DNA of 64,000 nucleotides from Ideonella oryzae (GTDB lineage: Bacteria; Pseudomonadota; Gammaproteobacteria; Burkholderiales; Burkholderiaceae_C). Of the stretch, positions 1 through 64,000 are shown one piece after another. A program made the translations under genes and the position numbers. The notes under the pieces were generated by a model. That model made no database searches. It was given only the letters and a program-made list of their open reading frames with translations, and had not been told where the DNA came from. The stretch is taken from assembly GCF_024055665.1 (NCBI RefSeq), contig NZ_JAMXMC010000001.1, positions 1 through 64,000 of the forward strand. The letters run 5' to 3'. Numbering within the stretch: the first letter of the stretch is position 1; each line of letters opens with the position of its first letter.

Positions 1-318
1 TTCCGGCAGCAGGCCGTGCGGGGTCTGCTTGGCGCCGGTCTCCGACAGGAACAGCACCTCGTCCTCGGTGACGGGCTGGTTCAGCGGCGCGCCCAGTTCC
101 TTCCAGTTCGGGAACAACTCGGTCAGGGCCTTGGGATCCATCACCGCGCCCGACAGGATGTGCGCGCCAGGCTCCGAGCCCTTCTCCAGCACCACCACAT
201 TGACCTCGGCGTCCTTCTCGGCAGCCAACTGCTTCAGGCGGATCGCGGTGGACAGCCCGGCCGGGCCACCGCCGACGATCACCACGTCATATTCCATCGA
301 TTCGCGGGCGGCATCCAT
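1..318 (-). CDS. electron transfer flavoprotein-ubiquinone oxidoreductase, N-terminal part (runs off the window)
   Basis: This is the first 106 residues of an ETF-QO, the flavin/4Fe-4S membrane-associated enzyme that passes electrons from acyl-CoA dehydrogenases via ETF to ubiquinone. The FAD-binding dinucleotide fold is visible (VVIVGGGPAGLSTAIRL), followed by the ETF-QO stretch GAHILSGAVMDPKAL and an NWKELGAPL segment. The ATG at 318 lies 2 nt past the thiolase stop; an internal ATG at 297 (MEYDVVIVGGG) is an alternative start. It is the last visible gene of the run FadB-like, thiolase, ETF-QO, which fits electron disposal from beta-oxidation. The C-terminal iron-sulfur part lies outside the window. 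The assignment rests on the N-terminal motifs only. Confidence 0.85.
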   Translation of the reverse strand, partial: MDAARESMEYDVVIVGGGPAGLSTAIRLKQLAAEKDAEVNVVVLEKGSEPGAHILSGAVMDPKALTELFPNWKELGAPLNQPVTEDEVLFLSETGAKQTPHGLLPE

Positions 319-320
319 GC

Positions 321-1523
<1,203 letters not shown>

Positions 1524-1632
1524 GGTGATGAGCAGGTGCAGCGCCGTTGCCGGCAACAGAGGTCCCACCGGCCTGCCGCAGCACGCCGGGGAGCGAAGGA
1601 ATCAGCGGAAAGCGAGGGGCTGGGGGGCCGGC

Positions 1633-3690
1633 TCAGACCAGCAGCACGCGCAGGTCCCCCTGGCGGGCGCCAAAGCCGGCGGCCGCGACCAGCGTCGCCA
1701 GCTCGTCCGCCAGCGCCACCGGGTCCTGCTGGCGGGCCCAGAACACCGGCCCGCCTTCCCAGCGCGGGAAGCCATAGCCCTGGACCAGCACCACGTCGAT
1801 GTCGCTGGCGCGGGTGGCCACGCCCTCGGCCAGCAGCAGCGCCGCTTCGTTGACCATGGCCAGCAGCGCGCGGCGCCGGATGGTTTCGGCCGCCAGGGCC
1901 TGGGGCGTTCCGCCGCGGGCAGCACGGGCCTGTTCGATCAGGTCGCGCACGGTCGCATCGGTGGCGGGCGCGGCCTGGCCGTCGGTGTAGACGTAGTAGC
2001 CGGCCCCGGTCTTGCGGCCCAGCCGGCCGCGTTCACACAGGCCGTCCAGGATGGGCACGTAGCGCTCACGCGGGTCGCGGCTGGTGGCCTGGGCCTGGCG
2101 CATGCGCCAGGCGATGTCCAGGCCGGACAGGTCCGCCACCGCGAACGGGCCCATGGCGAAGCCCATGCCGGTCAGGGCCTGGTCCACCTCTTCGGGCCAG
2201 GCGCCGTCTTCCAGTATGAACTCGCACTGGCGCCGGTAGGCGTTGTAGATGCGGTTGCCGATGAAGCCGAAGGCATTGCCGCAGCGCACCGGCAGCTTGC
2301 CCAGGTGCTGGCCCAGGGCCATGCCAGTGGTCAGCACCTCCGGGGCGGTGGCCTGGCCCTGCACCACCTCCAGCAGCTTCATCACCTGGGCCGGGCTGAA
2401 GAAGTGCAGGCCCAGCACATCCGCCGGCCGGCCGGTGGCGGCGGCGATCCCGTCGATGTCCAGGTAGGAGGTGTTGGTGGCCAGCACCGCGCCCGGGCGA
2501 GCATGGGCGTCGATGCGCTGGAACACTGCCTGCTTGACCGCCAGATCCTCGAACACGGCTTCCACCACCAGATCGACCTGCGCCAGGGCGGCCCAGTCCA
2601 GCGTGGCGGTCAGCCGGGCCAGGGCTTCGCCGGCCCGGGCCGTCGTGAGCTTGCCCGCCGCCACCCGGCTGCTGTAGTGCGCATGGATGCGCTGCACGCC
2701 GGCTGCCAGCGCCTCCTGCGCCTGCTCCAGCAGCAACACGCCCAGGCCGGCGTCCAGCGCGCTGATCGCGATGCCAGTGCCCATGGTGCCGGCGCCGATC
2801 ACCGCCACCCGGTCCACCGGCCGGGGCGGCACCTGCAGCGCGGCAGGCAGTTTCACCACCTCGCGTTCGGCCTTGAACAGATAGCGCAGGGCCCGCGCCT
2901 GCGGACTGGCCACCAGGCCGAGGAACAGGGCCCGCTCTCGCGCCAGGCCCGCCTCGAAGGGATCGGCCACCGCGGCCAGGGCGTCCAGCAGAGCCGTGTG
3001 GGCGGACTGCAGGCGTTGGCGGGGCTGCAGCCGCGCGCGGGCGGTGTCCACCAGGAACCGCACCGCCGCCGCCTCGGGCTGCCGGTCTCGCGCCAGGGGC
3101 CAGGGGGCGCCGGCCTCGGCCTGGCGCAGCGCCACCGTGGCGGCGGCCGGCACCAGGTCGTCGGCCACCACGCGGTCGAACAAGCCCGAGTCGGCCAGCG
3201 ACCGCGCGGTGCGGGCCTGGCCGGACTGCATCATCTCCAGCGCGGTCGGCAGCCCGACCAGCCGGGGCAGGCGCTGGGTGCCGCCGCCACCGGGGATCAG
3301 GCCGATCTGGATCTCCGGCAGGCCCACGCGGGCACCCTCCAGCGCCACCCGGGCGTGGCAGGCCAGCGCCAGCTCCAGGCCGCCGCCCAGGGCCACGCCG
3401 GCCAGGGCGGCCACCACCGGTTTGGCTGCCCCCTCCAGGGTCGCCAGCAGTTGGTCCAGCCGGGGTTCGGCCGTCTGCAGCGGGGTGCCCATCTCGCTGA
3501 CATCGGCACCGGCCGAGAAGGCCCGCGCATCGCCGGTCAGCACGATGGCCCGCACCGCGGCGTCGGCCTGGGCCGCCGTCAGCGCCTGCAGCAAACGGGC
3601 CCGCAGGGCATGGCTCAGGGCCTGGACCGGCGGGTGGTCCAGCGTGATGACGGCGACAGCGCCTTGCAGGGTGTAGAGGGACACGAACAC
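1633..3690 (-). CDS. bifunctional enoyl-CoA hydratase/3-hydroxyacyl-CoA dehydrogenase (FadB/FadJ-like)
   Basis: This 685-residue fusion performs the hydration and NAD-dependent oxidation steps of beta-oxidation. The N-terminal crotonase domain (about 1-190) shows the oxyanion-hole segment AFSAGADVSEM and both acid-bearing segments, GVALGGGLELALACHARVA and LPEIQIGLIPGGGGTQRLPR. The central NAD-binding domain starts at about residue 290 with VAVIGAGTMGTGIAISALDAG, and LHFFSPAQVMKLLEVV carries the catalytic His region. Two C-terminal HAD helical domains follow (GNRIYNAYRRQCEF, GRKTGAGYYVY). The start is a GTG at 3690. The gene is divergent from a LysR regulator across a 99-bp promoter rich in TTTGACA repeats, and it leads the run with thiolase and ETF-QO. 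Confidence 0.92.
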   Translation of the reverse strand: MFVSLYTLQGAVAVITLDHPPVQALSHALRARLLQALTAAQADAAVRAIVLTGDARAFSAGADVSEMGTPLQTAEPRLDQLLATLEGAAKPVVAALAGVALGGGLELALACHARVALEGARVGLPEIQIGLIPGGGGTQRLPRLVGLPTALEMMQSGQARTARSLADSGLFDRVVADDLVPAAATVALRQAEAGAPWPLARDRQPEAAAVRFLVDTARARLQPRQRLQSAHTALLDALAAVADPFEAGLARERALFLGLVASPQARALRYLFKAEREVVKLPAALQVPPRPVDRVAVIGAGTMGTGIAISALDAGLGVLLLEQAQEALAAGVQRIHAHYSSRVAAGKLTTARAGEALARLTATLDWAALAQVDLVVEAVFEDLAVKQAVFQRIDAHARPGAVLATNTSYLDIDGIAAATGRPADVLGLHFFSPAQVMKLLEVVQGQATAPEVLTTGMALGQHLGKLPVRCGNAFGFIGNRIYNAYRRQCEFILEDGAWPEEVDQALTGMGFAMGPFAVADLSGLDIAWRMRQAQATSRDPRERYVPILDGLCERGRLGRKTGAGYYVYTDGQAAPATDATVRDLIEQARAARGGTPQALAAETIRRRALLAMVNEAALLLAEGVATRASDIDVVLVQGYGFPRWEGGPVFWARQQDPVALADELATLVAAAGFGARQGDLRVLLV

Positions 3691-3731
3691 GCCTCCGAAA
3701 ACGATGCACCATTCTTCGGGAGCGAATCTCC

Positions 3732-3779
3732 TTTGACAATTGGAAAGCCAGTAGACAAACTGTCAAATCCTCTTTGACA
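3732..3779. promoter_or_regulatory. TTTGACA repeats in the LysR/FadB-like divergent promoter
   Basis: TTTGACA occurs at 3732-3738 and 3773-3779, and its inverse TGTCAAA at 3761-3767. The last two form a perfect 7-bp dyad with a 5-nt spacer (3761-3779). The repeats fill the gap between the divergent FadB-like (start 3690) and LysR (start 3790) genes. They include TTGACA strings that could serve as -35 boxes on either strand. A role as the operator of the adjacent LysR protein is inferred from position. Confidence 0.5.
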
Positions 3780-3789
3780 TTCAAGCCCC

Positions 3790-4731
3790 ATGGACGTCAA
3801 CGCCCTGCTGCTGCTGGTGGACATCGTCGAGGCCGGCAACCTGAGCCAGGCCGCGCGCAAACGCAAGATGAGCCGGGCCAACATCAGCTACCACCTGACC
3901 CAGCTGGAGAAGTCGCTGGGCCAGCAGCTGGTGCGCCGCACCACCCGCCGCATCGACCCGACCGAAGCCGGGCTGCGCCTGTACCGGCATGGCTGCGTGA
4001 TCCGCGACGAGCTTCAGGCCGCGCAGGAGTCGGTGGCCAGCCTGCGTGAAGGCCTGCACGGCAGCGTGCGCCTGGCCGTGCCCACCGGCTTCGGGCAGCT
4101 GGTGATGTCGCACTGGCTGATCGAATTCAAGCGTCAGCACCCCAGCATCCGGCTGGAGCTGTTGTTCGACAACCGGGTGGACGACCTGCTGCGCGACGAG
4201 GTGGACCTGGCGATCCGCGTGCTGTCCGAACCGCCGCCGCAGCTGATCGCCCGCGAGCTCAGCCGCATGCGCCACATCGTCTGCGCCTCCCGCCAGTATG
4301 CGGACGAGCACCCGCTGCCCACCCGGCTGGAGGACCTGGCGCAGGTGCCGCTGATCACCTCCAACGTGGTGGGGCGCGCGCTGCGGGTGTCGGCCTACCG
4401 GGGCGAGGAGCGGCACGAGATCGCGCTGCAGCCCACGCTGGCCTCCGAAAACTTCCAGTTCCTGCACGAGGCCATCCTGGCCGGCCTGGGCGTGGGGCTG
4501 GTGCCCGACTACGTGGTGGCCCGTGAACTGGCCACGGGCGAGGTGGTCACCGGTCTGGACGACTGGCGCCTGAGCATCTTCGGCTCGCGCCTGTTCCTGC
4601 TGCGCATGCCCGACCGCTACGAGACCCTGGCCACCCGCACGTTGATCGACTTCGTGCTGGCGCAGGCCAAGGCCTGGGCCAGCACCGGAGATCAGGCCGG
4701 CAGTTCGAGCACCACCTTGCCGAACTGCTGA
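3790..4731 (+). CDS. LysR family transcriptional regulator
   Basis: This 313-residue LysR protein has a winged helix-turn-helix at residues 1-60 (DIVEAGNLSQAARKRKMSRA, then NISYHLTQLEKSLGQQLVRR). A periplasmic-binding-like effector domain follows (GSVRLAVPTGFGQLVMSHWL, DLAIRVLSEPPPQLIAREL). It is divergent from the FadB-like gene and probably controls it; the effector is unknown but could be an acyl-CoA or aromatic acid. Its 3' end overlaps the convergent dehydrogenase gene by 40 bp (4692-4731), so the two transcripts are complementary at their ends. Confidence 0.88.
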   Translation: MDVNALLLLVDIVEAGNLSQAARKRKMSRANISYHLTQLEKSLGQQLVRRTTRRIDPTEAGLRLYRHGCVIRDELQAAQESVASLREGLHGSVRLAVPTGFGQLVMSHWLIEFKRQHPSIRLELLFDNRVDDLLRDEVDLAIRVLSEPPPQLIARELSRMRHIVCASRQYADEHPLPTRLEDLAQVPLITSNVVGRALRVSAYRGEERHEIALQPTLASENFQFLHEAILAGLGVGLVPDYVVARELATGEVVTGLDDWRLSIFGSRLFLLRMPDRYETLATRTLIDFVLAQAKAWASTGDQAGSSSTTLPNC

Positions 4732-5726
4732 CCGGAGGCCAGGCGGTCCAAGGCCGCGTGGATGGCCTCCAGCGGATAGCGACTGTCGATCACCGGCCGC
4801 AGGCCGGAGCGGGCGACAAAGCGCAACAGCTCGTCGAATTCCTGCACCGTGCCGTAGGTCGAGCCGATGACCTGCAGCTGGCGCACGAACAGGCGGCGCA
4901 GGTCGGCCGGCGGCTGGTCGCCACTGGTGGCACCACAGGTCACCAACCGGCCGCCACGCACCAGCGATTTGAGGGCACTGCCCCAGACCGCCTCGCCGAC
5001 GTTCTCGATCACCAGGTCCACGCCGCGGCCGCCGGTCCAGTCCAGCACGGCCTTCGCCACGTCCTGGGAGGCGCTGTGGATGGCATGGTCGGCGCCCAGC
5101 GCCCGCGCCTGGTCCAACTTGGCCTCGTCGCGCGAGGTGACGATCACCCGTGCGCCCACCTGCCGGGCCAGCTGCAGCGCAGCAAGCGACACCCCACCGC
5201 CGATGCCGAACACCAACACCGTCTCCCAGGGCTGCAGGCGTCCGCGGGTGAACAGCATGCGCCAGGCGGTCAGGTGGTTGACGCCCAGCGCCGCGCCCTG
5301 CACGAAGTCCAGACCCTCCGGCAAGGGCAACACATTGACGGCCGGCAGGCTGACCCACTGGGCGAAGGTGCCGTCGCGGTGTTCGCCCAGCAGCTTCAGC
5401 CGGGTGCAAAGCACGCCCTCGCCACGGCGGCAGAATTCGCAGCGCCCGCAGGCCACGCCCGCGTGCAGGGCCACGCGCTGACCCACGCGCAGCAGGGGCT
5501 CGTCGGCGTCCACCTCGTCCACCCAGCCGGCGCCGTCCAGGCCCATGATCTGCGGCAGCGTGTGGGTGATGCCCGCGCCGCTGTCGCGCATGTAGAGGTC
5601 CACCCGGTTCAGCGTGGCCGCCTGCAGGCGCACCAGCACCTCACCCGGCCGCCGCTCGGGCCGGGGCCGCTCGCCCACCTGCACCACCTCGTTGCCACCG
5701 TGCCCGATGATGTAGGCTGCTCTCAT
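4692..5726 (-). CDS. zinc-binding alcohol dehydrogenase family protein (MDR superfamily)
   Basis: This 344-residue medium-chain dehydrogenase/reductase has the GroES-like N-terminal domain and a Rossmann domain (VLVFGIGGGVSLAALQLARQ, then TSRDEAKLDQARALGADHAI). A four-cysteine structural zinc lobe is clear (CGRCEFCRRGEGVLC). The catalytic-zinc motif GHE is absent: the equivalent place reads MGLDGAG, and the usual first Cys ligand region reads NRVDLYMRD. It therefore more likely acts like a quinone/enoyl reductase-type member than a classical alcohol dehydrogenase. The start ATG at 5726 (MRAAYIIGHGG) was preferred over an in-frame upstream start. It is divergent from a MarR gene with a perfect palindrome between, so MarR control is likely. 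Confidence 0.85.
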   Translation of the reverse strand: MRAAYIIGHGGNEVVQVGERPRPERRPGEVLVRLQAATLNRVDLYMRDSGAGITHTLPQIMGLDGAGWVDEVDADEPLLRVGQRVALHAGVACGRCEFCRRGEGVLCTRLKLLGEHRDGTFAQWVSLPAVNVLPLPEGLDFVQGAALGVNHLTAWRMLFTRGRLQPWETVLVFGIGGGVSLAALQLARQVGARVIVTSRDEAKLDQARALGADHAIHSASQDVAKAVLDWTGGRGVDLVIENVGEAVWGSALKSLVRGGRLVTCGATSGDQPPADLRRLFVRQLQVIGSTYGTVQEFDELLRFVARSGLRPVIDSRYPLEAIHAALDRLASGQQFGKVVLELPA

Positions 5727-5750
5727 TCCTGTCCCTCGATTCACCCGAAT

Positions 5751-5772
5751 AAATGACAACTGATTGTCATTT
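5751..5772. promoter_or_regulatory. palindromic operator between the MDR dehydrogenase and MarR genes
   Basis: There is a perfect inverted repeat AAATGACAA / TTGTCATTT with a 4-nt centre (CTGA). It lies 24 bp upstream of the dehydrogenase ATG (5726) and 29 bp upstream of the MarR ATG (5802). Its length and symmetry suit a dimeric winged-helix MarR repressor, so shared control of both genes is inferred. Confidence 0.65.
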
Positions 5773-5801
5773 CTTGGGCACACCTCGACAAGCACCCCGA
5801 C

Positions 5802-6317
5802 ATGCCCCCCTCCGACAAGAAGACCGACGAAGCCCGTGAAGAGATTGCCAACCGCTTGTTCTTCAAGCTCTATCAGTGCGCCAATCTGCTACACAAGACC
5901 GGCACCCGCGCGGTGGAGAGCGAGGGGCTGACGACGCAGCAGTGGGCGGTGCTGGGTGCACTGTCGCTGCCCGAGTCGGCCCAGGGCCGCAGCGTGGGCG
6001 ATCTGGCGCGCTACCTGCTGGTGAGCCGGCAGAACCTGGCCGGGGTCATCGGTCGCCTGGAGCGCGACGGCCGCATCCGCATCGACCCGGATCCAAGCGA
6101 CCGGCGCTCCCGTCTGGTTCGACTCACCGAGGCCGGCATGAAGGTGTGGCACCAACAAGCCCAACCCAAGATTCACGCGTACTACGAGCAGGCCACCACC
6201 GACTTTTCTTTTGGCGACCTGATCCACACCACCCATTACCTGATGCGGCTGCTCGAGAACATGCAGCGGCTCGACCAGGGCCAGGGCGAAGACGAGCCGG
6301 AGGACGACGGCGCCTGA
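5802..6317 (+). CDS. MarR family transcriptional regulator
   Basis: This 171-residue MarR-type regulator has a dimerisation helix (FFKLYQCANLLHKTGTRAVE), a winged HTH (LTTQQWAVLGALS, VGDLARYLLVSRQNLAGVIG) and the wing signature DPDPSDRRSRLVRLTEAG. It has an acidic C-terminal tail (GQGEDEPEDDGA). It is divergent from the MDR dehydrogenase and faces a perfect palindrome in the shared promoter. The stop lies 4 nt before the stop of the convergent ABC permease, leaving no room for an ordinary terminator. The ligand is unknown. Confidence 0.88.
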   Translation: MPPSDKKTDEAREEIANRLFFKLYQCANLLHKTGTRAVESEGLTTQQWAVLGALSLPESAQGRSVGDLARYLLVSRQNLAGVIGRLERDGRIRIDPDPSDRRSRLVRLTEAGMKVWHQQAQPKIHAYYEQATTDFSFGDLIHTTHYLMRLLENMQRLDQGQGEDEPEDDGA

Positions 6318-6321
6318 ACCC

Positions 6322-7488
6322 TCAGGCCATCTGGCTGATGGTGCGCCGAAAGCGCGCCAGCGACAGGCCGAACAGCACGCTGCCGATCACCGCCAGCGCC
6401 AGGAACTGCACCCACACCACCTCCAGCCCGGCACCGCGGTAGAGGATGGCCTGGCTCAGCTCGGTGAAGTGGGTGGTGGGCGCGGCCAGCATCAGGTCCT
6501 GCACGAAAACGGGCATGCTCTCGCGCGGGGTGGTTCCCCCGGAGAGCATCTGCAGCGGAATCAGCGTCAGGATCAGCAACAGGCCGAACTGCGGCATGCT
6601 GCGTGCCACGGTGGCCAGGAAGATGCCCATCGAGGTGGTGGCGAACAGGTGCAACAGCGTGCCGAAGAAGAACAGCACCAGAGAGCCCTCGATCGGCACC
6701 TTCAGCGCACCCTGGATCACCAGGTTGAGCGACAGCGTGGAGGCGACCACCACCACCAGCGCCATCGACCACACTTTGGACAGCATGATCTCGCCAGGGG
6801 TCACCGGCATCACCAGCAGGTGCTCCACCGTGCCGTGCTCGCGCTCGCGGATCAGCGCCGCGCCGGTCAGGATGATGGACAGCATGGTGACGTTGTTCAC
6901 CACCTCCATCAGCGCGCCGAACCAGCTGCCTTCCAGCGCGGGGTTGAAGCGCATGCGCAGCGCCAGCTCCACCGGCAGCGTGCCACCGCCCCGGTACCGC
7001 TGGACGAATTCGTTGACCTCGTCCTGCACGATCTGCTGCACCGCGCCATTGCCGGTGAAGGCCTGGCTCATGCGGGTGGCGTCGATGTTGAGCTGCGCAG
7101 CCGGCGCGCGGCCGGCCAGCACGTCGCGCTGGAAGTTGGGCGGGATGTCCAGCACGAAGGTGTAGATGCCGGCATCCATCCCCGGGTCCACCTGGTCACG
7201 GGTGATCATGGCCGGCGGGCGGAAGTGCGGCGGGTAGAAGGCCGAGACAATCTGCTGCGACAGCGCGGACTGGTCCTCGTCCAGGATGGCGATGGGCGCC
7301 TGGTGCAGGGTCTCCGGCACAGCCGTGGCCGCCACGTAGACCGACACCGTGAAGGTGTAGACGATCAGCACCAGCATCGTCGGGTCGCGCCACAGGCTCC
7401 AAAGCTCCTTGATGCCCAGGCGGTAGACATTGGCCAGGTGGCGCCGCCAGGCGGGCCGGTGCGGAGCGGGTGCGTTCGGGGTGGCCAT
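6322..7488 (-). CDS. ABC-2 type transporter permease (YhhJ-like)
   Basis: This 388-residue integral membrane protein is of the ABC-2 permease class. It has one N-terminal membrane segment (near residues 25-60), a large extracytoplasmic loop and a C-terminal group of about five membrane segments (MLSIILTGAALIREREHGTV, SMGIFLATVARSMPQFGLLL). The motif REREHGTVEHLLVMPVTPGEI is the conserved cytoplasmic loop of YhhJ/YhiH-type permeases. It is the last gene of an operon: outer-membrane lipoprotein, adaptor, RbbA-like, YhhJ-like. The start lies 1 nt past the RbbA-like stop. It probably forms a dimer or heterodimer with the RbbA-like permease half in a drug or envelope-component exporter; the substrate is unknown. 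Confidence 0.88.
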   Translation of the reverse strand: MATPNAPAPHRPAWRRHLANVYRLGIKELWSLWRDPTMLVLIVYTFTVSVYVAATAVPETLHQAPIAILDEDQSALSQQIVSAFYPPHFRPPAMITRDQVDPGMDAGIYTFVLDIPPNFQRDVLAGRAPAAQLNIDATRMSQAFTGNGAVQQIVQDEVNEFVQRYRGGGTLPVELALRMRFNPALEGSWFGALMEVVNNVTMLSIILTGAALIREREHGTVEHLLVMPVTPGEIMLSKVWSMALVVVVASTLSLNLVIQGALKVPIEGSLVLFFFGTLLHLFATTSMGIFLATVARSMPQFGLLLILTLIPLQMLSGGTTPRESMPVFVQDLMLAAPTTHFTELSQAILYRGAGLEVVWVQFLALAVIGSVLFGLSLARFRRTISQMA

Positions 7489-7489
7489 C

Positions 7490-10243
7490 TCAACGCTCCT
7501 GCTTCTTCAGCAGCGCGATGGCGCCGCCGAGGATGACCGGGAAGCTCAGCAGCAGCGGCCAGATCGCCCCCTGCAGATCGCCCAACGACAGGCCCTTGCT
7601 GAACACGCCGCGGCTGATGGTGAACATGTAGGTGGCCGGGTAGAGCGTGCCGATCACATGACCCGCGCCCTCCAGCGAACTGACCGGGTTGAGCAAGCCG
7701 GAGAACTGCACCGCCGGCAGCATGGTGCCGATCATCGTGAAGAACATCGCGGCGATCTGGCTGTTGGTGACCGTGGAGGCCAGCAGGCCCAGCGCGGTGG
7801 AACTGAGGCAGAACAGCACCGTGGCCAGCGCCAGCGTCGCAAAGCTGCCAGTGATGGGCACGCCGAACACGGTGACGGCCAGCAGGCTCATCAGCGCGAA
7901 GTTCAGCAGCGCCAGGCCCACGTAAGGCATCTGCTTGCCCAGCAGGAATTCGGTGCGGGTGACCGGCGTGACGTAGAGGTTCAGGATGGAGCCGAGCTCC
8001 TTCTCACGCACCACCGCCAGCGCGGTCAGCATGGCCGGCAGCATCAGCAGCAGCAGCGGCATCACGGCCGGCACCATGGCCGGCAGGCTACGCACATCGG
8101 GGTTGTAGCGGTAGCGCGTCTCGACCGAGGCCGCCCCTGCCAGCGTCTGGCCGGTGCGGGCGCGGATGCGATCGACCAGCCAGAGCTGGTGCATGGCCTG
8201 CACATAGCCCTGGATGGTCTCGGCCCGCTGCGGCATCGCGCCATCGACCCAGGCGCCCACCTGCACCGTCTGGCCGCGCAGCACGCTGCGCTCGAAGCCG
8301 GGCGGGATCTCGATCACCAGCGACAGCTCGCCGCTGCGCATGCGCCGGTCCAGCTCGCGGTAGTCCTGCACCGGCGCTTGCTCGGTGAAGTAGCGCGAGC
8401 CGCTGAGCTCCAGCGCGTAGCTCTGACTGAGCGGGCTGTCGTCGCGGTCCAGCACCGCGTAGCGCAGGTCCTCCACGTCCAGGCTGATGCCGAAGCCGAT
8501 CACGAACATCAGCAGCACCGAGCCGCCCAGAGCCATGGCCGCGCGCACCGGGTCGCGCCGCAGCTCCAGCGATTCGCGCCACATGTAGCTGGCCATGCGC
8601 CCCAGGCTGGCTCGCCACCGCCGGCCCAGCGAGGGACGGTCCACCGCGGACGCCGGGGCCTGCCAGGCCGCCTCGGCGGCCTCGTCCTGGTCACCGCCCT
8701 CGCCCGCTGCGCTGTCACGCAGGTAGCCGATGAAGGCCTCCTCCAGCGTGGCCGCGCCGCGTTTGGCCATCAGCGCGGCCGGCGTGTCGCTGTCCAGCAC
8801 CCGGCCCGCATCCATCATGGACATGCGGTCGCAGCGCTCCGCCTCGTTCATGAAGTGGGTCGAGATGAAGATCGTGACCTTGTCGCGCCGCGACAGCTCC
8901 ACCATCAGCCGCCAGAAGGCGTCGCGCGCCACCGGGTCCACGCCGGAGGTGGGCTCGTCCAGGATCAGCAGGTCCGGCTTGTGCACCACGGCCACCGCCA
9001 GCGACAGGCGCTGGCGCAGGCCCAGCGGCAGCTTCTCCGGCAGGGTGTCTCGCACCTCGGCCAGGTCGAAGCGGGCAATCATCTCCTCCACCCGGGCCGC
9101 CACCTCGGCCTGCGGCACATGGAACAGCTGGGCGTGCAGCACCAGGTTCTGCACCACCGTCAGCTCGCCATAGAGCGAGAAGGCCTGCGACATGTAGCCC
9201 ACCCGGCGGCGGGTGTCCATGCGGCTGGCGTCCACCGGCTGACTGAACAGGAAGGCCTGGCCCTCGCTGGCCGGCAGCAGGCCGGTGAGCATCTTCATCG
9301 TGGTGGACTTGCCGCAGCCGTTGGAGCCGAGAAAGCCGAAGATCTCGCCGCGCCGGATGCGGAAGCTCACATGGTCCACCGCGACGAAGTCGCCAAAGCG
9401 CATCGTCAGGTCGCGCGCCTCGATGGCGATGTCCTCGTGGCCATCGTCCAGCGGCGGGATCTCCACTGGCCGGTAGTCGCGCCGCTTGGCCTCGGGCAGC
9501 AGGCGGATGAAGGCCTGCTCCAGCGAGCCGGAGCCCGTCTGGGCCAGCAACTCGCCTGGCGAGCCGGTGGCCAGCACCTGGCCGTCGTCCAGCGCCACCA
9601 GCCAGTCGAAACGCTGGGCCTCGTCCATGTAGGCGGTGGCCACCAGCACGCTCATGCCCGGGCGCTGCCGGCGGATGCGGCCGATCAGCTCCCAGAACTG
9701 GGCCCGGGCCAGCGGGTCCACGCCGGTGGTAGGCTCGTCGAGGATGAGCAGGTCGGGGTCGTGGATCAGCGCGCAGCACAGCCCCAGCTTCTGCTTCATG
9801 CCACCGGACAGCTTGCCGGCCGGGCGGTCCAGGAAGGGGTGCAGGCCGGTGCTGCGGGTCAGCGCATCGATGCGCCGGCGCCGCTCGGCCGCATCATGGC
9901 CGAACAGCTTGGCGAAGAACTGCAGGTTCTCCTCCACCGACAGGGTGGGATAGAGGTTGCGCCCCAGGCCCTGCGGCATGTAGGCGATGCGCGGGCAGAC
10001 GGTGTTGCGGTGGGCCACACTGGCCATGTCGCCGCCCAGCGCCTGCACCTGGCCCTGCTGGATGGCCCGGGCGCCGGCCACCAGCGCCAGCAGGCTGGAC
10101 TTGCCCACGCCATCCGGGCCGATCAGGCCGACCATGACGCCCGCGGGGAGGTCCAGCGTCACGTCGTCCAGCGCCACGCTGCGGCCATACACCTGCCGCA
10201 CGCCCTGCAGCCGGGCCACCGGAGTGCCCTGGGCCAGGCTCAT
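7490..10243 (-). CDS. rbbA: ABC transporter with two fused ATPase domains and an ABC-2 permease (RbbA/YhiH-like)
   Basis: This 917-residue protein has two ATP-binding cassettes followed by an ABC-2 permease. ATPase 1 has a slightly altered Walker A (GPDGVGKSS), signature [11 protein letters not shown] and Walker [13 protein letters not shown]. ATPase 2 has Walker [10 protein letters not shown], a changed signature [13 protein letters not shown] and Walker [13 protein letters not shown]. Both have H-loop-like ends ([21 protein letters not shown]). The permease (about residues 540-917) repeats the [20 protein letters not shown] loop seen in the YhhJ-like neighbour. The architecture matches E. 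coli RbbA. That protein has been called ribosome-associated, but the operon here (adaptor, outer-membrane factor) points to export. Its start overlaps the adaptor stop by 4 nt. Confidence 0.9.
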
Positions 10244-11322
10244 GGGTGGTTCGCCTCAACCACGTTCTTGTCCAGCGTCGCCGGCCAGGGCTGCTGCGGA
10301 TCCAGCCGCACCCAGGCCACGCCAGGCAGGCCGGTCTTGACCTGCTGCAGATGCCGGCGCAGCAGCACCGGGTCGATGCGGGCCTTCACCTTGAACATCA
10401 GCTTCTGCCGCTCGGTCGCGGTCTCCACGGTCTTGGGCGTGAACTGGGCGATGCTGGCCACGAAGGAGACCTTCGCCGGGATCACGTACTGCGAGGCGGC
10501 ATCCAGCACCAAGCGCACCTCGCTGCCCAGGGCCACCCGGCCGGCCGCCGTCTCCGGCAGGAAGAAGGTCATGCTCACATCGGTCAGGTCGACCAGGTTC
10601 AGCACCTTGCCCCCCGCGCCCACCACCTCGCCCGGTTGGGCGATGCGGTACTGCACGCGGCCGTCGCGGGGCGACTTCAGGATGCTGTCCGCCAGGTCCA
10701 CGTCGATGCGGTCCACGCTGGCCTGGGCCGCCGAGGCACTGGCCTGGGTCGCGGTGACCTGGGCCTTGGCGGCCGTGACGGCAGCCTGGGCCGAGCGCAC
10801 CTGGGCCTGGGTGGCCACCAGCGCCGCCTGGGCCCCGCGCATGCGGGCCCGGTCGTCATCCAGCTCCTGACCCGAGGAAGCACCGTCGTGCGACAGTTCC
10901 TCCGAGCGCGCCAGCTTGCGGCGGGCCGCGTCCAGCTCCGCCTCCCGCTGGGCCACCTGGGCCACCACGGCCTGCACGTCGCTCTCGCGCAGGGCCACCT
11001 GGGCCTGGGCCGAGGCCACCGACTGCACGGCCTGCTGCACCCGGGCCTCGGCCTCGTCGCGCTGGGCCTGCAGGCTCTGGATCTGCATGCTGGCCAGCGG
11101 CTGGCCGGCCTTCACGAAGTCGCCTTCGTTGACCAGGATGTCCTCGACCCGGCCGCCCAGCTTGGCGGCCACGTCGATCTCGGTGCCCTCCAGCCGGCCG
11201 TTGCCGCTGACGAAGCCGGGGCCCGGGCCGGTATCGTGCAGCCGAGACCAGGCGAAGTAGCCCGCCCCCGCCAGGGCGGCCACGGCGAGCAGGGGAAGAA
11301 ACTTGGCAAGCTTGGGGTTCAT
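10240..11322 (-). CDS. HlyD-family membrane fusion protein (YhiI-like)
   Basis: This 360-residue periplasmic adaptor has one N-terminal membrane anchor ([18 protein letters not shown]). A biotinyl-lipoyl-like half-motif ([20 protein letters not shown]) and a long Ala/Gln-rich coiled-coil hairpin (about residues 75-215) follow, then the second lipoyl half ([20 protein letters not shown]) and a beta-barrel region. It links the RbbA/YhhJ inner-membrane pump to the outer-membrane lipoprotein encoded just upstream. It overlaps both neighbours by 4 nt (ATGA), indicating translational coupling. Confidence 0.9.
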
Positions 11323-12785
11323 GGCTGGAGGAGCTGGGAGGAGTCGGAAGAAGCGGTGGCGATCTGGGTGCCGCCACCCAGGGCGGTGTAGAGCGCCACC
11401 CGCGCGCTCAGCAGGGCCCGGCGCGCCTGCACCAGGCTCTGTTCGGCGCTGAGGCGGTCGCGCTCGGCGTCCAGCACCTCCAGGTAGCGCACGGCCCCGG
11501 CGTCGTAGCGCAGCTGGGCCAGGCGGGTTCGTTCGTTCTGCATCGCCAGCATGCGGGTCAATGTCTGCACCTGGTCGGACAGGCCGCGCTGGGCGGCCAG
11601 GGCATCGGCCACATCGCGGAAGGCGCCCTGCACCGCCTGGTCATAGGCCACCAGCGCCTGCTGCTGCCGCACCTCGGCCAGCGCCAGTGCACTGGCGCGC
11701 CGGCCGCCATCGAACAGCGGCAGGCTCAGCCCGGGGCCGAAGGACCAATCGCCGCTGCCGGACTTGAACAGACCGTCGAGCTGGCTGCTGGCCGTGGCAT
11801 AGGACCCGGTGAGCGCAATGCGGGGGAAGTAGGCCGCCCGTGCCGCGCCGATGTTGGCATCGGCCGCCCTCAGGCCGTGCTCGGCGGCCAGGATGTCCGG
11901 GCGGGCCAGCAGCAGGTCCGAGGGCAGGCCCGGCGTCAAACCGGCCATCACCGCCTTGTCGTCCAAGTGCCCGACGGCGGGTGAAACGCTGCTGCCGGCC
12001 CCCACCAGCAAGGCCAGCGCATGGGCCTGTTGGGCCCGGGCCTGGACCAGCTGCGCCACCAGCACTTCGGCCTGCTGCGACAACAGTTCGACCTGGGTCA
12101 GCTCCAGCCGCGAGGTGGCGCCCACCTCGGTGCGGCGGCGGAAGATGCGCAGCGACTCGGTCCGGCTGGTAGCCGTTCGGCGGGCCAGGTCCAGCCGCTC
12201 GTCCAACTCACCCAGGGCCAGGTAGCTGTTGGCCACCTGGGCGATCAGGCCCAGCGTGGTGGCCCGGCGGGCCTCGTCGGTGCTGAGGTAGTTTTCCAGC
12301 GCCGCATCGCTGAGACTGCGCACCCGGCCCCAGAAATCCAGCTCCCAGCTGCTCGCAGCCAGGCCGACCGAGAACTGGTTGCCGGTGACGGCCCGCCCGA
12401 TCGGGCTGAGGTCGGCCGGCGTGCGGCCGCGCGCGGCCTGCGCCGTGCCGGCCAGCGTGGGCCACTGGTCGGCCCGCTGGATGTCGTAACCGGCCCGGGC
12501 CTCGGCCACCTTCAGCACCGCCAGACGCAGATCGTGGTTGTTCGCCAAGGCCTGACGGATCAGGCCACGCAGCGTTGCATCCAGGAAGTAGCTTTCCCAG
12601 CCCAGCGTCGCCGCCCGCGGCCCGGCTGGCCCCCCGACAGGGTCGACCACATCGGCAGGGTAGTGGTCCGGCAGCGACGCCGAAGGCGGCCTGACCGGCG
12701 CCAGCTGGCAGCCGGCCAGCAACAGCAAGGCGAGTCCCCCCGACCAGCGGCCGCGGGCAGTCCAAGAACGAGGTGCGGAGATCAT
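11319..12785 (-). CDS. efflux transporter outer-membrane lipoprotein (NodT family, TolC-like)
   Basis: This 488-residue outer-membrane factor has a signal peptide ending in a lipobox (LALLLLAGC, Cys at about residue 27). The SLPDHYPADV-type N-terminal linker and two TolC-like repeats follow. WELDFWGRVRSLSDAALENY and the RPDILAAEHGLRAADANIGA segment before AARAAYFPRIALTGSYATAS are family hallmarks. The ATG at 12785 was chosen because it starts the signal peptide directly; an upstream in-frame start would add 36 residues without signal character. It is the first gene of the exporter operon and is preceded by a perfect palindrome facing a divergent TetR gene. Confidence 0.9.
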   Translation of the reverse strand: MISAPRSWTARGRWSGGLALLLLAGCQLAPVRPPSASLPDHYPADVVDPVGGPAGPRAATLGWESYFLDATLRGLIRQALANNHDLRLAVLKVAEARAGYDIQRADQWPTLAGTAQAARGRTPADLSPIGRAVTGNQFSVGLAASSWELDFWGRVRSLSDAALENYLSTDEARRATTLGLIAQVANSYLALGELDERLDLARRTATSRTESLRIFRRRTEVGATSRLELTQVELLSQQAEVLVAQLVQARAQQAHALALLVGAGSSVSPAVGHLDDKAVMAGLTPGLPSDLLLARPDILAAEHGLRAADANIGAARAAYFPRIALTGSYATASSQLDGLFKSGSGDWSFGPGLSLPLFDGGRRASALALAEVRQQQALVAYDQAVQGAFRDVADALAAQRGLSDQVQTLTRMLAMQNERTRLAQLRYDAGAVRYLEVLDAERDRLSAEQSLVQARRALLSARVALYTALGGGTQIATASSDSSQLLQP

Positions 12786-12819
12786 GCGATGGAACTCTTG
12801 CCTGCCACGGGAAATCGGG

Positions 12820-12845
12820 ATAACTACCGACCAGTCGGTAGTTAT
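12820..12845. promoter_or_regulatory. perfect 12-bp palindromic TetR-type operator
   Basis: The inverted repeat ATAACTACCGAC / GTCGGTAGTTAT has a 2-nt centre (CA). It resembles the ACTACCGACNNGTCGGTAGT class of TetR-family sites. It lies 34 bp upstream of the outer-membrane lipoprotein ATG (12785) and 75 bp upstream of the TetR ATG (12921), so repression of the exporter operon and possible autoregulation are inferred. Confidence 0.75.
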
Positions 12846-12920
12846 GCTAGCGCAAATCCTGTGCTTCTTGCCGTGCAATGCGCCGGTGCCCAACTGTGGC
12901 AGAGTCCTGTCTTCTGAGCC

Positions 12921-13568
12921 ATGACAGTCACCGCCTCTCCTCTGCCCGCTTCAGCGCGCGCATCCCGCACCCGGCTGCGCCTCCCGCCGGAAACCCGCAT
13001 CCCGCTGATCCTCGACGCGGCGCTGGCGGCCTTTTCCGCGCAGGGCTACGCCGACACCCGCATCGACGACATCGCCCAACAAGCCGGACTGTCCAAGGGT
13101 GGGCTGTACGCCCATTTCGACAGCAAGGAGGCGATCTTCCACGCCCTGCTCCAGCGCTCCATGCAACTGCCCACACTGGATGTGGACGCGATGCTGGTGG
13201 GGGCGGACACAGCGCAGGTCTTGGCCCAGCGCCTGCTGCAACCGATGTACGAGGCCGTGCAGTCGCCTTCCCTGGTTGCCCTCAGCCGCATCCTGCTGAC
13301 CGAGGGGCACCGTCTGCCCCCCCAGGTGCAGGACTGGCGGCGCCACGTCCATGCCACCGTCTGCACCCAACTGACCCAGGTGCTGCAGCGTGGCGTGGCC
13401 CAGGGCCTGCTGCGCCCCACCGTGCTCACGACCGTGCCAGGGCTGGTCTTGAGCCCCTTGGTCCACTGGATGGTGCAGCACATCTCGGCCGGTCCCGAAG
13501 AATGGGTCAACGCGAGCGAGGCCTACCGCATCCATGTGCAGTTGCTGACCGAGCTGCTGACCCCCTGA
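12921..13568 (+). CDS. TetR/AcrR family transcriptional regulator
   Basis: This 215-residue TetR regulator has a DNA-binding domain at about 25-75 (ILDAALAAFSAQGYADTRID, DIAQQAGLSKGGLYAHFDSK). The C-terminal part resembles the TetR_C domain of AcrR-like efflux repressors. It has a basic 20-residue N-terminal extension (ASRTRLRLPPETR). It is divergent from the RbbA-type exporter operon with a perfect operator between, which strongly suggests it represses that operon. The ligand cannot be read from the sequence. Confidence 0.88.
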   Translation: MTVTASPLPASARASRTRLRLPPETRIPLILDAALAAFSAQGYADTRIDDIAQQAGLSKGGLYAHFDSKEAIFHALLQRSMQLPTLDVDAMLVGADTAQVLAQRLLQPMYEAVQSPSLVALSRILLTEGHRLPPQVQDWRRHVHATVCTQLTQVLQRGVAQGLLRPTVLTTVPGLVLSPLVHWMVQHISAGPEEWVNASEAYRIHVQLLTELLTP

Positions 13569-13621
13569 GCGGCCCCCTGGCGCAGGGCACCATGGGCACG
13601 ACACGGTGTTCCAGGTGATCA

Positions 13622-13658
13622 CGCGGCGCTAATCGCCGCGGAAAAGCCGTTCGGCTTC
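13622..13658. terminator. paired hairpins between convergent genes, terminator-like on the minus strand
   Basis: There are two adjacent stems. CGCGGCG / CGCCGCG with loop CTAAT spans 13622-13640. AAGCCG / CGGCTT spans 13644-13657 and, read on the minus strand just past the stop at 13661, ends in TTTT. This fits a terminator for the minus-strand secreted-protein gene and may also stop the TetR transcript from the other side. Confidence 0.5.
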
Positions 13659-13660
13659 GC

Positions 13661-14383
13661 TCAGAGCTTTGTGCAGAGCGCGCTGATGGTCGCCGAGAGC
13701 ACCGAATCCCCATCGAGCGCGATGTCGCTCTTGTAGAGCAGTTCGCCGTCGAAGTTCAGGCTGTAGGCCACCCCGAAGCCCCGCTTGCAGTCCGCCAGCG
13801 GAAAGACGTACTCGCCATAGGTCACAGTCTTGTTCTTCACGTCCTCGTAGCTGTAGAGCGCCGCGACGGCCGGCTTGTTGTTGTAGACCGTCTTGCGCAC
13901 CGTGTCGCCCTTGAGCGCGTACTTGTTGCCAGATTCGGCCACGCTGGCCACGACCTCCCAGGTGTCGCCCTTGTCCGCCCGGGACACCTTGCCGGTCTTC
14001 TGATCCCAGGAGGTGCAGGCCATGGACCCCAGCGCGTCGGCCACCGTCGTGCCGAACCTCACGAACCCGTCCTTGCCGAGGAACTCGCCTTCCATGCTGT
14101 TGTAGTAGACGTAGCCGTAGCCCTTCTTGCAGGACGAGAGTTCGACGAAGAGCTGCTTGTACTCGTAGGTCTTGTCCTTCTTGTTCGAGACCTGGTAGAC
14201 ATAGCTGTAGGCGTTGCCCTTCTGCTTGCCCAGGTTGGCCACATCGCCGCTGCCCTTCTTGCCCAGCCACTGGGCCTTGTCCGTACTGGCGATCTCGACC
14301 CAGCGCTCATCGGCTTCGGCGGCCCGTGCGCCCTGTGCCAGCAGCAGACAGGTGAGGACGAACAGGTGGTGCGACGGAATCAT
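13661..14383 (-). CDS. secreted protein with two tandem homologous domains, function unknown
   Basis: This 240-residue protein has a signal peptide (FVLTCLLLAQGARA, likely cleaved before AEADERW). The mature part is an internal duplication of about 105 residues. Repeat 1 (RWVEIASTDKAQW ... ELSSCKKGYGYVYY ... MACT) and repeat 2 (TWEVVASVAESGN ... PLADCKRGFGVAYS ... LCT) align, including two Cys per repeat (the CKxGxG Cys and the terminal xCT Cys). Each repeat may hold one disulfide. The size and pattern recall small periplasmic adhesin-E-like domains, but I cannot assign a family with confidence. The gene stands alone, with hairpins past its 3' end. Lys/Tyr-rich composition is unusual for this GC-rich window. 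Confidence 0.7.
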   Translation of the reverse strand: MIPSHHLFVLTCLLLAQGARAAEADERWVEIASTDKAQWLGKKGSGDVANLGKQKGNAYSYVYQVSNKKDKTYEYKQLFVELSSCKKGYGYVYYNSMEGEFLGKDGFVRFGTTVADALGSMACTSWDQKTGKVSRADKGDTWEVVASVAESGNKYALKGDTVRKTVYNNKPAVAALYSYEDVKNKTVTYGEYVFPLADCKRGFGVAYSLNFDGELLYKSDIALDGDSVLSATISALCTKL

Positions 14384-14498
14384 GGTGGGGACTTCTTGGA
14401 GTGATCACGCCGAGATATTCGGCATCCAGCATCGGGCCTTGAGTCCGAGCCAAGTCATCACGCCCCGGAAAATCCCCCCATCGGCCAGAGACCTGGGC

Positions 14499-15104
14499 TC
14501 AGGCCAGGCCCTCGGCCTTCAATGCCGCCTGCACGGCCGGGCGAGCCGCCACCCGGGCCTGGAAGGCCCCAATCTGCGGCCAGGCCGAGAGGTCCACACC
14601 GATCGGCTTCATCCAGCTCAGCACGGTGAACAGGTAGGCATCGGCCACGGTGAAGCCATCGCCCGTCAGGTAGGGACGGCCCTGCAGCTGTTCGTCCACG
14701 TAGGACAGGCGACGGTCCAGATTGGCGCGGGCGATGTTCTTCCAGTCGTCCTGGGCCTGCGGATGGAAGAAGGCCGTGCAGGAGCGGTGCAGCTCGGTGC
14801 CGATGAAGTTGAGCCAGCTCTGCAGCTGGTAACGGGCCAGGGTGGCCGGCGCGGGCGCCAACCACCGGGCCGGGGCCTGGTCGGCCACGTACTGCAGGAT
14901 GGCCGGGCCTTCGGTCAGCAGCTCGCCACTGTCCAGCCGCAGGGCCGGCACATAGCCCTTGGGGTTGATCTGCCAGTAGTCCTGGCCGGTGGCGGTCACC
15001 TTGGTCTTCAGGTCCACGGCCTCGATCTGATAGGGTAAACCCGTCTCTTCCAGCGCGATGTGTGAGGCCAGCGAACAGGCCCCGGGCTTGTAGTAGAGCT
15101 TCAT
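14499..15104 (-). CDS. gstA: glutathione S-transferase, beta class
   Basis: This 201-residue GST has an N-terminal thioredoxin-like domain with the beta-class signature KLYYKPGACSLASHIALEET, whose Cys10 is the usual glutathione-interacting residue. NPKGYVPALRLDSGELLTEG is the cis-Pro and glutathione-binding segment. The helical C-terminal domain includes the N-capping-box-like stretch GDGFTVADAYLFTVL. It is cytosolic and conjugates or reduces electrophiles with glutathione. The ATG at 15104 was chosen because it begins the conserved beta-strand; the upstream extension is Arg/Pro-rich low-complexity sequence. No operon partner is evident. Confidence 0.92.
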   Translation of the reverse strand: MKLYYKPGACSLASHIALEETGLPYQIEAVDLKTKVTATGQDYWQINPKGYVPALRLDSGELLTEGPAILQYVADQAPARWLAPAPATLARYQLQSWLNFIGTELHRSCTAFFHPQAQDDWKNIARANLDRRLSYVDEQLQGRPYLTGDGFTVADAYLFTVLSWMKPIGVDLSAWPQIGAFQARVAARPAVQAALKAEGLA

Positions 15105-15199
15105 GGCAGAGCGTTCAGAAGGTTGCAGAGGGGCCGCAGGATAGACCCTTGCGCATCCCCCCTGCTGGCCCGTGGCCGGGAAGGCCTTCTTGCCCGGGC

Positions 15200-16000
15200 T
15201 CAGGCGGACGGCGGTGCGCTGACCGGCGCCCCGGCCAGTGCCACGGCATCGGCCCCGGCCGGCAGGCGCAGGGGTGCGCCGGGGTCGGTCACGGCACGCC
15301 ACACGGCCTCGGCCACATCGGCCACCTCCGTCACGGGCGTCTGGGTGTCTCGCAGGCCGGCGAAGACCTCGGCCTGGAACGCGGCATAAGCCGGGTGGGA
15401 CTCGGGCGCCATGCGCCGCCGCGCGTTGTCGCCGAAGGCCGTGGCGGGCGCCCGCCCCGGCAGCACCAGGTGCAGCCGCACGCCCAGAGGTGCCAGTTCC
15501 AGTGCCACCGATTCGGTGAACGCGTTCACCGCGGCCTTGCTGGCGGTGTAGACCGAGAGCAGCGGCAAGGGTTTGAGCGTGACGCTCGAGCTCACGTTCA
15601 CCACCACGCCCCGGCCGCGCTGGCGGAACTGCGGCAGCACCGCCTGCGTCATCGCCAGCGTGCCCAGGGTGTTGGTCTCGAAGAGCTCTCGGGCCTGGTC
15701 CATCGTCATGCCCTCCAGGGGCGCCAGCAGGCCGATGCCGGCGTTGTTGACCAGGGCGTCGATCGGCCCGGCCTCGGCCACGCAGGCCCGGATGCTGTCG
15801 GGATCGGTCGCATCCAGAGGGAGCAGGCGCAGGCGCTCGGAGGCCGGCAGCAGGTCATCGCGCATCTGGCGCAGCGTGGCGACCACGTGCCAGCCACGGG
15901 CCAGGAAGAGGCGCGCCGTCTCCAGGCCAAAGCCGGAAGAGCAGCCAGTGATGAGCACGGTCGAGGGTGTGGTCGTGGGGGCGTTCAGGGAGGCGGTCAT
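15200..16000 (-). CDS. SDR family NAD(P)-dependent oxidoreductase
   Basis: This 266-residue short-chain dehydrogenase has the cofactor motif TGCSSGFGLETARLFLARGW (the TGxxxGxG pattern) and the structural NNAGIG motif. The catalytic set is Ser (NVSSSVTL), then Tyr and Lys in YTASKAAVNAF. The SSGFG form and residues after beta-2 suggest an NADP-preferring 'classical' SDR, as often found controlled by AraC-type regulators. It is divergent from an AraC gene across an 8-bp inverted repeat. The ATG at 16000 (MTASLNAP) was preferred over an upstream start that would run through the promoter repeat. The substrate is unknown. Confidence 0.88.
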   Translation of the reverse strand: MTASLNAPTTTPSTVLITGCSSGFGLETARLFLARGWHVVATLRQMRDDLLPASERLRLLPLDATDPDSIRACVAEAGPIDALVNNAGIGLLAPLEGMTMDQARELFETNTLGTLAMTQAVLPQFRQRGRGVVVNVSSSVTLKPLPLLSVYTASKAAVNAFTESVALELAPLGVRLHLVLPGRAPATAFGDNARRRMAPESHPAYAAFQAEVFAGLRDTQTPVTEVADVAEAVWRAVTDPGAPLRLPAGADAVALAGAPVSAPPSA

Positions 16001-16060
16001 GGTCAGTTCCGGTGAATAGGAAAGGGAAAGCAAAGGACCCCACGATAGGCAGGGCAGGCC

Positions 16061-16083
16061 GGACGAACTAGACTCGTTCGTCC
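16061..16083. promoter_or_regulatory. inverted repeat in the SDR/AraC divergent promoter
   Basis: GGACGAAC and GTTCGTCC form a perfect 8-bp dyad with a 7-nt spacer (TAGACTC). It lies 60 bp upstream of the SDR ATG (16000) and 24 bp upstream of the AraC ATG (16108). It is a candidate binding site for the adjacent AraC-type regulator; this is inferred from position and symmetry. Confidence 0.55.
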
Positions 16084-16107
16084 ATTGTTTTGTCGCCATC
16101 GTCCCGA

Positions 16108-17043
16108 ATGACCGATCCCCTGGCCGAAGTCGTGGCCCTGCTCCAGCCCCAGGCGCCGTTCTCCAAGCGGGTGCTGGCCTCGGCGCCCTGGGCGGTGCGC
16201 CGCACCGAGCTTGGCCAGCCCTTCTATTTCGCCGTGCTGGAGGGGAGTTGCCAGCTGCACATCGACAGCCCGTCCGGAGGAGACACCCTGGCCCTGCAGA
16301 CCGGGGACTTTGTGCTGATCCCCGCGGCGCACAGCTTTGCCACCGCCAGCCTGGACCGCCCGCCCCCGCACGCGGACGAGGTCGTCACCACCCCCGTCCA
16401 GGCCATGCCGGGCGGCGCCCGCGTGGGCGACCCGACCCGCCCCGTGGACACCTGCCTGCTGGTCGGGCACTGCGTCTTCGGCTCCCCCGACGCGGCCTTG
16501 CTGGTGTCGCTGCTGCCGCGCTGGATCCATGCACGGGGCGAGCCCCGCCTGGCCACGCTGATGCAGCTTGTGGGCGACGAGTCTCGGGCCGAGCGCCCGG
16601 CCCGCGAGATCGTGCTGGCCCGGCTGCTGGAGCTGCTGCTGATCGAGGCCTTGCGCGCCACGGGCCAGCGCGAGGCCGCCTCCCCCGGGCTGGTGCGGGC
16701 CCTGGCAGACCCGCAGCTGGCCCAGGCCCTGCGCCGCCTGCACGAGGCACCGCAAGCGCCCTGGACCGTGGCCCGGCTGGCGCGGGAGGCGGCCCTGTCA
16801 CGCTCGGCCTTCTTCGAGCGCTTCAGCCGGGCGGTGGGCCAGCCGCCCATGGCCTATCTGCTGGGCTGGCGCATGGCCCAGGCCAAGCAGCTGCTGCGGC
16901 AGCAGACGCTGCCGATGGCCGAGATCGCCGAGCGGGTGGGCTACCACTCGGTCAGCGCCTTCGGCGTGGCCTTCACCCGCCATGTGGGCCTGCCCCCAGG
17001 GCGCTACGCCCGCGACCCGGCTCCCGTCGACGCGGGCGCGTGA
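16108..17043 (+). CDS. AraC family transcriptional regulator with N-terminal cupin domain
   Basis: This 311-residue protein has an N-terminal cupin sensor (about residues 15-190: FAVLEGSCQLHIDS, LQTGDFVLIPAAHSFATA) and a C-terminal double HTH (about 200-300). The latter includes WTVARLAREAALSRSAFFERF and the AraC signature AEIAERVGYHSVSAFGVAFT. The cupin subtype, with GxxLxGxxxF-like (LLVGHCVFGSPDAALLVSLL) text, is the one that commonly regulates divergent SDR or monooxygenase genes. The ATG at 16108 was chosen; a TTG at 16090 would add six residues. Confidence 0.88.
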   Translation: MTDPLAEVVALLQPQAPFSKRVLASAPWAVRRTELGQPFYFAVLEGSCQLHIDSPSGGDTLALQTGDFVLIPAAHSFATASLDRPPPHADEVVTTPVQAMPGGARVGDPTRPVDTCLLVGHCVFGSPDAALLVSLLPRWIHARGEPRLATLMQLVGDESRAERPAREIVLARLLELLLIEALRATGQREAASPGLVRALADPQLAQALRRLHEAPQAPWTVARLAREAALSRSAFFERFSRAVGQPPMAYLLGWRMAQAKQLLRQQTLPMAEIAERVGYHSVSAFGVAFTRHVGLPPGRYARDPAPVDAGA

Positions 17044-17118
17044 TAGCCTGCCCCTTGCACACGGGGCCACCGGTCATCCACGCCGATGGCCGCCCCCATC
17101 CACAAGAAGGAGACACAC

Positions 17119-17886
17119 ATGCAGATCACCAACCACGTGTTCATCGTCACCGGCGCCGGCTCCGGCCTGGGCGCCGCCACCGCGCAGCGCCTGGTCGACC
17201 AGGGCGCCCGTGTGGTGCTGGTGGACATGAACGCCGCCGCCGGCCAGACCCAGGCCGAGGCCCTGGGCGCCAACACCCGCTTCGTGCAGGCCGATGTGTC
17301 CGACGCCACCAGCGCCCAGGCCGCGGTGGACACCGCGCTCTCGGCCTTCGGCCAGCTCAACGGCCTGATCAACTGCGCAGGCGTGGCCCCAGCCGAGAAG
17401 GTGGTGGGCCGCGAGGGCCCGCACACGCTGGAGAGCTTTGCCCGCACGGTGCAGATCAACCTGATCGGCACCTTCAACATGCTGCGCCTGGCCGCCGACG
17501 CGATGGCCAAGGGCCAGCCCGACGTGGGCGGCGAGCGCGGCGTGATCGTCAACACCGCCTCGGTGGCGGCCTTCGACGGTCAGATCGGCCAGGCCGGTTA
17601 TGCCGCGTCCAAGGGCGGCGTGGTGGCGCTGACGCTGCCGGTGGCCCGCGAGCTGGCGCGCTACGGCATCCGCGTGATGACCATCGCCCCGGGCATCATG
17701 GGCACGCCGATGTTGAAGGGCATGCCCACCGAGGTGCAGGACGCGCTGGGCAAGATGGTGCCCTTCCCCCCGCGCATGGGTGAGCCCGACGAATACGCCC
17801 GCCTGGTGGCGCACATCATCGACAACACCTACCTCAACGGCGAGGTGATCCGCCTGGATGGCGCCATCCGCATGGCGGCCAAGTAA
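17119..17886 (+). CDS. SDR family oxidoreductase, 3-hydroxyacyl-CoA dehydrogenase type 2-like (HSD10-like)
   Basis: This 255-residue SDR has the NAD motif [20 protein letters not shown], an Asp-ended second strand ([11 protein letters not shown], favouring NAD), NCAGVA, Ser in [15 protein letters not shown], and the [19 protein letters not shown] catalytic Tyr/Lys. The segment [11 protein letters not shown] and the long [13 protein letters not shown] loop match HSD17B10-type enzymes. These oxidise short 3-hydroxyacyl-CoAs (for example 2-methyl-3-hydroxybutyryl-CoA). A good ribosome site (AAGGAGA, 17107-17113) fixes the ATG at 17119. It lies co-directionally after the AraC gene with a 75-bp gap. 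Confidence 0.88.
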
Positions 17887-17892
17887 GGCGGC

Positions 17893-19353
17893 TCAGGGCG
17901 GCCAGGCCATCACCTTGCGCAAGGTGGCCTGGGCCAGGAAGAGCTGCTGACGCAGGTCCAGCGACGCGATCTCCCGCTGCAGGGCGGTTTGGCGGGCGGC
18001 CAGCGCATCGGTGCGCCGACCCAGGCCCGCGTCCGCCCGCTGGAGCTGGCGCAGGGCCTGCCGGTGCGCCGCCTCGGCGGCGGCCTGCGCCTGGCGCAAC
18101 TGGTCCTGCAGGGCCTGCTCGGCCACCAGGGCGTCCTCCACCTCCCGCAGGGCCTGCAGCAGCGTGCCTTGATAGGCCTGGGCTGCCTCGTCCAGCCGGG
18201 CCCGGGCCGCATCGGCCTGCGCCTGCCGGCGGCCGCCGTCGAGCACCGACTGACTGATCTGCAGCCCCAGCGACCACACCAGGCTGCCCGGGTCCAGCAG
18301 GGTCGACAGGGCACTGGACTCGTGGCCCAGCGAGGTGGTCAGCAGCAGGCTGGGAAAGTCGGCCGCCCGCGCCGCGCCCAGCCGGGCCAGCGCGGCCTGC
18401 AGACGCTGATCGGCGGCCTGCACGTCCGGACGGCGCTGCAGCACGCGCGAGGGCACGTCGGACAGCGGCGGCAGCGCCACCGGCACCACCGGCTCGCCCG
18501 CCACTGCCGGCAGCTGGTCCACAGCCACCCCGCACAGCACGGACAGGGCATGAAAGTCCTGGGCGTGCTGCTGGCGGATCTGACTGGCCTGCATCTGGGC
18601 GTCACGCAGTGCGGCCTCCAGCGCATCGACCTCGCCAGCGTCGCCCAGACCGGCCTGCGCGCTGGCCCGGGCCAGACGCCAGCGCTGCAGCGCCAGCTGG
18701 GCCAGCTCGTCCCGCAACAGCAGTTGTCCCTGGTGCACGCGCAGGGCCTCGTAGGTGCTGGCCACCGACAGGGTCAGCGCGCGCCGAGCCGCCTCCAGGT
18801 CCAGTGCCGTGGCCCGGGCTTCGAGAGCGGAGGCCCGGGCGGTGTCGTTCAGCCGGCCCCACAGGTCCAGCTCGTAGGAGGCATCCAGCCCCAGCCGCAG
18901 GCGGGTGCTGACGGGCTCGGTCGCCACCGTCACGGGGGGTGTCGCGCCGCCCGTGGTGCTGCGGATCTGCCAGGCCGGGTCCAGGTGCTCGGAGCTGCGG
19001 CTGCGACCCACGCCGGGCCCGGCGCTGAGCTGCAGGCGGCGGGCGGCCTCGTCCAGACCCGCGGCGGCCCGGCCCTCGTCGATGCGGGCCTTGGCCGCGC
19101 CCAGGTCCTGGTTGTGGGCCAGGGCCAGGGCCATCAAGCGGTCCAGCACCGGATCGCCCTGGGCCTGCCACCAGGGTGGCGCCGAGGACGCCGAAGCCGC
19201 CGGTGCGGCAGCACTCGCCGGGCCCTGCAGAAACTGCGGGGGTGGCTTGAAGGCGCTCAGCGTGGACAGCGCGGGGGGCTCGGGGGTCTGTGCACAGCCG
19301 CCCAGGGCGAGACAGAGCAGGCCGGCCCGGGGAAGCCACCCCCAGCCGCTCAT
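17893..19353 (-). CDS. efflux transporter outer-membrane lipoprotein (NodT family)
   Basis: This 486-residue TolC-type outer-membrane factor has a signal peptide with lipobox LCLALGGC (Cys at about residue 19). Typical motifs are YELDLWGRLNDTARASALEA, QRRPDVQAADQRLQAALARL and the GARAADFPSLLLTTSLGHES barrel region. The C-terminal part is rich in Ala/Gln/Arg coiled-coil helices. It is the last gene of the operon EF-hand protein, adaptor, small membrane protein, permease, ATPase, outer-membrane lipoprotein, and starts 34 nt after the ATPase stop. It would give the ABC system a trans-envelope channel. Confidence 0.9.
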   Translation of the reverse strand: MSGWGWLPRAGLLCLALGGCAQTPEPPALSTLSAFKPPPQFLQGPASAAAPAASASSAPPWWQAQGDPVLDRLMALALAHNQDLGAAKARIDEGRAAAGLDEAARRLQLSAGPGVGRSRSSEHLDPAWQIRSTTGGATPPVTVATEPVSTRLRLGLDASYELDLWGRLNDTARASALEARATALDLEAARRALTLSVASTYEALRVHQGQLLLRDELAQLALQRWRLARASAQAGLGDAGEVDALEAALRDAQMQASQIRQQHAQDFHALSVLCGVAVDQLPAVAGEPVVPVALPPLSDVPSRVLQRRPDVQAADQRLQAALARLGAARAADFPSLLLTTSLGHESSALSTLLDPGSLVWSLGLQISQSVLDGGRRQAQADAARARLDEAAQAYQGTLLQALREVEDALVAEQALQDQLRQAQAAAEAAHRQALRQLQRADAGLGRRTDALAARQTALQREIASLDLRQQLFLAQATLRKVMAWPP

Positions 19354-19387
19354 GCAGACCTGGCGGGATTGGCCCTGGGGCACGATG

Positions 19388-20128
19388 TCAGGCCGTGACG
19401 GACGGCGCGGCGGAAGTATCAAGCAAGCGCTCCTTCAGATGACCGTCGTCCATGTCCAGGATGCGGTCGAAGAGGTCGAGACTGCGGTGGTCGTGGGTGA
19501 CCACCAGCACGGCGGCCCCGGTGTCGCGGGTCACGCGGTGAAACAGGGTCATCACCTGCCGGCCGCGCTGGCTGTCCAAGGCCGCTGTGGGCTCGTCGGC
19601 CAGCAGCAGTGGCGGGCGGTTGGCCAGAGCGCGGGCGATGGCCACGCGCTGCTGCTCCCCCCCGGACAGCTGGCTGGGCAGGTTGTCGCGTCGATGGGCC
19701 ACGTCCAGGTAGCTGAGCAGCTCCATCGCGCGGGCCTTGGCGGGGGCGCCACGCAGGCCGTTGATCTCCAGCGCCAGCAGCACGTTCTCCAGGGCGGTGA
19801 GGAAGGACACCAGGTTGGGCTTCTGGAAGACAAAGCCGATGCAGGCCCGGCGAAAGGCCCGGGGATCCCCGATGGCGCGCCGTGCCCCGCTGGCCAGGCG
19901 GCCCTGCAGCCACACCTCGCCCTCGGAGGGCTCCTCCAGCAACCCGGCCATCATCAGCAGCGTGGACTTGCCCGCCCCGCTGGGGCCCAGCAGGCCGGCC
20001 ATCTGCCCGGTCTGCAACTGCACGCTGACCTGAGACAAGGCCGCCACCGCCGTGTCGCCCCGGCCGTAGACCTTGCTCACCCCACGCAGCTCCAGCGCCG
20101 GCACGGCGGTGACGGATGCGGTGCTCAT
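19388..20128 (-). CDS. ABC transporter ATP-binding protein (LolD/MacB/DevA type)
   Basis: This 246-residue ATPase has Walker A (GPSGAGKST), Q-loop ([20 protein letters not shown]), signature [16 protein letters not shown], Walker [14 protein letters not shown] and H-loop VVTHDHRS. The sequence class serves FtsX-type permeases in mechanotransmission or export. Its ATG at 20128 overlaps the permease stop (ATGA), so the two are coupled. The ATG was preferred to an upstream start lying inside the permease gene. Confidence 0.92.
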
Positions 20129-21264
20129 GACAGCACCTCCCGCGCCTCGACCTGCATGGCCTTCCAGATGCCCATCAGCGCGCCCAGGCCGCACAGGGTC
20201 AGCACGATGGCGGCGAACATCAGGAAGTCCTGCGGCGGCTGCACCAGCCGGCGGGGGAACCAGGGCCAGATCAGCGGCCCCAGCAGCAGCGCGATGGCAT
20301 AGCCAACCACGCCCAGCGCCAGGGCCTGCTGCAGGATCATCGAGACGATGGGCCCGTTGGGGCTGCCGATGAGCTTGAGCAAGGCGATCTCGTGCCGCTT
20401 CTCCAGCGTCATCGTGTAGATGGTCACCGCGATCACCACCGCACTCACCAGCAGCAACACCGCGGTGAACATCAGAATCTGCCCGCGCAGACGGCCCAGC
20501 CGCCCGTAGAGGAACACCGTGCGCTGCTCTTCGGCACTCATCACCACCACGTCGCCCCAGCGGTCGATGATGCGACGCACCGCCGCAGCATCCGCCGGGC
20601 TGGCCAGGTCCACCATGATGGCCGCCACATTGGCGCCGCGCCCTGTCAGCACCGGCCGCCCGGCCTCGCGGGCGATGGCCACCGCGTCCGGGGGCCGGCG
20701 GGTCTGCACGTCCAGCGCGTCGTTGATGCCCAGCGCCACCACCGGGTTGCCGCTGGAGTCCAGGTAGTGGCGCGCCAGGCCCACCACCGTGACGAGGGTG
20801 CCATCCAGGTCCAGCACGTCGCCCAGACGCAGACCGGTGGATTCATCGGCGATGGCCTCGCCGCGGCCCGCCGCCAGGGCACGCCCTGCCTGCAGCGGGA
20901 TCCAGCCGCCCCGGTCGGCGGGGTAGTCCAGCCCGATCAGCGAACCGCGCACGGTGTTGCCGTGGATCTCGAAGCGCCGCGACTGCAGTGTGAACTGGCG
21001 CGCCGCCTGCACGCCAGGCACCGCCAGCGTGCGCGCCAGGGTGCGGCGGTCGATGGAGGAGCCCTCGGCGAACGGACCTTCGGTACCCGCCTGGATCACC
21101 CACAGGTCGGCCCCCGAGTCGTCGATGATGGCCAGTGCATCGGCCACGATGCCGTGGTACAGCCCCGTCATGGACATGGCCGCCAGCAAGGTCAGCCCCA
21201 CCCCCAGGCCGGTCAGCAGAAAGCGCGCCAGGTTGGCGCGGATGTCCTTCACCGCCAGGTTCAT
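20125..21264 (-). CDS. ABC transporter permease, FtsX/DevC-like
   Basis: This 379-residue permease has four membrane segments in the FtsX/MacB pattern. There is one N-terminal helix (ARFLLTGLGVGLTLLAAMSM), then a large periplasmic domain (about residues 45-255) beginning ALAIIDDSGADLWVIQAGTE. Three C-terminal helices follow (MFTAVLLLVSAVVIAVTIYT, a second near residues 300-325 and FAAIVLTLCGLGALMGIWKA). Length and layout resemble DevC, which works with DevB (adaptor), DevA (ATPase) and a TolC-like factor. The ATG overlaps the stop of the upstream 85-aa protein (TGATG form), and an AAGGAGG site lies in that gene's end. Confidence 0.85.
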   Translation of the reverse strand: MNLAVKDIRANLARFLLTGLGVGLTLLAAMSMTGLYHGIVADALAIIDDSGADLWVIQAGTEGPFAEGSSIDRRTLARTLAVPGVQAARQFTLQSRRFEIHGNTVRGSLIGLDYPADRGGWIPLQAGRALAAGRGEAIADESTGLRLGDVLDLDGTLVTVVGLARHYLDSSGNPVVALGINDALDVQTRRPPDAVAIAREAGRPVLTGRGANVAAIMVDLASPADAAAVRRIIDRWGDVVVMSAEEQRTVFLYGRLGRLRGQILMFTAVLLLVSAVVIAVTIYTMTLEKRHEIALLKLIGSPNGPIVSMILQQALALGVVGYAIALLLGPLIWPWFPRRLVQPPQDFLMFAAIVLTLCGLGALMGIWKAMQVEAREVLS

Positions 21265-21518
21265 CGCGCCTCCTTGGCCGGTGCCCGCGGCGGTGTCGCC
21301 ACGTCGAGACAAGGAGGCGCAAGGCAGTCCCTCCGGGCCGGGGCCGAGGCGGTATGCGCCGCCATCACGCCGGCCAGGTAGGCCTGCCCCGCGATCTGGT
21401 CTCCACGAACCCGCAGGTCGGCCAGCACGCTCTGCCACCACAGCCCGGCCAGCAAACTGATCAGGGCCGAGATCACCGCCGCGATGAGGCCGCTCATGGC
21501 CAGCGATGGCGCACGCAT
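21261..21518 (-). CDS. small single-pass membrane protein in the ABC exporter operon, function unknown
   Basis: This 85-residue protein has one hydrophobic helix near the N-terminus (SGLIAAVISALISLLAGLWW) and a polar Ala/Pro-rich tail with two Cys (DCLAPPCLD). Its ATG (21518) overlaps the stop of the adaptor gene by 1 nt. Its own stop overlaps the permease ATG, so it is locked into the translation order and is very likely real. A GTG one codon upstream is an alternative start. No family was recognised. It could be an accessory subunit of the exporter. Confidence 0.7.
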   Translation of the reverse strand: MRAPSLAMSGLIAAVISALISLLAGLWWQSVLADLRVRGDQIAGQAYLAGVMAAHTASAPARRDCLAPPCLDVATPPRAPAKEAR

Positions 21519-22531
21519 CACCGCCCTCCCGCCGGCAGGACCGTCGCCTCATGGGGCAGCACCACCATGGCCCGCTCCCCCAGCGCCCAGTTGGGTGGCA
21601 GGGTGCTCAGGCGCAGATCGACCGAGAACTCGCGTGTGTCGGCATCCACCGCCCGGTTCAGGCGCACCACCTGCGCCTGCACGGGGGTGTCCGGTTGCGA
21701 CTTCAGCCACACCTGGGCCGCATCGCCCAGCCGCATGCGGCTCAACAGCGACTCGTCGAACCGGGCCTGCACCCGCAGCGACGCCACGGCCACCACGGTC
21801 AGGCAGGACTGGCCCGGCGAGACCACGTCTCCCACGCTGCAGGCACGCGCGGTCACCACCCCGGCAAAGGGTGCACGCAGGCTGGCCTCGGCCAGGCGGG
21901 CGCTGGCGGCCTGCCAGGCGGCCCGCGCCTGCACCTGCGCGGCCTCGGTGGCCTGCAGCTGGGCCTGGGCGGCCTGGACGTCGAGTGCGCTGGTGCGCGC
22001 CGCGGCCCGGCGGGCGTCCAGCTCGGTGGGGGCCAGGGCATCGGCCGACAGCACCGAGAGCTGCTCCGCACGCTCGCCATCGGCCTGCGCCTGCTGGCGC
22101 AGCACCTGGGCCCGCTCCAGCGCCCGCGCTGCAGCCTCGTGGGCCTGGCGAGCGCTGTCCCAGGCGGCGTGGGCCCCTGCCACATCGGCCTGCAGCTCAG
22201 CGGCGTCCAGCTGCACCAGGACCTGCCCCTGCGCCACCCTGTCGCCCACGTCGGCCGACAGGGCTGCCACCCGCAGGGCGCTTCGGCTGACCAGGCTGGT
22301 CTGGTCCCGGGCCACCAGCTCGCCCGCCCCGCGGGCCGGCGGCGCCGCGGCCACCGAGCCCGGGCCGCCGGACATGTGATCCGGCGGCGGCCGGTGGGCC
22401 CATCCACCCAACCCCCACGCCACCAGCAACCCGGCGACCAACGCTCCCACCCCGGCCAACAGCCACCTCACCGTTCGTCCCACAACACGCCCTGGCGGCT
22501 CCACGCCGCCGTCACCACCATCCGTCAACAT
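21518..22531 (-). CDS. HlyD-family efflux adaptor (periplasmic membrane fusion protein)
   Basis: This 337-residue adaptor has an N-terminal membrane anchor (WLLAGVGALVAGLLVAWGLGG). A first lipoyl half (VGDRVAQGQVLVQLDAAEL), a long Ala/Gln-rich hairpin (about residues 110-210), the second lipoyl half (LRAPFAGVVTARACSVGDVV) and a beta-barrel domain follow. The ATG at 22531 lies 10 nt downstream of the EF-hand gene stop; the longer in-frame extension runs through that gene and was rejected. It belongs to the DevBCA/MacAB-like operon and would bridge permease and outer-membrane channel. Confidence 0.9.
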   Translation of the reverse strand: MLTDGGDGGVEPPGRVVGRTVRWLLAGVGALVAGLLVAWGLGGWAHRPPPDHMSGGPGSVAAAPPARGAGELVARDQTSLVSRSALRVAALSADVGDRVAQGQVLVQLDAAELQADVAGAHAAWDSARQAHEAAARALERAQVLRQQAQADGERAEQLSVLSADALAPTELDARRAAARTSALDVQAAQAQLQATEAAQVQARAAWQAASARLAEASLRAPFAGVVTARACSVGDVVSPGQSCLTVVAVASLRVQARFDESLLSRMRLGDAAQVWLKSQPDTPVQAQVVRLNRAVDADTREFSVDLRLSTLPPNWALGERAMVVLPHEATVLPAGGR

Positions 22532-22541
22532 CGCCCCCCGC

Positions 22542-22826
22542 TCAACGACCGGTGCGCTGCTGCGCGATGTAGCGGGTGATGTCTTCCAGGCGCAGGGCCC
22601 CACTGTGGCTGGTGTCGATCGCGTCGTACTGCTGGTAGATGCGGGGCATGCCGGCCTGGGCCTCCTCACGGCTCAGCAGGCCGTCGTGGTTGGTGTCGGC
22701 CTTGGCGAAGCGCTGCTGCAGTTCATCCTGCAGGCGTTGCAGGCGGGCATCCCCCTGGGCCTGTGCCCCAGCGGCGCCCAGGGCCAGCCACAGGCCCAGG
22801 GTCGGTGCGAGGAAGGTTCGGGACAT
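22542..22826 (-). CDS. small secreted EF-hand protein
   Basis: This 94-residue exported protein has a signal peptide (LAPTLGLWLALGAAGAQA) and two EF-hand loops. Loop 1 (D44-T-N-H-D-G-L-L-S-R-E-E55) has all calcium ligands. Loop 2 (from D71, TSHSGALRLED) lacks some of them and may bind weakly. It is the first gene of the exporter operon and sits next to a divergent two-component system. A periplasmic calcium-linked role is possible but not shown. The ATG at 22826 begins the signal peptide; an upstream in-frame start lacks signal character. Confidence 0.85.
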   Translation of the reverse strand: MSRTFLAPTLGLWLALGAAGAQAQGDARLQRLQDELQQRFAKADTNHDGLLSREEAQAGMPRIYQQYDAIDTSHSGALRLEDITRYIAQQRTGR

Positions 22827-23040
22827 TGGCGCTCTCCTTGGATGAGGCGGGCCCGTGACCTTGCGGATCGCCCATCGACCCACAGCCACCAGCCCATGAC
22901 GCCATGGTGGACAGGCGCTGTGGTTCAACCATGGCAGCGCGCGGGGTGCTTGTGGCGGAATGTGGCGACGGCGACGGTTCTGCCATCGTTTGCCACATCT
23001 GGCGCTCGCCCGCGCCGGAAGACCCCCCTACCATCGCGGC

Positions 23041-23766
23041 ATGTCAGAGATGGTCAAGGTGCTGGTGGTGGACGACGAGGCGGAGCTGCGCGGCCTGCTG
23101 CAGCGCTACCTCGGCGACCAGGGCTGCCAGGTGCGCACCGAACCCCATGCCGAGACGGTGGCCGCATTGCTGGCGCGCGAACGTTTCGACGTGCTGGTGC
23201 TGGACCTGATGATGCCGGGTGAGGATGGTCTGAGCCTGTGTCGGCGACTGCGCCACCAGGGCGAGACCATCCCCATCCTGATGCTGACCGCGCGGGGCGA
23301 CCCGGTGGACCGGGTTGTGGGTCTGGAAATGGGCGCCGACGACTACCTGGCCAAACCCTTCCACCCGCGGGAGCTGCTGGCCCGCATCCAGGCCCTGGTG
23401 CGGCGCCAGCAGGTGCTGGGCGCCCACCGCGGGCCGCCAGTGGACACGGTGCTGCGTTTCGGCCCCTACGCCTTGAACCTGGACGCCCGCAGCCTGACCC
23501 GCGACGGGCAGGCCGTGCCACTCACGACCGGCGAGTTCCAGCTGCTGCAGGCCCTGGCGCTGAACCCACGCCGTCCCTTGGGGCGCGACCGGCTGATCGA
23601 ACTGGCCCATGGCCGCGAACACGATGTGACCGATCGCGCCATCGATTCCCAGATCATGCGACTGCGCAAACTCATCGAGACGCAGCCTTCAGCGCCGCGC
23701 TTCATCCAGACGGTGTGGGGCGTGGGCTATGTCTTCACCCCCGACGGCCAGAGGCGGCCCGGATGA
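23041..23766 (+). CDS. OmpR-family DNA-binding response regulator
   Basis: This 241-residue response regulator has a receiver domain with acidic residues DDE (11-13), phospho-acceptor D55 (VLVLDLMMPG) and KPFHPRELLARI. The winged-helix output domain is of OmpR type (LTTGEFQLLQAL ... RAIDSQIMRLRKLIE ... TVWGVGYVF). It overlaps the histidine-kinase gene by 4 nt (ATGA). It is divergent from the EF-hand/exporter operon across 214 bp, which is the likely target promoter together with its own. Confidence 0.92.
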   Translation: MSEMVKVLVVDDEAELRGLLQRYLGDQGCQVRTEPHAETVAALLARERFDVLVLDLMMPGEDGLSLCRRLRHQGETIPILMLTARGDPVDRVVGLEMGADDYLAKPFHPRELLARIQALVRRQQVLGAHRGPPVDTVLRFGPYALNLDARSLTRDGQAVPLTTGEFQLLQALALNPRRPLGRDRLIELAHGREHDVTDRAIDSQIMRLRKLIETQPSAPRFIQTVWGVGYVFTPDGQRRPG

Positions 23767-25088
23767 ACTGGCCCCGCACCCTGGTGGGCCGCCACGCCCT
23801 GCTGCTGGTGGGCCTGCTGCTCCTGGGCCAACTGCTGGGCGTGGGCCTGGTGAGCCGGCTGGTGTTCCAGCCCCGGGTGGAACACCTGGCCGAACTGGCC
23901 GCGCGCCAGGTCGAAGCCCTGCAGGCCGGCCTGGCCGGGCTGCCGCTGGCCCAGCGCCAGGCCTTCGTGGCGCGCTTCAACCGCAATGCTCTGGCGGCAG
24001 CCCCTCCGGCAGCCTCGCCCCGCGCGCCCTGGATGGTGCTGCGCCTGCGCCTGGACGACGAGATCATCGCCGCCCTGAGCGAGCGCCTGGCAGGCCAGCA
24101 GATGCGCGTGCAGCCCGAGCCTGAGCGCCCAGGCAGCCTGCTGATCACCCTGCCGCTGGAGGGCCAGATCTACCAGATTGTGCTGCCCGAAGTGGTGCCC
24201 GACCGCAGCCTGCCGGGTGCGCTGGTGACCATGGCCGGCGTGGGCGTGCTGCTGGCCCTGGCCAGCGCGCTGTGGCTGCAGCGTCGGCTGCACCGGCCAC
24301 TGGCCCGGGTGGTGGCCGCGGCCGAAGCGGTGGCCCGCGATGATCGGCCGCCCGCACTGCCCGAGGATGGGCCGCTGGAGATCGCCACCCTGGGCCGCAG
24401 CTTCAACCAGCTGGTCCACAGCCTGTCCGCCGCCGAGCAGGAGCGCGGCGTGATGCTGGCCGGCATCTCGCACGATCTGCGCACCCCGCTGACCAAGCTG
24501 CGCCTGTATGTGGAGCTGCTGCCTCGCGACACCGAGGCCGAGTTGCGCGAGGGCATGGTGCGCGGCATCGACCAGATCGACGAAGCCGTGGGCCAGTTTC
24601 TGGATTTCGCCCGCCCCGAAGGCGCCGAGCCAGATCAGCCGCTGCTCCTGAACGAGCTGGGGCAGGCGGTGGCCCGAGACCTGGCCGACCCGCAGCACCC
24701 CGTCGCGCTGGACCTGCCGCCGGTGCCACCGGTGCTGGGCCGGCCCCGGGCCTTGCGTCGCGTGCTGAGCAACCTGCTGGGCAACGCCTGGCGGCACGGG
24801 CAGGCCCCGGTGTCGCTGCACACCGGGCAGGCCGACGGCGGCGTGTGGATCGAGGTGCGCGACCGAGGGCCGGGCATTGCGGCGGGCGACGCCCAGCGCC
24901 TGCGTGCCCCCTTCGTGCGGGGTGAGTCAGCGCGCAGCGGCGCCCCCGGCACCGGGTTGGGTTTGGCCATCGTCGAGCGCATCGCCCAGTCGCATGGGGG
25001 GCGCCTGGAACTGTTTCCAGGCACGCAGGGCGGCTTGTGCGCCCGCCTCTGGCTGCCGGCCGCGCCGGCCTCAGGGATCGACGGCTGA
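23763..25088 (+). CDS. sensor histidine kinase, EnvZ-like
   Basis: This 441-residue membrane kinase has two transmembrane helices (LLLVGLLLLGQLLGVGLVSR and ALVTMAGVGVLLALASALWL) flanking a periplasmic domain of about 125 residues. A HAMP linker, the H-box GISHDLRTPLTKLRLYVELL (EnvZ/RstB style), the N-box NLLGNAWRHG and G-boxes DRGPGI and GTGLGLAIVERIAQSHGG follow. It pairs with the overlapping OmpR-like regulator. Its last 18 bp overlap the convergent lipoprotein gene. The signal sensed is unknown; the divergent EF-hand exporter operon suggests an envelope or cation cue. Confidence 0.92.
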   Translation: MNWPRTLVGRHALLLVGLLLLGQLLGVGLVSRLVFQPRVEHLAELAARQVEALQAGLAGLPLAQRQAFVARFNRNALAAAPPAASPRAPWMVLRLRLDDEIIAALSERLAGQQMRVQPEPERPGSLLITLPLEGQIYQIVLPEVVPDRSLPGALVTMAGVGVLLALASALWLQRRLHRPLARVVAAAEAVARDDRPPALPEDGPLEIATLGRSFNQLVHSLSAAEQERGVMLAGISHDLRTPLTKLRLYVELLPRDTEAELREGMVRGIDQIDEAVGQFLDFARPEGAEPDQPLLLNELGQAVARDLADPQHPVALDLPPVPPVLGRPRALRRVLSNLLGNAWRHGQAPVSLHTGQADGGVWIEVRDRGPGIAAGDAQRLRAPFVRGESARSGAPGTGLGLAIVERIAQSHGGRLELFPGTQGGLCARLWLPAAPASGIDG

Positions 25089-25277
25089 GGCCGTGGCCTG
25101 CTGGCCGGCCTGCATCGCGGCGTTCAGGTCCTTCTGGATCTGAGCCTCCTGCGCCTTGGCCTGGCTGGCCGCCTGGGCCTCCATCGCCGCGGTGGTGGCT
25201 GCGGCGCCGGAGACGTCGGCACCGCAGCCGCCCAGGGCCAGCGCGCCCATCACCGTCCATGCCATTCCTGTACGCAT
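25071..25277 (-). CDS. small putative lipoprotein
   Basis: This 68-residue protein has an N-terminal signal (TGMAWTVMGALALGGC) whose lipobox LGGC gives a lipidated Cys at about residue 18. An Ala/Gln-rich amphipathic helix (AAMEAQAASQAKAQEAQIQK) follows, of the kind that can form a coiled coil. The ATG at 25277 was preferred because it begins the signal; a longer in-frame start lacks it. The 3' end overlaps the kinase gene on the other strand by 18 bp. No family assignment is made. Confidence 0.6.
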   Translation of the reverse strand: MRTGMAWTVMGALALGGCGADVSGAAATTAAMEAQAASQAKAQEAQIQKDLNAAMQAGQQATASAVDP

Positions 25278-25483
25278 GCCAATCTCCCATGTGATGTGGG
25301 CTGGCATGCTAATCCAGGTCTGTGTCCGGCCCTCCGCGGCGCTCAGCTTGGCGCAAGACAAGGGGCGACAGAGGCGTCAACGGCCGCCACCAGGTCCCGT
25401 TGAATGATCAAGGTTGGCCACCGATGACCTGACGCCCACGGCGCCACTGCCCCCTGATCCATTCCACATTCAGCGAGTCCACC

Positions 25484-25852
25484 ATGAACCGTTCTCTGCT
25501 CCCCCTGATCGCGGCCAGCCTGATGGGTGTCTGCACCCTGACGTCCTTTGCGCAACCCAGTGCCCCGGCGCAGCCGGCCTCCGCCGCCGGCAAGGTGGGT
25601 ACATGGAGCAAAAACCACCCCTACCGCGCCGAGGTGAATCAGCGTCTGAAGCACCAGGACAAGCGCATCCATGAGGAAGTGGCTGACGGCAAGCTCAGCC
25701 ATGCCCAGGCGACCAAGCTGCACAAGGAAGACCGCCAGGTCGAGCAGGAAGAGAAGGACATGGCCAGCCAGGACCATGGCCACATCACCCGGCAGGAAAA
25801 GAAGACCCTGAACCAGCAGGAAAACAAGATCAACCACCAGATCGGCCAATGA
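25484..25852 (+). CDS. periplasmic small charged helical protein, conserved, function unknown
   Basis: This 122-residue protein has a signal peptide (MNRSLLPLIAASLMGVCTLT, cleaved near SFA-QPS). The mature part is a highly charged, mostly helical segment: NHPYRAEVNQRLKHQDKRIH, DGKLSHAQATKLHKEDRQVE, GHITRQEKKTLNQQENKINH. This pattern (asparagine-rich turn, 'GHIT...LNQQEN..I') recurs in small exported proteins of many proteobacteria and is usually annotated as hypothetical. A heptad-like arrangement suggests a helical-hairpin chaperone or metal-binding role, but that is speculative. It stands alone, preceded by a 206-bp gap with no other gene. Confidence 0.75.
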   Translation: MNRSLLPLIAASLMGVCTLTSFAQPSAPAQPASAAGKVGTWSKNHPYRAEVNQRLKHQDKRIHEEVADGKLSHAQATKLHKEDRQVEQEEKDMASQDHGHITRQEKKTLNQQENKINHQIGQ

Positions 25853-25873
25853 GCGATCTGGCGGGGCCCACCC

Positions 25874-26497
25874 TCAGCGGCCACGCCCCCGCGTGGTTGC
25901 TGGCTGGGCCCCTTTGGTGATCAACCGGGCCCCCTCGCGCCGGATGGCGTCGAAGCCCGGCCCGTCGGCCGCCAGCTTGCCCGACATCTGCAGCACCACC
26001 GCGCCGTGCATCGCGGCCCAGTACACATGGCCCAGCAGGTCGGGGTCGCCCTCCAGCTGACCGGCCCGCACCAAGTCCTCCACATAGGCCACCAGGGTCC
26101 GGCGCGAGCGGGCATTGGCCGCCGCCAGCTCGGGGTAGGCGTCCTCATGCGGCTGGGTGTAGGCAAAGATCAGCCCGTAGGCGGCCGGCTCGGCGAAAGC
26201 GAAGCCCACATAGGCCTGGCCCACCGCACGCGAGCGGTCCCACACATCGCCCGGCCCCTGCTGGGCCGCCTCCAGCGCGGCCGACAGCCGATCCAGCGCG
26301 GCGGCACGGGTGGCGGCCAGCAGGGCTTCCTTGCTTTCGTAGTAGCGGTACAGCGCGGTGGCCGTCCAGCCCAGGGCCTGGGCGATGCTGCGCATCGAGG
26401 TCTGTTCGATGCCGCGCTCGGCAAACTGCTGCTCGGCCACGGCGCGGATGCGCGCACGGGCTTCCAGGACCTGTTCGGAGGACAACGAAGGGGGCAT
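25874..26497 (-). CDS. TetR family transcriptional regulator
   Basis: This 207-residue TetR protein has an N-terminal HTH (residues 15-62: AEQQFAERGIEQTSMRSIAQ, ALGWTATALYRYYESKEAL). The C-terminal ligand domain is of the WHG type (AYVGFAFAEPAAYGLIFAYT, then HVYWAAMHGAVVLQMSGKLA). It is divergent from the nitronate monooxygenase-like gene with inverted TTAACGCTGT/ACAGTGTTAA elements between, so it probably represses that gene and itself. Confidence 0.87.
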   Translation of the reverse strand: MPPSLSSEQVLEARARIRAVAEQQFAERGIEQTSMRSIAQALGWTATALYRYYESKEALLAATRAAALDRLSAALEAAQQGPGDVWDRSRAVGQAYVGFAFAEPAAYGLIFAYTQPHEDAYPELAAANARSRRTLVAYVEDLVRAGQLEGDPDLLGHVYWAAMHGAVVLQMSGKLAADGPGFDAIRREGARLITKGAQPATTRGRGR

Positions 26498-26510
26498 GGC
26501 GCTATCTTAC

Positions 26511-26548
26511 TTAACGCTGTAAACTCATCGCATCAATAACAGTGTTAA
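26511..26548. promoter_or_regulatory. inverted half-sites between TetR and nitronate monooxygenase genes
   Basis: TTAACGCTGT (26511-26520) and ACAGTGTTAA (26539-26548) are inverted copies with one mismatch, 18 nt apart. The right copy sits in the perfect 11-bp palindrome TAACAGTGTTA (26537-26547). The elements lie between the divergent start codons at 26497 and 26582 in a locally AT-rich stretch, and are a candidate TetR operator plus promoters. Confidence 0.5.
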
Positions 26549-26581
26549 CCACGCAAGCGTGGCACCCGAAGGAGACCGTCC

Positions 26582-27565
26582 ATGTCCTGGCTCGACAGCG
26601 TGCAATCCCGGCTCAGCCTGCCGGTCATCGCCTCGCCGATGTTCATCGTCTCGAACCCGCGCCTGGTGGCCGCGGAGTGCAAGGCCGGCATCGTCGGCTC
26701 CTTCCCGGCGCTCAATGCCCGCCCGGCCGAACTGCTGGACGAGTGGCTGACCCAGCTCAAGGCCGAACTGGCCACCCATGACGCGGCCCACCCCGACCGC
26801 CCGGCCGCGCCCTTTGCTGTCAACCAGATCTGCCACCGCAGCAACGACAGGCTGATGCGCGACATGGAGACCTGCGTCAAGCACCAGGTGCCCATCATCA
26901 TCACCAGCCTGCAGGTGTCGGCCGAGCTGGTGGCCGCGGCGCACAGCTACGGCGGCGTGGTCTTCCATGACGTGATCTCCATCCGCCATGCCGAGAAGGC
27001 CATCGAGGCCGGCGTGGACGGCCTGATCCTGGTCTGCGCGGGCGCGGGCGGCCATGCCGGCACGCTGAGCCCTTTCGCCCTGCTGCCCGAGATCCGCCGC
27101 ATCTTCCAGGGCCCCATCGCCCTGGCGGGCGCCATCGCCAACGGCCAGTCCATCCTGGCGGCCCAGGCCATGGGCGCGGACTTCGCCTACATGGGCACCC
27201 GCTTCATCGCCACGCAGGAGGCCAACGCGGTGGACGCCTACAAGCAGATGCTGGTGGACACCCGCGCCGAGGACATCGTCTATTCCTCGCTGTTCACCGG
27301 CGTGCCGGGCAACTACCTCAAGCCCAGCATCGCCGCCGCCGGCATGGACCCCGACATGCTGCCCAGCGCCGACAAGAGCAAGATGGACTTCGGATCGGGC
27401 GGCAACAGCGCCGCCAAGGCCTGGCGCGACATCTGGGGCGCCGGCCAGGGCGTGGGTTCCATCGACAGCGTGCCCAGCGTGGCCGAACTGGTGGACCAGC
27501 TCAAGGCCGAGTACCGCGAGGCCCGCGAGGACATCGCCCGCCGGGCCGCGCGCTTCGGCGCCTGA
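26582..27565 (+). CDS. nitronate monooxygenase family (2-nitropropane dioxygenase-like) flavoprotein
   Basis: This 327-residue FMN-dependent TIM-barrel protein has an N-terminal PVIASPMFIVSNPRLVAAEC, the ITSLQVSAELVAAAHSYGG strand and the phosphate-binding GLILVCAGAGGHAGTLSPFA. The second FMN segment (IALAGAIANGQSILAAQAMG, then ADFAYMGTRFIAT) follows. The GAGGHxG motif carries the His used in the family. Members oxidise nitronates or act as enoyl reductase-like enzymes, so the substrate remains open. A strong ribosome site (GAAGGAG) precedes the ATG. It is divergent from a TetR repressor, which fits inducible detoxification. Confidence 0.9.
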   Translation: MSWLDSVQSRLSLPVIASPMFIVSNPRLVAAECKAGIVGSFPALNARPAELLDEWLTQLKAELATHDAAHPDRPAAPFAVNQICHRSNDRLMRDMETCVKHQVPIIITSLQVSAELVAAAHSYGGVVFHDVISIRHAEKAIEAGVDGLILVCAGAGGHAGTLSPFALLPEIRRIFQGPIALAGAIANGQSILAAQAMGADFAYMGTRFIATQEANAVDAYKQMLVDTRAEDIVYSSLFTGVPGNYLKPSIAAAGMDPDMLPSADKSKMDFGSGGNSAAKAWRDIWGAGQGVGSIDSVPSVAELVDQLKAEYREAREDIARRAARFGA

Positions 27566-27578
27566 CCTGCAAGAAAGA

Positions 27579-27609
27579 GCCCGCCCCGCGCGGTCGGCGC
27601 GGGGCGGGC
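27579..27609. terminator. strong GC hairpin between convergent genes
   Basis: GCCCGCCCCGCGC and GCGCGGGGCGGGC form a perfect 13-bp stem with a 5-nt loop (GGTCG). Read on the minus strand the stem is followed by GCTCTTTCTT, a U-rich run that fits termination of the YccA-like gene (stop at 27632). On the plus strand the tail is GTGTCGGG, so it would be a weaker stop for the nitronate monooxygenase gene. Confidence 0.75.
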
Positions 27610-27631
27610 GTGTCGGGCCGGGCTCAGGCCC

Positions 27632-28333
27632 TCACTCGTCGCTGCCGCCGATGCCGAACAGGCTCAGCAGGCTGGTGAACAGGTAGAAGAGCGAGACATA
27701 GAGGCTGACGGTGGCCAGCACATAGTTGGTCTCACCGCCGTTCACGATGCGGCTGGTCTCGAACAGGATCATCCCGGCCGACAGCAGCGCCACCATGCCC
27801 GACACCGCCAGACCCAGGGCCGGCATCTGCAGGAACACCGCGCCCAAGCCGGCGATCAGGGCGATGACCATGCCGGCGAACAGAAAGCCGCCCATGAAGC
27901 TGAAGTCGCGCCGGGTCGTCAGCACCCAGGCGGACAAGGCCAGGAAGGTGACACCCGTGGCCGCCAGGGCCAACATCACCGTCTGCGCGCCGCCCGGCAG
28001 CGCCAGCATGCGGGCCAGCACCGGGCCGAGCGTGTAGCCCATGAAGCCGGTCAGGGCGAACACCAGGGGCAGCGCCCAGCCGCTGTTCTGCAGCCGGTGG
28101 ATGCCGAACAGCAGGCCGAAGTAGCCGACCAGCGTCAGCAGCAGCCCCGGGGCCGGCAACTGCCAGGCCACGCCGGCGGCGGCCACGGCCGCGCTGAACA
28201 GCAGGGTCATGGCCAGCAGGGCATAGGTGTTGCGCAGCACGCGGTCGGCGCTGGCACTGCGCACGCCGCGCAGGGGCACCGCCACGGCCGGTGCAGCACG
28301 GGCGGTCGAAACGTTGGAAGACAGGGGGTTCAT
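27632..28333 (-). CDS. Bax inhibitor-1/YccA family membrane protein
   Basis: This 233-residue inner-membrane protein has about seven hydrophobic helices. The BI-1/YccA hallmarks are RVLRNTYALLAMTLLFSAAV at the start of TM1, GFMGYTLGPVLA, and the final hydrophobic segment with its conserved acidic residues (ILFETSRIVNGGETNYVLAT before VSLYVSLFYLFTSLLSLFGI). E. coli YccA modulates the FtsH protease; other members are pH-sensitive calcium leak channels. The gene follows a frameshifted HPF-like gene in the same direction (32-bp gap) and ends at a strong hairpin. Confidence 0.9.
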   Translation of the reverse strand: MNPLSSNVSTARAAPAVAVPLRGVRSASADRVLRNTYALLAMTLLFSAAVAAAGVAWQLPAPGLLLTLVGYFGLLFGIHRLQNSGWALPLVFALTGFMGYTLGPVLARMLALPGGAQTVMLALAATGVTFLALSAWVLTTRRDFSFMGGFLFAGMVIALIAGLGAVFLQMPALGLAVSGMVALLSAGMILFETSRIVNGGETNYVLATVSLYVSLFYLFTSLLSLFGIGGSDE

Positions 28334-28365
28334 GATGGGATCCTCGGTCGGGCTTCAGTCGGGTT

Positions 28366-28696
28366 TCAAACAGCTTCGGGCAGGCGCTGACGCATGCGAC
28401 GGGTGTCGCTGCCGCGGCGCCACTGGCGCAGCAGGAAGCGCGCGGCACGCGCCAGCGCGTCGTTGAGCGCCGCGCGCCAGTCGCTCGCCACGGACGTGAC
28501 GACCACGGCACCGGCACCCTCGGCATGCAGGGCCACCTGGCAGCGCTTGTCGACGCCACCGCGGGGGCCGTTCTCGTCCCACATCTGCACGGGGCACGCG
28601 CGCGCCCAGGCGACGCAGCACGAAGCGCACGCGCCGCTCGGTCAGTTCGCGCAGCTCGGCCGCGCCCGGATGGCGGGGTTTGAAGAGCACTTTCAT
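28366..28696 (-). pseudogene. HPF/RaiA-like ribosome-associated protein gene with a frameshift
   Basis: Two overlapping frames together spell a protein of the hibernation-promoting-factor type. The first (ATG at 28696) encodes MKVLFKPRHPGAAELRELTE and RRVRFVLRRLGARVP. The second continues VQMWDENGPRGGVDKRCQVA, VVVTSVASDWRAALNDALAR and ends RRMRQRLPEAV at 28366. The switch lies near 28590-28596, around a GGGG run (28591-28594). One extra base there, or loss of two or eight relative to relatives, would explain it. Read straight, frame 1 runs on to 28355 as Arg-rich nonsense. It may be a true pseudogene or an assembly or sequencing error. It is upstream of the YccA-like gene and divergent from the TerB-like gene. 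Confidence 0.72.
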
Positions 28697-28758
28697 CGGG
28701 GTCTCCAGTGAGTGACGGGGTGCCCACACTGTCGGCGCTTTCGGGCGCCTGAAAAAGC

Positions 28759-28802
28759 AGTGTTTTGAGAACACTTACTTCGGAAAAACAGGAACATTTC
28801 CG
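28759..28802. promoter_or_regulatory. AT-rich divergent promoter with two inverted repeats
   Basis: AGTGTT/AACACT with a 5-nt spacer (28759-28775) and CGGAAA/TTTCCG with a 10-nt spacer (28781-28802) lie in a 189-bp gap. The gap separates the frameshifted HPF-like gene (start 28696) from the TerB-like gene (start 28886). The stretch is clearly more AT-rich than its surroundings. A regulatory role is inferred; no cognate regulator is adjacent. Confidence 0.35.
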
Positions 28803-28885
28803 GAGCCTTCTGGGGCACAGTGCGGCTCGTCGCCCCCCATGGTCGCCCCCCCTCTCATCGGAATGGATCGGAAAGGACCCCGCTC

Positions 28886-29308
28886 ATGCGCAGCTATCCC
28901 CGCAACAGCCCTGAAGCCAGCGCCCGCCTCCTCGCGCTGGTGCTGATCTCCGACGGCCATGTCTGCCGCTCGGAGATCGAGGCCCTGCAGCAACTGCAGG
29001 TGGAAGCCGCACTCGGGCTGAGGCCTGGCCATTTCGCCCAGGTGATGCACACCCTGTGCGAAGACCTGCTAGCCAGCGCCTATGGCAGCGGCGCGCCGAC
29101 ATGCCGCGTGGACGACGCCACGCTGGCCTCGCTGCTGGCGGAAGTGGACGACCCGCTGCTGCAGGCCAAGGTGATGCGGCTGGCCGACGACCTGGCCCAG
29201 GCGGATCGCCATCTGGCCGAAGCCGAAGCCAAGGTGCTGTCGGCCGCGCACCGGCAGTGGCGCATCCCGGGGGCTACTCTGGCCAGCGCCGGCCCGGCGA
29301 CGCCCTGA
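28886..29308 (+). CDS. TerB-like (tellurite resistance TerB fold) protein
   Basis: This 140-residue all-helical protein has a TerB-like start (ASARLLALVLISDGHVCRSE and IEALQQL). It resembles TerB/DjlA-type domains, in which an acidic residue after 'DGH' or 'DG' contributes to metal binding. The middle contains LADDLAQADRHLAEAEAKVL, typical of the domain end. It is cytosolic. The ATG at 28886 was chosen since it starts the fold; an upstream ATG at 28820 would add 22 residues with no homology pattern. It lies near the TerC gene (30.4 kb), which suggests a stress or metal theme, but the two are not one operon. Confidence 0.7.
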   Translation: MRSYPRNSPEASARLLALVLISDGHVCRSEIEALQQLQVEAALGLRPGHFAQVMHTLCEDLLASAYGSGAPTCRVDDATLASLLAEVDDPLLQAKVMRLADDLAQADRHLAEAEAKVLSAAHRQWRIPGATLASAGPATP

Positions 29309-29336
29309 CCGCCAGCCTGAAGCGCGGTATCCGCTA

Positions 29337-30230
29337 TCAGCCGCCCGCGCGGGCCTGCGCGGCGTCCATCACCTGCTGCACCAGCGGATGGTGCCGCCCA
29401 CGGCGGGACACGATGGCGTGGATCTCCTCCTGCACGCCTTCGCTGCTGCCCAGCAGGCGCAGGCCGCGCAGCAGGCCCATGTCGTCTGCGCCCAGCCGGC
29501 TGACCGGGAACACCCCCAGCCCGCGCGCGGCGAACACGGCCAGCAGCGCGCTGTCCTCGAACTCGCCGACGATGCGCGGCCGCAGGCCCTGCGCCTCGAA
29601 CCAATGGTCCAGCGTCGCCCGCAGGGCCGAATGGCCGGTGGGCAGCAACACCGGCAGCTCGTCCAGGCACAGGGGAAAGCGCTGGCGCTCGGCCCGCCCC
29701 GCCCACTGGGCCGGCCCGTACCAATCGACCGGGGCGTTCACCAGGCGTTCGCTGGACAGGCGCAGATTGGGGTTGCGCGGTGCCGCCTGGCCCGCCAACA
29801 CCAGATCCAGGTGGTGCAGCGCCAGCTCGCCCAGCAGCTGCTCGAACTCGCCGTCGTGGCAGACCAGGCGCAGGTTCGGGGTGGCCAGCACGGGCGCCAG
29901 CAAGGCATGGGCGGCCAGTTTGGAGAGGCCGTCCGAAAAGCCCACCGCCAGACGTACCACCGGGCCGCTGGCGGCCTGCCGCACCTCATCGGGGATGACC
30001 TGGCCGATCTGGAAGATCTCCTCGGCCCGGGCGAAGGCGGCCTGGCCCGCCTCGGTGAGCGCCACGCCGCGCCCGGCGGGCTTGAGCAGCTGGTGGCCCA
30101 GCGCCTTCTCCAGCTCACGCACCTGGGCGCTAATGGTCTGCACCGCCATGCCCAGGCGATCCGCGGCTCGGGCAAAACCGCCTTCCTTGGTGACCACCCA
30201 GAAGTAGTGCAAATGGCGGTAGTTCAGCAT
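29337..30230 (-). CDS. nhaR: LysR family regulator, NhaR-like
   Basis: This 297-residue LysR protein has the distinctive NhaR N-terminus (MLNYRHLHYFWVVTKEGGFA then AADRLGMAVQTISAQVRELE) and the NhaR-type effector domain text (FPLCLDELPVLLPTGHSALR, VGEFEDSALLAVFAARGLGV, FPVSRLGADDM). E. coli NhaR activates the Na+/H+ antiporter gene nhaA in response to sodium. Here the divergent neighbour is a TerC/Alx-type gene instead of an antiporter, so it may control a pH- or metal-linked membrane protein. The shared promoter is 136 bp. Confidence 0.85.
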   Translation of the reverse strand: MLNYRHLHYFWVVTKEGGFARAADRLGMAVQTISAQVRELEKALGHQLLKPAGRGVALTEAGQAAFARAEEIFQIGQVIPDEVRQAASGPVVRLAVGFSDGLSKLAAHALLAPVLATPNLRLVCHDGEFEQLLGELALHHLDLVLAGQAAPRNPNLRLSSERLVNAPVDWYGPAQWAGRAERQRFPLCLDELPVLLPTGHSALRATLDHWFEAQGLRPRIVGEFEDSALLAVFAARGLGVFPVSRLGADDMGLLRGLRLLGSSEGVQEEIHAIVSRRGRHHPLVQQVMDAAQARAGG

Positions 30231-30366
30231 GCGGGCCTCGCTGGTGGCAGTTCGGTGCGGGAAATCCGAATCTTAGTGGCGCAAAACGCTGATTTGTTCG
30301 CACCCCTTCTCTGCGCACACTGCGCCTCGTCGGTGCCATCACCACAGCCATTTCTGAGAGCCTCGC

Positions 30367-31337
30367 ATGGACCTCCTGCTCCCCTTCCTCTTCGCGGATT
30401 TCATGGGCAAGCCGGCCTGGATCTGGCTGCTCTTCATCGCCATCGTCATCGCCCTGCTGGCCTTCGACCTGGGCGTGCTGCACCAGGACGACTGCGAGAT
30501 CGGCGTGCGCGAGAGCCTGCTGCTGTCGGCCGGCTACATCAGCGTGGCGCTGCTGTTCGGCGCCTGGGTCTGGTGGTATCTGGGCGCACCAAGCGACATG
30601 GACTACTGCACCGGTTCATGATCGAGAAGTCGCTGTCCATGGACAACGTCTTCGTGATCGCGCTGATCTTCACCTTCTTCGCCATCCCGCGGCAGTACCA
30701 GCACCGCGTGCTGTTCTGGGGCATCCTGGGGGTGATCGTGCTGCGGGCCCTGATGATCGGCCTGGGCGCCACGCTGGTCAGCCAGTTCAACGGCGTGCTC
30801 TACCTGTTCGGCGCCTTCCTGGTCATCACCGGCGTGAAGATGTGGTTCATCGCCGACCACACGCCCGACATCGCCCACAACCCGGTGCTGAAGCTCCTGA
30901 AGCGGCACATGCGGGTGACCGACGGTCTGCGCGGCAACGCCTTCTGGGTGCGCGAACGCGACGCGGCCACCGGTCAGGTCACGCGCTTTGCCACGCCGCT
31001 GCTGCTGGCCCTGGTGCTGGTGGAGTGCGTGGACCTGGTGTTCGCGGTCGATTCGGTGCCGGCCATCTTCGCCATCACCACCGACCCCTTCATCGTCTAC
31101 ACCAGCAACATCTTCGCCATCCTGGGCCTGCGGGCGCTGTCCTTCGCCCCGGCGGCCATGATCCACCGCTTCAAGTACCTCAAGTACGCGCTGGCCCTGG
31201 TGCTGGTGTTCATCGGCGGCAAGATCTTCCTGGTGGGCCTGGTCGGCAAGATCCCAGCAACGCTCTCGCTGAGCGTGACCTTCGGCCTGATCGCCGGCGG
31301 CGTGCTGGTGTCGCTGTGGAAGACCCGGGCAACCTGA
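30367..31337 (+). pseudogene. TerC/Alx family membrane protein gene split by a frameshift
   Basis: ORF 1 (30367-30621) encodes the first 84 residues of a TerC protein (KPAWIWLLFIAIVIALLAFD, LGVLHQDDCEIGVRESLLLS) and stops right after MDYCTGS. ORF 2 continues without loss: MIEKSLSMDNVFVIALIFTF, YQHRVLFWGILGVIVLRALM, LVECVDLVFAVDSVPAIFAI and the final helices to 31337. One missing T near 30615-30617 (GGTTCATG instead of GGTTTCATG) explains the break. The conserved acidic membrane motifs (SMDNVF, DLVFAVDSVPA) are intact. By chance or selection the break creates an ATGA overlap (ATG 30618, TGA 30619-30621), so a two-piece protein is conceivable. TerC/Alx proteins are linked to manganese export and metal or pH stress. 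Confidence 0.8.
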
Positions 31338-31378
31338 GCCAGCCGAGGCCGCCGAAGACGGCCCCAGGCAGCGGCACT

Positions 31379-31477
31379 TATCGCCCTCACGCGATAGCCT
31401 GAAGATATCTTATGAAGCCGATATCTTGCGTTCATCGCTCAAAGGCGATAAGGTGTGGAAATCGCCTTGAACCGATT
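31379..31477. promoter_or_regulatory. four phased HipB-type operators upstream of hipBA
   Basis: Four sites fit the pattern NATCN-N8-CGATN: TATCG-N8-CGATA (31379-31396), TATCT-N8-CGATA (31406-31423), CATCG-N8-CGATA (31433-31450) and AATCG-N8-CGATT (31460-31477). Their starts are exactly 27 bp apart. E. coli hipBA also has four operators, of the form TATCC-N8-GGATA. The array fills the gap before the hipB GTG start (31483) and must overlap its promoter, giving cooperative autorepression by HipB or HipBA (inferred). Confidence 0.8.
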
Positions 31478-31482
31478 CCCCT

Positions 31483-31767
31483 GTGGACTATCCCCTCCCC
31501 CTGTCCAGCCAGCTGCAGCCCCTGCTCAAGTCCCTGCGCAAGGCACGCCGCCTGACCCAGGCCCAGCTCGCCCAGCGCCTGGGCGTGGTGCAGTCACGGG
31601 TGGCCGACATCGAGCGCAACCCCGGCGCCATCAGCGTAGAGCAGCTGCTGCAGCTGCTGGCCCTGCTGGATGCCCAGCTGGTGGTGCGGGACGTCCCGCC
31701 GCCGCCCGCGGGCCCGGCCACGCTCACTGGCGACGTGAGCGCCAGCCCGCCGCGCGGCCAGTGGTGA
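31483..31767 (+). CDS. hipB: HipB-like antitoxin, Xre-type HTH protein
   Basis: This 94-residue protein has an Xre/Cro HTH (about 18-70: LLKSLRKARRLTQAQLAQRL, GVVQSRVADIERNPGAISVE) and a flexible Pro-rich C-terminal tail of the kind degraded in HipB antitoxins. The start codon is GTG at 31483. hipA follows 4 nt after the stop. It would bind HipA and the four phased operators upstream, repressing the operon. Confidence 0.85.
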   Translation: MDYPLPLSSQLQPLLKSLRKARRLTQAQLAQRLGVVQSRVADIERNPGAISVEQLLQLLALLDAQLVVRDVPPPPAGPATLTGDVSASPPRGQW

Positions 31768-31771
31768 ACCC

Positions 31772-33112
31772 ATGAGCACGGCCACCGCCAGCGAGCTCTG
31801 GGTGTGGATGAACGGCGAGCCGGTGGGCCGCTGGCAGCGCACCCGCAGCGGCGGGCACCGCTTCGTCTACGAAGCCGCCTGGCTCGCTTCGCCCCGGGCG
31901 CGGCCGCTGTCGCTGTCCCTGCCCATCACGCCGGACCGCACCGTGGCCGGGCCGGCGGTGGCCCACTTCTTCGACAACCTGCTGCCCGATGACGAGCGCA
32001 TCCGCCGCCGGGTCAGCGCACGTTTCCAGGTCGGCTCCACCGAGGTGTTCGCGCTGCTGCAGGCCATCGGACGCGACTGCGTGGGTGCGGTGCAGCTGCT
32101 GCCGCCCGGTCAGCCGCCCACCGGCTTCGACCGCGTGGCCTGCACGCCCATGGACGAAGCCGCGGTGGCCCGCCACCTGCGCGGCGTGGCTGCCGAACCC
32201 GGGCTGGGCGGCCAGCTGCCGGCCGACGATCTGCGCATCTCCATCGCCGGCGCCCAGGAGAAGACCGCGCTGCTGCAGGTGGACGGCCAATGGTGCCGCC
32301 CGCAGGGCGCCACGCCCACCACGCACATCCTCAAGCTGCCGCTGGGCCTGGTGGGCGGCCGCCGGCTGGACCTGACGCACTCGGTCCACAACGAATGGCT
32401 GTGCGCCCAACTGCTCGGCGCGCTGGGCCTGCCGGTGGCCCGCACCGAGATCGCCCACTTCGGCCGCGAGACGGTGCTGGTGGTTGAGCGCTTTGACCGC
32501 CAGTGGGTGGACGGCCCGCAGCCCTGGATCGCCCGCATCCCGCAGGAGGACTTTTGCCAGGCCCTGGGCGTGGCCCCGCAGGACAAGTACGAAGCCCAGG
32601 GCGGGCCGGGACTGGAACGCTGCCTGCAGCTGCTGCGCGGCAGTGTGGACGCCGCCAACGACATCCGCCACTTCCTGTGCGCCCAGCTGGCCTTCTGGTT
32701 GCTGGCCGCCACCGACGGCCACGCCAAGAACTTCTCGCTCTTCCTGCTGCCGGGCGGGCGCTACCGGATGACGCCGCTGTACGACGTGATCTCGCTGTGG
32801 CCGGTCATCGGCCCGGGGGACAACCAGGTGCGCTGGCAGGAGGCCAAGCTGGCCATGGCCTTGCGCTCGAAGAATGTGCACTACGAGCTGGCCCGCATCC
32901 AGACCCGCCACTGGCAGGCGCTGGCCCAGCGCAGCGGCGCCGAGGGCTGTTGGGAGGCGATGCAGGCCCTGGTGGCCCGTGCGGGCCCGGCCATCGACGC
33001 GGTGCAGGCGCGCCTGCCGGTCGGCTTTCCGCAGCGCACGGCGCGGGCGGTCTTCGACGGGCTGCGCAGGCAGGTGACGGCCTGGGAGGCCGGGCTGCCC
33101 GCGCGGGGCTAG
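31772..33112 (+). CDS. hipA: HipA-like serine/threonine kinase toxin
   Basis: This 446-residue kinase matches E. coli HipA throughout its length. Motifs are HFFDNLLPDDERIRRR near the N-terminus, DDLRISIAGAQEKTALL carrying the autophosphorylated Ser (S157 here), TPTTHILKLPLG, VVERFDRQW, IPQEDFCQALG, KYEAQGGPG, the catalytic segment ATDGHAKNFS (D315, N320) and the metal-binding PLYDVIS. E. coli HipA phosphorylates glutamyl-tRNA synthetase, and other HipA kinases act on other aminoacyl-tRNA synthetases. All key residues are present, so the toxin looks active and is presumably held by HipB. No HipS-type extra gene is seen. Confidence 0.92.
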   Translation: MSTATASELWVWMNGEPVGRWQRTRSGGHRFVYEAAWLASPRARPLSLSLPITPDRTVAGPAVAHFFDNLLPDDERIRRRVSARFQVGSTEVFALLQAIGRDCVGAVQLLPPGQPPTGFDRVACTPMDEAAVARHLRGVAAEPGLGGQLPADDLRISIAGAQEKTALLQVDGQWCRPQGATPTTHILKLPLGLVGGRRLDLTHSVHNEWLCAQLLGALGLPVARTEIAHFGRETVLVVERFDRQWVDGPQPWIARIPQEDFCQALGVAPQDKYEAQGGPGLERCLQLLRGSVDAANDIRHFLCAQLAFWLLAATDGHAKNFSLFLLPGGRYRMTPLYDVISLWPVIGPGDNQVRWQEAKLAMALRSKNVHYELARIQTRHWQALAQRSGAEGCWEAMQALVARAGPAIDAVQARLPVGFPQRTARAVFDGLRRQVTAWEAGLPARG

Positions 33113-33198
33113 CGGGGCGGCGGCTCGGCCATCTCCCCGCCAAGCTGCCGTTCAGGCCCGGCGAAGCGCCTGGGCGAGATCGGCTGGCTGAACGGTCG

Positions 33199-33339
33199 TC
33201 AGGCCGCCGGGGTGGGGAACACCACCTTGGAGGGCTGGGTGCCGTCCGACTTGCGGCGCTTGCGGCCGCTGGCCACCTTGCGGACTTGCTTGGCGGAAAC
33301 GGTCCGCTTGCCGATGCGCTTCTTCTTGGCCAGAGCCAT
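33199..33339 (-). CDS. very basic 46-residue protein, function unknown
   Basis: This is a short gene with a plausible ribosome site (AAAGGAT) before the ATG at 33339. The product begins MALAKKKRIGKRTVSAKQ and has about one third Lys/Arg, ending KVVFPTPAA. No signal or membrane segment is present. The charge and size suggest nucleic-acid or ribosome binding, but no family was recognised. It lies between hipA and the RES toxin gene, convergent with hipA. A longer in-frame extension exists upstream but has no ribosome site and antisense-like composition. Confidence 0.6.
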   Translation of the reverse strand: MALAKKKRIGKRTVSAKQVRKVASGRKRRKSDGTQPSKVVFPTPAA

Positions 33340-33403
33340 GACGATCCTTTGGAGTTGGGGGTAAAGACCGCAAGGATACAGCGGTGCTGAAACTTGGCGC
33401 CCC

Positions 33404-34108
33404 TCAGCCCGCCCACGCCCACTCATGCCGCTCCCGGCCCCGCCGGAACATGACTCGCGGCGCAGTGGCCTTGCAGTGCCAGGTCTGCTGGGTGGCGTCC
33501 AGGCCGCCGGGCGGCTCGGCCAGGCCGGCCGGGTCGAAGACCACGGCGCAGCGGTGGCCCGGTGCCCGCACCGAGGCATAGGCCAGCCACTGCACGCCGC
33601 GGATCTGGGCCGAGCGGGCCACGGCCTGGGGTGCACGGTAGTCGCTGTCGTGGGTCCACAGGGCCTGGGCCTGGTCCCAGGGCGGCTGGGTCAGGTCGAT
33701 GGCCAGGCCCTGGATGGCGCCCTGGAAAAAGGTGTGCTCGGTCAGCAGCTCGCGCCCGGCCAGGCCGGCGCTGTCCAGGATGAAACGGTGCCGCCAGTAG
33801 GCCACCTCGGCGCAGGCGGCATACAGCGTCTGCGCGCCGTACCACTGGCCCGGGCTGTGCGGCTCCCGAAAGCGGCTGGCGTGCGGTGGCCGGTAGCGAA
33901 AGGGCGTGGCCAGCAGGTAGTGCAACGGCCGGGCGGCCGGCGGCAGGGCAGGCTTGCTGCCTTCGAGCAGCTGCTCCAGCAGGTCCTGCTCGGCGGCGCT
34001 GTCCACCAGGCGCATGGTGGAGACCACATGCTGCGCCTCCACGCCGCGCCAGGCCAGGGTGGCCTGGGGGCGGATGTGCCCCTCGAACCAGTCGGGCTGC
34101 CAGTCCAT
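33404..34108 (-). CDS. RES domain toxin (predicted NAD+ phosphorylase)
   Basis: This 234-residue RES-domain protein shows the conserved Arg, Tyr and Glu of the family in HYLLATPFRYRPPHASRFRE, GQWYGAQTLYAACAEVAYWR and the later RSAQIRGVQWLAYASVR (Ser region). RES toxins such as MbcT degrade NAD+ and halt growth unless held by an Xre/MbcA-type antitoxin. The antitoxin gene lies directly upstream in the same direction with a 22-bp gap. The length is at the long end for the family because of an N-terminal extension (MDWQPDWFEGHIRPQATLAW). Confidence 0.88.
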   Translation of the reverse strand: MDWQPDWFEGHIRPQATLAWRGVEAQHVVSTMRLVDSAAEQDLLEQLLEGSKPALPPAARPLHYLLATPFRYRPPHASRFREPHSPGQWYGAQTLYAACAEVAYWRHRFILDSAGLAGRELLTEHTFFQGAIQGLAIDLTQPPWDQAQALWTHDSDYRAPQAVARSAQIRGVQWLAYASVRAPGHRCAVVFDPAGLAEPPGGLDATQQTWHCKATAPRVMFRRGRERHEWAWAG

Positions 34109-34130
34109 GCCGGGTCCGCGCGGCTGCGGC

Positions 34131-34511
34131 TCAGGCCGGGGCGCGCATCGCGTCCAGGTAGTTCAGCGTGGCCACCAGGCCCTCGGCCTTCTGGATGAGC
34201 TGCAGCGGCTCGCCGCCCAGGGCCTGGTTGTAGGAACCCATCCAGGCCAGGCGCTTCTGGTCGTCGGTGCCCACCAGGGCGTCCAGCGAACGGTAGACCC
34301 GCACCAGCAGCAGGGCCAGCTCGCCTTCCTTGGAATCGGGCGCCAGGCCCTTCTGGCCCTTGAGCAGGCGCGACACGGTGGGCTCGCTCAGGCCCAGGGT
34401 GCGGGCCAGGGTCACGCCCTTGAGGCCCAGCAGCGCGCTGGCCCGCGCGGTGGCCTTGGCCAGCACGGCGGCGGCATCGGGCGGGGTGATGGCCAAGGTT
34501 GAATATTTCAC
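34131..34511 (-). CDS. Xre/MbcA/ParS-type antitoxin for the RES toxin
   Basis: This 126-residue protein has an Xre-like HTH (ASALLGLKGVTLARTLGLSE, PTVSRLLKGQKGL) and a C-terminal antitoxin-binding domain (DUF2384-like). The latter includes LALLLVRVYRSLDALVGTDD and WMGSYNQALGGEPLQLIQKA, and ends VATLNYLDAM. The assigned start is a GTG at 34509-34511 that lies inside an inverted repeat and lacks a good ribosome site. A downstream start is possible. It is cotranscribed with the RES toxin and probably autorepresses. Confidence 0.85.
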   Translation of the reverse strand: MKYSTLAITPPDAAAVLAKATARASALLGLKGVTLARTLGLSEPTVSRLLKGQKGLAPDSKEGELALLLVRVYRSLDALVGTDDQKRLAWMGSYNQALGGEPLQLIQKAEGLVATLNYLDAMRAPA

Positions 34512-34547
34512 AGGAAATATCTATTCAGAAAATCTTCCATGGAAATA
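34503..34547. promoter_or_regulatory. operator/promoter of the RES-Xre locus
   Basis: ATATTTC/GAAATAT with a 4-nt centre (34503-34520) overlaps the annotated start codon. A second GGAAATA element occurs at 34541-34547, next to the palindrome TTCCATGGAA (34535-34544). The GGAAATA half-site thus recurs 28 bp apart. This is the most AT-rich short stretch in the area, consistent with a promoter and autorepressor sites. Confidence 0.5.
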
Positions 34548-34913
34548 CTACCTCAGCAGCGACCTTCATGAAAGCCCCGACGCCATCAACCCGGGGTTTC
34601 TGACACCAAGCGACAACGTGCAGCGCGTGTGGCCACGATCGGCAGCCATACCTGGCCGGCACAATGCCGTTGGTCATGTACCCGATGAATCCGGGCGATC
34701 ACGCAATTCCGGCGAAGGCCCCCGCACGGGGGCAGAGGTGAATGGTTCGCCGGACCAGTGCCTCGTGTTCGTCTTCTGCTCCAGGCTCGTCGTTGCCGCA
34801 GGCAATCCGCTTCCGAGAACGCCCGCACAAGCCGCCCCAGCGGCTGCTTCGAGAAACGCGCCAGCAGGCGTTGTATCGGACGCTGCCCCCCGGATCAAAA
34901 GCTTCGGTGACCA
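34548..34913. other. gap without a recognisable gene
   Basis: These 366 bp lie between the RES-Xre promoter and the 3' end of the MESH1-like gene. Several open frames cross it on both strands, but they have no ribosome sites, no recognisable motifs and Arg/Pro-rich composition typical of non-coding frames in GC-rich DNA. It could hold gene remnants or transcription signals; none was identified. Confidence 0.4.
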
Positions 34914-35498
34914 TCACACGCAACGGCAAGGCTGAGCTTCGCGCTCATCGCCTCCAGGGGCCACCGGGCGGGCCGCATAGGCCGCGTCGAAAGCGGCGCG
35001 CAGGGCATCGTTGACCCGCGGCAGGCCCTCGACCACCTGCCGGGCCCAGTCGAAGTATTCCTGCCGCCGCGCCAAGTCCCAGCCGGCCGGCGGAGCAGCG
35101 GCCATGTCGCGCAGGTTGCAGGTCTTGTCGGCCAGCTTGACCAGGGCGGCGCCGGGGCTCTTGTGCGGCGCATGGGCCACCTGCAGGGCCTTGCGCTCGG
35201 CCTTGGCCAGAGCCTTGTCGTCGGTCACCTCCATCACCATGGCGGCCACCGCGGGGCCGAAACGGGCCTGCAGCTCGGCCTCGGTGGTGTCGGTGTCTTC
35301 GATGGTGTCGTGCAGGATGGCGGCCTGCAGCACCGCCAGATCGTCCACGCCGCCGGTGGTGGCCAGCAGATGGGCCAGCGCGATCGGGTGGTTGATGTAG
35401 GGCGACGCCTCGGCGTCCTTGCGGCGTTGCTGGCGGTGGCGCTCGGCCGCGAACATCACGGCCTCCAGCAGTTCGGCGGCGTGCAGCACCTGGCTCAT
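34914..35498 (-). CDS. MESH1-like HD domain (p)ppGpp hydrolase
   Basis: This 194-residue stand-alone HD hydrolase is of the SpoT/MESH1 type. It shows the RRKDAEASPYINHPIALAHL start, the metal-binding HD motif in AAILHDTIEDTDTTEAEL, VTDDKALAKAERKALQVAHA and LVKLADKTCNLRDM with its second Asp. No synthetase, TGS or ACT domain is present. It would remove the 3'-pyrophosphate of (p)ppGpp or act on NADPH, as reported for animal MESH1. The position next to HipBA and RES-Xre loci is suggestive for growth control but no operon links them. The ATG at 35498 begins the fold. Confidence 0.88.
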   Translation of the reverse strand: MSQVLHAAELLEAVMFAAERHRQQRRKDAEASPYINHPIALAHLLATTGGVDDLAVLQAAILHDTIEDTDTTEAELQARFGPAVAAMVMEVTDDKALAKAERKALQVAHAPHKSPGAALVKLADKTCNLRDMAAAPPAGWDLARRQEYFDWARQVVEGLPRVNDALRAAFDAAYAARPVAPGGDEREAQPCRCV

Positions 35499-35605
35499 GC
35501 GGACTCCCGTTCCCCTGCGTCGCCGCGAAAACGGCGGCACGGGCCTGATGTTGCACCAAGTTCGATTCCCGAGGTCTGCACCGACTGGCAGCGCGTTCAA
35601 CCCGC

Positions 35606-36316
35606 TCAGGGACACACCGCCACCGATGCAGCGCCGACCCCCTGGGTGGCCGCGAGCGTGGGAATGCGCACCCGCCGCACCAGGCTGCGGCGGGTGGACC
35701 CGTCGGGCAGGCGCTCGACCTTGACGCACAGGTCGGGGTCCATGCCGATCGCGATGCGCTCTTCGAAGGTGGGCTTGGGGGTGTTGCTGCGCGGGTCCGT
35801 CAGGGCAGCATTCTTCGGCGTGCCCTGCATCACCTTGTCATCGGGGGTCAGTGACAAACCACTGGGACTCCTGACTGGGACCGAGCGGGAGGAGGCCGGG
35901 CGGCTCGCCGGAGCCGCCACGGTCGCCGCGACCTCCGAGCCGTCCAAGGCCACCCGCCCGCCGCCCGAAGGAACAACCCCGTGCGGAGCCGCCGGCGGCT
36001 CCGCAGGCGACCGGGGCTCTGGCGCGGGCAAGACCTGCACGGCGGGTGCGGCCATCTGGTTCCCGGTCGTCGGGCGCGCGGCGGGAGAGTGCCGACGGAG
36101 CCCGCCTCCCTGGCGGTCCGCGAAAGCGCGAGGCGCGTCCGTTGGCGTCAGGGCCTGCGGCTGTACAGGCATCAGCCGAAGCTGGGTGATGATCGGCGTG
36201 TCCCTCACGACGGGCACCAGCACCTTCAAGGTCCAGCCGAGGTACACGAGCCCCACGTGCACAGCCAGCACCGCCATGGCGATGGTGGCTCGCCTGCGCG
36301 CCCAACGCGGGCTCAC
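35606..36316 (-). CDS. membrane-anchored proline/alanine-rich protein, TonB-like layout
   Basis: This 236-residue protein has an N-terminal membrane helix (ATIAMAVLAVHVGLVYLGWT) and a long Pro/Ala-rich, probably periplasmic linker (about residues 50-150). A small C-terminal domain with one Cys pair (DLCVKVERLPDGSTRRSLVR ... SVAVCP) follows. The layout resembles energy-transducer TonB-type proteins but a convincing TonB C-terminal YP motif is not visible and no exbBD genes are adjacent. It is divergent from the CpxR-like regulator across 217 bp. Function not assigned. Confidence 0.6.
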   Translation of the reverse strand: MSPRWARRRATIAMAVLAVHVGLVYLGWTLKVLVPVVRDTPIITQLRLMPVQPQALTPTDAPRAFADRQGGGLRRHSPAARPTTGNQMAAPAVQVLPAPEPRSPAEPPAAPHGVVPSGGGRVALDGSEVAATVAAPASRPASSRSVPVRSPSGLSLTPDDKVMQGTPKNAALTDPRSNTPKPTFEERIAIGMDPDLCVKVERLPDGSTRRSLVRRVRIPTLAATQGVGAASVAVCP

Positions 36317-36533
36317 GCGGCTGCGCTCAGCCGTGGCGGGAACAGAATGCGCGACAGGGAGGCTGCAGGAGAAAGCACCGGAGAAGCATCGCCAGAAGAG
36401 GTGGATGGCAAATGCTAGGCAGCACCCCCATCGCGGATGCCGGCCACGGGGTTAAGCTCGGTAAAGCCCCCTGGTCCGCTTGGCCGGCGTGGATCAGCGG
36501 CTGATACTTGCAGGATTTCACCGACGCCCACGC

Positions 36534-37226
36534 ATGCACAAGGTACTGATCGTCGATGACGATGTCGACCTCACGGCCATGCTCTGCCGCTACCTGCGCC
36601 ACGAAAGCTTCGACGCGCACGCCGTGCACAGCGGCGAGACCGGCGTCGCCGAGGCGCTGACAGGACAGTACAGCATCGTCGTGATGGACATCATGATGCC
36701 GGGCCTGCCCGGCACCGAAGCCCTGAGACGCATCCGGGCCACCAGTCGTATCCCCGTGCTGATGCTGACCGCCCGTGGCGACAACGTGGACCGGATCGTC
36801 GGTCTCGACATGGGCGCTGACGACTACGTGCCCAAGCCCTGCACCCCTGGCGAACTCGTGGCGCGGATCCGGGCGATTCTGCGGCGGGTCGAAGGGCGCG
36901 ACCTGCCCTCCTCTCCGGGGCCGAAAGTCCTGCAGGCTGGCGGTCTGGTGCTGTGGCCCGGCACGCGGCGGGCTGGTTGGCAAGGCCAGGATCTGGAGTT
37001 GACGGGAACCGAGTTCAGCCTGCTGGAAGTGCTGGCCCGGCATGCCGGCCAGTTGGTCAGCAAGCAGGAGATTTCCCAGCAGGCCTTCGGCAAGCCCCTG
37101 GCGCCCTATGACCGGCGGATCGATGTCCACATCAGCAGCATCCGGCAGAAGCTGGGGCAGCGCAGCGACGGCCAATCCTGGATCCAGAGCGTGCGCGGAA
37201 GAGGCTACCAACTGCTGGAAGACTGA
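36534..37226 (+). CDS. OmpR-family response regulator, CpxR-like
   Basis: This 230-residue regulator has a receiver (MHKVLIVDDDVDL, phospho-acceptor D52 in VVMDIMMPGLPG, KPCTPGELVARI). The winged-helix output has CpxR/RstA-like text (ELTGTEFSLLEVLARHAGQL, PYDRRIDVHISSIRQKLGQR, SVRGRGYQLLE). The probable kinase partner is the CpxA-like gene 6.4 kb downstream (43649), separated by the RND pump genes in the same direction. The ATG at 36534 starts the receiver; a longer in-frame start is less likely. It probably activates the following efflux genes. Confidence 0.92.
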   Translation: MHKVLIVDDDVDLTAMLCRYLRHESFDAHAVHSGETGVAEALTGQYSIVVMDIMMPGLPGTEALRRIRATSRIPVLMLTARGDNVDRIVGLDMGADDYVPKPCTPGELVARIRAILRRVEGRDLPSSPGPKVLQAGGLVLWPGTRRAGWQGQDLELTGTEFSLLEVLARHAGQLVSKQEISQQAFGKPLAPYDRRIDVHISSIRQKLGQRSDGQSWIQSVRGRGYQLLED

Positions 37227-37336
37227 ACGGCCATCCCGGCGGCAGCGGCACTTTTACGCTGCCTAACACTGCCGGGCGGCTTGCGGCGGGGTGCCCCCCT
37301 AGGATGGGCTCACCCAATGCAGCACGACCCCGTTCG

Positions 37337-37675
37337 ATGAGGAATCCGTTCACAGCACAGCCGCAGTTCTGGCGCACGTGGCTCGCTGTGTCGCTCCACA
37401 TCTTCCTCAATCTGGTCATCGGCCTCGTCCTGCTCGCGGGGCTGCTCACCTTCCTGGCGAAGGTCCTGCTGCCGCCCCCACCCGTCTGGGAGCCCTGCCC
37501 AGAAGTGCAACCCCGGCAGCTGCCAGCCACCGGCTGCTTTCCGCTGGATTGGGATCCCCTTCCACCCCCAGCGCCCGTACCCTCACCCGCACGGAGCACA
37601 CCGGTCCAGGAGAACCTGAAGCAACCCGGCAGCGCTTCCACCGCGGCCACAACCGCCGGCCTTTACTCCGCTTAA
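37337..37675 (+). CDS. small membrane protein with proline-rich tail in the efflux locus
   Basis: This 112-residue protein has one strong membrane helix (LAVSLHIFLNLVIGLVLLAG) followed by a Pro-rich tail with two Cys (VWEPCPEVQPRQLPATGCFP). The ATG at 37337 is preferred; a longer start at 37304 has weaker sequence before the helix. It sits between the response regulator and the outer-membrane lipoprotein in the same direction. No family was recognised. It could be an accessory or sensing protein of the pump, or a spurious frame. Confidence 0.5.
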   Translation: MRNPFTAQPQFWRTWLAVSLHIFLNLVIGLVLLAGLLTFLAKVLLPPPPVWEPCPEVQPRQLPATGCFPLDWDPLPPPAPVPSPARSTPVQENLKQPGSASTAATTAGLYSA

Positions 37676-37751
37676 CGCCCCCCGAGACTGCCACGCGATC
37701 CACCGCCCTACGATGGACCGGGTCTCGATGTCCCACCCCTTCCATGCCTCT

Positions 37752-39164
37752 ATGAAACCGCTCTGGACGGCCTCAATCTTCCTGGCTGTTGCACTGGGCT
37801 CGGCCGCCTGCACCACCATCGGGCCTGACTACCGACCCGCGACGCCCGCCGCGCCAAGCGCCTGGACGGCGCCGCTGCCCCACGATGGCAAGACGTCGGA
37901 GATGGCCCATTGGTGGAATCAGTTCGATGACCCCACGGTGGGGCGGTTGGTGGCCATGTCCGAGGAAGACAGCCCCAGCCTGGCGAAGGCCTGGGCCAGC
38001 ATCGAGAAGGCCCGCGCGGCGCTCCAGTCCACCCGCGCGGGCGGATTTCCCTCGGTCACGGCCTCGGCTTCAGCGAGCCGGGAGCGGACGGCTGGCCTGC
38101 CCCAGGTCCAGACCGCGCGCAACGCGGGCTTCGATGCCTCCTGGGAAATCGACCTCTTCGGCAAATTGCGCCGCAACGAGGAAGCCGCCGCCGCCCGGGT
38201 CGAGGCCCGGACCGGCGACTGGTATGACGCCCGCGTCTCGCTGGCCGCCGAGGTGGCCGACACCTACGTGCAGTGGAAGGCCTGCGGCCTGCTGGTCGAG
38301 TCCTACGAGCAGGAGCTTGAGTCCAATGTCCAGACCGATGCCGCGACGCTGGCCGCCGTACGCGCCGGCCTGACGGCATCGGCCGATGGCGCACTGGCCC
38401 GTGCCAGTCTGGCCAGTGCCCGCAGCACGCTGTTCGATCAACGGGCCCAGTGCGATCTCCTCGTCAAGGCCCTGGTGTACCTGACAGGGGCGGAAGAGCG
38501 TCCCCTGCGGGCGCTGCTGGCGAGCGCACCGCCCGGGCTGCCGGAGCCCCAGCAGGTGGCCGTCAATGCCGTGCCCGCTGAGGTGATCCGACAGCGGCCC
38601 GATCTGAGCTCACTCGAACGGGAATTGGCGGCGGCCAGCGCGGAGATCGGCGCGGCCGAGGCCGCGCTGTACCCCAGCCTGTCCCTGAGCGGATCGGTGG
38701 GCGTCTCCGCAACCACCGGGTCACCATCGTCGGTCTGGTCGTTCGGTCCCTCGATCTCGTTGCCGATCTTCGACGGCGGGGAAAGGCGGGCCGCGGTGTC
38801 CAGTGCAGAGGCCGCCTATCGCTCGGCCTATGCGGCCTATCAACTGGGCGTGCGCCAGATCATCCGGGACGTCGAGGAGGCCATGGTCCACCTGGACAGC
38901 GCCGTCAACCGCACCCAACAGGCCGCGATCGCGGAGTCGCAGTACCGGGTGTACTTCCTGGCGACGCAGAGCAACTGGCGAGCAGGAAATGTCAGCCTGT
39001 TGACGCTCGAGGAGGCGCGTCGCTCCGCGCTGTCGGCCCGGATCCAGCGCATCACGCTACAGCGCGACCGCATCCAGTACTGGATCGCCCTCTACAAGGC
39101 CGTGGGCGGTGGCTGGGAGCCCGGCCAAGTGGCCCAAGCCCCCGCAAGCACCCCCTCTCCATGA
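37752..39164 (+). CDS. efflux transporter outer-membrane lipoprotein (NodT/OprM-like)
   Basis: This 470-residue outer-membrane factor has a signal peptide and lipobox (LAVALGSAAC). The OprM-family opening TTIGPDYRPATPAAPSAW follows, then WWNQFDDPTVGRLV, SWEIDLFGKLRRNEEAAAAR, VPAEVIRQRPDLSSLERELA and EIGAAEAALYPSLSLSGSVG. It is the first structural gene of the RND tripartite pump and is 13 nt upstream of the adaptor. In-frame ATGs at 37713 and 37728 lie before the chosen start (37752), which begins the signal peptide. Confidence 0.92.
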   Translation: MKPLWTASIFLAVALGSAACTTIGPDYRPATPAAPSAWTAPLPHDGKTSEMAHWWNQFDDPTVGRLVAMSEEDSPSLAKAWASIEKARAALQSTRAGGFPSVTASASASRERTAGLPQVQTARNAGFDASWEIDLFGKLRRNEEAAAARVEARTGDWYDARVSLAAEVADTYVQWKACGLLVESYEQELESNVQTDAATLAAVRAGLTASADGALARASLASARSTLFDQRAQCDLLVKALVYLTGAEERPLRALLASAPPGLPEPQQVAVNAVPAEVIRQRPDLSSLERELAAASAEIGAAEAALYPSLSLSGSVGVSATTGSPSSVWSFGPSISLPIFDGGERRAAVSSAEAAYRSAYAAYQLGVRQIIRDVEEAMVHLDSAVNRTQQAAIAESQYRVYFLATQSNWRAGNVSLLTLEEARRSALSARIQRITLQRDRIQYWIALYKAVGGGWEPGQVAQAPASTPSP

Positions 39165-39177
39165 CGAAGCCCGAGCG

Positions 39178-40350
39178 ATGACGCGCGACACGCCCTCCCT
39201 CCCCGTCCAGCGACACGCCCGTGTCACGGCCCTCCGATCCCTGGCCATGGTCGCCATGGCCGCAAGCCTGGCCGGCTGCCAGAAAGGATCGCCGGACACT
39301 GCCAGCGCGGCCGCAGCAGCCTCGGCCCCTTCCGCGCTCAGTGTCACCCTGCAGCATCCGCGGACCGAAGTGTGGCCCCAGCAGCTGAAAGGCACGGGGC
39401 AGATCGTCGCCTGGCAGGAGGTGGTGATCAGCCCCGAGATCGGTGGACTGCGCCTGAAGGAACTCAAGGTCGACGTCAGCGCCAAGGTCAGGCGCGGTCA
39501 GGTGCTGGCCCTGCTCGCCGATGACAGCCTGCAGATCGATCGACAGAAGCAAGCGGCGGTCGTCCAGCAGGCCATCATCAGCCTGGAGCAGGCATCCTCC
39601 AACCTGCAGCGCAGCCGCATAACCGAGGGCAGCGGCGCCCTGTCCGATCAGAAGATCGAGGAATACCGCCTGACCGAGGCCACGGCCAGGGCTTCGCTCG
39701 CGTCCGCCCGGGCCGATCTGGCCAGCATCGAGCTCCAACTCGCGCAGACCCGGGTCACCGCACCCGATGACGGCGTCGTGTCGTCCAAGAGCGGGGTGTT
39801 GGGCAATGTGGTCAGCGCAGGCACGGAGCTCTTCCGCCTGGTCCGCCAGGGACGGGTCGAGTGGCGGCCCGAAATCGACGCAAGCCAGTTGAAGCTGCTC
39901 GCACCGGACCAGCAGGCCAGGATCACGCTCCCCACAGGGCACCAGGTGACGGGACGGTTGCGCATCATCGGGCCGACCTTGAGTGCCACCACAGGCCGGG
40001 CCACGCTCTACGTCGAGCTGCCCCCGGACAGCCCGGCACGAGCAGGCATGTTCGCCTCCGGCGTGCTGCTGGCCGACACCCAGCCGGCGCTGACCCTGCC
40101 GCAGCCGGCCCTGGTGATGCACGATGGACGCTCGTACGTGTACACGGTGGACCCCGCCGGCCTGGCGCACGCGCTTCCCGTGGTGACGGGCCGTCGTGAA
40201 GGCGACCGGATCGAGGTGGTGTCCGGCCTGTCGGCCACCGCACAGGTGGTGAGCAGCGGCGGCGCCTTCCTGTCAGAGGGCGCGAAGGTGACGGTGCTAT
40301 CCGATCGCGATCGCGCGATCAAGGCGGCCGCATCCGGGGTGGCGCCGTGA
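39178..40350 (+). CDS. RND efflux periplasmic adaptor (AcrA-like lipoprotein)
   Basis: This 390-residue membrane fusion protein has a lipobox (MVAMAASLAGC) for lipid anchoring. Lipoyl halves (KELKVDVSAKVRRGQVLALL and VTAPDDGVVSSKSGVLGNVV) flank a helical hairpin, and a beta-barrel and membrane-proximal domain follow (VTGRLRIIGPTLSATTGRAT, VTGRREGDRIEVVSGLSATA). Its stop overlaps the RND gene ATG by 4 nt. It would couple the RND pump to the outer-membrane lipoprotein upstream. Confidence 0.92.
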   Translation: MTRDTPSLPVQRHARVTALRSLAMVAMAASLAGCQKGSPDTASAAAAASAPSALSVTLQHPRTEVWPQQLKGTGQIVAWQEVVISPEIGGLRLKELKVDVSAKVRRGQVLALLADDSLQIDRQKQAAVVQQAIISLEQASSNLQRSRITEGSGALSDQKIEEYRLTEATARASLASARADLASIELQLAQTRVTAPDDGVVSSKSGVLGNVVSAGTELFRLVRQGRVEWRPEIDASQLKLLAPDQQARITLPTGHQVTGRLRIIGPTLSATTGRATLYVELPPDSPARAGMFASGVLLADTQPALTLPQPALVMHDGRSYVYTVDPAGLAHALPVVTGRREGDRIEVVSGLSATAQVVSSGGAFLSEGAKVTVLSDRDRAIKAAASGVAP

Positions 40351-43300
40351 ACGTCTCGTCTTGGTCGATTCGCAATCCGGTCCCGGCCCTGCTGGCCTTC
40401 ATGCTGCTGTCGGTCTTCGGCCTGCTGGGCTTCCGTGCCCTGCAGGTCCAGGACTTTCCAGACATGGATCTGCCGACGATCAACATCTCCGCCAGCCTGG
40501 AAGGGGCTGCCCCCGCCCAGCTGGAGACGGAGGTGGCGCGCAAGATCGAGGACAAGCTGGCCTCGCTGAGCAAGCTCGATCACATCACCACCACCATCAC
40601 CGATGGCGCAGTGGCCATCAGTGTCTCCTTCGAGATCGACAAGGATGTCGAGGCTGCCTTGAGCGAGGTGCGCAACGCCGTCGACAGCGCCCGCTCCGAC
40701 CTGCCCTCCGCGATGTCCTCGCCCACGGTGTCCAAGCTCACCGCCGCCGGCTCGGCACTGCTCACCTACAGCATCGCGTCCGATCGCCTGGACGAACAGG
40801 ATCTGTCCTGGTTCGTGGACAACGACCTGACCAAGGCGCTGCTGGCGGTCAAGGGGGTGGCCTCGGTGGCCCGTGTCGGCGGCGTCGACCGCGAGGTGCA
40901 TGTGGATCTCGACCCGGCGCTGATGGCGGGCCTGGGGGTCACCGCCGCAGACGTCTCGACGCAGATCAAGGCCGTTCAGCAGGACAGCTCGGGGGGCCAG
41001 GGGCGCATCGGCAGCCAGCGTCAGTCCACCCGCACCCTTGGCACCGTGGCCTCGCCCGCCGAAGTGGCCGCCCTGGCGATCCCCCTGTCCGACGGGCGCT
41101 GGGTTCGCCTGGACCAGATTGCCCGCATCACCGACAGTCACGCCGATCGCACGACCATCGCCCTGCGCGATGGCAAGCAGGTGCTCGGCTTCCAGGTCAC
41201 GCGCTCGCGCGGGTATTCGGACGTCGGGGTGGCGGAGGACGTCCGGGCCGCCCTTCGGCAGTTTGCCCTGGCCCATCCGGAGGTGCGCCTCTCGGAGGCC
41301 AGCAACACGGTCGACCCCATCCAGGACAACTACGAAGGGTCGATGCACCTGCTGATCGAAGGCGCGCTGCTGGCCGTGGTCGTGGTCTGGTGGTTCCTGC
41401 GCGACTGGCGGGCCACCTTCGTCGCGGCGGTGGCCCTGCCCCTGTCCATCCTGCCGGCCTTTGCCGCCATGGCGCTGCTGGGCTACTCGCTCAACACCAT
41501 CACCCTGCTGGCACTCTCCCTGGTGGTGGGCATCCTCGTCGACGATGCGATCGTGGAAATCGAGAACATCGAGCGGCACCTGCTGATGGGCAAGTCGCCC
41601 TACCAGGCCGCGATGGAGGCCGCCGATGAAATCGGGCTGGCGGTGATCGCGACCACCTTCACGCTGGTCGCAGTATTCCTGCCCACGGCGTTCATGGGCG
41701 GCATCCCCGGCAAGATCTTCCGCCAGTTCGGCGTGACGGCGTCGATCGCCGTGCTGGCCTCCCTGCTCGTGGCCCGTCTGCTGACCCCGATGATGGCGGC
41801 CTACCTGCTGCGCCCCAAACGGCCCGGACACCACGAGGTCTCCACCGATGGCCCCACGATGGGACGCTATCTGAAATGGGCCAGGACGGCCCTGACGCGC
41901 CGCAAGGCCACGGTGGCCCTCAGCCTGGCCTTCCTGCTGCTGTCCCTGGGCATCACCCCGTTCATCGCGACGTCCTTCATGCCCGCCCAGGACAAGGCGC
42001 AGTCCAGCGTCTCCCTCACCTTGCCTCCTGGCAGCCGGCTCGAAGACACGGTGGCCACGGCCGAACGTGCCTCCGAGCTGCTGCGCAGCCTGCCGGAGGT
42101 GCGCGGCATCTTCGTCTCCGCAGGAACCGCCAGCAGCGGTGGCGGGCCGGACGCCTCGTCCAGCGCCGACGTCACCAGCGCCACCTTGACGGTGGACCTG
42201 GTCGCCCGCGGCGAACGCGCCCTCAAGCAATCCGAGGTCGAGGCCAGGATGCGCACGCTGCTGCGCAGCCTGCCGGGCGTCCGGGTCTCTGTGGGCGGCG
42301 GCAACAGCGGAGAATCGCTGGAGATCACGCTGGCCGGCGACGATCCGCAGGCCCTGGCCGACATGGCCGCCAAGGCGGAAAGCCAGCTGCGAGGCCTGCA
42401 GGGCATTGGCAACGTCAGCTCCAGCGCCGCACTGCAGCGGCCGGAAATCCAGCTGCGGCCAGACGCCGACCGGGCGGCGGCCCTCGGCGTCACCACCGAC
42501 GCGCTGTCCGAGGCCCTGCGCGTGGCCACCTACGGCAACTACGCCACGGCCCTGCCCAAGCTCAACCTGCCGCAGCGGCAGATCGCCATCCGGGTCCGGA
42601 TGGACCCGGCGCTGCGGACCGACCTGGATGCCATTGGACTGCTGCGCGTCAAGGGCAGCAGCGGCATGGTCAGCCTGGCCTCGGTGGGGACCCTGTCGCT
42701 GGGTAGCGGCCCCTCTCAGATCGACCGGATCGACCGCGCGCGCAACGTCACGCTCACCGTCGAACTCAATGGCCGCCCGATCGGCGCGGTCCAGCGCGAG
42801 GCGATGGCCCTGCCGGCGTTCCGCCAGCTGCCCGCGGGCGTGCATCTGGTCAGCCAAGGCGAGCTGCAACGCATGTCCGAACTCTTCCAGAGTTTCGGAC
42901 TGGCCATGGCCATTGGCGTCTTCTGCATCTACGCCGTGCTGGTGCTGCTGTTCCACGACTTCATGCAACCTGGCACCATTCTCTGTGCCCTGCCCCTGGC
43001 CCTGGGCGGCGCCATCGTCGCGCTGTGGCTCACCGGACGACCGTTCTCCATGCCGGTGGTGATCGGGGTCCTGATGCTGATGGGCATCGTGACCAAGAAT
43101 TCCATCCTGCTGGTGGAGTACGCCATCGTGGCGCGCAGAACCCTGGGCATGACACGGCTGGATGCGGTGATGGATGCCTGCCACAAGCGGGCCCGCCCCA
43201 TCGTGATGACCACCATCGCCATGGGCGCCGGGATGCTGCCCAACGCGCTGGGGCTGGGTGCGGAGCCGAGCTTCCGCCAGCCCATGGCGATCGTCGTCAT

Positions 43301-43439
43301 CGGCGGCCTGCTCACCTCCACGGTGCTGAGCCTGCTGGTCGTGCCGGTGGTGTTCACCTATGTGGACGATGTGCTGGTGTGGGGCCGACGTGTGCTGGCC
43401 CAGAAGCTGTTCCACGGCTCAGGCGCGGTGCCATCCTGA
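40347..43439 (+). CDS. efflux RND transporter permease (HAE1/AcrB family)
   Basis: This 1030-residue proton-driven pump has the RND layout of 12 membrane helices with two large periplasmic loops. It opens MNVSSWSIRNPVPALLAFML. The proton-relay residues are present in TM4 (VVGILVDDAIVEIENIERHL, double Asp) and TM10 (MGIVTKNSILLVEYAIV, Lys). The sequence SNTVDPIQDNYEGSMHLLIE precedes the TM2-6 block. It is closer to the MdtB/MdtC-like group (PDMDLPTINISASLEGA) than to AcrB, but substrates cannot be read from sequence. It is coupled to the adaptor gene by an ATGA overlap. Confidence 0.94.
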   Translation: MNVSSWSIRNPVPALLAFMLLSVFGLLGFRALQVQDFPDMDLPTINISASLEGAAPAQLETEVARKIEDKLASLSKLDHITTTITDGAVAISVSFEIDKDVEAALSEVRNAVDSARSDLPSAMSSPTVSKLTAAGSALLTYSIASDRLDEQDLSWFVDNDLTKALLAVKGVASVARVGGVDREVHVDLDPALMAGLGVTAADVSTQIKAVQQDSSGGQGRIGSQRQSTRTLGTVASPAEVAALAIPLSDGRWVRLDQIARITDSHADRTTIALRDGKQVLGFQVTRSRGYSDVGVAEDVRAALRQFALAHPEVRLSEASNTVDPIQDNYEGSMHLLIEGALLAVVVVWWFLRDWRATFVAAVALPLSILPAFAAMALLGYSLNTITLLALSLVVGILVDDAIVEIENIERHLLMGKSPYQAAMEAADEIGLAVIATTFTLVAVFLPTAFMGGIPGKIFRQFGVTASIAVLASLLVARLLTPMMAAYLLRPKRPGHHEVSTDGPTMGRYLKWARTALTRRKATVALSLAFLLLSLGITPFIATSFMPAQDKAQSSVSLTLPPGSRLEDTVATAERASELLRSLPEVRGIFVSAGTASSGGGPDASSSADVTSATLTVDLVARGERALKQSEVEARMRTLLRSLPGVRVSVGGGNSGESLEITLAGDDPQALADMAAKAESQLRGLQGIGNVSSSAALQRPEIQLRPDADRAAALGVTTDALSEALRVATYGNYATALPKLNLPQRQIAIRVRMDPALRTDLDAIGLLRVKGSSGMVSLASVGTLSLGSGPSQIDRIDRARNVTLTVELNGRPIGAVQREAMALPAFRQLPAGVHLVSQGELQRMSELFQSFGLAMAIGVFCIYAVLVLLFHDFMQPGTILCALPLALGGAIVALWLTGRPFSMPVVIGVLMLMGIVTKNSILLVEYAIVARRTLGMTRLDAVMDACHKRARPIVMTTIAMGAGMLPNALGLGAEPSFRQPMAIVVIGGLLTSTVLSLLVVPVVFTYVDDVLVWGRRVLAQKLFHGSGAVPS

Positions 43440-43457
43440 GCCCCTTTGGAGACCCCC

Positions 43458-43652
43458 ATGACGAGGATCCTGCTTCTCGACGGATACGCGGGTGTGCGGG
43501 CCGGCCTGAGTGGCTGGCATGCACTGGTGGTGCCGGCCGAATTGGCACGGCCGGCAGGTGCGCTGGTCACCCAGGCCGAGTTCGCCCGACGCGCCCCCGG
43601 TGTGGCCTGGCCTCCCCACGACCGGCCCATCGACGTCTGCCTGGCGAGATGA
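43458..43652 (+). CDS. small 64-residue protein between RND pump and sensor kinase, function unknown
   Basis: The product begins MTRILLLDGYAGVRAGLSGW and continues HALVVPAELARPAGALVTQA. It overlaps the following histidine kinase gene by 4 nt (ATGA), which supports translation. The first strand vaguely recalls the start of a receiver domain (ILLxDxxxxVRAGL), but the acidic pocket (DD) and the rest of the fold are missing. It may be a remnant or a coupling leader peptide. No family was recognised. Confidence 0.45.
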   Translation: MTRILLLDGYAGVRAGLSGWHALVVPAELARPAGALVTQAEFARRAPGVAWPPHDRPIDVCLAR

Positions 43653-44728
43653 GCATGACGCCGTACCGCCTCTTCTGGAAGCTCTTCTTCGCCTTCTGGG
43701 CCGCGATGACGCTCTCGTTCGGTGGCGCCGTCGGCTTCATCCTGACGACCAGCGTCGTCCCGCCGCCCCCGCCAAGCGGGAACGTGCCGTGGCACGTTCT
43801 CATTCCCCTGGGCTCAGGCGTGGTGACCAGTCTCTTTGCGAGCTTGGCGCTGGCCTGGTACCTGACCCGGCCCCTGCGACATGTGCGGTGGGCCTTGGAC
43901 CAACTGGCGGGGGGGCACTTCGAGACCCGGGTCAAGCCGCAGATCGGGAGCCGCCGCGACGAGATCGCCGACCTGGGCGGCTATCTGGACGCCACCGCGG
44001 AGCGCCTGGAACGGCTGGAGGCCTCGCGCCAGCAACTGCTGTACGACATCTCGCACGAGTTGCGCTCGCCCTTGAGCCGCCTGCGGGCCGCCATCGGCCT
44101 GGCACGTACCGACCCTTCGGATGTGCAGGCCATGCTGGCCCGCGTCGATCTCGAGGCCGATCGCCTCAACGGCCTGCTGGACGACCTGCTCACGCTCAAC
44201 CGCGTCGAGGTCGGCGCCAGCGGCTTGCGTCGCGACAAGATCGATCTCATCGAACTGCTGCACGCCATCGCCACCGATGCGGAGTTCGAGGCCAGGGCCT
44301 CGGGCCGCAGCCTGACGCTGGAGGCCCAGGGCGCATTCATCGCCGTGGTGGATGGCGAGCTGATCTACCGCGCACTGGAGAACGTGATCCGCAACGCTGT
44401 CAAGTACACCGGGGCAGGCACCGCCGTCGAGGTGAAGGCGAGCCGTGCCGAAGATGCCGGTCTGCTGGAAGTCACCGTCGCGGACCGCGGCCCGGGCGTT
44501 CCCGATGAGATGCTCAGTTCGATCTTCGATCCCTTCGTGCGCGTCCAGGCAGAGAAGGGCACCACCACCGGTTTCGGGCTGGGGCTGGCGATCGCCCAAC
44601 GGGCCCTGCTGGCCCATGGCGGCGAGATCTTCGCAGCTCCCCGCCCCGGTGGCGGATTGATCGTCACCCTGCGGCTGCTTGGCCGCCTCCCGAACACGGC
44701 GCCACCGGCAGACACCGCGCCGCTCTGA
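43649..44728 (+). CDS. sensor histidine kinase, CpxA-like
   Basis: This 359-residue kinase has two membrane helices (RLFWKLFFAFWAAMTLSFGG and VLIPLGSGVVTSLFASLALA) with a very short periplasmic loop. HAMP (WYLTRPLRHVRWALDQLAGG), H-box LLYDISHELRSPLSRLRAAI, N-box ENVIRNAVKYT and G-boxes DRGPGVPDEM and TGFGLGLAIAQRALLAHGGE follow. The tiny periplasmic segment suggests membrane or accessory-protein sensing. The probable partner is the CpxR-like regulator at 36534, from which it is separated by the RND genes. Confidence 0.92.
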   Translation: MSMTPYRLFWKLFFAFWAAMTLSFGGAVGFILTTSVVPPPPPSGNVPWHVLIPLGSGVVTSLFASLALAWYLTRPLRHVRWALDQLAGGHFETRVKPQIGSRRDEIADLGGYLDATAERLERLEASRQQLLYDISHELRSPLSRLRAAIGLARTDPSDVQAMLARVDLEADRLNGLLDDLLTLNRVEVGASGLRRDKIDLIELLHAIATDAEFEARASGRSLTLEAQGAFIAVVDGELIYRALENVIRNAVKYTGAGTAVEVKASRAEDAGLLEVTVADRGPGVPDEMLSSIFDPFVRVQAEKGTTTGFGLGLAIAQRALLAHGGEIFAAPRPGGGLIVTLRLLGRLPNTAPPADTAPL

Positions 44729-44768
44729 ACCCCACCCTGCTGACACGCCCGCCACCCGTCCTCGCGCC

Positions 44769-46088
44769 ATGACCCAGGCCCCTTCTGAACGCCCCCAGCC
44801 GCCCTTGAATGCCGACACCGTCGCCACCCAACTGGGCGTGGATCGGCAGACGACCTTTTTCACCCGTTGGCGACGGACCGGTCTGGCGGTGACTCTGCTG
44901 GGCATGGGCGCCCTGGCCTGCCTGCTCCTGTGGATGTGGCAACGCCCTCGCGCCGGGGCACAGTACGAAACCGAGAAAGTCGCCACCGGCGACCTTGTGG
45001 TGAAAGTCACCGCCACGGGCAATCTCCAGCCGCTGACCAAGGTCGACGTGGGCAGCGAGCTCTCGGGCACCATCGACCGGGTTCTGGTAAAGGACAACGA
45101 CAAGGTGTCGCAGGGACAGGTGCTGGCCGTGCTCCAGACCAGCAATCTGCGGGACCAGGTCCAGGAATCTGAAAGCGCATTGCGCAAGGCCCAGGCCTCG
45201 CTGCTGCAGTACCAGGCCGCCACCCGAGAAGCGATGGCCACCCTGCGGCGCAACGAGGAGGCCTGGAAGCTCTCCGCCGGCATGGTGCCGTCCAGAAGCG
45301 ATGTGGAGACGTCCCAGATCGCGCTCGAGAAAGCGCGGGCCAACGAAGCGAACGCGGTGGCGGCCGTCGACGAGGCTCGGGCCACGCTGAACACCAACCG
45401 GACCAATCTCCACAAGGCGTCGCTGCGTTCCCCCATCAACGGCGTCGTGCTCAAGCGCTCGGCCGAGCCGGGGCAGACGGTGGCCGCCAGCTACCAGGTC
45501 ACCACCCTCTTCACGTTGGCCCAGGACCTGACCCAGATGAAGCTCGAGGTCAATGTGGACGAGGCCGATGTCGGCCAGGTCAAAGAAGGCCAGTCGGCGG
45601 AGTTCACCGTGGATGCCTATCCGGACCGGACCTTCCCGGCGCGCATCGTGCGGCTGCGCTATGGCTCCGACACCACCAACAATGTGGTGACCTACCAGGC
45701 CGTGCTCGAGGTCAGCAACAAGGACCTGAGCCTGCGCCCCGGGATGACGGCCAATGCGCGCATCGTGACCCTCCGACACGAGCGGGTGCTGCAGGTGCCC
45801 AACGCGGCGCTGCGCTATGTCCCACCCTCCACCGAGGAAAAGTCCGGCAAGAGCGTGACCAGCCTCCTGATCGCAGTGCCCAAGCAGCAGAAGTCGGCCC
45901 AGTCCAGCGCCACGATCGCCAGCGGCAGCGAGCAGACCGTCTGGAAGCTGGAGAGCGACCGCGCCGTGGCCGTCAGGCTGCAGGTGGGCGCCAGCGATGG
46001 CCGCATGACCGAGGTGAGCAAAATCCGCGCTGGTACGCTCAGGGAAAGCGACCGCCTGATCGTGGACAGCCGGGAGCCGTCGAAGTGA
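44769..46088 (+). CDS. MacA-like periplasmic adaptor (HlyD family)
   Basis: This 439-residue adaptor has a cytoplasmic N-terminal tail of about 45 residues and one membrane helix (LAVTLLGMGALACLLLWMWQ). The MacA opening KVATGDLVVKVTATGNLQPL, lipoyl segments (VGSELSGTIDRVLVKDNDKV; ASLRSPINGVVLKRSAEPGQ), a coiled-coil hairpin and barrel (EVNVDEADVGQVKEGQSAEF) follow. It overlaps the ATPase start (GTGA). With the next two genes it forms a MacAB-like ABC pump. No second outer-membrane factor is encoded, so it may share the NodT lipoprotein of the RND genes. Confidence 0.9.
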   Translation: MTQAPSERPQPPLNADTVATQLGVDRQTTFFTRWRRTGLAVTLLGMGALACLLLWMWQRPRAGAQYETEKVATGDLVVKVTATGNLQPLTKVDVGSELSGTIDRVLVKDNDKVSQGQVLAVLQTSNLRDQVQESESALRKAQASLLQYQAATREAMATLRRNEEAWKLSAGMVPSRSDVETSQIALEKARANEANAVAAVDEARATLNTNRTNLHKASLRSPINGVVLKRSAEPGQTVAASYQVTTLFTLAQDLTQMKLEVNVDEADVGQVKEGQSAEFTVDAYPDRTFPARIVRLRYGSDTTNNVVTYQAVLEVSNKDLSLRPGMTANARIVTLRHERVLQVPNAALRYVPPSTEEKSGKSVTSLLIAVPKQQKSAQSSATIASGSEQTVWKLESDRAVAVRLQVGASDGRMTEVSKIRAGTLRESDRLIVDSREPSK

Positions 46089-46834
46089 CCCCGCCGAGCA
46101 CGGCAGCCGAGGTGCCGGTGGTCGCCTATGAAAAGGTGTGCAAGACCTATGGCGAAGGCGCCACGCGCTTTCAGGCGCTCACGGATGTGGACCTGAAGAT
46201 CCGCCAAGGCGAGTTCGTGGCCATCATGGGACCGAGCGGGTCCGGCAAGTCCACGGTGATGAACATCATGGGCTGCCTGGACACGCTGAGCTCCGGCAGC
46301 TACCGCTTTTGCGGCACGCCTGTCGAGTCCCTCAGCCAGGACCAGTGCGCCGTTCTCAGGCGCAGCTATATCGGCTTTGTCTTTCAGGGGTTCAACCTGC
46401 TGCGCAGGACGTCGGCCCAGGAAAACGTCGAGCTGCCGCTGGTCTACCGCGGGCAGCGCCCCATCCAACGGGCCGAGCGTGCCAGGGCGGCCCTGGCAGA
46501 GGTGGGTTTGAAGGGCTGGGAACACCACACCTCCGCGGAGCTCTCCGGTGGGCAGCAGCAGCGCGTGGCCATCGCGCGTGCCATCGTCACCGAGCCGATG
46601 GTGCTGCTCGCCGACGAACCAACCGGAAACCTGGACAGCCATCGCAGCCAGGAGATCATGCAGCTGCTGGTGCGCCTGAACCAGGACCGCGGCATCACCG
46701 TGGTGATGGTCACCCACGAACCCGACATGGCGGTCTATGCCGACCGCATCCTGCGCTTCGTCGACGGGCGGCTCGTCGGCGACACCGCCAAGGACCTGGC
46801 CACCGGAGCCTTTACAAGCGAGGGAGGCCGGTGA
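46085..46834 (+). CDS. ABC transporter ATP-binding protein, MacB-type
   Basis: This 249-residue ATPase has Walker A (GPSGSGKST), Q-loop FVFQGFNLLRRTSAQENVEL, signature [16 protein letters not shown], Walker B LLADEPTGNLDS and H-loop VMVTHEPDMA. It starts at GTG 46085, overlapping the adaptor stop, and its stop overlaps the permease start. In E. coli MacB the ATPase and permease are one protein; here they are separate genes. Confidence 0.93.
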   Translation: MTPPSTAAEVPVVAYEKVCKTYGEGATRFQALTDVDLKIRQGEFVAIMGPSGSGKSTVMNIMGCLDTLSSGSYRFCGTPVESLSQDQCAVLRRSYIGFVFQGFNLLRRTSAQENVELPLVYRGQRPIQRAERARAALAEVGLKGWEHHTSAELSGGQQQRVAIARAIVTEPMVLLADEPTGNLDSHRSQEIMQLLVRLNQDRGITVVMVTHEPDMAVYADRILRFVDGRLVGDTAKDLATGAFTSEGGR

Positions 46835-48039
46835 TGTGGGGCAACACCGTCCTGCTGGCGCTGCGCGAGATACGGCGCAACCTGATGCGCTCGATCCTGA
46901 CCATGCTGGGCATCGTGATCGGCGTGGCCGCAGTGGTCACGATGGTGACCCTGGGCAACGGTGCCACGGCCTCCGTCTCCAGCCAGATCTCCAGCCTGGG
47001 CAGCAATCTGATCATCGTGATGCCGGGGCAGCGCATGGAGCTGGGGACGAGCACCTCGCCACCCAAGTTCAAGCAGGCCGACGGCGAGGCCATCCTTTCC
47101 CAGGTGACGGGGGTCGCGCGGGTGGCGCCGATGGTGACTGCGTCGCTCACCGCGATCTCGAGCGCCAAGAACTGGAAGACCTCGGTCACCGGCTCCAACG
47201 GAGACTACCTCGCGGTGAGCAACTGGTCGGTCCGGGATGGCCGAACCTTCACCGACATCGAGCTGCGGGCGGGCAAGTCCGTCTGTCTCGTCGGTGACCG
47301 CGTGCGCAAGGAGCTGTATGGCGAGCAGCGTCCGGTGGGGACCGACCTGAGGCTGCAGAACTTCAGCTGCCAGATCATCGGCTTCTTCAGCCCCAAGGGG
47401 CAGAGCTCCACCGGCACCGACCAGGACGACTTCATCCTGGTGCCCATCGCCACACTGCAGCGCCGGGTCACCGGCAACACCGATGTGGGCGCCATCCTGG
47501 TCTCGGCGCGACAGGGATTCTCGACCGACACCGTCAAGACACGCATCGAGCGCCTGATGCGGGACCGCCGTCACCTGACGGACGGCGAGGACAACAACTT
47601 CAACGTCATCGACACCAAGCAGATCTCGGACACGCTCTCCGGCACGACCCGCATCCTCACCCTGCTGCTCGGAGCCGTCGCCGCCGTCAGCCTGCTGGTG
47701 GGCGGCATCGGCATCATGAACATCATGCTGGTGAGCGTGACCGAGCGCACGCGCGAGATCGGCATCCGCCTGGCCATCGGGGCGATGGCCCGTGAGGTCC
47801 TGATGCAGTTCCTGGTCGAGGCGGTGTCTCTGTCCGCCGTGGGTGGGCTGGTGGGCCTGCTCCTGGCCGCCCTGGCCTCGATCGGGCTGTCCTCGCTGAT
47901 GGGCCTGCCCTACAGCTTCGACGTCCAGATCAACCTGCTGGCCTTCGCCTTCTCTGCCGCCATCGGCATCGTGTTCGGCTACACGCCGGCCAGGCGGGCC
48001 GCGCGACTCAATCCCATCGAGGCGCTCCGACATGAATGA
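46834..48039 (+). CDS. ABC transporter permease, MacB/FtsX-type
   Basis: This 401-residue permease has the MacB four-helix pattern. One N-terminal helix (RSILTMLGIVIGVAAVVTMV) precedes a periplasmic domain (GSNLIIVMPGQRMELGTSTS onward, about residues 60-270). Three C-terminal helices follow, with the MacB motif SLLVGGIGIMNIMLVSVTER before TREIGIRLAIGAMAREVLMQ. The end PARRAARLNPIEALRHE is typical. The ATG at 46834 overlaps the ATPase stop (TGATG); a GTG one codon earlier is an alternative start. It is the last gene of the efflux locus. Confidence 0.92.
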   Translation: MWGNTVLLALREIRRNLMRSILTMLGIVIGVAAVVTMVTLGNGATASVSSQISSLGSNLIIVMPGQRMELGTSTSPPKFKQADGEAILSQVTGVARVAPMVTASLTAISSAKNWKTSVTGSNGDYLAVSNWSVRDGRTFTDIELRAGKSVCLVGDRVRKELYGEQRPVGTDLRLQNFSCQIIGFFSPKGQSSTGTDQDDFILVPIATLQRRVTGNTDVGAILVSARQGFSTDTVKTRIERLMRDRRHLTDGEDNNFNVIDTKQISDTLSGTTRILTLLLGAVAAVSLLVGGIGIMNIMLVSVTERTREIGIRLAIGAMAREVLMQFLVEAVSLSAVGGLVGLLLAALASIGLSSLMGLPYSFDVQINLLAFAFSAAIGIVFGYTPARRAARLNPIEALRHE

Positions 48040-48146
48040 TCGCCCGCTGTCGAGGGCCCCGCGGTAGCTCCTGTCGGACGGGGCGCCACCGCCAGGTGGA
48101 TCTTCGAGCACCCCGAATCGGTGTGCCAGGCCGCCAGACGCGGGGC

Positions 48147-49022
48147 TCAGGCTCCCGGCATCTGCTGCAGGAAGGCCCGCACCGCCGGATCCCGCTCATG
48201 GCGGCGGTACACGGCCCCCAGCTCCGACGGGATGCGCGCCCCCGCCAGCGCGCGAAAGACCACCTGCGGCAGCTCGATCACCCCCTGCAGCAGGCTGGGC
48301 ACCACCGCCACGCCCACGCCCAGGGACACCTGGGCCAGCACCGCCACCAAGGAGCCCGGCGCCAGCACCACCCGGGGCTCGAAACGTCCCCGCCGCGCCA
48401 CCTCCTGCAAGCCGAACGTCTGCTCGGGGGCGACGAAGGAGGCCTGCGCCAGGCTGCGCGCGGGCACCGGCGCCTGTGCGGCCGCCAGCGAATGGCCAGC
48501 CGGCAGCGCCAGGCAGAAGTGATCGCGCACCAGCACCTGTGCCCGCAACGCCGCCGGCACCGCCATGGGCAGACGCACGAAGGCCACATCCACCTGCCCG
48601 TCCTCCAGCATCGCCGGCAGCCGGTCCATCGGCTGCTCCTGGATCTGCAGGGTCACGTCGGGGTGGCTGGTGCGAAAGCGCTCCACCAGGGCCTGCAGCA
48701 CGCCCGCATAGACCGCCGAGCCCACATAGCCCAGCACCACCCGGCCGAGCGCGCCCTGGCCGGCACGCCGGCCCACCGCCACGCTGCGCTCGAACTGCGC
48801 CAGCGTGGCCTGGGCCTCGGCCAGAAAGGCCTCGCCCGCGGGGGTGAGCACCACCGAGCGCTTGGTCCGGCGCAGCAGCAAGGTGCCCAGGTCCCGCTCC
48901 AGGGCCTGGATCTGTTCGGTCAGCGCCGGGGCCGACAGGCCCAGGGTCTCCGCCGCGCGGGCGAAGTGCAGGGTCTGGGCGACCGCCACGAAGCCACGCA
49001 GGTGGCGCAGTTCCAGGGCCAT
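48147..49022 (-). CDS. LysR family transcriptional regulator
   Basis: This 291-residue LysR regulator has its HTH at the N-terminus (ELRHLRGFVAVAQTLHFARA, AETLGLSAPALTEQIQALER) and an effector domain opening GALGRVVLGYVGSAVYAGVL, then DVAFVRLPMAVPAAL. It is divergent from an MFS transporter gene with a dyad of LysR type between. Control of the transporter is inferred. The ATG at 49022 (MALELRHL) was chosen; an 88-residue in-frame upstream extension runs across the promoter and lacks family pattern. Confidence 0.88.
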   Translation of the reverse strand: MALELRHLRGFVAVAQTLHFARAAETLGLSAPALTEQIQALERDLGTLLLRRTKRSVVLTPAGEAFLAEAQATLAQFERSVAVGRRAGQGALGRVVLGYVGSAVYAGVLQALVERFRTSHPDVTLQIQEQPMDRLPAMLEDGQVDVAFVRLPMAVPAALRAQVLVRDHFCLALPAGHSLAAAQAPVPARSLAQASFVAPEQTFGLQEVARRGRFEPRVVLAPGSLVAVLAQVSLGVGVAVVPSLLQGVIELPQVVFRALAGARIPSELGAVYRRHERDPAVRAFLQQMPGA

Positions 49023-49035
49023 GTTCTTCCCCTTG

Positions 49036-49054
49036 AATTCGGTGGAGCCGAATT
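49036..49054. promoter_or_regulatory. LysR-type dyad between the LysR and MFS genes
   Basis: AATTCGG/CCGAATT with a 5-nt spacer contains T-N11-A (T49039, A49051), the usual LysR-box format. It lies 13 bp upstream of the LysR ATG, so LysR autoregulation as well as MFS control are plausible. The site is inferred from symmetry and position only. Confidence 0.55.
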
Positions 49055-49128
49055 TTCTCCTGCCTGGCGACGATTGATCCGAGTTTCCAATGCAGGTGCA
49101 ATGGCCGGCCGATCGCTGCCATCCCGCC

Positions 49129-50508
49129 ATGCCTGCCCTGGTCTCCTCCACCCCGGCCACCACCCACCCGGCCCACCCCGCCGCGCTGTGGTTCACCTCG
49201 CTGGTCTGCGCCATGACGGTGCTGGACGCCAATGTGGTGGGCATCGTGCTGCCGGCCCTGTCGCGCGCCCTGGCCCGCTCGGCCACCGAGCTGGAATGGA
49301 TGGTCAGCGCCTACGCCCTGTGCTTTGCCGCCCTGCTGCTGCCGGCCGGGCGGCTGGCGGACTGCCTGGGCCGGCGCCGGGTGCTGCTGGCCGGCCTGGC
49401 GGGCTTTGGCGCCGCCTCGCTGGTGTGCGGGCTGGCCCCCAACGCCCCGGCACTGATCGCCGCCCGCGCCTTGCAGGGCGCCGGGGCCGCGCTGATGCTG
49501 GCGCCCGCCCTGGCCCTGGTGGGCCACCAGGCCCCGCAGGAGCCCGCGCGCAGCCAGGCCTGGGCCTTCTGGGGCACGGTGATGGGCCTGACCATGGTGG
49601 CCGCGCCGCTGCTGGGCGGAGCGGTGGCCCAGTGGCTGGGATGGCGCTGGGCCTTCTTCCTGAACCTGCCGCTGTGCGCCGGGCTGGCCCTGGGCGTGCG
49701 TCGCTGCGTGGCCGAATCGCGCGAGCCAGACGCCGGGCCGCTGGACCGCCCCGGCGTGCTGCTGTTCATCGCGGCGATGTTCGGCCTGACCTGGGCGCTG
49801 ATCCAGGGCGCCAGCCACGGCTGGACCAGCCCGCAGGTGCTGCTGCGCCTGGGCGCCGGCCTGGCGCTGATGGCCCTCTTCATCGCGGTGGAGCGGCGCC
49901 GCGCCCACCCGCTGCTGGACGTGGGCCTGTTCCGCGCCCCCGCGCTGCTGGGCGCGGTGCTGGCCATGTTCGCCTACGCCGCCACGGCCCAGGTCATGAC
50001 CGCCCTGCTGCCGCTGTTCCTGCAGAGCGCGCGCGGGCACGGCGCGCTGGCGGCCGGCGTGGCCATGCTGCCCTTCTCGCTGGCCATGCTGGTGTTCCCG
50101 CGGGTGGCGCGCGCCCTGCACCAGCGCCCGGGCCTGTCCAACCTGCAGCTGCTGGTGCTGGGCCTGGCCGCGGTGGCCCTGGGCAACGCCGTGCTGGCCT
50201 GGGCCGCCCCCGGCCGCAGCGGCGGGCTGCTGGGCCTGGGCATGGCGCTGCTGGGCGCCGGGGGCGGGCTGATGAATGGCGAGACGCAGCGGGCCATCAT
50301 GGGCCAGCTGCCGCCCCAGCGGGCCGGCATGGCCTCGGGCATCAGCACCACCGCCCGCTTCAGCGGCGTGCTGCTGGGCTTCTCGGCCCTGGGCTCGCAA
50401 AGCCACGCGCTGGGCTTTGGCGCGGCCTTCGGCCTGGCGGCGGTGGCCGCCGCGGCGGCGGCCCTGCTGGTGCCGGCGCTGTACCGGGCCGGGTCGCCCA
50501 GGCCCTGA
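49129..50508 (+). CDS. MFS transporter, DHA2-type drug efflux (EmrB/QacA-like)
   Basis: This is a 459-residue protein (472 if the ATG at 49090 is used) with about 14 hydrophobic helices. Motifs of drug:H+ antiporters of the 14-helix family are visible: motif D1 near LDANVVGIVLPALSRAL, motif A as GRLADCLGRRRVLLAGL, and the motif C-like GTVMGLTMVAAPLLGGAVAQ followed by WLGWRWAFFLNLPLC. It probably exports a small toxic compound in response to the divergent LysR regulator. Neither candidate start has a clear ribosome site. Confidence 0.88.
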   Translation: MPALVSSTPATTHPAHPAALWFTSLVCAMTVLDANVVGIVLPALSRALARSATELEWMVSAYALCFAALLLPAGRLADCLGRRRVLLAGLAGFGAASLVCGLAPNAPALIAARALQGAGAALMLAPALALVGHQAPQEPARSQAWAFWGTVMGLTMVAAPLLGGAVAQWLGWRWAFFLNLPLCAGLALGVRRCVAESREPDAGPLDRPGVLLFIAAMFGLTWALIQGASHGWTSPQVLLRLGAGLALMALFIAVERRRAHPLLDVGLFRAPALLGAVLAMFAYAATAQVMTALLPLFLQSARGHGALAAGVAMLPFSLAMLVFPRVARALHQRPGLSNLQLLVLGLAAVALGNAVLAWAAPGRSGGLLGLGMALLGAGGGLMNGETQRAIMGQLPPQRAGMASGISTTARFSGVLLGFSALGSQSHALGFGAAFGLAAVAAAAAALLVPALYRAGSPRP

Positions 50509-50528
50509 GCGCCGGACCGGCCGCGAGC

Positions 50529-51440
50529 TCAGCCCGGGCCGTCGCTCGCGGCCGCCAGGAGCGGCACCAGCACGTCGCTGATGGGCGTCGACAGGCCATG
50601 GGCCCGGGCGCGTCGCGCCACCACCCCGTTGCGGATGTCCCACTCGAGCGGCCGGCCGGCCTCGCGGTCGGTGAGGATGGAGGTGCCCATGTCGGCCGGC
50701 GCGGCCTGGAACCAGGCCAGGATCGCCTGCGGCACCTCGTCGCCCAGCGCGGCCCCCTCGGCCCGGGCGACGGCCAGGCCCTCCTGCAGGTAGGCCAGGG
50801 CCAGCGCGGCGATGTCATCCCGGCCGAACATGCCCGCGCGACGACGGGCCAGCACCATGAGGCCGGCCACCGCGTTCTGCAGCAGCTTGCGCCAGGCCAG
50901 CGCCTGGAAGTCCGCGGCCAGGTCCACGGCGCACCGGCTGCCGTGCAGCGCCTGGGCCACCACGCGGGCCGCCGGCCCGTCCGGCAGGCTCAGGCGCGCC
51001 TCGCCGCGCAGGCGCACCGAACCATCGGCCTGGGCCTGCGCGGGAAACCACACCACCGCGGGAAGGAACTGCCCACGGGGACAGTGCGGGGCGACCTGCG
51101 CCAGCTGCTCGACCCCGTTCTGCAGCACGCACACCACGGTGTCCGGGCCGCTCAAGGCGGCCAGCCAGGGGGCCGCGGCCTCGACCTGCGTCGCCTTGAC
51201 CGCCAGGAAGACGAGATCGCAGGGGCGGTCGATGCCATGGCGGTCGGTCCGCGCGGGGTCCGTCCAGACCGGACCGGGCACGGTGATGAGGCGGTCGCCA
51301 TCGTGCAGCGTCAGCTGGGAGCGTGCGGTGCGGCCGCACAGCAGCGGCGTGCGGCCAACCTCGTGGAGCGCCGCCGCGACCGTGGTCCCGATGGCGCCCG
51401 GGCCCACGACGGCGATGGAAGGCTGGGGTTCTGTCCTCAT
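50529..51440 (-). CDS. ketopantoate reductase family protein (PanE/ApbA-like)
   Basis: This 303-residue protein has an N-terminal NADP-binding segment (IAVVGPGAIGTTVAAALHEV) and the ketopantoate-reductase features VFLAVKATQVEAAAPWLAAL (catalytic Lys), VCVLQNGVEQ and the helical C-terminal domain (AWRKLLQNAVAGLMVLARRR, TSILTDREAGRPLEWDIRNG with the conserved Glu). It may reduce 2-dehydropantoate or a related 2-oxoacid; several paralogues in beta-proteobacteria are not biosynthetic. It lies 43 bp downstream of the MocR-type regulator in the same direction. The ATG at 51440 begins the NADP fold. Confidence 0.85.
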   Translation of the reverse strand: MRTEPQPSIAVVGPGAIGTTVAAALHEVGRTPLLCGRTARSQLTLHDGDRLITVPGPVWTDPARTDRHGIDRPCDLVFLAVKATQVEAAAPWLAALSGPDTVVCVLQNGVEQLAQVAPHCPRGQFLPAVVWFPAQAQADGSVRLRGEARLSLPDGPAARVVAQALHGSRCAVDLAADFQALAWRKLLQNAVAGLMVLARRRAGMFGRDDIAALALAYLQEGLAVARAEGAALGDEVPQAILAWFQAAPADMGTSILTDREAGRPLEWDIRNGVVARRARAHGLSTPISDVLVPLLAAASDGPG

Positions 51441-51483
51441 GGAAACGGGCTCCTTTGACGCTGACAGTGTGCCAGCGCGCCCC

Positions 51484-52878
51484 TCAGGGCAGGCCCGCCC
51501 CTTCCCGGCAGCGGGCCAGGGCGTCGACCACCGCCTGGAGGGCTCGGCCGCAGTCGTCGCGGGTGAGCGCGCCGCCCAGGCACAGGCGGATGCCCTCGGG
51601 CGGCACGCGGTCGGTGGAGAAGGCCTGGCTGGCCACCGCCGCCACGCCCAGCGGACGCAGGGCCGCGGCCAGGTCGGCGCTGGGGCAGCGGCCGTCGTCG
51701 CGGTCCTGCAACGGCAGCCACACATGGAAGCCCTGGGGGTGGGTGCGTGCGCCCAGCCCTTCGAGCTGGCTGCGCGCGAACGCGCTGCGCCACTCGCATT
51801 CGGCGCGGATGGCCTCCAGCCAGGTCTGGCCCAGGCCGCTCTCCAGCCAGTGGGTCACCAGGCCCATGCTGACGGTGGAGGCCATGACCGTCATCGCCCG
51901 CAGGGCGCCGGCCAGGCGCTGAGTGGCCGCGGCGGTGGGGGCCAGCACATAGGCATGGCGCAGCCCGGCGCCCAGCCACTTGGACATGCCGGTGATGTAG
52001 TAGGTCAGGCCGGGCGCGAAGTCGGCCAGCGGCGGCGGCACGGCCACCGGCAGCATGCCGTAGGCATCGTCCTCGATGATCGGGATGCTGTAGCGCAGCG
52101 CGATGTCGGCCAGCTGCTCGCGCCGGCGCATCGGCAGCGACACCACGGTGGGGTTGTGCAGGTTGGGGCACACATACAGCGCGCCCACCGGCGTGGTCTT
52201 GCAGGCGGCCTCGAAGGCCTCGGGCAGCACGCCCTGTTCGTCCATCGGCAGCGGGTGCAGCTGCGTGCCCAACTGGGCCGCGATGGCCTTCAGCCCGGGG
52301 TAGGCCAGGGCCTCCACGCACAGGCTCTGGCCCGGGCGGATCAGCAGGCTGACCAGGGCCGTCAGCGCGCTGTGGATGCCGGGGCAGACCAGCACCCGCT
52401 CGGCGCTGGCCTCCTGCAGCCACTGGCGCAGCCAGCGGGCCGCCACCTCGCGGTCCTGGGCCGAGCCGCCGAAGTCCTGGTAGCGCATCACGTCGTGCAG
52501 CGGCATCTGCGCCATCCACTGTGCCGCGGCCTCCTGCAGGCGCTGCTCGGCCGGGTGGCCCACCAGCTCCGGCGGCATGTTCATCGTCATCTCGGCGCCG
52601 GTGCCGCCGCGCAACGGCAGGCCGATGAAGGAGCCGCGGGCGTAGGAGCCCAGGCCGGGGCGCGAGGCGATCAGGCCGCGCTCGCGCGCCTGGGCGAAGC
52701 CGCGCACCACCGTCGTGTAGTTCAGGCCCAGCACCTGGGCCAGGTCGCGCAGGGGCGGCAGGCGCTCGCGCGGGGCCAGGCGGCCGTTGCGCAGGTCCTC
52801 GGACAGCAGCTCCGGGATCAGCTGGTAGGCGGGCAGCTCGCTGCTGCGCAGGCGGGGAATCCAGTGGGAAAACGGCAT
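51484..52878 (-). CDS. GntR/MocR-type regulator with aminotransferase-like domain
   Basis: This 464-residue MocR protein has an N-terminal GntR winged HTH (about 15-80: PAYQLIPELLSEDLRNGRLA, RDLAQVLGLNYTTVVRGFAQ, ARERGLIASRPGLGSY). A type-I aminotransferase-like domain follows: CPGIHSALTALVSLLI, PNLHNPTVVSLPMRRREQLA, IIEDDAYG and the PLP lysine in YITGMSKWLGAGLRHAYV. It binds PLP and an amine or amino acid as effector in known relatives (GabR, PdxR, TauR). It is divergent from the Nit1C cluster, with paired direct repeats between, so it is the likely Nit1C regulator in place of the sigma54-type NitA known elsewhere. Confidence 0.9.
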   Translation of the reverse strand: MPFSHWIPRLRSSELPAYQLIPELLSEDLRNGRLAPRERLPPLRDLAQVLGLNYTTVVRGFAQARERGLIASRPGLGSYARGSFIGLPLRGGTGAEMTMNMPPELVGHPAEQRLQEAAAQWMAQMPLHDVMRYQDFGGSAQDREVAARWLRQWLQEASAERVLVCPGIHSALTALVSLLIRPGQSLCVEALAYPGLKAIAAQLGTQLHPLPMDEQGVLPEAFEAACKTTPVGALYVCPNLHNPTVVSLPMRRREQLADIALRYSIPIIEDDAYGMLPVAVPPPLADFAPGLTYYITGMSKWLGAGLRHAYVLAPTAAATQRLAGALRAMTVMASTVSMGLVTHWLESGLGQTWLEAIRAECEWRSAFARSQLEGLGARTHPQGFHVWLPLQDRDDGRCPSADLAAALRPLGVAAVASQAFSTDRVPPEGIRLCLGGALTRDDCGRALQAVVDALARCREGAGLP

Positions 52879-52987
52879 GCCATCGCGGGCGGTACGTCAG
52901 GTCCGGACGCGCCCCGCCAGTTTGCCCAATGTCAACGCCTTGCGGGGCCTTCACCCCCGCCGGGCCACGACCCCGCGCGGTGCGCGC

Positions 52988-53123
52988 CGGCCATTGATCG
53001 GGTGCATTGATCGCATGGCCGCCTGCCCGGCTTGGTGCGGCACCACCTTGCGCCCGCGCAAACCGGGCCGCGGTCCGGCCCCGGCCACGCCCGGCCCTCG
53101 CCCGGTTGATCGGCCATTGATCG
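52988..53123. promoter_or_regulatory. paired TTGATCG direct repeats in the MocR/Nit1C intergenic region
   Basis: Within the 351-bp gap (52879-53229), TTGATCG occurs four times in one orientation: at 52994, 53007, 53106 and 53117. A 13-bp word, CGGCCATTGATCG, is repeated exactly at 52988-53000 and 53111-53123. MocR regulators are known to bind direct repeats, so these are candidate sites for the adjacent regulator. The rest of the gap shows no gene. Confidence 0.6.
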
Positions 53124-53229
53124 CGCCGCCGCACCGCCCGGCGGCACAGGCCTCGCAAGACAGCGCCCGTTGCCGCGTGGCCCGCCACCGCAGCGCCCTT
53201 CCTGCCCTCCCTCCCCTGAAAGGACTCCC

Positions 53230-53712
53230 ATGCCCACCGTCACCTACCCGGCCCACCAGATCGGCGACTTCCTGGTCGACTACGAAGAAAAGGTCTTCGA
53301 GGACGTCAAGGCCGCGCCGGGCGAGAAGGCCCTGGTCACCTTCCACACCGTGGCCTTCGAAGGCTCGATCGGCCTGGTCAACCTGCTGCAGGCCCTGCGG
53401 CTGCAGCGCAAGGGTTTCGAGACCTCCATCCTGCTCTACGGCCCGGGCGTGACCCTGGGCGTCAAGCGCGGCTTTCCCAAGCTGGGCGACGAGGCCTTCC
53501 CCGGCCACCAGAACTTCAACAAGCAGCTCGAACGCTTCATGGCCGAGGGCGGCAAGGTCTACGCCTGCCGCTTCGCGCTGCAGGCCCTGTACGGCCACGG
53601 CGAAGGCGCGCTAATCGAGGGCATCCGCCCGATCAACCCGCTGGACGTGCTGGACGTGGTGCTGCTGCACCGCCAGCAGAACGCCTTCATCCTGGACACC
53701 TGGACCCTCTGA
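53230..53712 (+). CDS. MSMEG_0572/Sll0783 family nitrogen starvation response protein (Nit1C cluster)
   Basis: This 160-residue cytosolic protein matches the first gene of Nit1 clusters. Recognisable stretches are [60 protein letters not shown] and [20 protein letters not shown]. The fold is DsrE-like in look (a small alpha/beta domain with a Cys late in the sequence, C117). In Synechocystis the homologue sll0783 is induced by nitrogen starvation and is needed for normal polyhydroxybutyrate build-up. The ribosome site GAAAGGA precedes the ATG at 53230. It heads a seven-gene run in one direction; in Pseudomonas nomenclature it corresponds to nitB. Confidence 0.9.
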
Positions 53713-53727
53713 CCCCCCGGAGCCCCC

Positions 53728-54744
53728 ATGCCGGCATCCCACACCACGGTCCGGGCCGCCGCCGCCCAGATCGCCCCCGATCTGGACAGCGCCGACGGCA
53801 CCCTGGCGCGCGTGCTCGAGACGATCGAGCAGGCGGCCCGCCAGGGGGTGGAGCTGATCGTCTTTCCCGAGACCTTCGTGCCCTACTACCCCTACTTCTC
53901 CTTCGTGCAGCCGCCGGTGCGGCAGGGGGCCGACCACCTGCTGCTGATGCAGCGCGCGCCCACCGTGCCCGGTCCGCTGACCGACGCGGTGGCCGGCGCG
54001 GCCCGGGCCGCCGGCATGGTGGTGGTGCTGGGCGTCAACGAGCGCGACCACGGCAGCCTCTACAACACCCAGCTGATCTTCGACGCCGATGGCCGCCTGC
54101 TGCAGAAGCGCCGCAAGATCACCCCCACCTACCACGAGCGCATGGTCTGGGGCCAGGGCGACGGCAGCGGCCTGGCCCCGGTGGACACCCGCGCGGGCCG
54201 GGTGGGCGCGCTGGCCTGCTGGGAGCACTACAACCCGCTGGCCCGCTACGCGCTGATGGCCCAGCACGAGCAGATCCACTGCGCGCAGTTCCCCGGCTCG
54301 CTGGTGGGGCCGATCTTCGCCGAGCAGATGGGCGTCACCATCCGCCACCACGCACTGGAGTCGGGCTGCTTCGTCGTCAACGCCACCGGCTGGCTGCACG
54401 ACGCGCAGATCCGCCAGATCATGCCCGACGAGGCCCTGCAGGGCGCGCTGCGCGGCGGCTGCCACACCGCCATCGTCTCGCCCGAAGGCAAGTACCTGGC
54501 CGAACCGCTGACCGAGGGCGAGGGCCTGGTGGTAGCCGACCTGGACTTTGCGCTGATCGACAAGCGCAAGCGGATGATGGATTCGGTGGGCCACTACGCC
54601 CGGCCCGAGCTGCTGAGCCTGGCCATCCGCCGCGACGCGGCCCATCCGCTGCGCGGCTACGACGCCACAGCCGGGGCCGCCGATCCCCTCGACGCCCTCG
54701 AGGCTTTCGCCCCCCTTGCCGCCACCGCCCCGGAGGCCCTGTGA
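53728..54744 (+). CDS. Nit1-type nitrilase (Sll0784 family)
   Basis: This 338-residue carbon-nitrogen hydrolase has the catalytic triad in place: E48 ([15 protein letters not shown]), K130 ([15 protein letters not shown]) and C164 ([15 protein letters not shown]). The [11 protein letters not shown] form is that of true nitrilases, which turn nitriles into carboxylic acid plus ammonia. In Pseudomonas strains the matching gene (nitC) in the nit1C cluster is required for growth on cyanide or certain nitriles. It begins 15 nt after the first gene and overlaps the next by 4 nt (GTGA). Confidence 0.93.
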
Positions 54745-55859
54745 ACACCAACACCCAGCTGATGACCGAGCTGCAGACCCGCGGTCTGCGCCTGCAGGAC
54801 CCGGGCGCCGGCGCCGCCAGCCGCCGCGGCGGCGCCGGGCCCTCCGACCACAAGGCCGTGGTGGTGGACGGCGTGACCCTGATGGTGCCGGTGCACACCC
54901 ACGGCGCCTTCGACTCGCCCTTCGTGGCCGAGGCACCGGGGCCCGACGGCCGCAGCCAGCTGCGCCACGGCAGCATCCCCATCGCGCAGATCGAGTTCGC
55001 CCGCACGCCGCGCTTCTACAGCGGCCAGACGGCCGACGGCATTCCCTACAGCCACATCGCCACGCTGCACGGGCGCGACGTGCTGGCCACCACCGTGCTG
55101 CAGACCTGCATCCGCTATGAAAGCCGGCGCAAGGCCTGCCGCTTCTGCGCCATCGGCCAGTCGCTGGCGGCCGGCCGCACCATCGCCCGCAAGACCCCGG
55201 CCCAGCTGGCCGAGGTGGCGCGTGCTGCGGTGGAGCTGGACGGCGTGCGCCACATGGTGATGACCACCGGCACGCCGCCCACACCCGACCGCGGCGCCCT
55301 GCTGCTGTGCGAGAGCGCCCAGGCGGTCAAGGCCGCGGTGGACCTGCCGCTGCAGGCCCAGTGCGAGCCGCCCGACGCCGACGCCTGGTTCCAGCGCCTG
55401 AAGGACGCCGGCGTGGACACCCTGGGCATGCACCTGGAGGTGGTGGGCGAGGCCCTGCGCCAGCAGCTGCTGCCCGGCAAGGCCGAGGTGCCGCTGGCCC
55501 GCTACTGGGACGCCTTCGCCGCCGCGGTGGAGGTGTTCGGGCGGGGCCAGGTCAGCACCTACCTGCTGGCCGGCCTGGGCGACAGCGTGGACACCCTGCT
55601 GGCCACCAGCGAGCGCCTGCTGGCCCTGGGCGTCTACCCCTTTGTCGTGCCCTTCGTGCCCATCAGCGGCACGCCGCTGGAAGACCACCCCGCCCCCAGC
55701 GCCGACTTCATGCGCGCGGTGCTGGCCCCGCTGGGCGCCATGGTGCGCGCCGCCGGCCTGCGCGCGGGCGACATCAAGGCCGGCTGCGGGCGCTGCGCGG
55801 CCTGCTCCACGCTGGCCGTGTTCGAGGACACGCCCAGCCCCGCCCCGCTGGCCTGCTGA
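54741..55859 (+). CDS. MSMEG_0568 family radical SAM protein (Nit1C cluster)
   Basis: This 372-residue radical SAM-type protein has an unusual cluster motif: C123-x9-C133-x2-C136 ([20 protein letters not shown]) rather than Cx3Cx2[15 protein letters not shown] is the SAM-binding-like segment. A C-terminal CxxCxxC (C349, C352, C355 in [10 protein letters not shown]) may bind a second iron-sulfur centre. The start is GTG at 54741. The reaction is not established for this family. Its strict partnership with nitrilase, GNAT and AIR-synthase-like proteins suggests modification or synthesis of a nitrile-related small molecule. It corresponds to nitD of Pseudomonas. Confidence 0.9.
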
Positions 55860-55869
55860 GGGACCGCCC

Positions 55870-56457
55870 ATGTTCATCGCCGCCGATCACCGGCCCACCC
55901 CCTTGCCGATCTGGTGCGAGCTGCCGCTGGACTACCGCCCCACCGAGGTCCGCGTCCAGTGGGCCAGCAACCCCTGGATGCAGGCCCAGGCCCTGCGCCT
56001 GCGCCGCGAGGTCTTCTGCGCCGAGCAGGGCGTGTTCCAGGACGACGACCTCGACGCCATCGACGCCCGGCCCGACACCCGGCTGCTGGTGGCCTGCGCC
56101 GACCTGGCCGGCCTGCCCGACGAGGTGGTGGGCACGGTGCGCATCCACCCCGAAGGCGAGGGCCTGTGGTGGGGCTCGCGCCTGGCGGTGGCCACGGCCT
56201 GGCGCCGCCACGGCCAGCTGGGCAGCGGGCTGATCCGCCTGGCCGTGGGCAGCGCCCATGCGCTGGGCTGCACCCGCTTCCTGGCCCATGTGCAGCCGCA
56301 GAACGAGGCCCTGTTCCGCCGCCTGCACTGGCAGACCCTGGACGAGGTGCAGATCCACGGCCTCCCGCACCGGCTGATGCAGGCCGACCTGGCCCATTAC
56401 CCGCCCTGCCACACGCCCTGGGCCGGCCTGGTGCTGGCGCAGCGGAGCCGCCCGTGA
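55870..56457 (+). CDS. MSMEG_0567/Sll0786 family GNAT N-acetyltransferase (Nit1C cluster)
   Basis: This 195-residue protein has the GNAT core at about residues 30-160: QALRLRREVFCAEQGVFQDD (an acyltransferase-like start), VVGTVRIHPEGEGLWWGSRL (beta-4) and AVATAWRRHGQLGSGLIRLA (acetyl-CoA pyrophosphate loop of R/Q-x-x-G-x-G/A type). The ATG at 55870 is 10 nt after the radical SAM stop; it ends in a GTGA overlap with the next gene. The acceptor substrate is unknown. It corresponds to nitE. Confidence 0.88.
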   Translation: MFIAADHRPTPLPIWCELPLDYRPTEVRVQWASNPWMQAQALRLRREVFCAEQGVFQDDDLDAIDARPDTRLLVACADLAGLPDEVVGTVRIHPEGEGLWWGSRLAVATAWRRHGQLGSGLIRLAVGSAHALGCTRFLAHVQPQNEALFRRLHWQTLDEVQIHGLPHRLMQADLAHYPPCHTPWAGLVLAQRSRP

Positions 56458-57545
56458 ACGACGCGAGCGCCTCCACCCGCACCTCCCGGCTGACGGCCCT
56501 GCTGCAGGCCCTGCGCCAGGGCCGCGGCTTTGCCCACAAGCGCGACATCGCCCAGGTGCTGGCCCGGCTGCCCGAGTGCCTGGCCCCGGCCTGGACCGGC
56601 GTGTCGACGAGCGTGCCCAACGGCGACGACTGCGCCGCCCTGCCCCAGGCCGACGGCAGCCACCTGCTGCTGGCCATCGAGGGCCTGATGCCCGACTTCG
56701 TGCAGCAGCAGCCCTGGTTCGCCGGCTACAGCGCGGTGCTGGTCAACCTCAGCGATGTGGCCGCCATGGGCGGGCGCCCGCTGGCGGTGGTGGACGCGCT
56801 GTGGAGCGCCGAGCCGGCCACCGCCGAGGCCCTGCTCGACGGCATGCGCGCGGCCTGCCTGTGCTACGGCGTGCCGCTGCTGGGCGGCCACAGCAACCTG
56901 CGCGCGCCCAGCGCCCAGCTGGCGGTGGCGGTGCTGGGGCGGGCGCAGCGCCTGATCTCCAGCTTCGCGGCCCGGCCGGGCGACCGCCTGCTGATGGCGG
57001 TGGACCTGCGCGGCCACTGGATGGGGGACCAGCCCTTCTGGAACGCCAGCACCGAGGCCCCGCCCGCGCGGCTGCAGGCCGACCTGGCCCTGCTGGCCGA
57101 GCTGGCCGAGGCCGGGCTGTGCCGGGCCGGCAAGGACATCAGCATGGCCGGCGTGCTGGGCACGCTGCTGATGCTGCTGGAATGCTCCGGCCAGGGCGCG
57201 CAGCTGCAGCTCGACGCCCTGCCCCACCCGCCGGCCGAGGCCGGCTGGCCGGGCTGGTCCGCCACCGGCCCGCAGGCCCAGGCCGCCCAGCTGCGCTGGC
57301 TGAGCGCCTTTCCCAGCCATGGCTTCGTGCTGGCGGTGGCGCCCGAGCACGCGGCCGAGGTCATCGCCCGCTTCCAGGCCCGCGCGCTGGCCTGCGCCGA
57401 CATCGGCCAGGTGCGCGTCGGCACGGCGGTGGACATCACCCTGGGCACAGGTGCCCAGGCCGAGCAGGCCCGCCTGTGGGACTTCGCCAGCGAGGGCTTT
57501 TTGCAGCCGCAGCCCCGGGCCGCGGGGGCGGAAAGCGCGCCATGA
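56454..57545 (+). CDS. Sll0787 family AIR synthase-like protein (Nit1C cluster)
   Basis: This 363-residue ATP-dependent PurM/ThiL-fold protein has a N-terminal PNGDDCAALPQADGSHLLLA (acidic metal/ATP segment), NLSDVAAMGGRPLAVVDALW and LLGGHSNLRAPSAQLAVAVL, the family hallmarks of AIR synthase/SelD/HypE relatives. The C-terminal domain shows GKDISMAGVLGTLLMLLECS. Relatives activate a carbonyl or amide oxygen with ATP, which would suit dehydration or amidine chemistry; the real substrate is unknown. It starts at GTG 56454 and overlaps both neighbours. It corresponds to nitF. Confidence 0.9.
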   Translation: MNDASASTRTSRLTALLQALRQGRGFAHKRDIAQVLARLPECLAPAWTGVSTSVPNGDDCAALPQADGSHLLLAIEGLMPDFVQQQPWFAGYSAVLVNLSDVAAMGGRPLAVVDALWSAEPATAEALLDGMRAACLCYGVPLLGGHSNLRAPSAQLAVAVLGRAQRLISSFAARPGDRLLMAVDLRGHWMGDQPFWNASTEAPPARLQADLALLAELAEAGLCRAGKDISMAGVLGTLLMLLECSGQGAQLQLDALPHPPAEAGWPGWSATGPQAQAAQLRWLSAFPSHGFVLAVAPEHAAEVIARFQARALACADIGQVRVGTAVDITLGTGAQAEQARLWDFASEGFLQPQPRAAGAESAP

Positions 57546-58771
57546 CCGCCTCCCCGCGCATCGCCCTGCTGATGCACTCGGTGCTGCCGCGCGGCGGCGT
57601 GGTGCACACGCTGGAACTGGCCGGTGCGCTGGCGGCCGCCGGCACGGCGGTGGACGTGCTGGCCCCGGTGGAGCCCGGGCAGGCGCTGTTCCGCCCGCTG
57701 CCCAGCGGCGTGGGCTGGGTGCCCCTGGCCGTGCCCGCACCCGTCGCCAGCGGCCTGGCCGAGCAGGTGGGCCAGCGCATCGACGCGCTGGTGCAGGCCC
57801 TGCCCGCCGCCCTTCGGCGGGGCGGCTACGCCCTGCTGCATGCGCAGGACAGCCTGAACGGCCAGGCCCTGGCCCGTCTGGCCCCGGCGCAGCCCTGGGT
57901 GCGCACGGTGCACCACCTGGACGATTTCAGCGACCCGCGCCTGGCCGCCTGGCAGGACGGCGCCTGGCGCGCGGCCAGCGCGGTGTGCTGCGTCAGCGAT
58001 CTGTGGGCCCGGCAACTGCGTGCCCTGGCCGGGCCGGAGGGCCCGCCGGTGCACCGCGTCTTCAATGGTGTGAACCTGGACCGCTTCCACCCCGGCCCGG
58101 TGGCCGGCGACGCGACGCTGCTGCGCCAGCACCTGCCCGAGGGGGACGGGCTGGACGAGGCCCCCTTCATCCTGGCCGTGGGTGGGGTGGAGGCGCGCAA
58201 GAACAGCGCCCGGCTGCTGCAGGCCTTCGCCCGGCTGCGCCAGCACCCGAGCTTCCATCGCGCCCGCCTGGTGCTGGCCGGCGGTGCCAGCCTGCTCTCA
58301 CACGGGGCCGAGCAGGCTCGCTGGCAGGCCGCCCTGGATGAAGCCAGGCTGGCCGAGGGCCCGCGGCAACCCGTCTGGCGCACCGGCCCGCTGTCCGACG
58401 CGCTGCTGCCCGCATTGATGCGCCGGGCCCGGCTGCTGGCCATGCCTTCGCTGAACGAGGGCTTCGGCCTGGTGGCGCTGGAGGCCCTGGCCTGCGGCAC
58501 GCCGGTGCTGGTGTCGCGTCGCGCGCCCTTCACCGAGCACCTGGACGGCAGCCCCGGCGTGTCCTGGTGCGAACCGGAGGACCTGGCCAGCCTGACCCGA
58601 GGCCTGGCCCGGGCCTGGCATGCGCCGCGCCTGGGCGCCGCGCCGCCGGTCTGCCAGCGCCTGGCCTGGGGCCGCAGCGCACTGACTCACCAGACGATCC
58701 ATGCCCAAGTGCTGGCCGGCCGCCCGTTCCCCCGCGAGCCAGAAACCTCCTTGTCCACCCCCCTTGCCTGA
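57542..58771 (+). CDS. MSMEG_0565 family glycosyltransferase (Nit1C cluster)
   Basis: This 409-residue GT-B fold glycosyltransferase (GT4-like) has an N-terminal acceptor domain (IALLMHSVLPRGGVVHTLEL), a linker VFNGVNLDRFHP and a donor domain with FILAVGGVEARKNSARLLQA. The EX7E motif is present as SLNEGFGLVALEALACGTPV. Presence of a glycosyltransferase suggests the pathway product is glycosylated. The start overlaps the AIR-synthase-like stop (ATGA). Confidence 0.9.
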   Translation: MTASPRIALLMHSVLPRGGVVHTLELAGALAAAGTAVDVLAPVEPGQALFRPLPSGVGWVPLAVPAPVASGLAEQVGQRIDALVQALPAALRRGGYALLHAQDSLNGQALARLAPAQPWVRTVHHLDDFSDPRLAAWQDGAWRAASAVCCVSDLWARQLRALAGPEGPPVHRVFNGVNLDRFHPGPVAGDATLLRQHLPEGDGLDEAPFILAVGGVEARKNSARLLQAFARLRQHPSFHRARLVLAGGASLLSHGAEQARWQAALDEARLAEGPRQPVWRTGPLSDALLPALMRRARLLAMPSLNEGFGLVALEALACGTPVLVSRRAPFTEHLDGSPGVSWCEPEDLASLTRGLARAWHAPRLGAAPPVCQRLAWGRSALTHQTIHAQVLAGRPFPREPETSLSTPLA

Positions 58772-58780
58772 GGCCCTCAC

Positions 58781-59074
58781 ATGCCCGCCATGCACTACAC
58801 CCTGCGCTGGCCCGATGCCAGCGAAACCACCGCCTATTCGCCCTCGCTGATCATCCAGGACTACTTCGAGCCCGGACGGGCCTACCGGCTGGACGACTTC
58901 GCCCAGCGCCTGCAGGCGGCCACCGCCATCGCCAACGAACGGGTGCAGGCCAAGTTCGGCTTCGTCTGCTCGCGCGCCAACGACCAGCAGGCCACGCTGC
59001 TGGCGCGCATCGCGCAGTTCGCCCCGCAGCCCGAGGCCGAGGTGACGGTACTGGCCTTCGGCCCGGCGGACTGA
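58781..59074 (+). CDS. MSMEG_0570 family nitrogen starvation response protein (Nit1C cluster)
   Basis: This 97-residue protein has the family text YTLRWPDASETTAYSPSLII, QDYFEPGRAYRLDDFAQRLQ and NERVQAKFGFVCSRANDQQA. The small alpha/beta protein carries one conserved Cys (FVCSRA). It is the last gene of the run in this direction. The flavin-dependent MSMEG_0569-type oxidoreductase often found in these clusters is not in this window after it. Confidence 0.88.
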   Translation: MPAMHYTLRWPDASETTAYSPSLIIQDYFEPGRAYRLDDFAQRLQAATAIANERVQAKFGFVCSRANDQQATLLARIAQFAPQPEAEVTVLAFGPAD

Positions 59075-59082
59075 GCGCTAAA

Positions 59083-59100
59083 GATACAAGGGATACAAGG
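59083..59100. repeat. tandem GATACAAGG duplication downstream of Nit1C
   Basis: Two perfect 9-bp copies (59083-59091, 59092-59100) lie between the MSMEG_0570 gene and the convergent GGDEF-EAL gene. They are followed by two copies of a GGCGCGGCCGCC-type word that encodes the Ala-rich end of the GGDEF-EAL protein. It is probably simple local duplication; a terminator role is not evident. Confidence 0.4.
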
Positions 59101-59110
59101 CGCGGCCGCC

Positions 59111-61765
59111 TCAGGGCGCGGCCGCCGCGCGCAGCAGCCCGACCACTTCATCGGCCGGCGCCGGGCGGTGGAAGTGGTAGCCCTGGATCTCGTCGCAACC
59201 GTGGCGACGCAGGAAGTCCAGCTGCTCGGCCGTCTCCACCCCCTCGGCAATGGTGTGCAGGCCCAGGCTGCGGGCCAGGTTGATGACGGTGGCCACGATG
59301 GCATCGTCCTGCGGGCTCTGCGCCAGGCCGCGCACGAAGGACTGGTCGATCTTGAGCCTGTCCACCGTGAAGCGCTTGAGGTAGCTAAGCGAGGAGTAGC
59401 CGGTGCCGAAGTCGTCGATGGACAGCGTCACCCCCAGCTGCTTGAGCGAGGCGATGCGGGCGATGGTGAAGTCGGAGTCCTCCATCGCCACGCTCTCGGT
59501 CAGCTCCAGCTCCAGCAGGTGGGCCGGCAGGTCGTGGCGGCGCAGGGCCTCGGCGACATCCTGCTGCAGACGCGGGTGACGGAACTGGCTGACCGAGAGG
59601 TTGATGGCCACCGGCACCACGGGCAAGCCGGCGGCCCGCCAAGCCGCCGTCTGGCGCAGGGCCTCGTCCAGCACCCAGCGACCGATCTCCTGGATCAGCC
59701 CGGTCTCTTCGGCGATGGGAATGAAGCGACCGGGCGGCACCAGGCCGCGCTGCGGATGCTGCCAGCGCACCAGCGCCTCCAGCCCCACCACGCGCTCGCT
59801 GCAGGCGTCCATCTGCGCCTGGTAGTGCAGCACCAGCTCGTGGCGCTCGACGGCCCAGCGCAGCTCCCGCGCCAGGGTCAGCGTCTGCTGCACCTGTTCC
59901 TGCAGGCGCCGCGAGGCCACCCGCACGGTGTTGCGCCCTTCGCGCTTGGCCTGGTGGACGGCCGATTCCGCCGCCCGGCTCAACTCGGTCAGGTCGGCCC
60001 CGTTCTCGGGGAACTCGGCCGCGCCGATGCTGGCGCTCAGGCGCAGGTCCTGTCCACCGACGGCGAAGGGCCGTGCCACCGCGTCCATCAGCCGGATGCT
60101 GATCTGGGCCACGTCGCTCACACCCTTGTCGGGCAACAGCAGGATGAAGTCGTCGCCACCCAGGCGGCACAAGGTGTCTTCCGGTGCCAGGCACTGGGCC
60201 AGGCGCAGGGCCAGCTCGCGCAGCACCTGGTCGCCAGCCTCGTGGCCCAGCGATTCGTTGATGGCGCTGAAATGGTCCAGGTTCAGGTGCATCACCAGCA
60301 CCGGCGTGTGTTGGTGCCGGGCCGTGGCCAGCACCACCCGCGCCCGGTCCACCAGCAGGGCCCGGTTGGGCAGGTCGGTCAGGCTGTCGTGGTTGGCCAG
60401 GCGCAGGATGCGCTCCTCCGCCGACTTGCGGCTGGAGGTCTCGGTGAAGATGCCCAGGTACTGCTGCAGTTGCCCGTGCTCGTCCTTGATGGCGTTGATG
60501 GCCAGCCACTCGGGGTAGACCTCGCCCGCCTTGTTGCGGTTCCAGATCTCGCCTTCCCAGCGGCCCTCGGTGTTGAGCTGTTTCCACAGCTCGGCATAGA
60601 AGGCCCGGTTCTGCCGACCGGACTTCAGCAGGGCCGGCGTCTGGCCCAGCACCTCTTGGGGGCTGTAGCCGGTGATGCGCGAGAAGGCCCGGTTGATCGA
60701 GATGAAGCGGTTGTGCGCATCGGTGATGAAGATGCCTTCCTCGGTCGACTCGAACACTTGGCTGATCAGTCGGGAACGCTCCTCGGCCTGGCGGCGGTCG
60801 GTGATGTCCTGCGCCAGCACCAGACGGGCGGGCCGCCCGTCGCGCAGCAGCGTGTGGCCGGTGACCTCGACCCAGAAGCGGGAGCCGTCCTTGCGCACGT
60901 GCTGCCACTCGCCCGAACTGCCGTAACCCCCGATCTGACGGTGGCTGTTGACGGTGCGCCGCAGCCGCTTGATGTCCTCCGGCGGCCGGATGTCCTCAAT
61001 CGACATGGACAGGAACTCTTCGCGGGCATAGCCGTACCGGGCGATGGCTGCCTCGTTGACCGCCATGAAGCGCAGGGTGTCGAGGTCGAAGACCCACATC
61101 GGCAGCGGGTTGACCTCGAACAGCTCGTGGTAGCGGCTCTCCGAGACCTGCATCGCCAACTCGGCGCATTTGCGGTCGGTGATGTCCAGCCAGGCGCCGG
61201 TGAGCATCATCGGTCGGCCGTTCGCGTCCCGCAGCACCCGCAGCCGGTCGTCCACCCAGCGGTAGCTGCCGTCCGCGCGGCGGAAGCGGTATTCGTGATG
61301 CAGCGCGTCGTGCTCGGCCAACTGGGCCTGGGCTGCCAGCGCCTGCGCCAGATCCTCGGGATGCAGGTGCTGTTGCCAGAAGTCGGGGCTGCTGAACCAG
61401 GCGCTGACCGGATGGCCGGTCATGTCCTCCACGTTCTGGCTCACAAAGTCCACCGCCCAGCGGCCGGGGGTCGCGGGGTCGGGCTTGAGCGTATAGAGGA
61501 CGGCCGGCGTGACGTCCAGGATGCGGGCCAAGCGCTCGCGCTGCCGGTTGGCTTCGTCCTGCAGGCGCTGGTGGCGCCGCTCGGCGATGCGCCCCAGCAC
61601 CCCGATCAGCAGCGCACTGAGCGCCACAAAGGCCAGCCCCTTGATCGACTGCAGGGTCGACAAGGTGGCCACGTCGGTGGTGATCAGCGCCAGCAGGTGG
61701 TCCGACCCCAGGATCCAGAGGACGCCGAACGCCAGGAAGTAGAGGACGATGCGCTGAGCGCTCAT
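59111..61765 (-). CDS. membrane PAS-GGDEF-EAL protein, predicted c-di-GMP phosphodiesterase
   Basis: This 884-residue protein has two N-terminal membrane helices (IVLYFLAFGVLWILGSDHLL; LAFVALSALLIGVLGRIAER). Three PAS/PAC units (about 85-200, 205-325, 330-448), GGDEF (about 450-615) and EAL (about 625-880) follow. The GGDEF domain looks inactive as a cyclase: the signature reads GGDDF (near residue 540) and the metal-binding Asp strand reads LNLDHFSAIN with Asn in place of the first Asp. The EAL domain is intact (LEALVRWQHP, ELTESVAMED, DDFGTGYSSL, AEGVETAEQL). Phosphodiesterase activity, perhaps GTP-modulated, is therefore the likely output. It is convergent with Nit1C. Confidence 0.92.
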   Translation of the reverse strand: MSAQRIVLYFLAFGVLWILGSDHLLALITTDVATLSTLQSIKGLAFVALSALLIGVLGRIAERRHQRLQDEANRQRERLARILDVTPAVLYTLKPDPATPGRWAVDFVSQNVEDMTGHPVSAWFSSPDFWQQHLHPEDLAQALAAQAQLAEHDALHHEYRFRRADGSYRWVDDRLRVLRDANGRPMMLTGAWLDITDRKCAELAMQVSESRYHELFEVNPLPMWVFDLDTLRFMAVNEAAIARYGYAREEFLSMSIEDIRPPEDIKRLRRTVNSHRQIGGYGSSGEWQHVRKDGSRFWVEVTGHTLLRDGRPARLVLAQDITDRRQAEERSRLISQVFESTEEGIFITDAHNRFISINRAFSRITGYSPQEVLGQTPALLKSGRQNRAFYAELWKQLNTEGRWEGEIWNRNKAGEVYPEWLAINAIKDEHGQLQQYLGIFTETSSRKSAEERILRLANHDSLTDLPNRALLVDRARVVLATARHQHTPVLVMHLNLDHFSAINESLGHEAGDQVLRELALRLAQCLAPEDTLCRLGGDDFILLLPDKGVSDVAQISIRLMDAVARPFAVGGQDLRLSASIGAAEFPENGADLTELSRAAESAVHQAKREGRNTVRVASRRLQEQVQQTLTLARELRWAVERHELVLHYQAQMDACSERVVGLEALVRWQHPQRGLVPPGRFIPIAEETGLIQEIGRWVLDEALRQTAAWRAAGLPVVPVAINLSVSQFRHPRLQQDVAEALRRHDLPAHLLELELTESVAMEDSDFTIARIASLKQLGVTLSIDDFGTGYSSLSYLKRFTVDRLKIDQSFVRGLAQSPQDDAIVATVINLARSLGLHTIAEGVETAEQLDFLRRHGCDEIQGYHFHRPAPADEVVGLLRAAAAP

Positions 61766-61865
61766 GGGGGCTCGCCGCTCCGAAGGGATGTGGCGAGGAT
61801 CTTAAGCGGCCCCGGCGGCCTCCCATGGCCCGATCTGCTTGGCAGAGACCCGTGTTTTCACGGGC

Positions 61866-62864
61866 TCACAGACCCTCGACGCTCAGGTGCACCAGGGTCT
61901 GGTTGAGCAGCTGGTAGCCGATCTCGCCAAAGGTCATCGGGCCCTGGAAGCGGCCCGTGCGGCGCCCCTGCAATTGGCCATGCAGGTAGTTGAGGATGCA
62001 GTTGCAGCAGAACACCGGGTCGCTGGCCAGGGTCTGGCCGGCGGTGGCACGGGCGAAGGCGGCCGAATAGTCGGGCAGCGGCCGGGCCAGGCGGTAGCCC
62101 ACGCCCGGGAAGACCGGGGCATAGAACGCCACCTGGCGGCGGTCTGCGTCCAGGGACTTGATGCTGACGTTGATCAGCGCGCCGTGGTAGTCGGCCACCA
62201 GGGGCCAGCGGGTGTCGGCGCCCTGGCGCACCCACCAGTCGTGCAGGTTGGCCGGCTGGCCGTCGACCAGGCAGTCGCCCCCGGTGAAGCCGCTGCGCGC
62301 GAACTCGATCACCGGCCCGTCGCCCGGGGTGAAGAGGTTGAGGATGTCCACATGGACCAGCGCGGTCTCCGGCAGCGGCAGGTGGATCACCACCGCCGCG
62401 TTGTCGTGCAGCAGGCCGGTCTGGCCGTCGACCACCCGCGCGCGGGTGCCGGGCTCGTCCAGGTGCATGCCGGCGATCCAGCCCACCAGCGGCTTCATGT
62501 ACATGTCGTCGTAGCCGGGAGCCTCCTGGGCGAAGGCCTCGTGCACCTCGCTGAAGGCCGGCAGCACCATCACCGAGAAGCCGTGCTCCGGCCCGTCAAT
62601 GCACACGCGCGAGAGCTGGGAGCGCGGGTACAGGCGCACGCTGGGCGGCAGGGGGCCGGCGGGCAGCTCGGTCACGAAGACCTGCTGGCGGCTGCAGGTG
62701 CCACCGCTGTCGGCCATGAAGTAGGGGATGGTGCCGCCGATCCAGTCGCCCCGCGGCAGCTGGCGCAGCAGGGCCTCGTCACCGGCGATGCAGCAGGGCT
62801 TGCGGGCCTGGATCAGGCGAGCGGCCTCGTCGAGCGAGACCAGGCGGTGGGTCAGTGCATTCAT
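61866..62864 (-). CDS. uncharacterised conserved protein
   Basis: This 332-residue soluble-looking protein begins with MNALTHRLVSLDEAARLIQA and GDEALLRQLPRGDWIGGTIP. It contains the Cys-bearing segments DSGGTCSRQQVFVTELPAG and DPVFCCNCILNYLHGQLQGR (a CCxC cluster), and ends MTFGEIGYQLLNQTLVHLSV. The layout weakly recalls FIST-type sensory proteins, including a Cys-rich end, but I cannot assign it. It lies 11 nt after the stop of the next gene upstream, so the two are almost certainly an operon. The ATG at 62864 was preferred to an upstream in-frame start overlapping that gene. Confidence 0.7.
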   Translation of the reverse strand: MNALTHRLVSLDEAARLIQARKPCCIAGDEALLRQLPRGDWIGGTIPYFMADSGGTCSRQQVFVTELPAGPLPPSVRLYPRSQLSRVCIDGPEHGFSVMVLPAFSEVHEAFAQEAPGYDDMYMKPLVGWIAGMHLDEPGTRARVVDGQTGLLHDNAAVVIHLPLPETALVHVDILNLFTPGDGPVIEFARSGFTGGDCLVDGQPANLHDWWVRQGADTRWPLVADYHGALINVSIKSLDADRRQVAFYAPVFPGVGYRLARPLPDYSAAFARATAGQTLASDPVFCCNCILNYLHGQLQGRRTGRFQGPMTFGEIGYQLLNQTLVHLSVEGL

Positions 62865-62875
62865 GGGAACGGGCT

Positions 62876-63967
62876 TCAGTTCAGGGGCCAGCGGCGCAGC
62901 TGCTCCAGCTCGTGACGCAGCACCGCGCGGTGGCGGGCGAAGAAGCGGTGCAGCTCGACCAGCTTGAGCATGCGCAGCTCGTCGTCCTGCAGGCCGCGGG
63001 CCTGCTGACGCAGCTTGGTCAGCAAGAGGCGCAGGCTCAGCGTGCGCACCTCGATGTCGCAGTCGCCGCTGAGCAGGGCCTGCCACAGCGGGTCGCTGAC
63101 ATCGGGCACCTCGTCGTCCTCACCGGCCATCGCCCGGCTGAGCGAGGCCTGCAGCGCGGCCCGGGCCGCGGCATCGGCCGTGCGCAGCTGGGCGATCTCG
63201 CCGGCCAGCAGGGACTGGTTGCGCACAAAGTAGCGGTGCAGCCCCTGGGCGGCCTGGCGGTGCAGGTCGGCATCGCGGTGGGTGGCGGCCTCGCGGGTGA
63301 GCTTGGACAGCAGCAGCTTGAGCCCCAGGGCCCGCACCTCGATCGTCTGCCGCCCGGTGAGCAGGGCCAGCCAGACCGGCGCGTCCTCGGGCGGGATGGC
63401 CTCGTCGTCATCCGCCACACGGGGGGGCGCGGCCGGGGCCAGCTCGATGGGGCGGGCGGCGACCGGTGGGGGCACCGGCATGGGCGCTGCCACCGGTCGC
63501 GCCGTCTCGCGGGCCTCCTGTGCATCGCGGGCCTGGGGCGGCCGGGCACTGCCATGGTCCAGCCGGAACTTGTACTTCCACAGGTCCGACAGCGGCAGGT
63601 CCAGCATGCGGCAGAGCTGGGACATGGTGGCGCCGTCGAGCATCAGGTCCAGCACCAGGCGCGAGAGCGCGTGCGAGAAGGGCAGTTCGGGCTCGCCGGC
63701 CCAGGGTGCGTCGGGCAGGGGCTGGCCCTCGCGCATGGTCAGCACCACCTCGCAGCGGCGCCCGGCCATCGGCAGGTGGGCCCAGTGCAGGCGCAGGCCA
63801 CCCGCCGCCGGCTTGCGCGGTGCCCAGAAGGGGCCGGCGCTTTCTGCGGCGGTGCCCACCTGGACCGAGAGCTGGCGCGAGCCGTCACTCCATTTGAAGC
63901 CCTGCACCTGCCAGGGCGCACGCACCTCCAGCAAAGTCTCCAGCCATTGGCGCTCCTGGGGCGTCAT
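62876..63967 (-). CDS. uncharacterised protein with an internal C-terminal duplication
   Basis: This 363-residue protein has an N-terminal domain of about 140 residues (WLETLLEVRAPWQVQGFKWS onward, with an HTH-like stretch LDGATMSQLCRMLDLPLSDL) and a Pro/Ala-rich linker (about 145-190). Two related helical repeats follow. Repeat 1 runs PVWLALLTGRQTIEVRALGL, KLLLSKLTREA to LHRYFVRNQSLLAGEIAQLR. Repeat 2 runs PLWQALLSGDCDIEVRTLSL, RLLLTKLRQQA to LHRFFARHRAVLRHELEQLR. No family was recognised. It is cotranscribed with the uncharacterised protein downstream. No signal peptide or membrane helix is seen, so it is probably cytosolic. Confidence 0.72.
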   Translation of the reverse strand: MTPQERQWLETLLEVRAPWQVQGFKWSDGSRQLSVQVGTAAESAGPFWAPRKPAAGGLRLHWAHLPMAGRRCEVVLTMREGQPLPDAPWAGEPELPFSHALSRLVLDLMLDGATMSQLCRMLDLPLSDLWKYKFRLDHGSARPPQARDAQEARETARPVAAPMPVPPPVAARPIELAPAAPPRVADDDEAIPPEDAPVWLALLTGRQTIEVRALGLKLLLSKLTREAATHRDADLHRQAAQGLHRYFVRNQSLLAGEIAQLRTADAAARAALQASLSRAMAGEDDEVPDVSDPLWQALLSGDCDIEVRTLSLRLLLTKLRQQARGLQDDELRMLKLVELHRFFARHRAVLRHELEQLRRWPLN

Positions 63968-64000
63968 CGTGTCTCCTCTCCCATCCCGGACTGCTGAGTG

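Follow-up and report, generated by a model that had tools for sequence, protein, structure and literature searches.

Genomic organization of the Nit1C locus

The DNA analyzed is a 64,000-nucleotide stretch of Ideonella oryzae, hereafter the window (NCBI RefSeq GCF_024055665.1, contig NZ_JAMXMC010000001.1, positions 1-64,000 of the forward strand). As originally predicted, an unbroken row of seven Nit1C genes occupies positions 53230-59074 (+), each scoring above its own curated NCBIfam cut-off. All on the + strand, these encode an MSMEG_0572/Sll0783 family protein (NitB; 53230-53712; TIGR04044, 283 bits, cut-off 110), a Nit6803-family nitrilase (NitC; 53728-54744; TIGR04048, 567 bits, cut-off 503), the MSMEG_0568 radical SAM protein (NitD; 54741-55859; TIGR04043, 577 bits, cut-off 304), the MSMEG_0567/Sll0786 GNAT acetyltransferase (NitE; 55870-56457; TIGR04045, 215 bits, cut-off 68), the sll0787 AIR-synthase-like protein (NitF; 56454-57545; TIGR04049, 416 bits, cut-off 321), the MSMEG_0565 glycosyltransferase (57542-58771; TIGR04047, 342 bits, cut-off 260) and an MSMEG_0570 family protein (NitG; 58781-59074; TIGR04042, 113 bits, cut-off 80). 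NitB perhaps adopts a DsrE/DsrF-like fold, as suggested by the Foldseek match of a weak structure model to 3mc3 (E 1.1e-4). Rfam and tRNA scans of the 64-kb window returned nothing.

The gene order is that of Podar 2005, with the glycosyltransferase placed between the AIR synthase and MSMEG_0570; such an insert is already described for Burkholderia and Rubrivivax in that paper (Podar et al. 2005, PMC1199592). The usual flavoprotein MSMEG_0569 (TIGR04046, over cut-off) is absent from the run, its gene being relocated about 12 kb downstream on the same contig (C1:71517-72716, ~12.4 kb away). The loci matched to the window's protein extend over Proteobacteria and Cyanobacteria, and the family names point also to mycobacteria. 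These names include 'nitrogen starvation response'.

The divergent MocR-type regulator

The gene facing the operon (51484-52878, -) encodes a MocR-type regulator of 464 aa (Pfam GntR and Aminotran_1_2). It is the predicted divergent GntR/aminotransferase gene, lying just outside the stretch then singled out, which starts with the intergenic region. The architecture is that of MocR/GabR proteins, with an N-terminal GntR winged helix followed by a sensor-like aminotransferase I/II domain. No sigma54-activator (AAA+) domain was found in the protein by the Pfam search and, therefore, it cannot open a sigma54 promoter by itself.

The closest NCBIfam match belongs to the EnuR/EhuR/EutR group, MocR-type repressors of ectoine catabolism (EhuR, NF052286), with 335 bits against a cut-off of 480. 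Five residues (K300, N242, D270, Y273 and R307) are invariant in 71/71 Nit1C MocRs; we take K300 to be the PLP lysine, and the roles of the PLP-site residues are assigned by analogy with the aminotransferase fold and EnuR. R431, presumably a carboxylate-type arginine by analogy with EnuR Arg429, is likewise invariant (71/71). The window residues K300, N242, F420, R431 and C433 correspond to EnuR Lys302, Asn244, Phe417, Arg429 and Ser/Cys431, a correspondence set by spacing and motif and not by alignment of EnuR itself. The PLP lysine and PLP-site residues are present, and the window MocR is predicted to bind PLP and DNA. The AlphaFold2 model (pLDDT 89) confirms the fold only and gave no ligand, and the absence of GabR from the 50 matches listed carries no weight.

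The inducer had been suggested to be perhaps an amine product of the pathway. Since the R431-type arginine is present in every Nit1C MocR, an amino acid or amino-acid-like compound appears the likelier ligand, and the amine is not favored. In Pseudomonas pseudoalcaligenes CECT5344, the Nit1C nitrilase is required to assimilate cyanide and the amino acid 3-cyanoalanine induces the Nit1C proteins, there under NitA, according to PMC8567248.

Association of MocR with Nit1C

Of 399 genomes sampled evenly from the host's order, 15 have the marker gene above its cut-off, and MocR lies within 2.1 kb of it in 15/15, which supports the predicted role of MocR as the cluster's own regulator. Matches to MocR with at least 44% identity number 13 in Nit1C genomes plus one contig-end fragment (G284, no marker found), so that a MocR gene living mostly apart from Nit1C was not what the comparison of neighbors across the order returned. 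Three relatives at 41-42% identity occur without Nit1C, and the clade does not include the remaining 12 hits (32-39%). Among 80 named Nit1C loci, which represent the top matches to the window's protein and hence an uneven sample, MocR is found at 57, and at none of the 16 cyanobacterial ones. The class survey gave the marker over cut-off in 4/369 genomes: the host's own, G760, G699 and G483. G760 and G699 carry MocR, the gene places in G699 matching those of locus L095, and G483 has no MocR within 9.8 kb, no boxes and an element with 2 departures. MocR beside Nit1C is thus common to many relatives and not peculiar to this genome.

In a tree that excludes the fragment L127 and L032 (nearly a copy of the window), 70/71 Nit1C MocRs group in one clade with support 100/98. 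Three orphan MocRs (L112-L114) sit inside this clade; L112 and L114 adjoin an apparent glnD and a YeiH-like gene. An independent recruitment of MocR in Methylobacter was set aside: the genes are ~22% identical to the window MocR and, at one of the three loci, are 5.6 kb distant.

Direct repeats and a sigma54-type element in the intergenic region

The divergent regulatory region (52879-53229, 351 bp) contains two pairs of TTGATCG boxes on the + strand. Pair A (TTGATCG-N6-TTGATCG, 52994-53013) has a 13-bp period and pair B (TTGATCG-N4-TTGATCG, 53106-53123) an 11-bp period. The pattern TTGATYGN{4,6}TTGATYG has only two exact matches in the whole 4.7 Mb assembly, and these are pairs A and B. The second box of pair B begins 25 bp before a sigma54-type -24/-12 element, CGGCACAGGCCTCGCA (53142-53157, +), which keeps GG-N10-GC and has two departures from consensus. 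Taken alone, this element is at chance level in 64 kb (1 found, 0.63 expected). The strict sigma70 scan of the region is uninformative, with none found and none expected.

The candidate operator differs from that of EnuR, a palindrome (ATTGT-N6-ACAAT) for which 52879-53229 holds no match within 2 mismatches. The EnuR promoter is of the sigma70 type (PMC8739950), whereas the one in the window looks sigma54-type. The neighbors differ as well, those of the window MocR being Nit1C genes.

Conservation of boxes and element across MocR-type loci

The upstream set comprised 73 regions, of which 7 were removed at 85% identity or more. The 66 kept are 58 divergent and 8 other regions (L037, L042, L052, L053, L057, L102, L130 and L140); no MocR is visible at L057, which lies at a contig end, and L102 has a MocR from outside the clade. 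The shuffled controls quoted below leave the relatedness among the upstream sequences in place. The 11-bp TTGATYG pair is present in 54/66 regions (100 shuffles: mean 0.04, max 1) and missing in 12; the 13-bp pair, often at least 100 bp further upstream, occurs in 32/66 (mean 0.06, max 1). A sigma54-type element with at most two departures is found in 63/66 regions (shuffles: mean 1.55, max 6; minus strand of the segment: 3), and with at most one departure in 43/66 (mean 0.23, max 2).

Both the 11-bp pair and the element occur in 52 regions, with spacings of 25 (20 regions), 26 (19), 35-37 (10) or other values (3). In 49/52 regions the spacing is therefore 25-26 or 35-37 bp, two classes that differ by one helical turn. 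The A-to-B distances also proceed in steps of about 10.3-10.5 bp (permutation p 0.007, using 7 cluster centers drawn by eye). For the most part, pair B is placed upstream of a sigma54 footprint, a position also open to an activator.

In six loci mocR is found downstream of the operon, and the boxes and element still sit at the operon. No boxes accompany these six relocated genes themselves, which argues against universal autoregulation. Exact boxes within 110 bp of mocR occur in 41/58 divergent regions (30 shuffles: mean 3.4, max 7). The sigma54 element itself contains an exact box in 10 loci, a hint from the sequence that MocR may act as a repressor. The end of the box (TTGATTGC, ATTGATCGCA) resembles a -12 half-site, and boxes can make part of a sigma54 match; this likeness concerns the 10 loci with overlap and the elements facing mocR, and matters less for the main element, at least 25 bp from pair B.

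Several lineages depart from this arrangement. Alphaproteobacterial MocR loci keep the element and have few boxes. Acidisoma (L102) and Acetobacter (L153) carry a tandem MocR-type gene with neither boxes nor element. A Shinella plasmid locus (L155) shows a single exact box and lacks the element. At two myxobacterial loci the element is present without MocR or a box pair. The element is found in 0/16 cyanobacterial Nit1C loci; cyanobacteria are not known to have sigma54. A plasmid locus of Aquabacterium olei (L154), outside all counts, follows the arrangement with MocR, boxes and element. After masking boxes and sigma54 sites in the 58 divergent regions, GCACCA and CGCACC rise barely above the shuffle maximum (39/58 vs 35), and no clear further motif appears at 7-9 bases.

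MocR-type and NitA-type loci

In CECT5344, nitA is divergent from nitBCDEFGH and encodes a sigma54-dependent regulator, as stated in PMC11049912. The structural genes are shared with the window, although the window run has an extra glycosyltransferase and is missing the flavoprotein. The divergent gene there is NitA, an AAA+ enhancer-binding protein, whereas in the window it is MocR with TTGATYG boxes. CECT5344 also has a nitrile-linked MocR, a putative repressor tied to the cio cluster, which includes nitrilase Nit4 (PMC8567248), and not to nit1C.

A second order provided 24 Nit1C loci, 19 with a divergent MocR and 5 with a divergent NitA, assigned to type from sequence matches across partial genes (MocR 296-383 bits, NitA 453-545) and not placed in the tree. 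The set includes two near-duplicate pairs (L169/L175 and L177/L178), and L179 repeats the site and positions of L047 from the first set, so 18/19 MocR loci are new. All 24 have the sigma54-type element, and the NitA-type elements are weak too (2 departures in 4/5). With the Acinetobacter indicus plasmid added, at least two exact boxes occur in 19/19 MocR loci and 0/6 NitA loci, while the element is present in all 25. The spacing is 26 bp in 13/14 second-order loci having the 11-bp pair. Both locus types occur within one genus.

In these comparisons of gene type and motif, the candidate operator boxes track MocR and not the sigma54 element. The original prediction had set sigma54 control in Pseudomonas against MocR control here, a contrast that does not hold, given that the element accompanies MocR-type and NitA-type clusters alike (at the same place, as judged from the five NitA-type genomes and the A. 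indicus plasmid and not from the CECT5344 operon). Consequently, MocR seems to supplement sigma54 control and not to replace it.

Candidates for the sigma54 activator

This genome encodes RpoN (TIGR02395, 451 bits); rpoN is present in 26/27 genomes checked, and the control Synechococcus elongatus gave no hit. It also carries ntrC and 19 strong PF00158 hits. A NitA orthologue as hidden activator was rejected, only its AAA+ part matching well. A full-length NitA-like protein occurs in just 3/22 MocR-type genomes (E up to 1e-80) and not in this one, and no dedicated activator of MocR-type Nit1C promoters emerged from this NitA-like search of this genome and the 22.

The NtrC-type dyad GCAC-N7-GTGC is found in 15/66 regions (20 shuffles: mean 1.45, max 3), in all 15 at 150-255 bp upstream of the sigma54 element; the window's intergenic region has none within 2 mismatches. 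From the dyads, NtrC may be put forward as activator of the Nit1C promoter, as a tentative candidate. With an N5 spacer, about half of the matches were the sigma54 element itself, and that version of the dyad was discarded.

A model for Nit1C regulation

Comparative sequence analysis shows a co-inherited MocR clade, boxes with fixed, helically stepped spacing that track MocR, and a sigma54-type element at MocR-type and NitA-type loci alike. On this basis, a sigma54 -24/-12 promoter of Nit1C gated by the divergent MocR via TTGATYG direct repeats is the probable arrangement, and the part of it in which MocR acts through the boxes on the sigma54 promoter is very probable. Sigma54 RNA polymerase would transcribe Nit1C from a start ~62 bp before MSMEG_0572. 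MocR would bind the direct repeats beside the promoter, looping the DNA between pairs A and B, and without ligand would block the promoter or the activator's access to it. An amino-acid-like compound of the pathway would form an external aldimine with PLP at K300 and MocR would be released. The ATPase activity that sigma54 needs would come from another protein, of the enhancer-binding type and perhaps NtrC when nitrogen is limiting, and in many lineages MocR may also control itself.

The sign of this control is less certain, with repression somewhat favored over activation. On the other hand, MocR could be an activator or co-activator that its ligand switches on. From pair B, which spans about -62 to -45 relative to the predicted start, a position comparable to that of class I activators, it would aid the sigma54 polymerase or the enhancer-binding protein. 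Activation is known for some MocR regulators, GabR and PdxR among them; the fixed helical phase from pair B to the element suggests a face-specific contact, and pair B is usually upstream of the element itself. Activation is nevertheless rather unlikely: a box inside the -24/-12 element, as in the 10 loci, should block on binding, EnuR from the nearest characterized family is a repressor (PMC8739950), and the CECT5344 MocR is considered a putative one (PMC8567248).

The boxes could also belong to another factor, an enhancer-binding protein, with MocR a co-travelling neighbor. Enhancer sites, too, can lie at direct repeats in such a position before a sigma54 element, and the NitA-like search brought up no dedicated activator. 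The division of the boxes between MocR and NitA loci (19/19 vs 0/6), the myxobacterial loci with element and neither MocR nor box pair, and the exact boxes near mocR in 41/58 regions make this improbable, and direct repeats are the operator type expected of MocR regulators (PMC5320631). About equally improbable is ordinary MocR repression of a sigma70 promoter beside a relic or chance element, though compatible with the two departures in the window and with the sigma70 promoter of EnuR (PMC8739950), given the element at a like place and strand in 63/66 and 24/24 regions and its absence from the cyanobacterial loci.

Under the preferred reading, repression by MocR at a sigma54 promoter, a further step may be ventured with some reserve, a little short of even belief: the PLP-sensing MocR would act directly on the sigma54 polymerase or activator via phased repeats, MocR and NitA being interchangeable sensors on one conserved promoter. 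MocR would capture an amino-acid intermediate on PLP and NitA would use PAS domains, the two having been swapped even within one genus. The search of the open-access literature, with supplements such as the regulon tables of PMC5320631 outside its range, found no description of a MocR-Nit1C link or of MocR at a sigma54 promoter.

The regulator's signal could help to define what the whole Nit1C pathway does in most hosts. A cluster-specific MocR predicted to bind its signal on PLP offers, once purified, a sensor for ligand screening, and the boxes with the promoter an exact reporter for seeking the natural signal of Nit1C. The sigma54 layer would tie Nit1C to nitrogen limitation in Proteobacteria, in agreement with the nitrogen starvation names of its families, and MocR on a sigma54 promoter, if true, would widen the known scope of the MocR family.

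Association of MocR with the Nit1C cluster

The Nit1C genes of the window (53230-59074) are divergent from mocR (51484-52878). The assembly has a size of 4.7 Mb, with the window on its contig C1, and the closest named contig among the matches listed is that of Ideonella sp. B508-1, whose MSMEG_0572 protein is 100% identical. Nit1C, its Pseudomonas regulator NitA and MocR regulators are already known. Full-text literature searches found neither a link between Nit1C and one MocR clade with its operator, nor MocR boxes on a sigma54-type promoter.

The check proposed originally, whether a MocR orthologue always accompanies MSMEG_0572-type genes, came out positive in 399 genomes evenly drawn from the same order as the window. 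MSMEG_0572 is over the cut-off in 15 of them and all 15 have MocR beside it, at 36-55% identity to the window's MocR. The gene is directly divergent in 13 genomes, divergent at ~2 kb in G191 and in tandem upstream in G363. The MocR search (E ≤1e-60) matched 30 of the 399 genomes. MocR genes are not found mostly without Nit1C: at an identity of at least 44% a single match lacks the marker gene, a contig-end fragment (G284). Three genomes of one genus contain a 41-42% relative without Nit1C, and the remaining 12 matches (32-39%) fall outside the Nit1C MocR clade.

Among 80 named Nit1C loci, the best 80 of 567 confirmed matches to the window's protein, this MocR (>250 bits) is present in 57. It is divergent in 50, downstream of the flavoprotein gene in six (five named Methyloversatilis) and in tandem in one (Acidisoma). 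The 23 loci without it are from 16 cyanobacteria, three Methylobacter, two myxobacterial MAGs, one Eremiobacterota MAG and L057, a contig cut just upstream.

Maximum-likelihood analysis of 86 MocRs places 70 of the 71 Nit1C-linked proteins and three orphans in one clade (support 100/98), the Acidisoma protein being the only Nit1C-linked one outside. Since this clade takes in alpha-, beta- and gammaproteobacterial hosts, the link between MocR and Nit1C is probably old. The orphan MocRs of the clade (loci L112, L113 and L114) belong to one genus without Nit1C, and those of L112 and L114 adjoin a gene reading as glnD. The MocR of L047, a MAG labelled Verrucomicrobiaceae, groups with Hydrocarboniphaga, and its Nit1C upstream region matches the gammaproteobacterial locus L179 in site and positions; this is a case of mis-binning or transfer. 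A listing of 72,556 plasmid records includes 515 with an MSMEG_0572 relative, Klebsiella accounting for 374 of the 515.

Paired boxes and a sigma54-type element

By k-mer counts, ATTGATCG occurs on either strand in 38 of the first 50 divergent regions, with a shuffle maximum of 17 for any 8-mer. The TTGATYG boxes lie mainly in one direction and are paired at periods of 11 and 13 bp. With up to one mismatch tolerated in each pair, 54 of 66 non-redundant upstream regions contain the 11-bp pair (100 shuffles: mean 0.04, maximum 1) and 32 the 13-bp pair (mean 0.06, maximum 1); other periods tried (9, 10, 12 and 14-16) reach at most 5 of the 66 each. In the window, the boxes start at 52994 and 53007 (pair A, 13-bp period) and at 53106 and 53117 (pair B, 11-bp period). 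The exact pattern TTGATYGN{4,6}TTGATYG occurs twice in the whole 4.7 Mb assembly, both times between mocR and Nit1C, so this is probably the sole target region of MocR in the genome.

Downstream of the 11-bp pair, a sigma54-type -24/-12 element with up to two departures is found in 63 of the 66 regions (shuffles: mean 1.55, maximum 6), the exceptions being L034, L057 and L102. Scanning this segment on the minus strand yields 3 matches, against 63 on the plus strand. With at most one departure the count is 43 (mean 0.23, maximum 2), and 11 regions contain a perfect element. The window's element (start 53142) taken alone is at chance level for 64 kb; its weight rests on the relatives. Tandem MocR-type genes upstream of Nit1C in L102 (Acidisoma) and L153 (Acetobacter) occur without boxes or element.

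Among 52 regions with both an 11-bp pair and an element, the second box lies 25 bp before the element in 20, 26 bp in 19, 35-37 bp in 10 and at some other distance in 3. A second order, that of G760, repeats the short spacing, with 26 in 13 of 14 loci with the 11-bp pair. The distances between pairs A and B in 29 regions are 100-102, 111-113, 121, 130-132, 141-142, 164-165 and 214; the centres of these seven clusters, set by eye, agree with a periodicity of ~10.3 bp (p 0.007 in a permutation test, which is weakened by relatedness among the sequences).

Boxes and element under two regulators

Of 390 genomes sampled from the second order, 24 contain Nit1C over the cut-off. Their divergent genes are MocR in 19 and NitA in 5, as assigned by similarity to one of two references: the MocR of the window, or a sigma54 regulator encoded next to Nit1C on a plasmid of Acinetobacter indicus. 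Both types occur in one genus, g449 (MocR in G952, G1103, G1121 and G1138; NitA in G992 and G1086). The 11-bp pair is present in 14 of 19 MocR loci against none of the 5 NitA loci, and at least two exact boxes in 19/19 against 0/6 when the A. indicus plasmid is included. The element with up to two departures stands at all 24 loci, 19/19 MocR and 5/5 NitA, and the proposed contrast with the sigma54 control known from Pseudomonas is not supported; with at most one departure it is found in 19/19 and 1/5, respectively. Boxes and element are found at the operon also in the six loci whose mocR follows it. Six other MocR-less loci have the box pair in none and the element in two, and neither was found in 16 cyanobacterial loci. 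As judged by these sequence comparisons, the boxes track MocR and the sigma54-type element can occur without it.

Activator and sign of MocR action

Sigma54 promoters require an AAA+ activator, and a domain search found no AAA+ domain in MocR. The genome encodes rpoN, ntrC and 19 strong sigma54-activator matches, with no NitA orthologue among the 19; full-length NitA-like proteins occur in 3 of 22 MocR-type genomes. The NtrC-type dyad GCAC-N7-GTGC is enriched (15/66 regions; 20 shuffles: mean 1.45, maximum 3) and sits 150-255 bp upstream of the element; the window's intergenic region has none within two mismatches. NtrC as the activator is a fair guess, no more.

An exact box lies within the element in ten loci, and within 110 bp of mocR in 41 of 58 divergent regions (30 shuffles: mean 3.4, maximum 7). 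A second sigma54-like element faces mocR in 23 of the 58 (mean 2.0, maximum 6), only 5 of these 23 with at most one departure; the end of a box resembles the -12 half-site, and boxes can thus form part of such an element. The boxes within the element, those near mocR and the mocR-facing elements fit a self-controlling repressor. As cautions, no boxes accompany the relocated mocR genes, and pair B mostly occupies a place immediately upstream of the polymerase position, where an activator might act as well.

Structural genes and putative ligand

MSMEG_0572 (53230-53712) has no Pfam match at E ≤0.001 and may be a DsrE/DsrF-fold protein, as suggested by a weak structure model (pLDDT 69); its C113 is invariant among 30 aligned members (alignment A2). 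The flavoprotein gene of Nit1C is displaced ~12.4 kb downstream of the operon (C1:71517-72716; 9472-10776 in locus L031). A pattern search of the whole assembly gave no exact box pair near it, and the gene may therefore have left the regulon. At the operon end, a convergent gene (59111-61765) reads as PAS-GGDEF-EAL; similar genes occur in several other Nit1C loci, e.g. L044, L058, L104 and L150.

Residues K300, N242, D270, Y273, R307 and R431 are invariant in 71/71 Nit1C MocRs. The conserved pocket residues described for EnuR, the MocR-type repressor of ectoine catabolism, include Asn244, Lys302, Phe417 and Arg429 (PMC8739950). E104, R132 and G297 are identical in 70 of the 71 Nit1C MocRs and mostly different in 15 others compared, which argues that the ligand probably differs from that of EnuR. 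In Pseudomonas pseudoalcaligenes CECT5344, which has a NitA-type cluster, Nit1C proteins are reported to increase with 3-cyanoalanine (PMC8567248). An amino acid or an N-acyl diamino acid would be a ligand suiting both the MocR pocket and the GNAT of the cluster.
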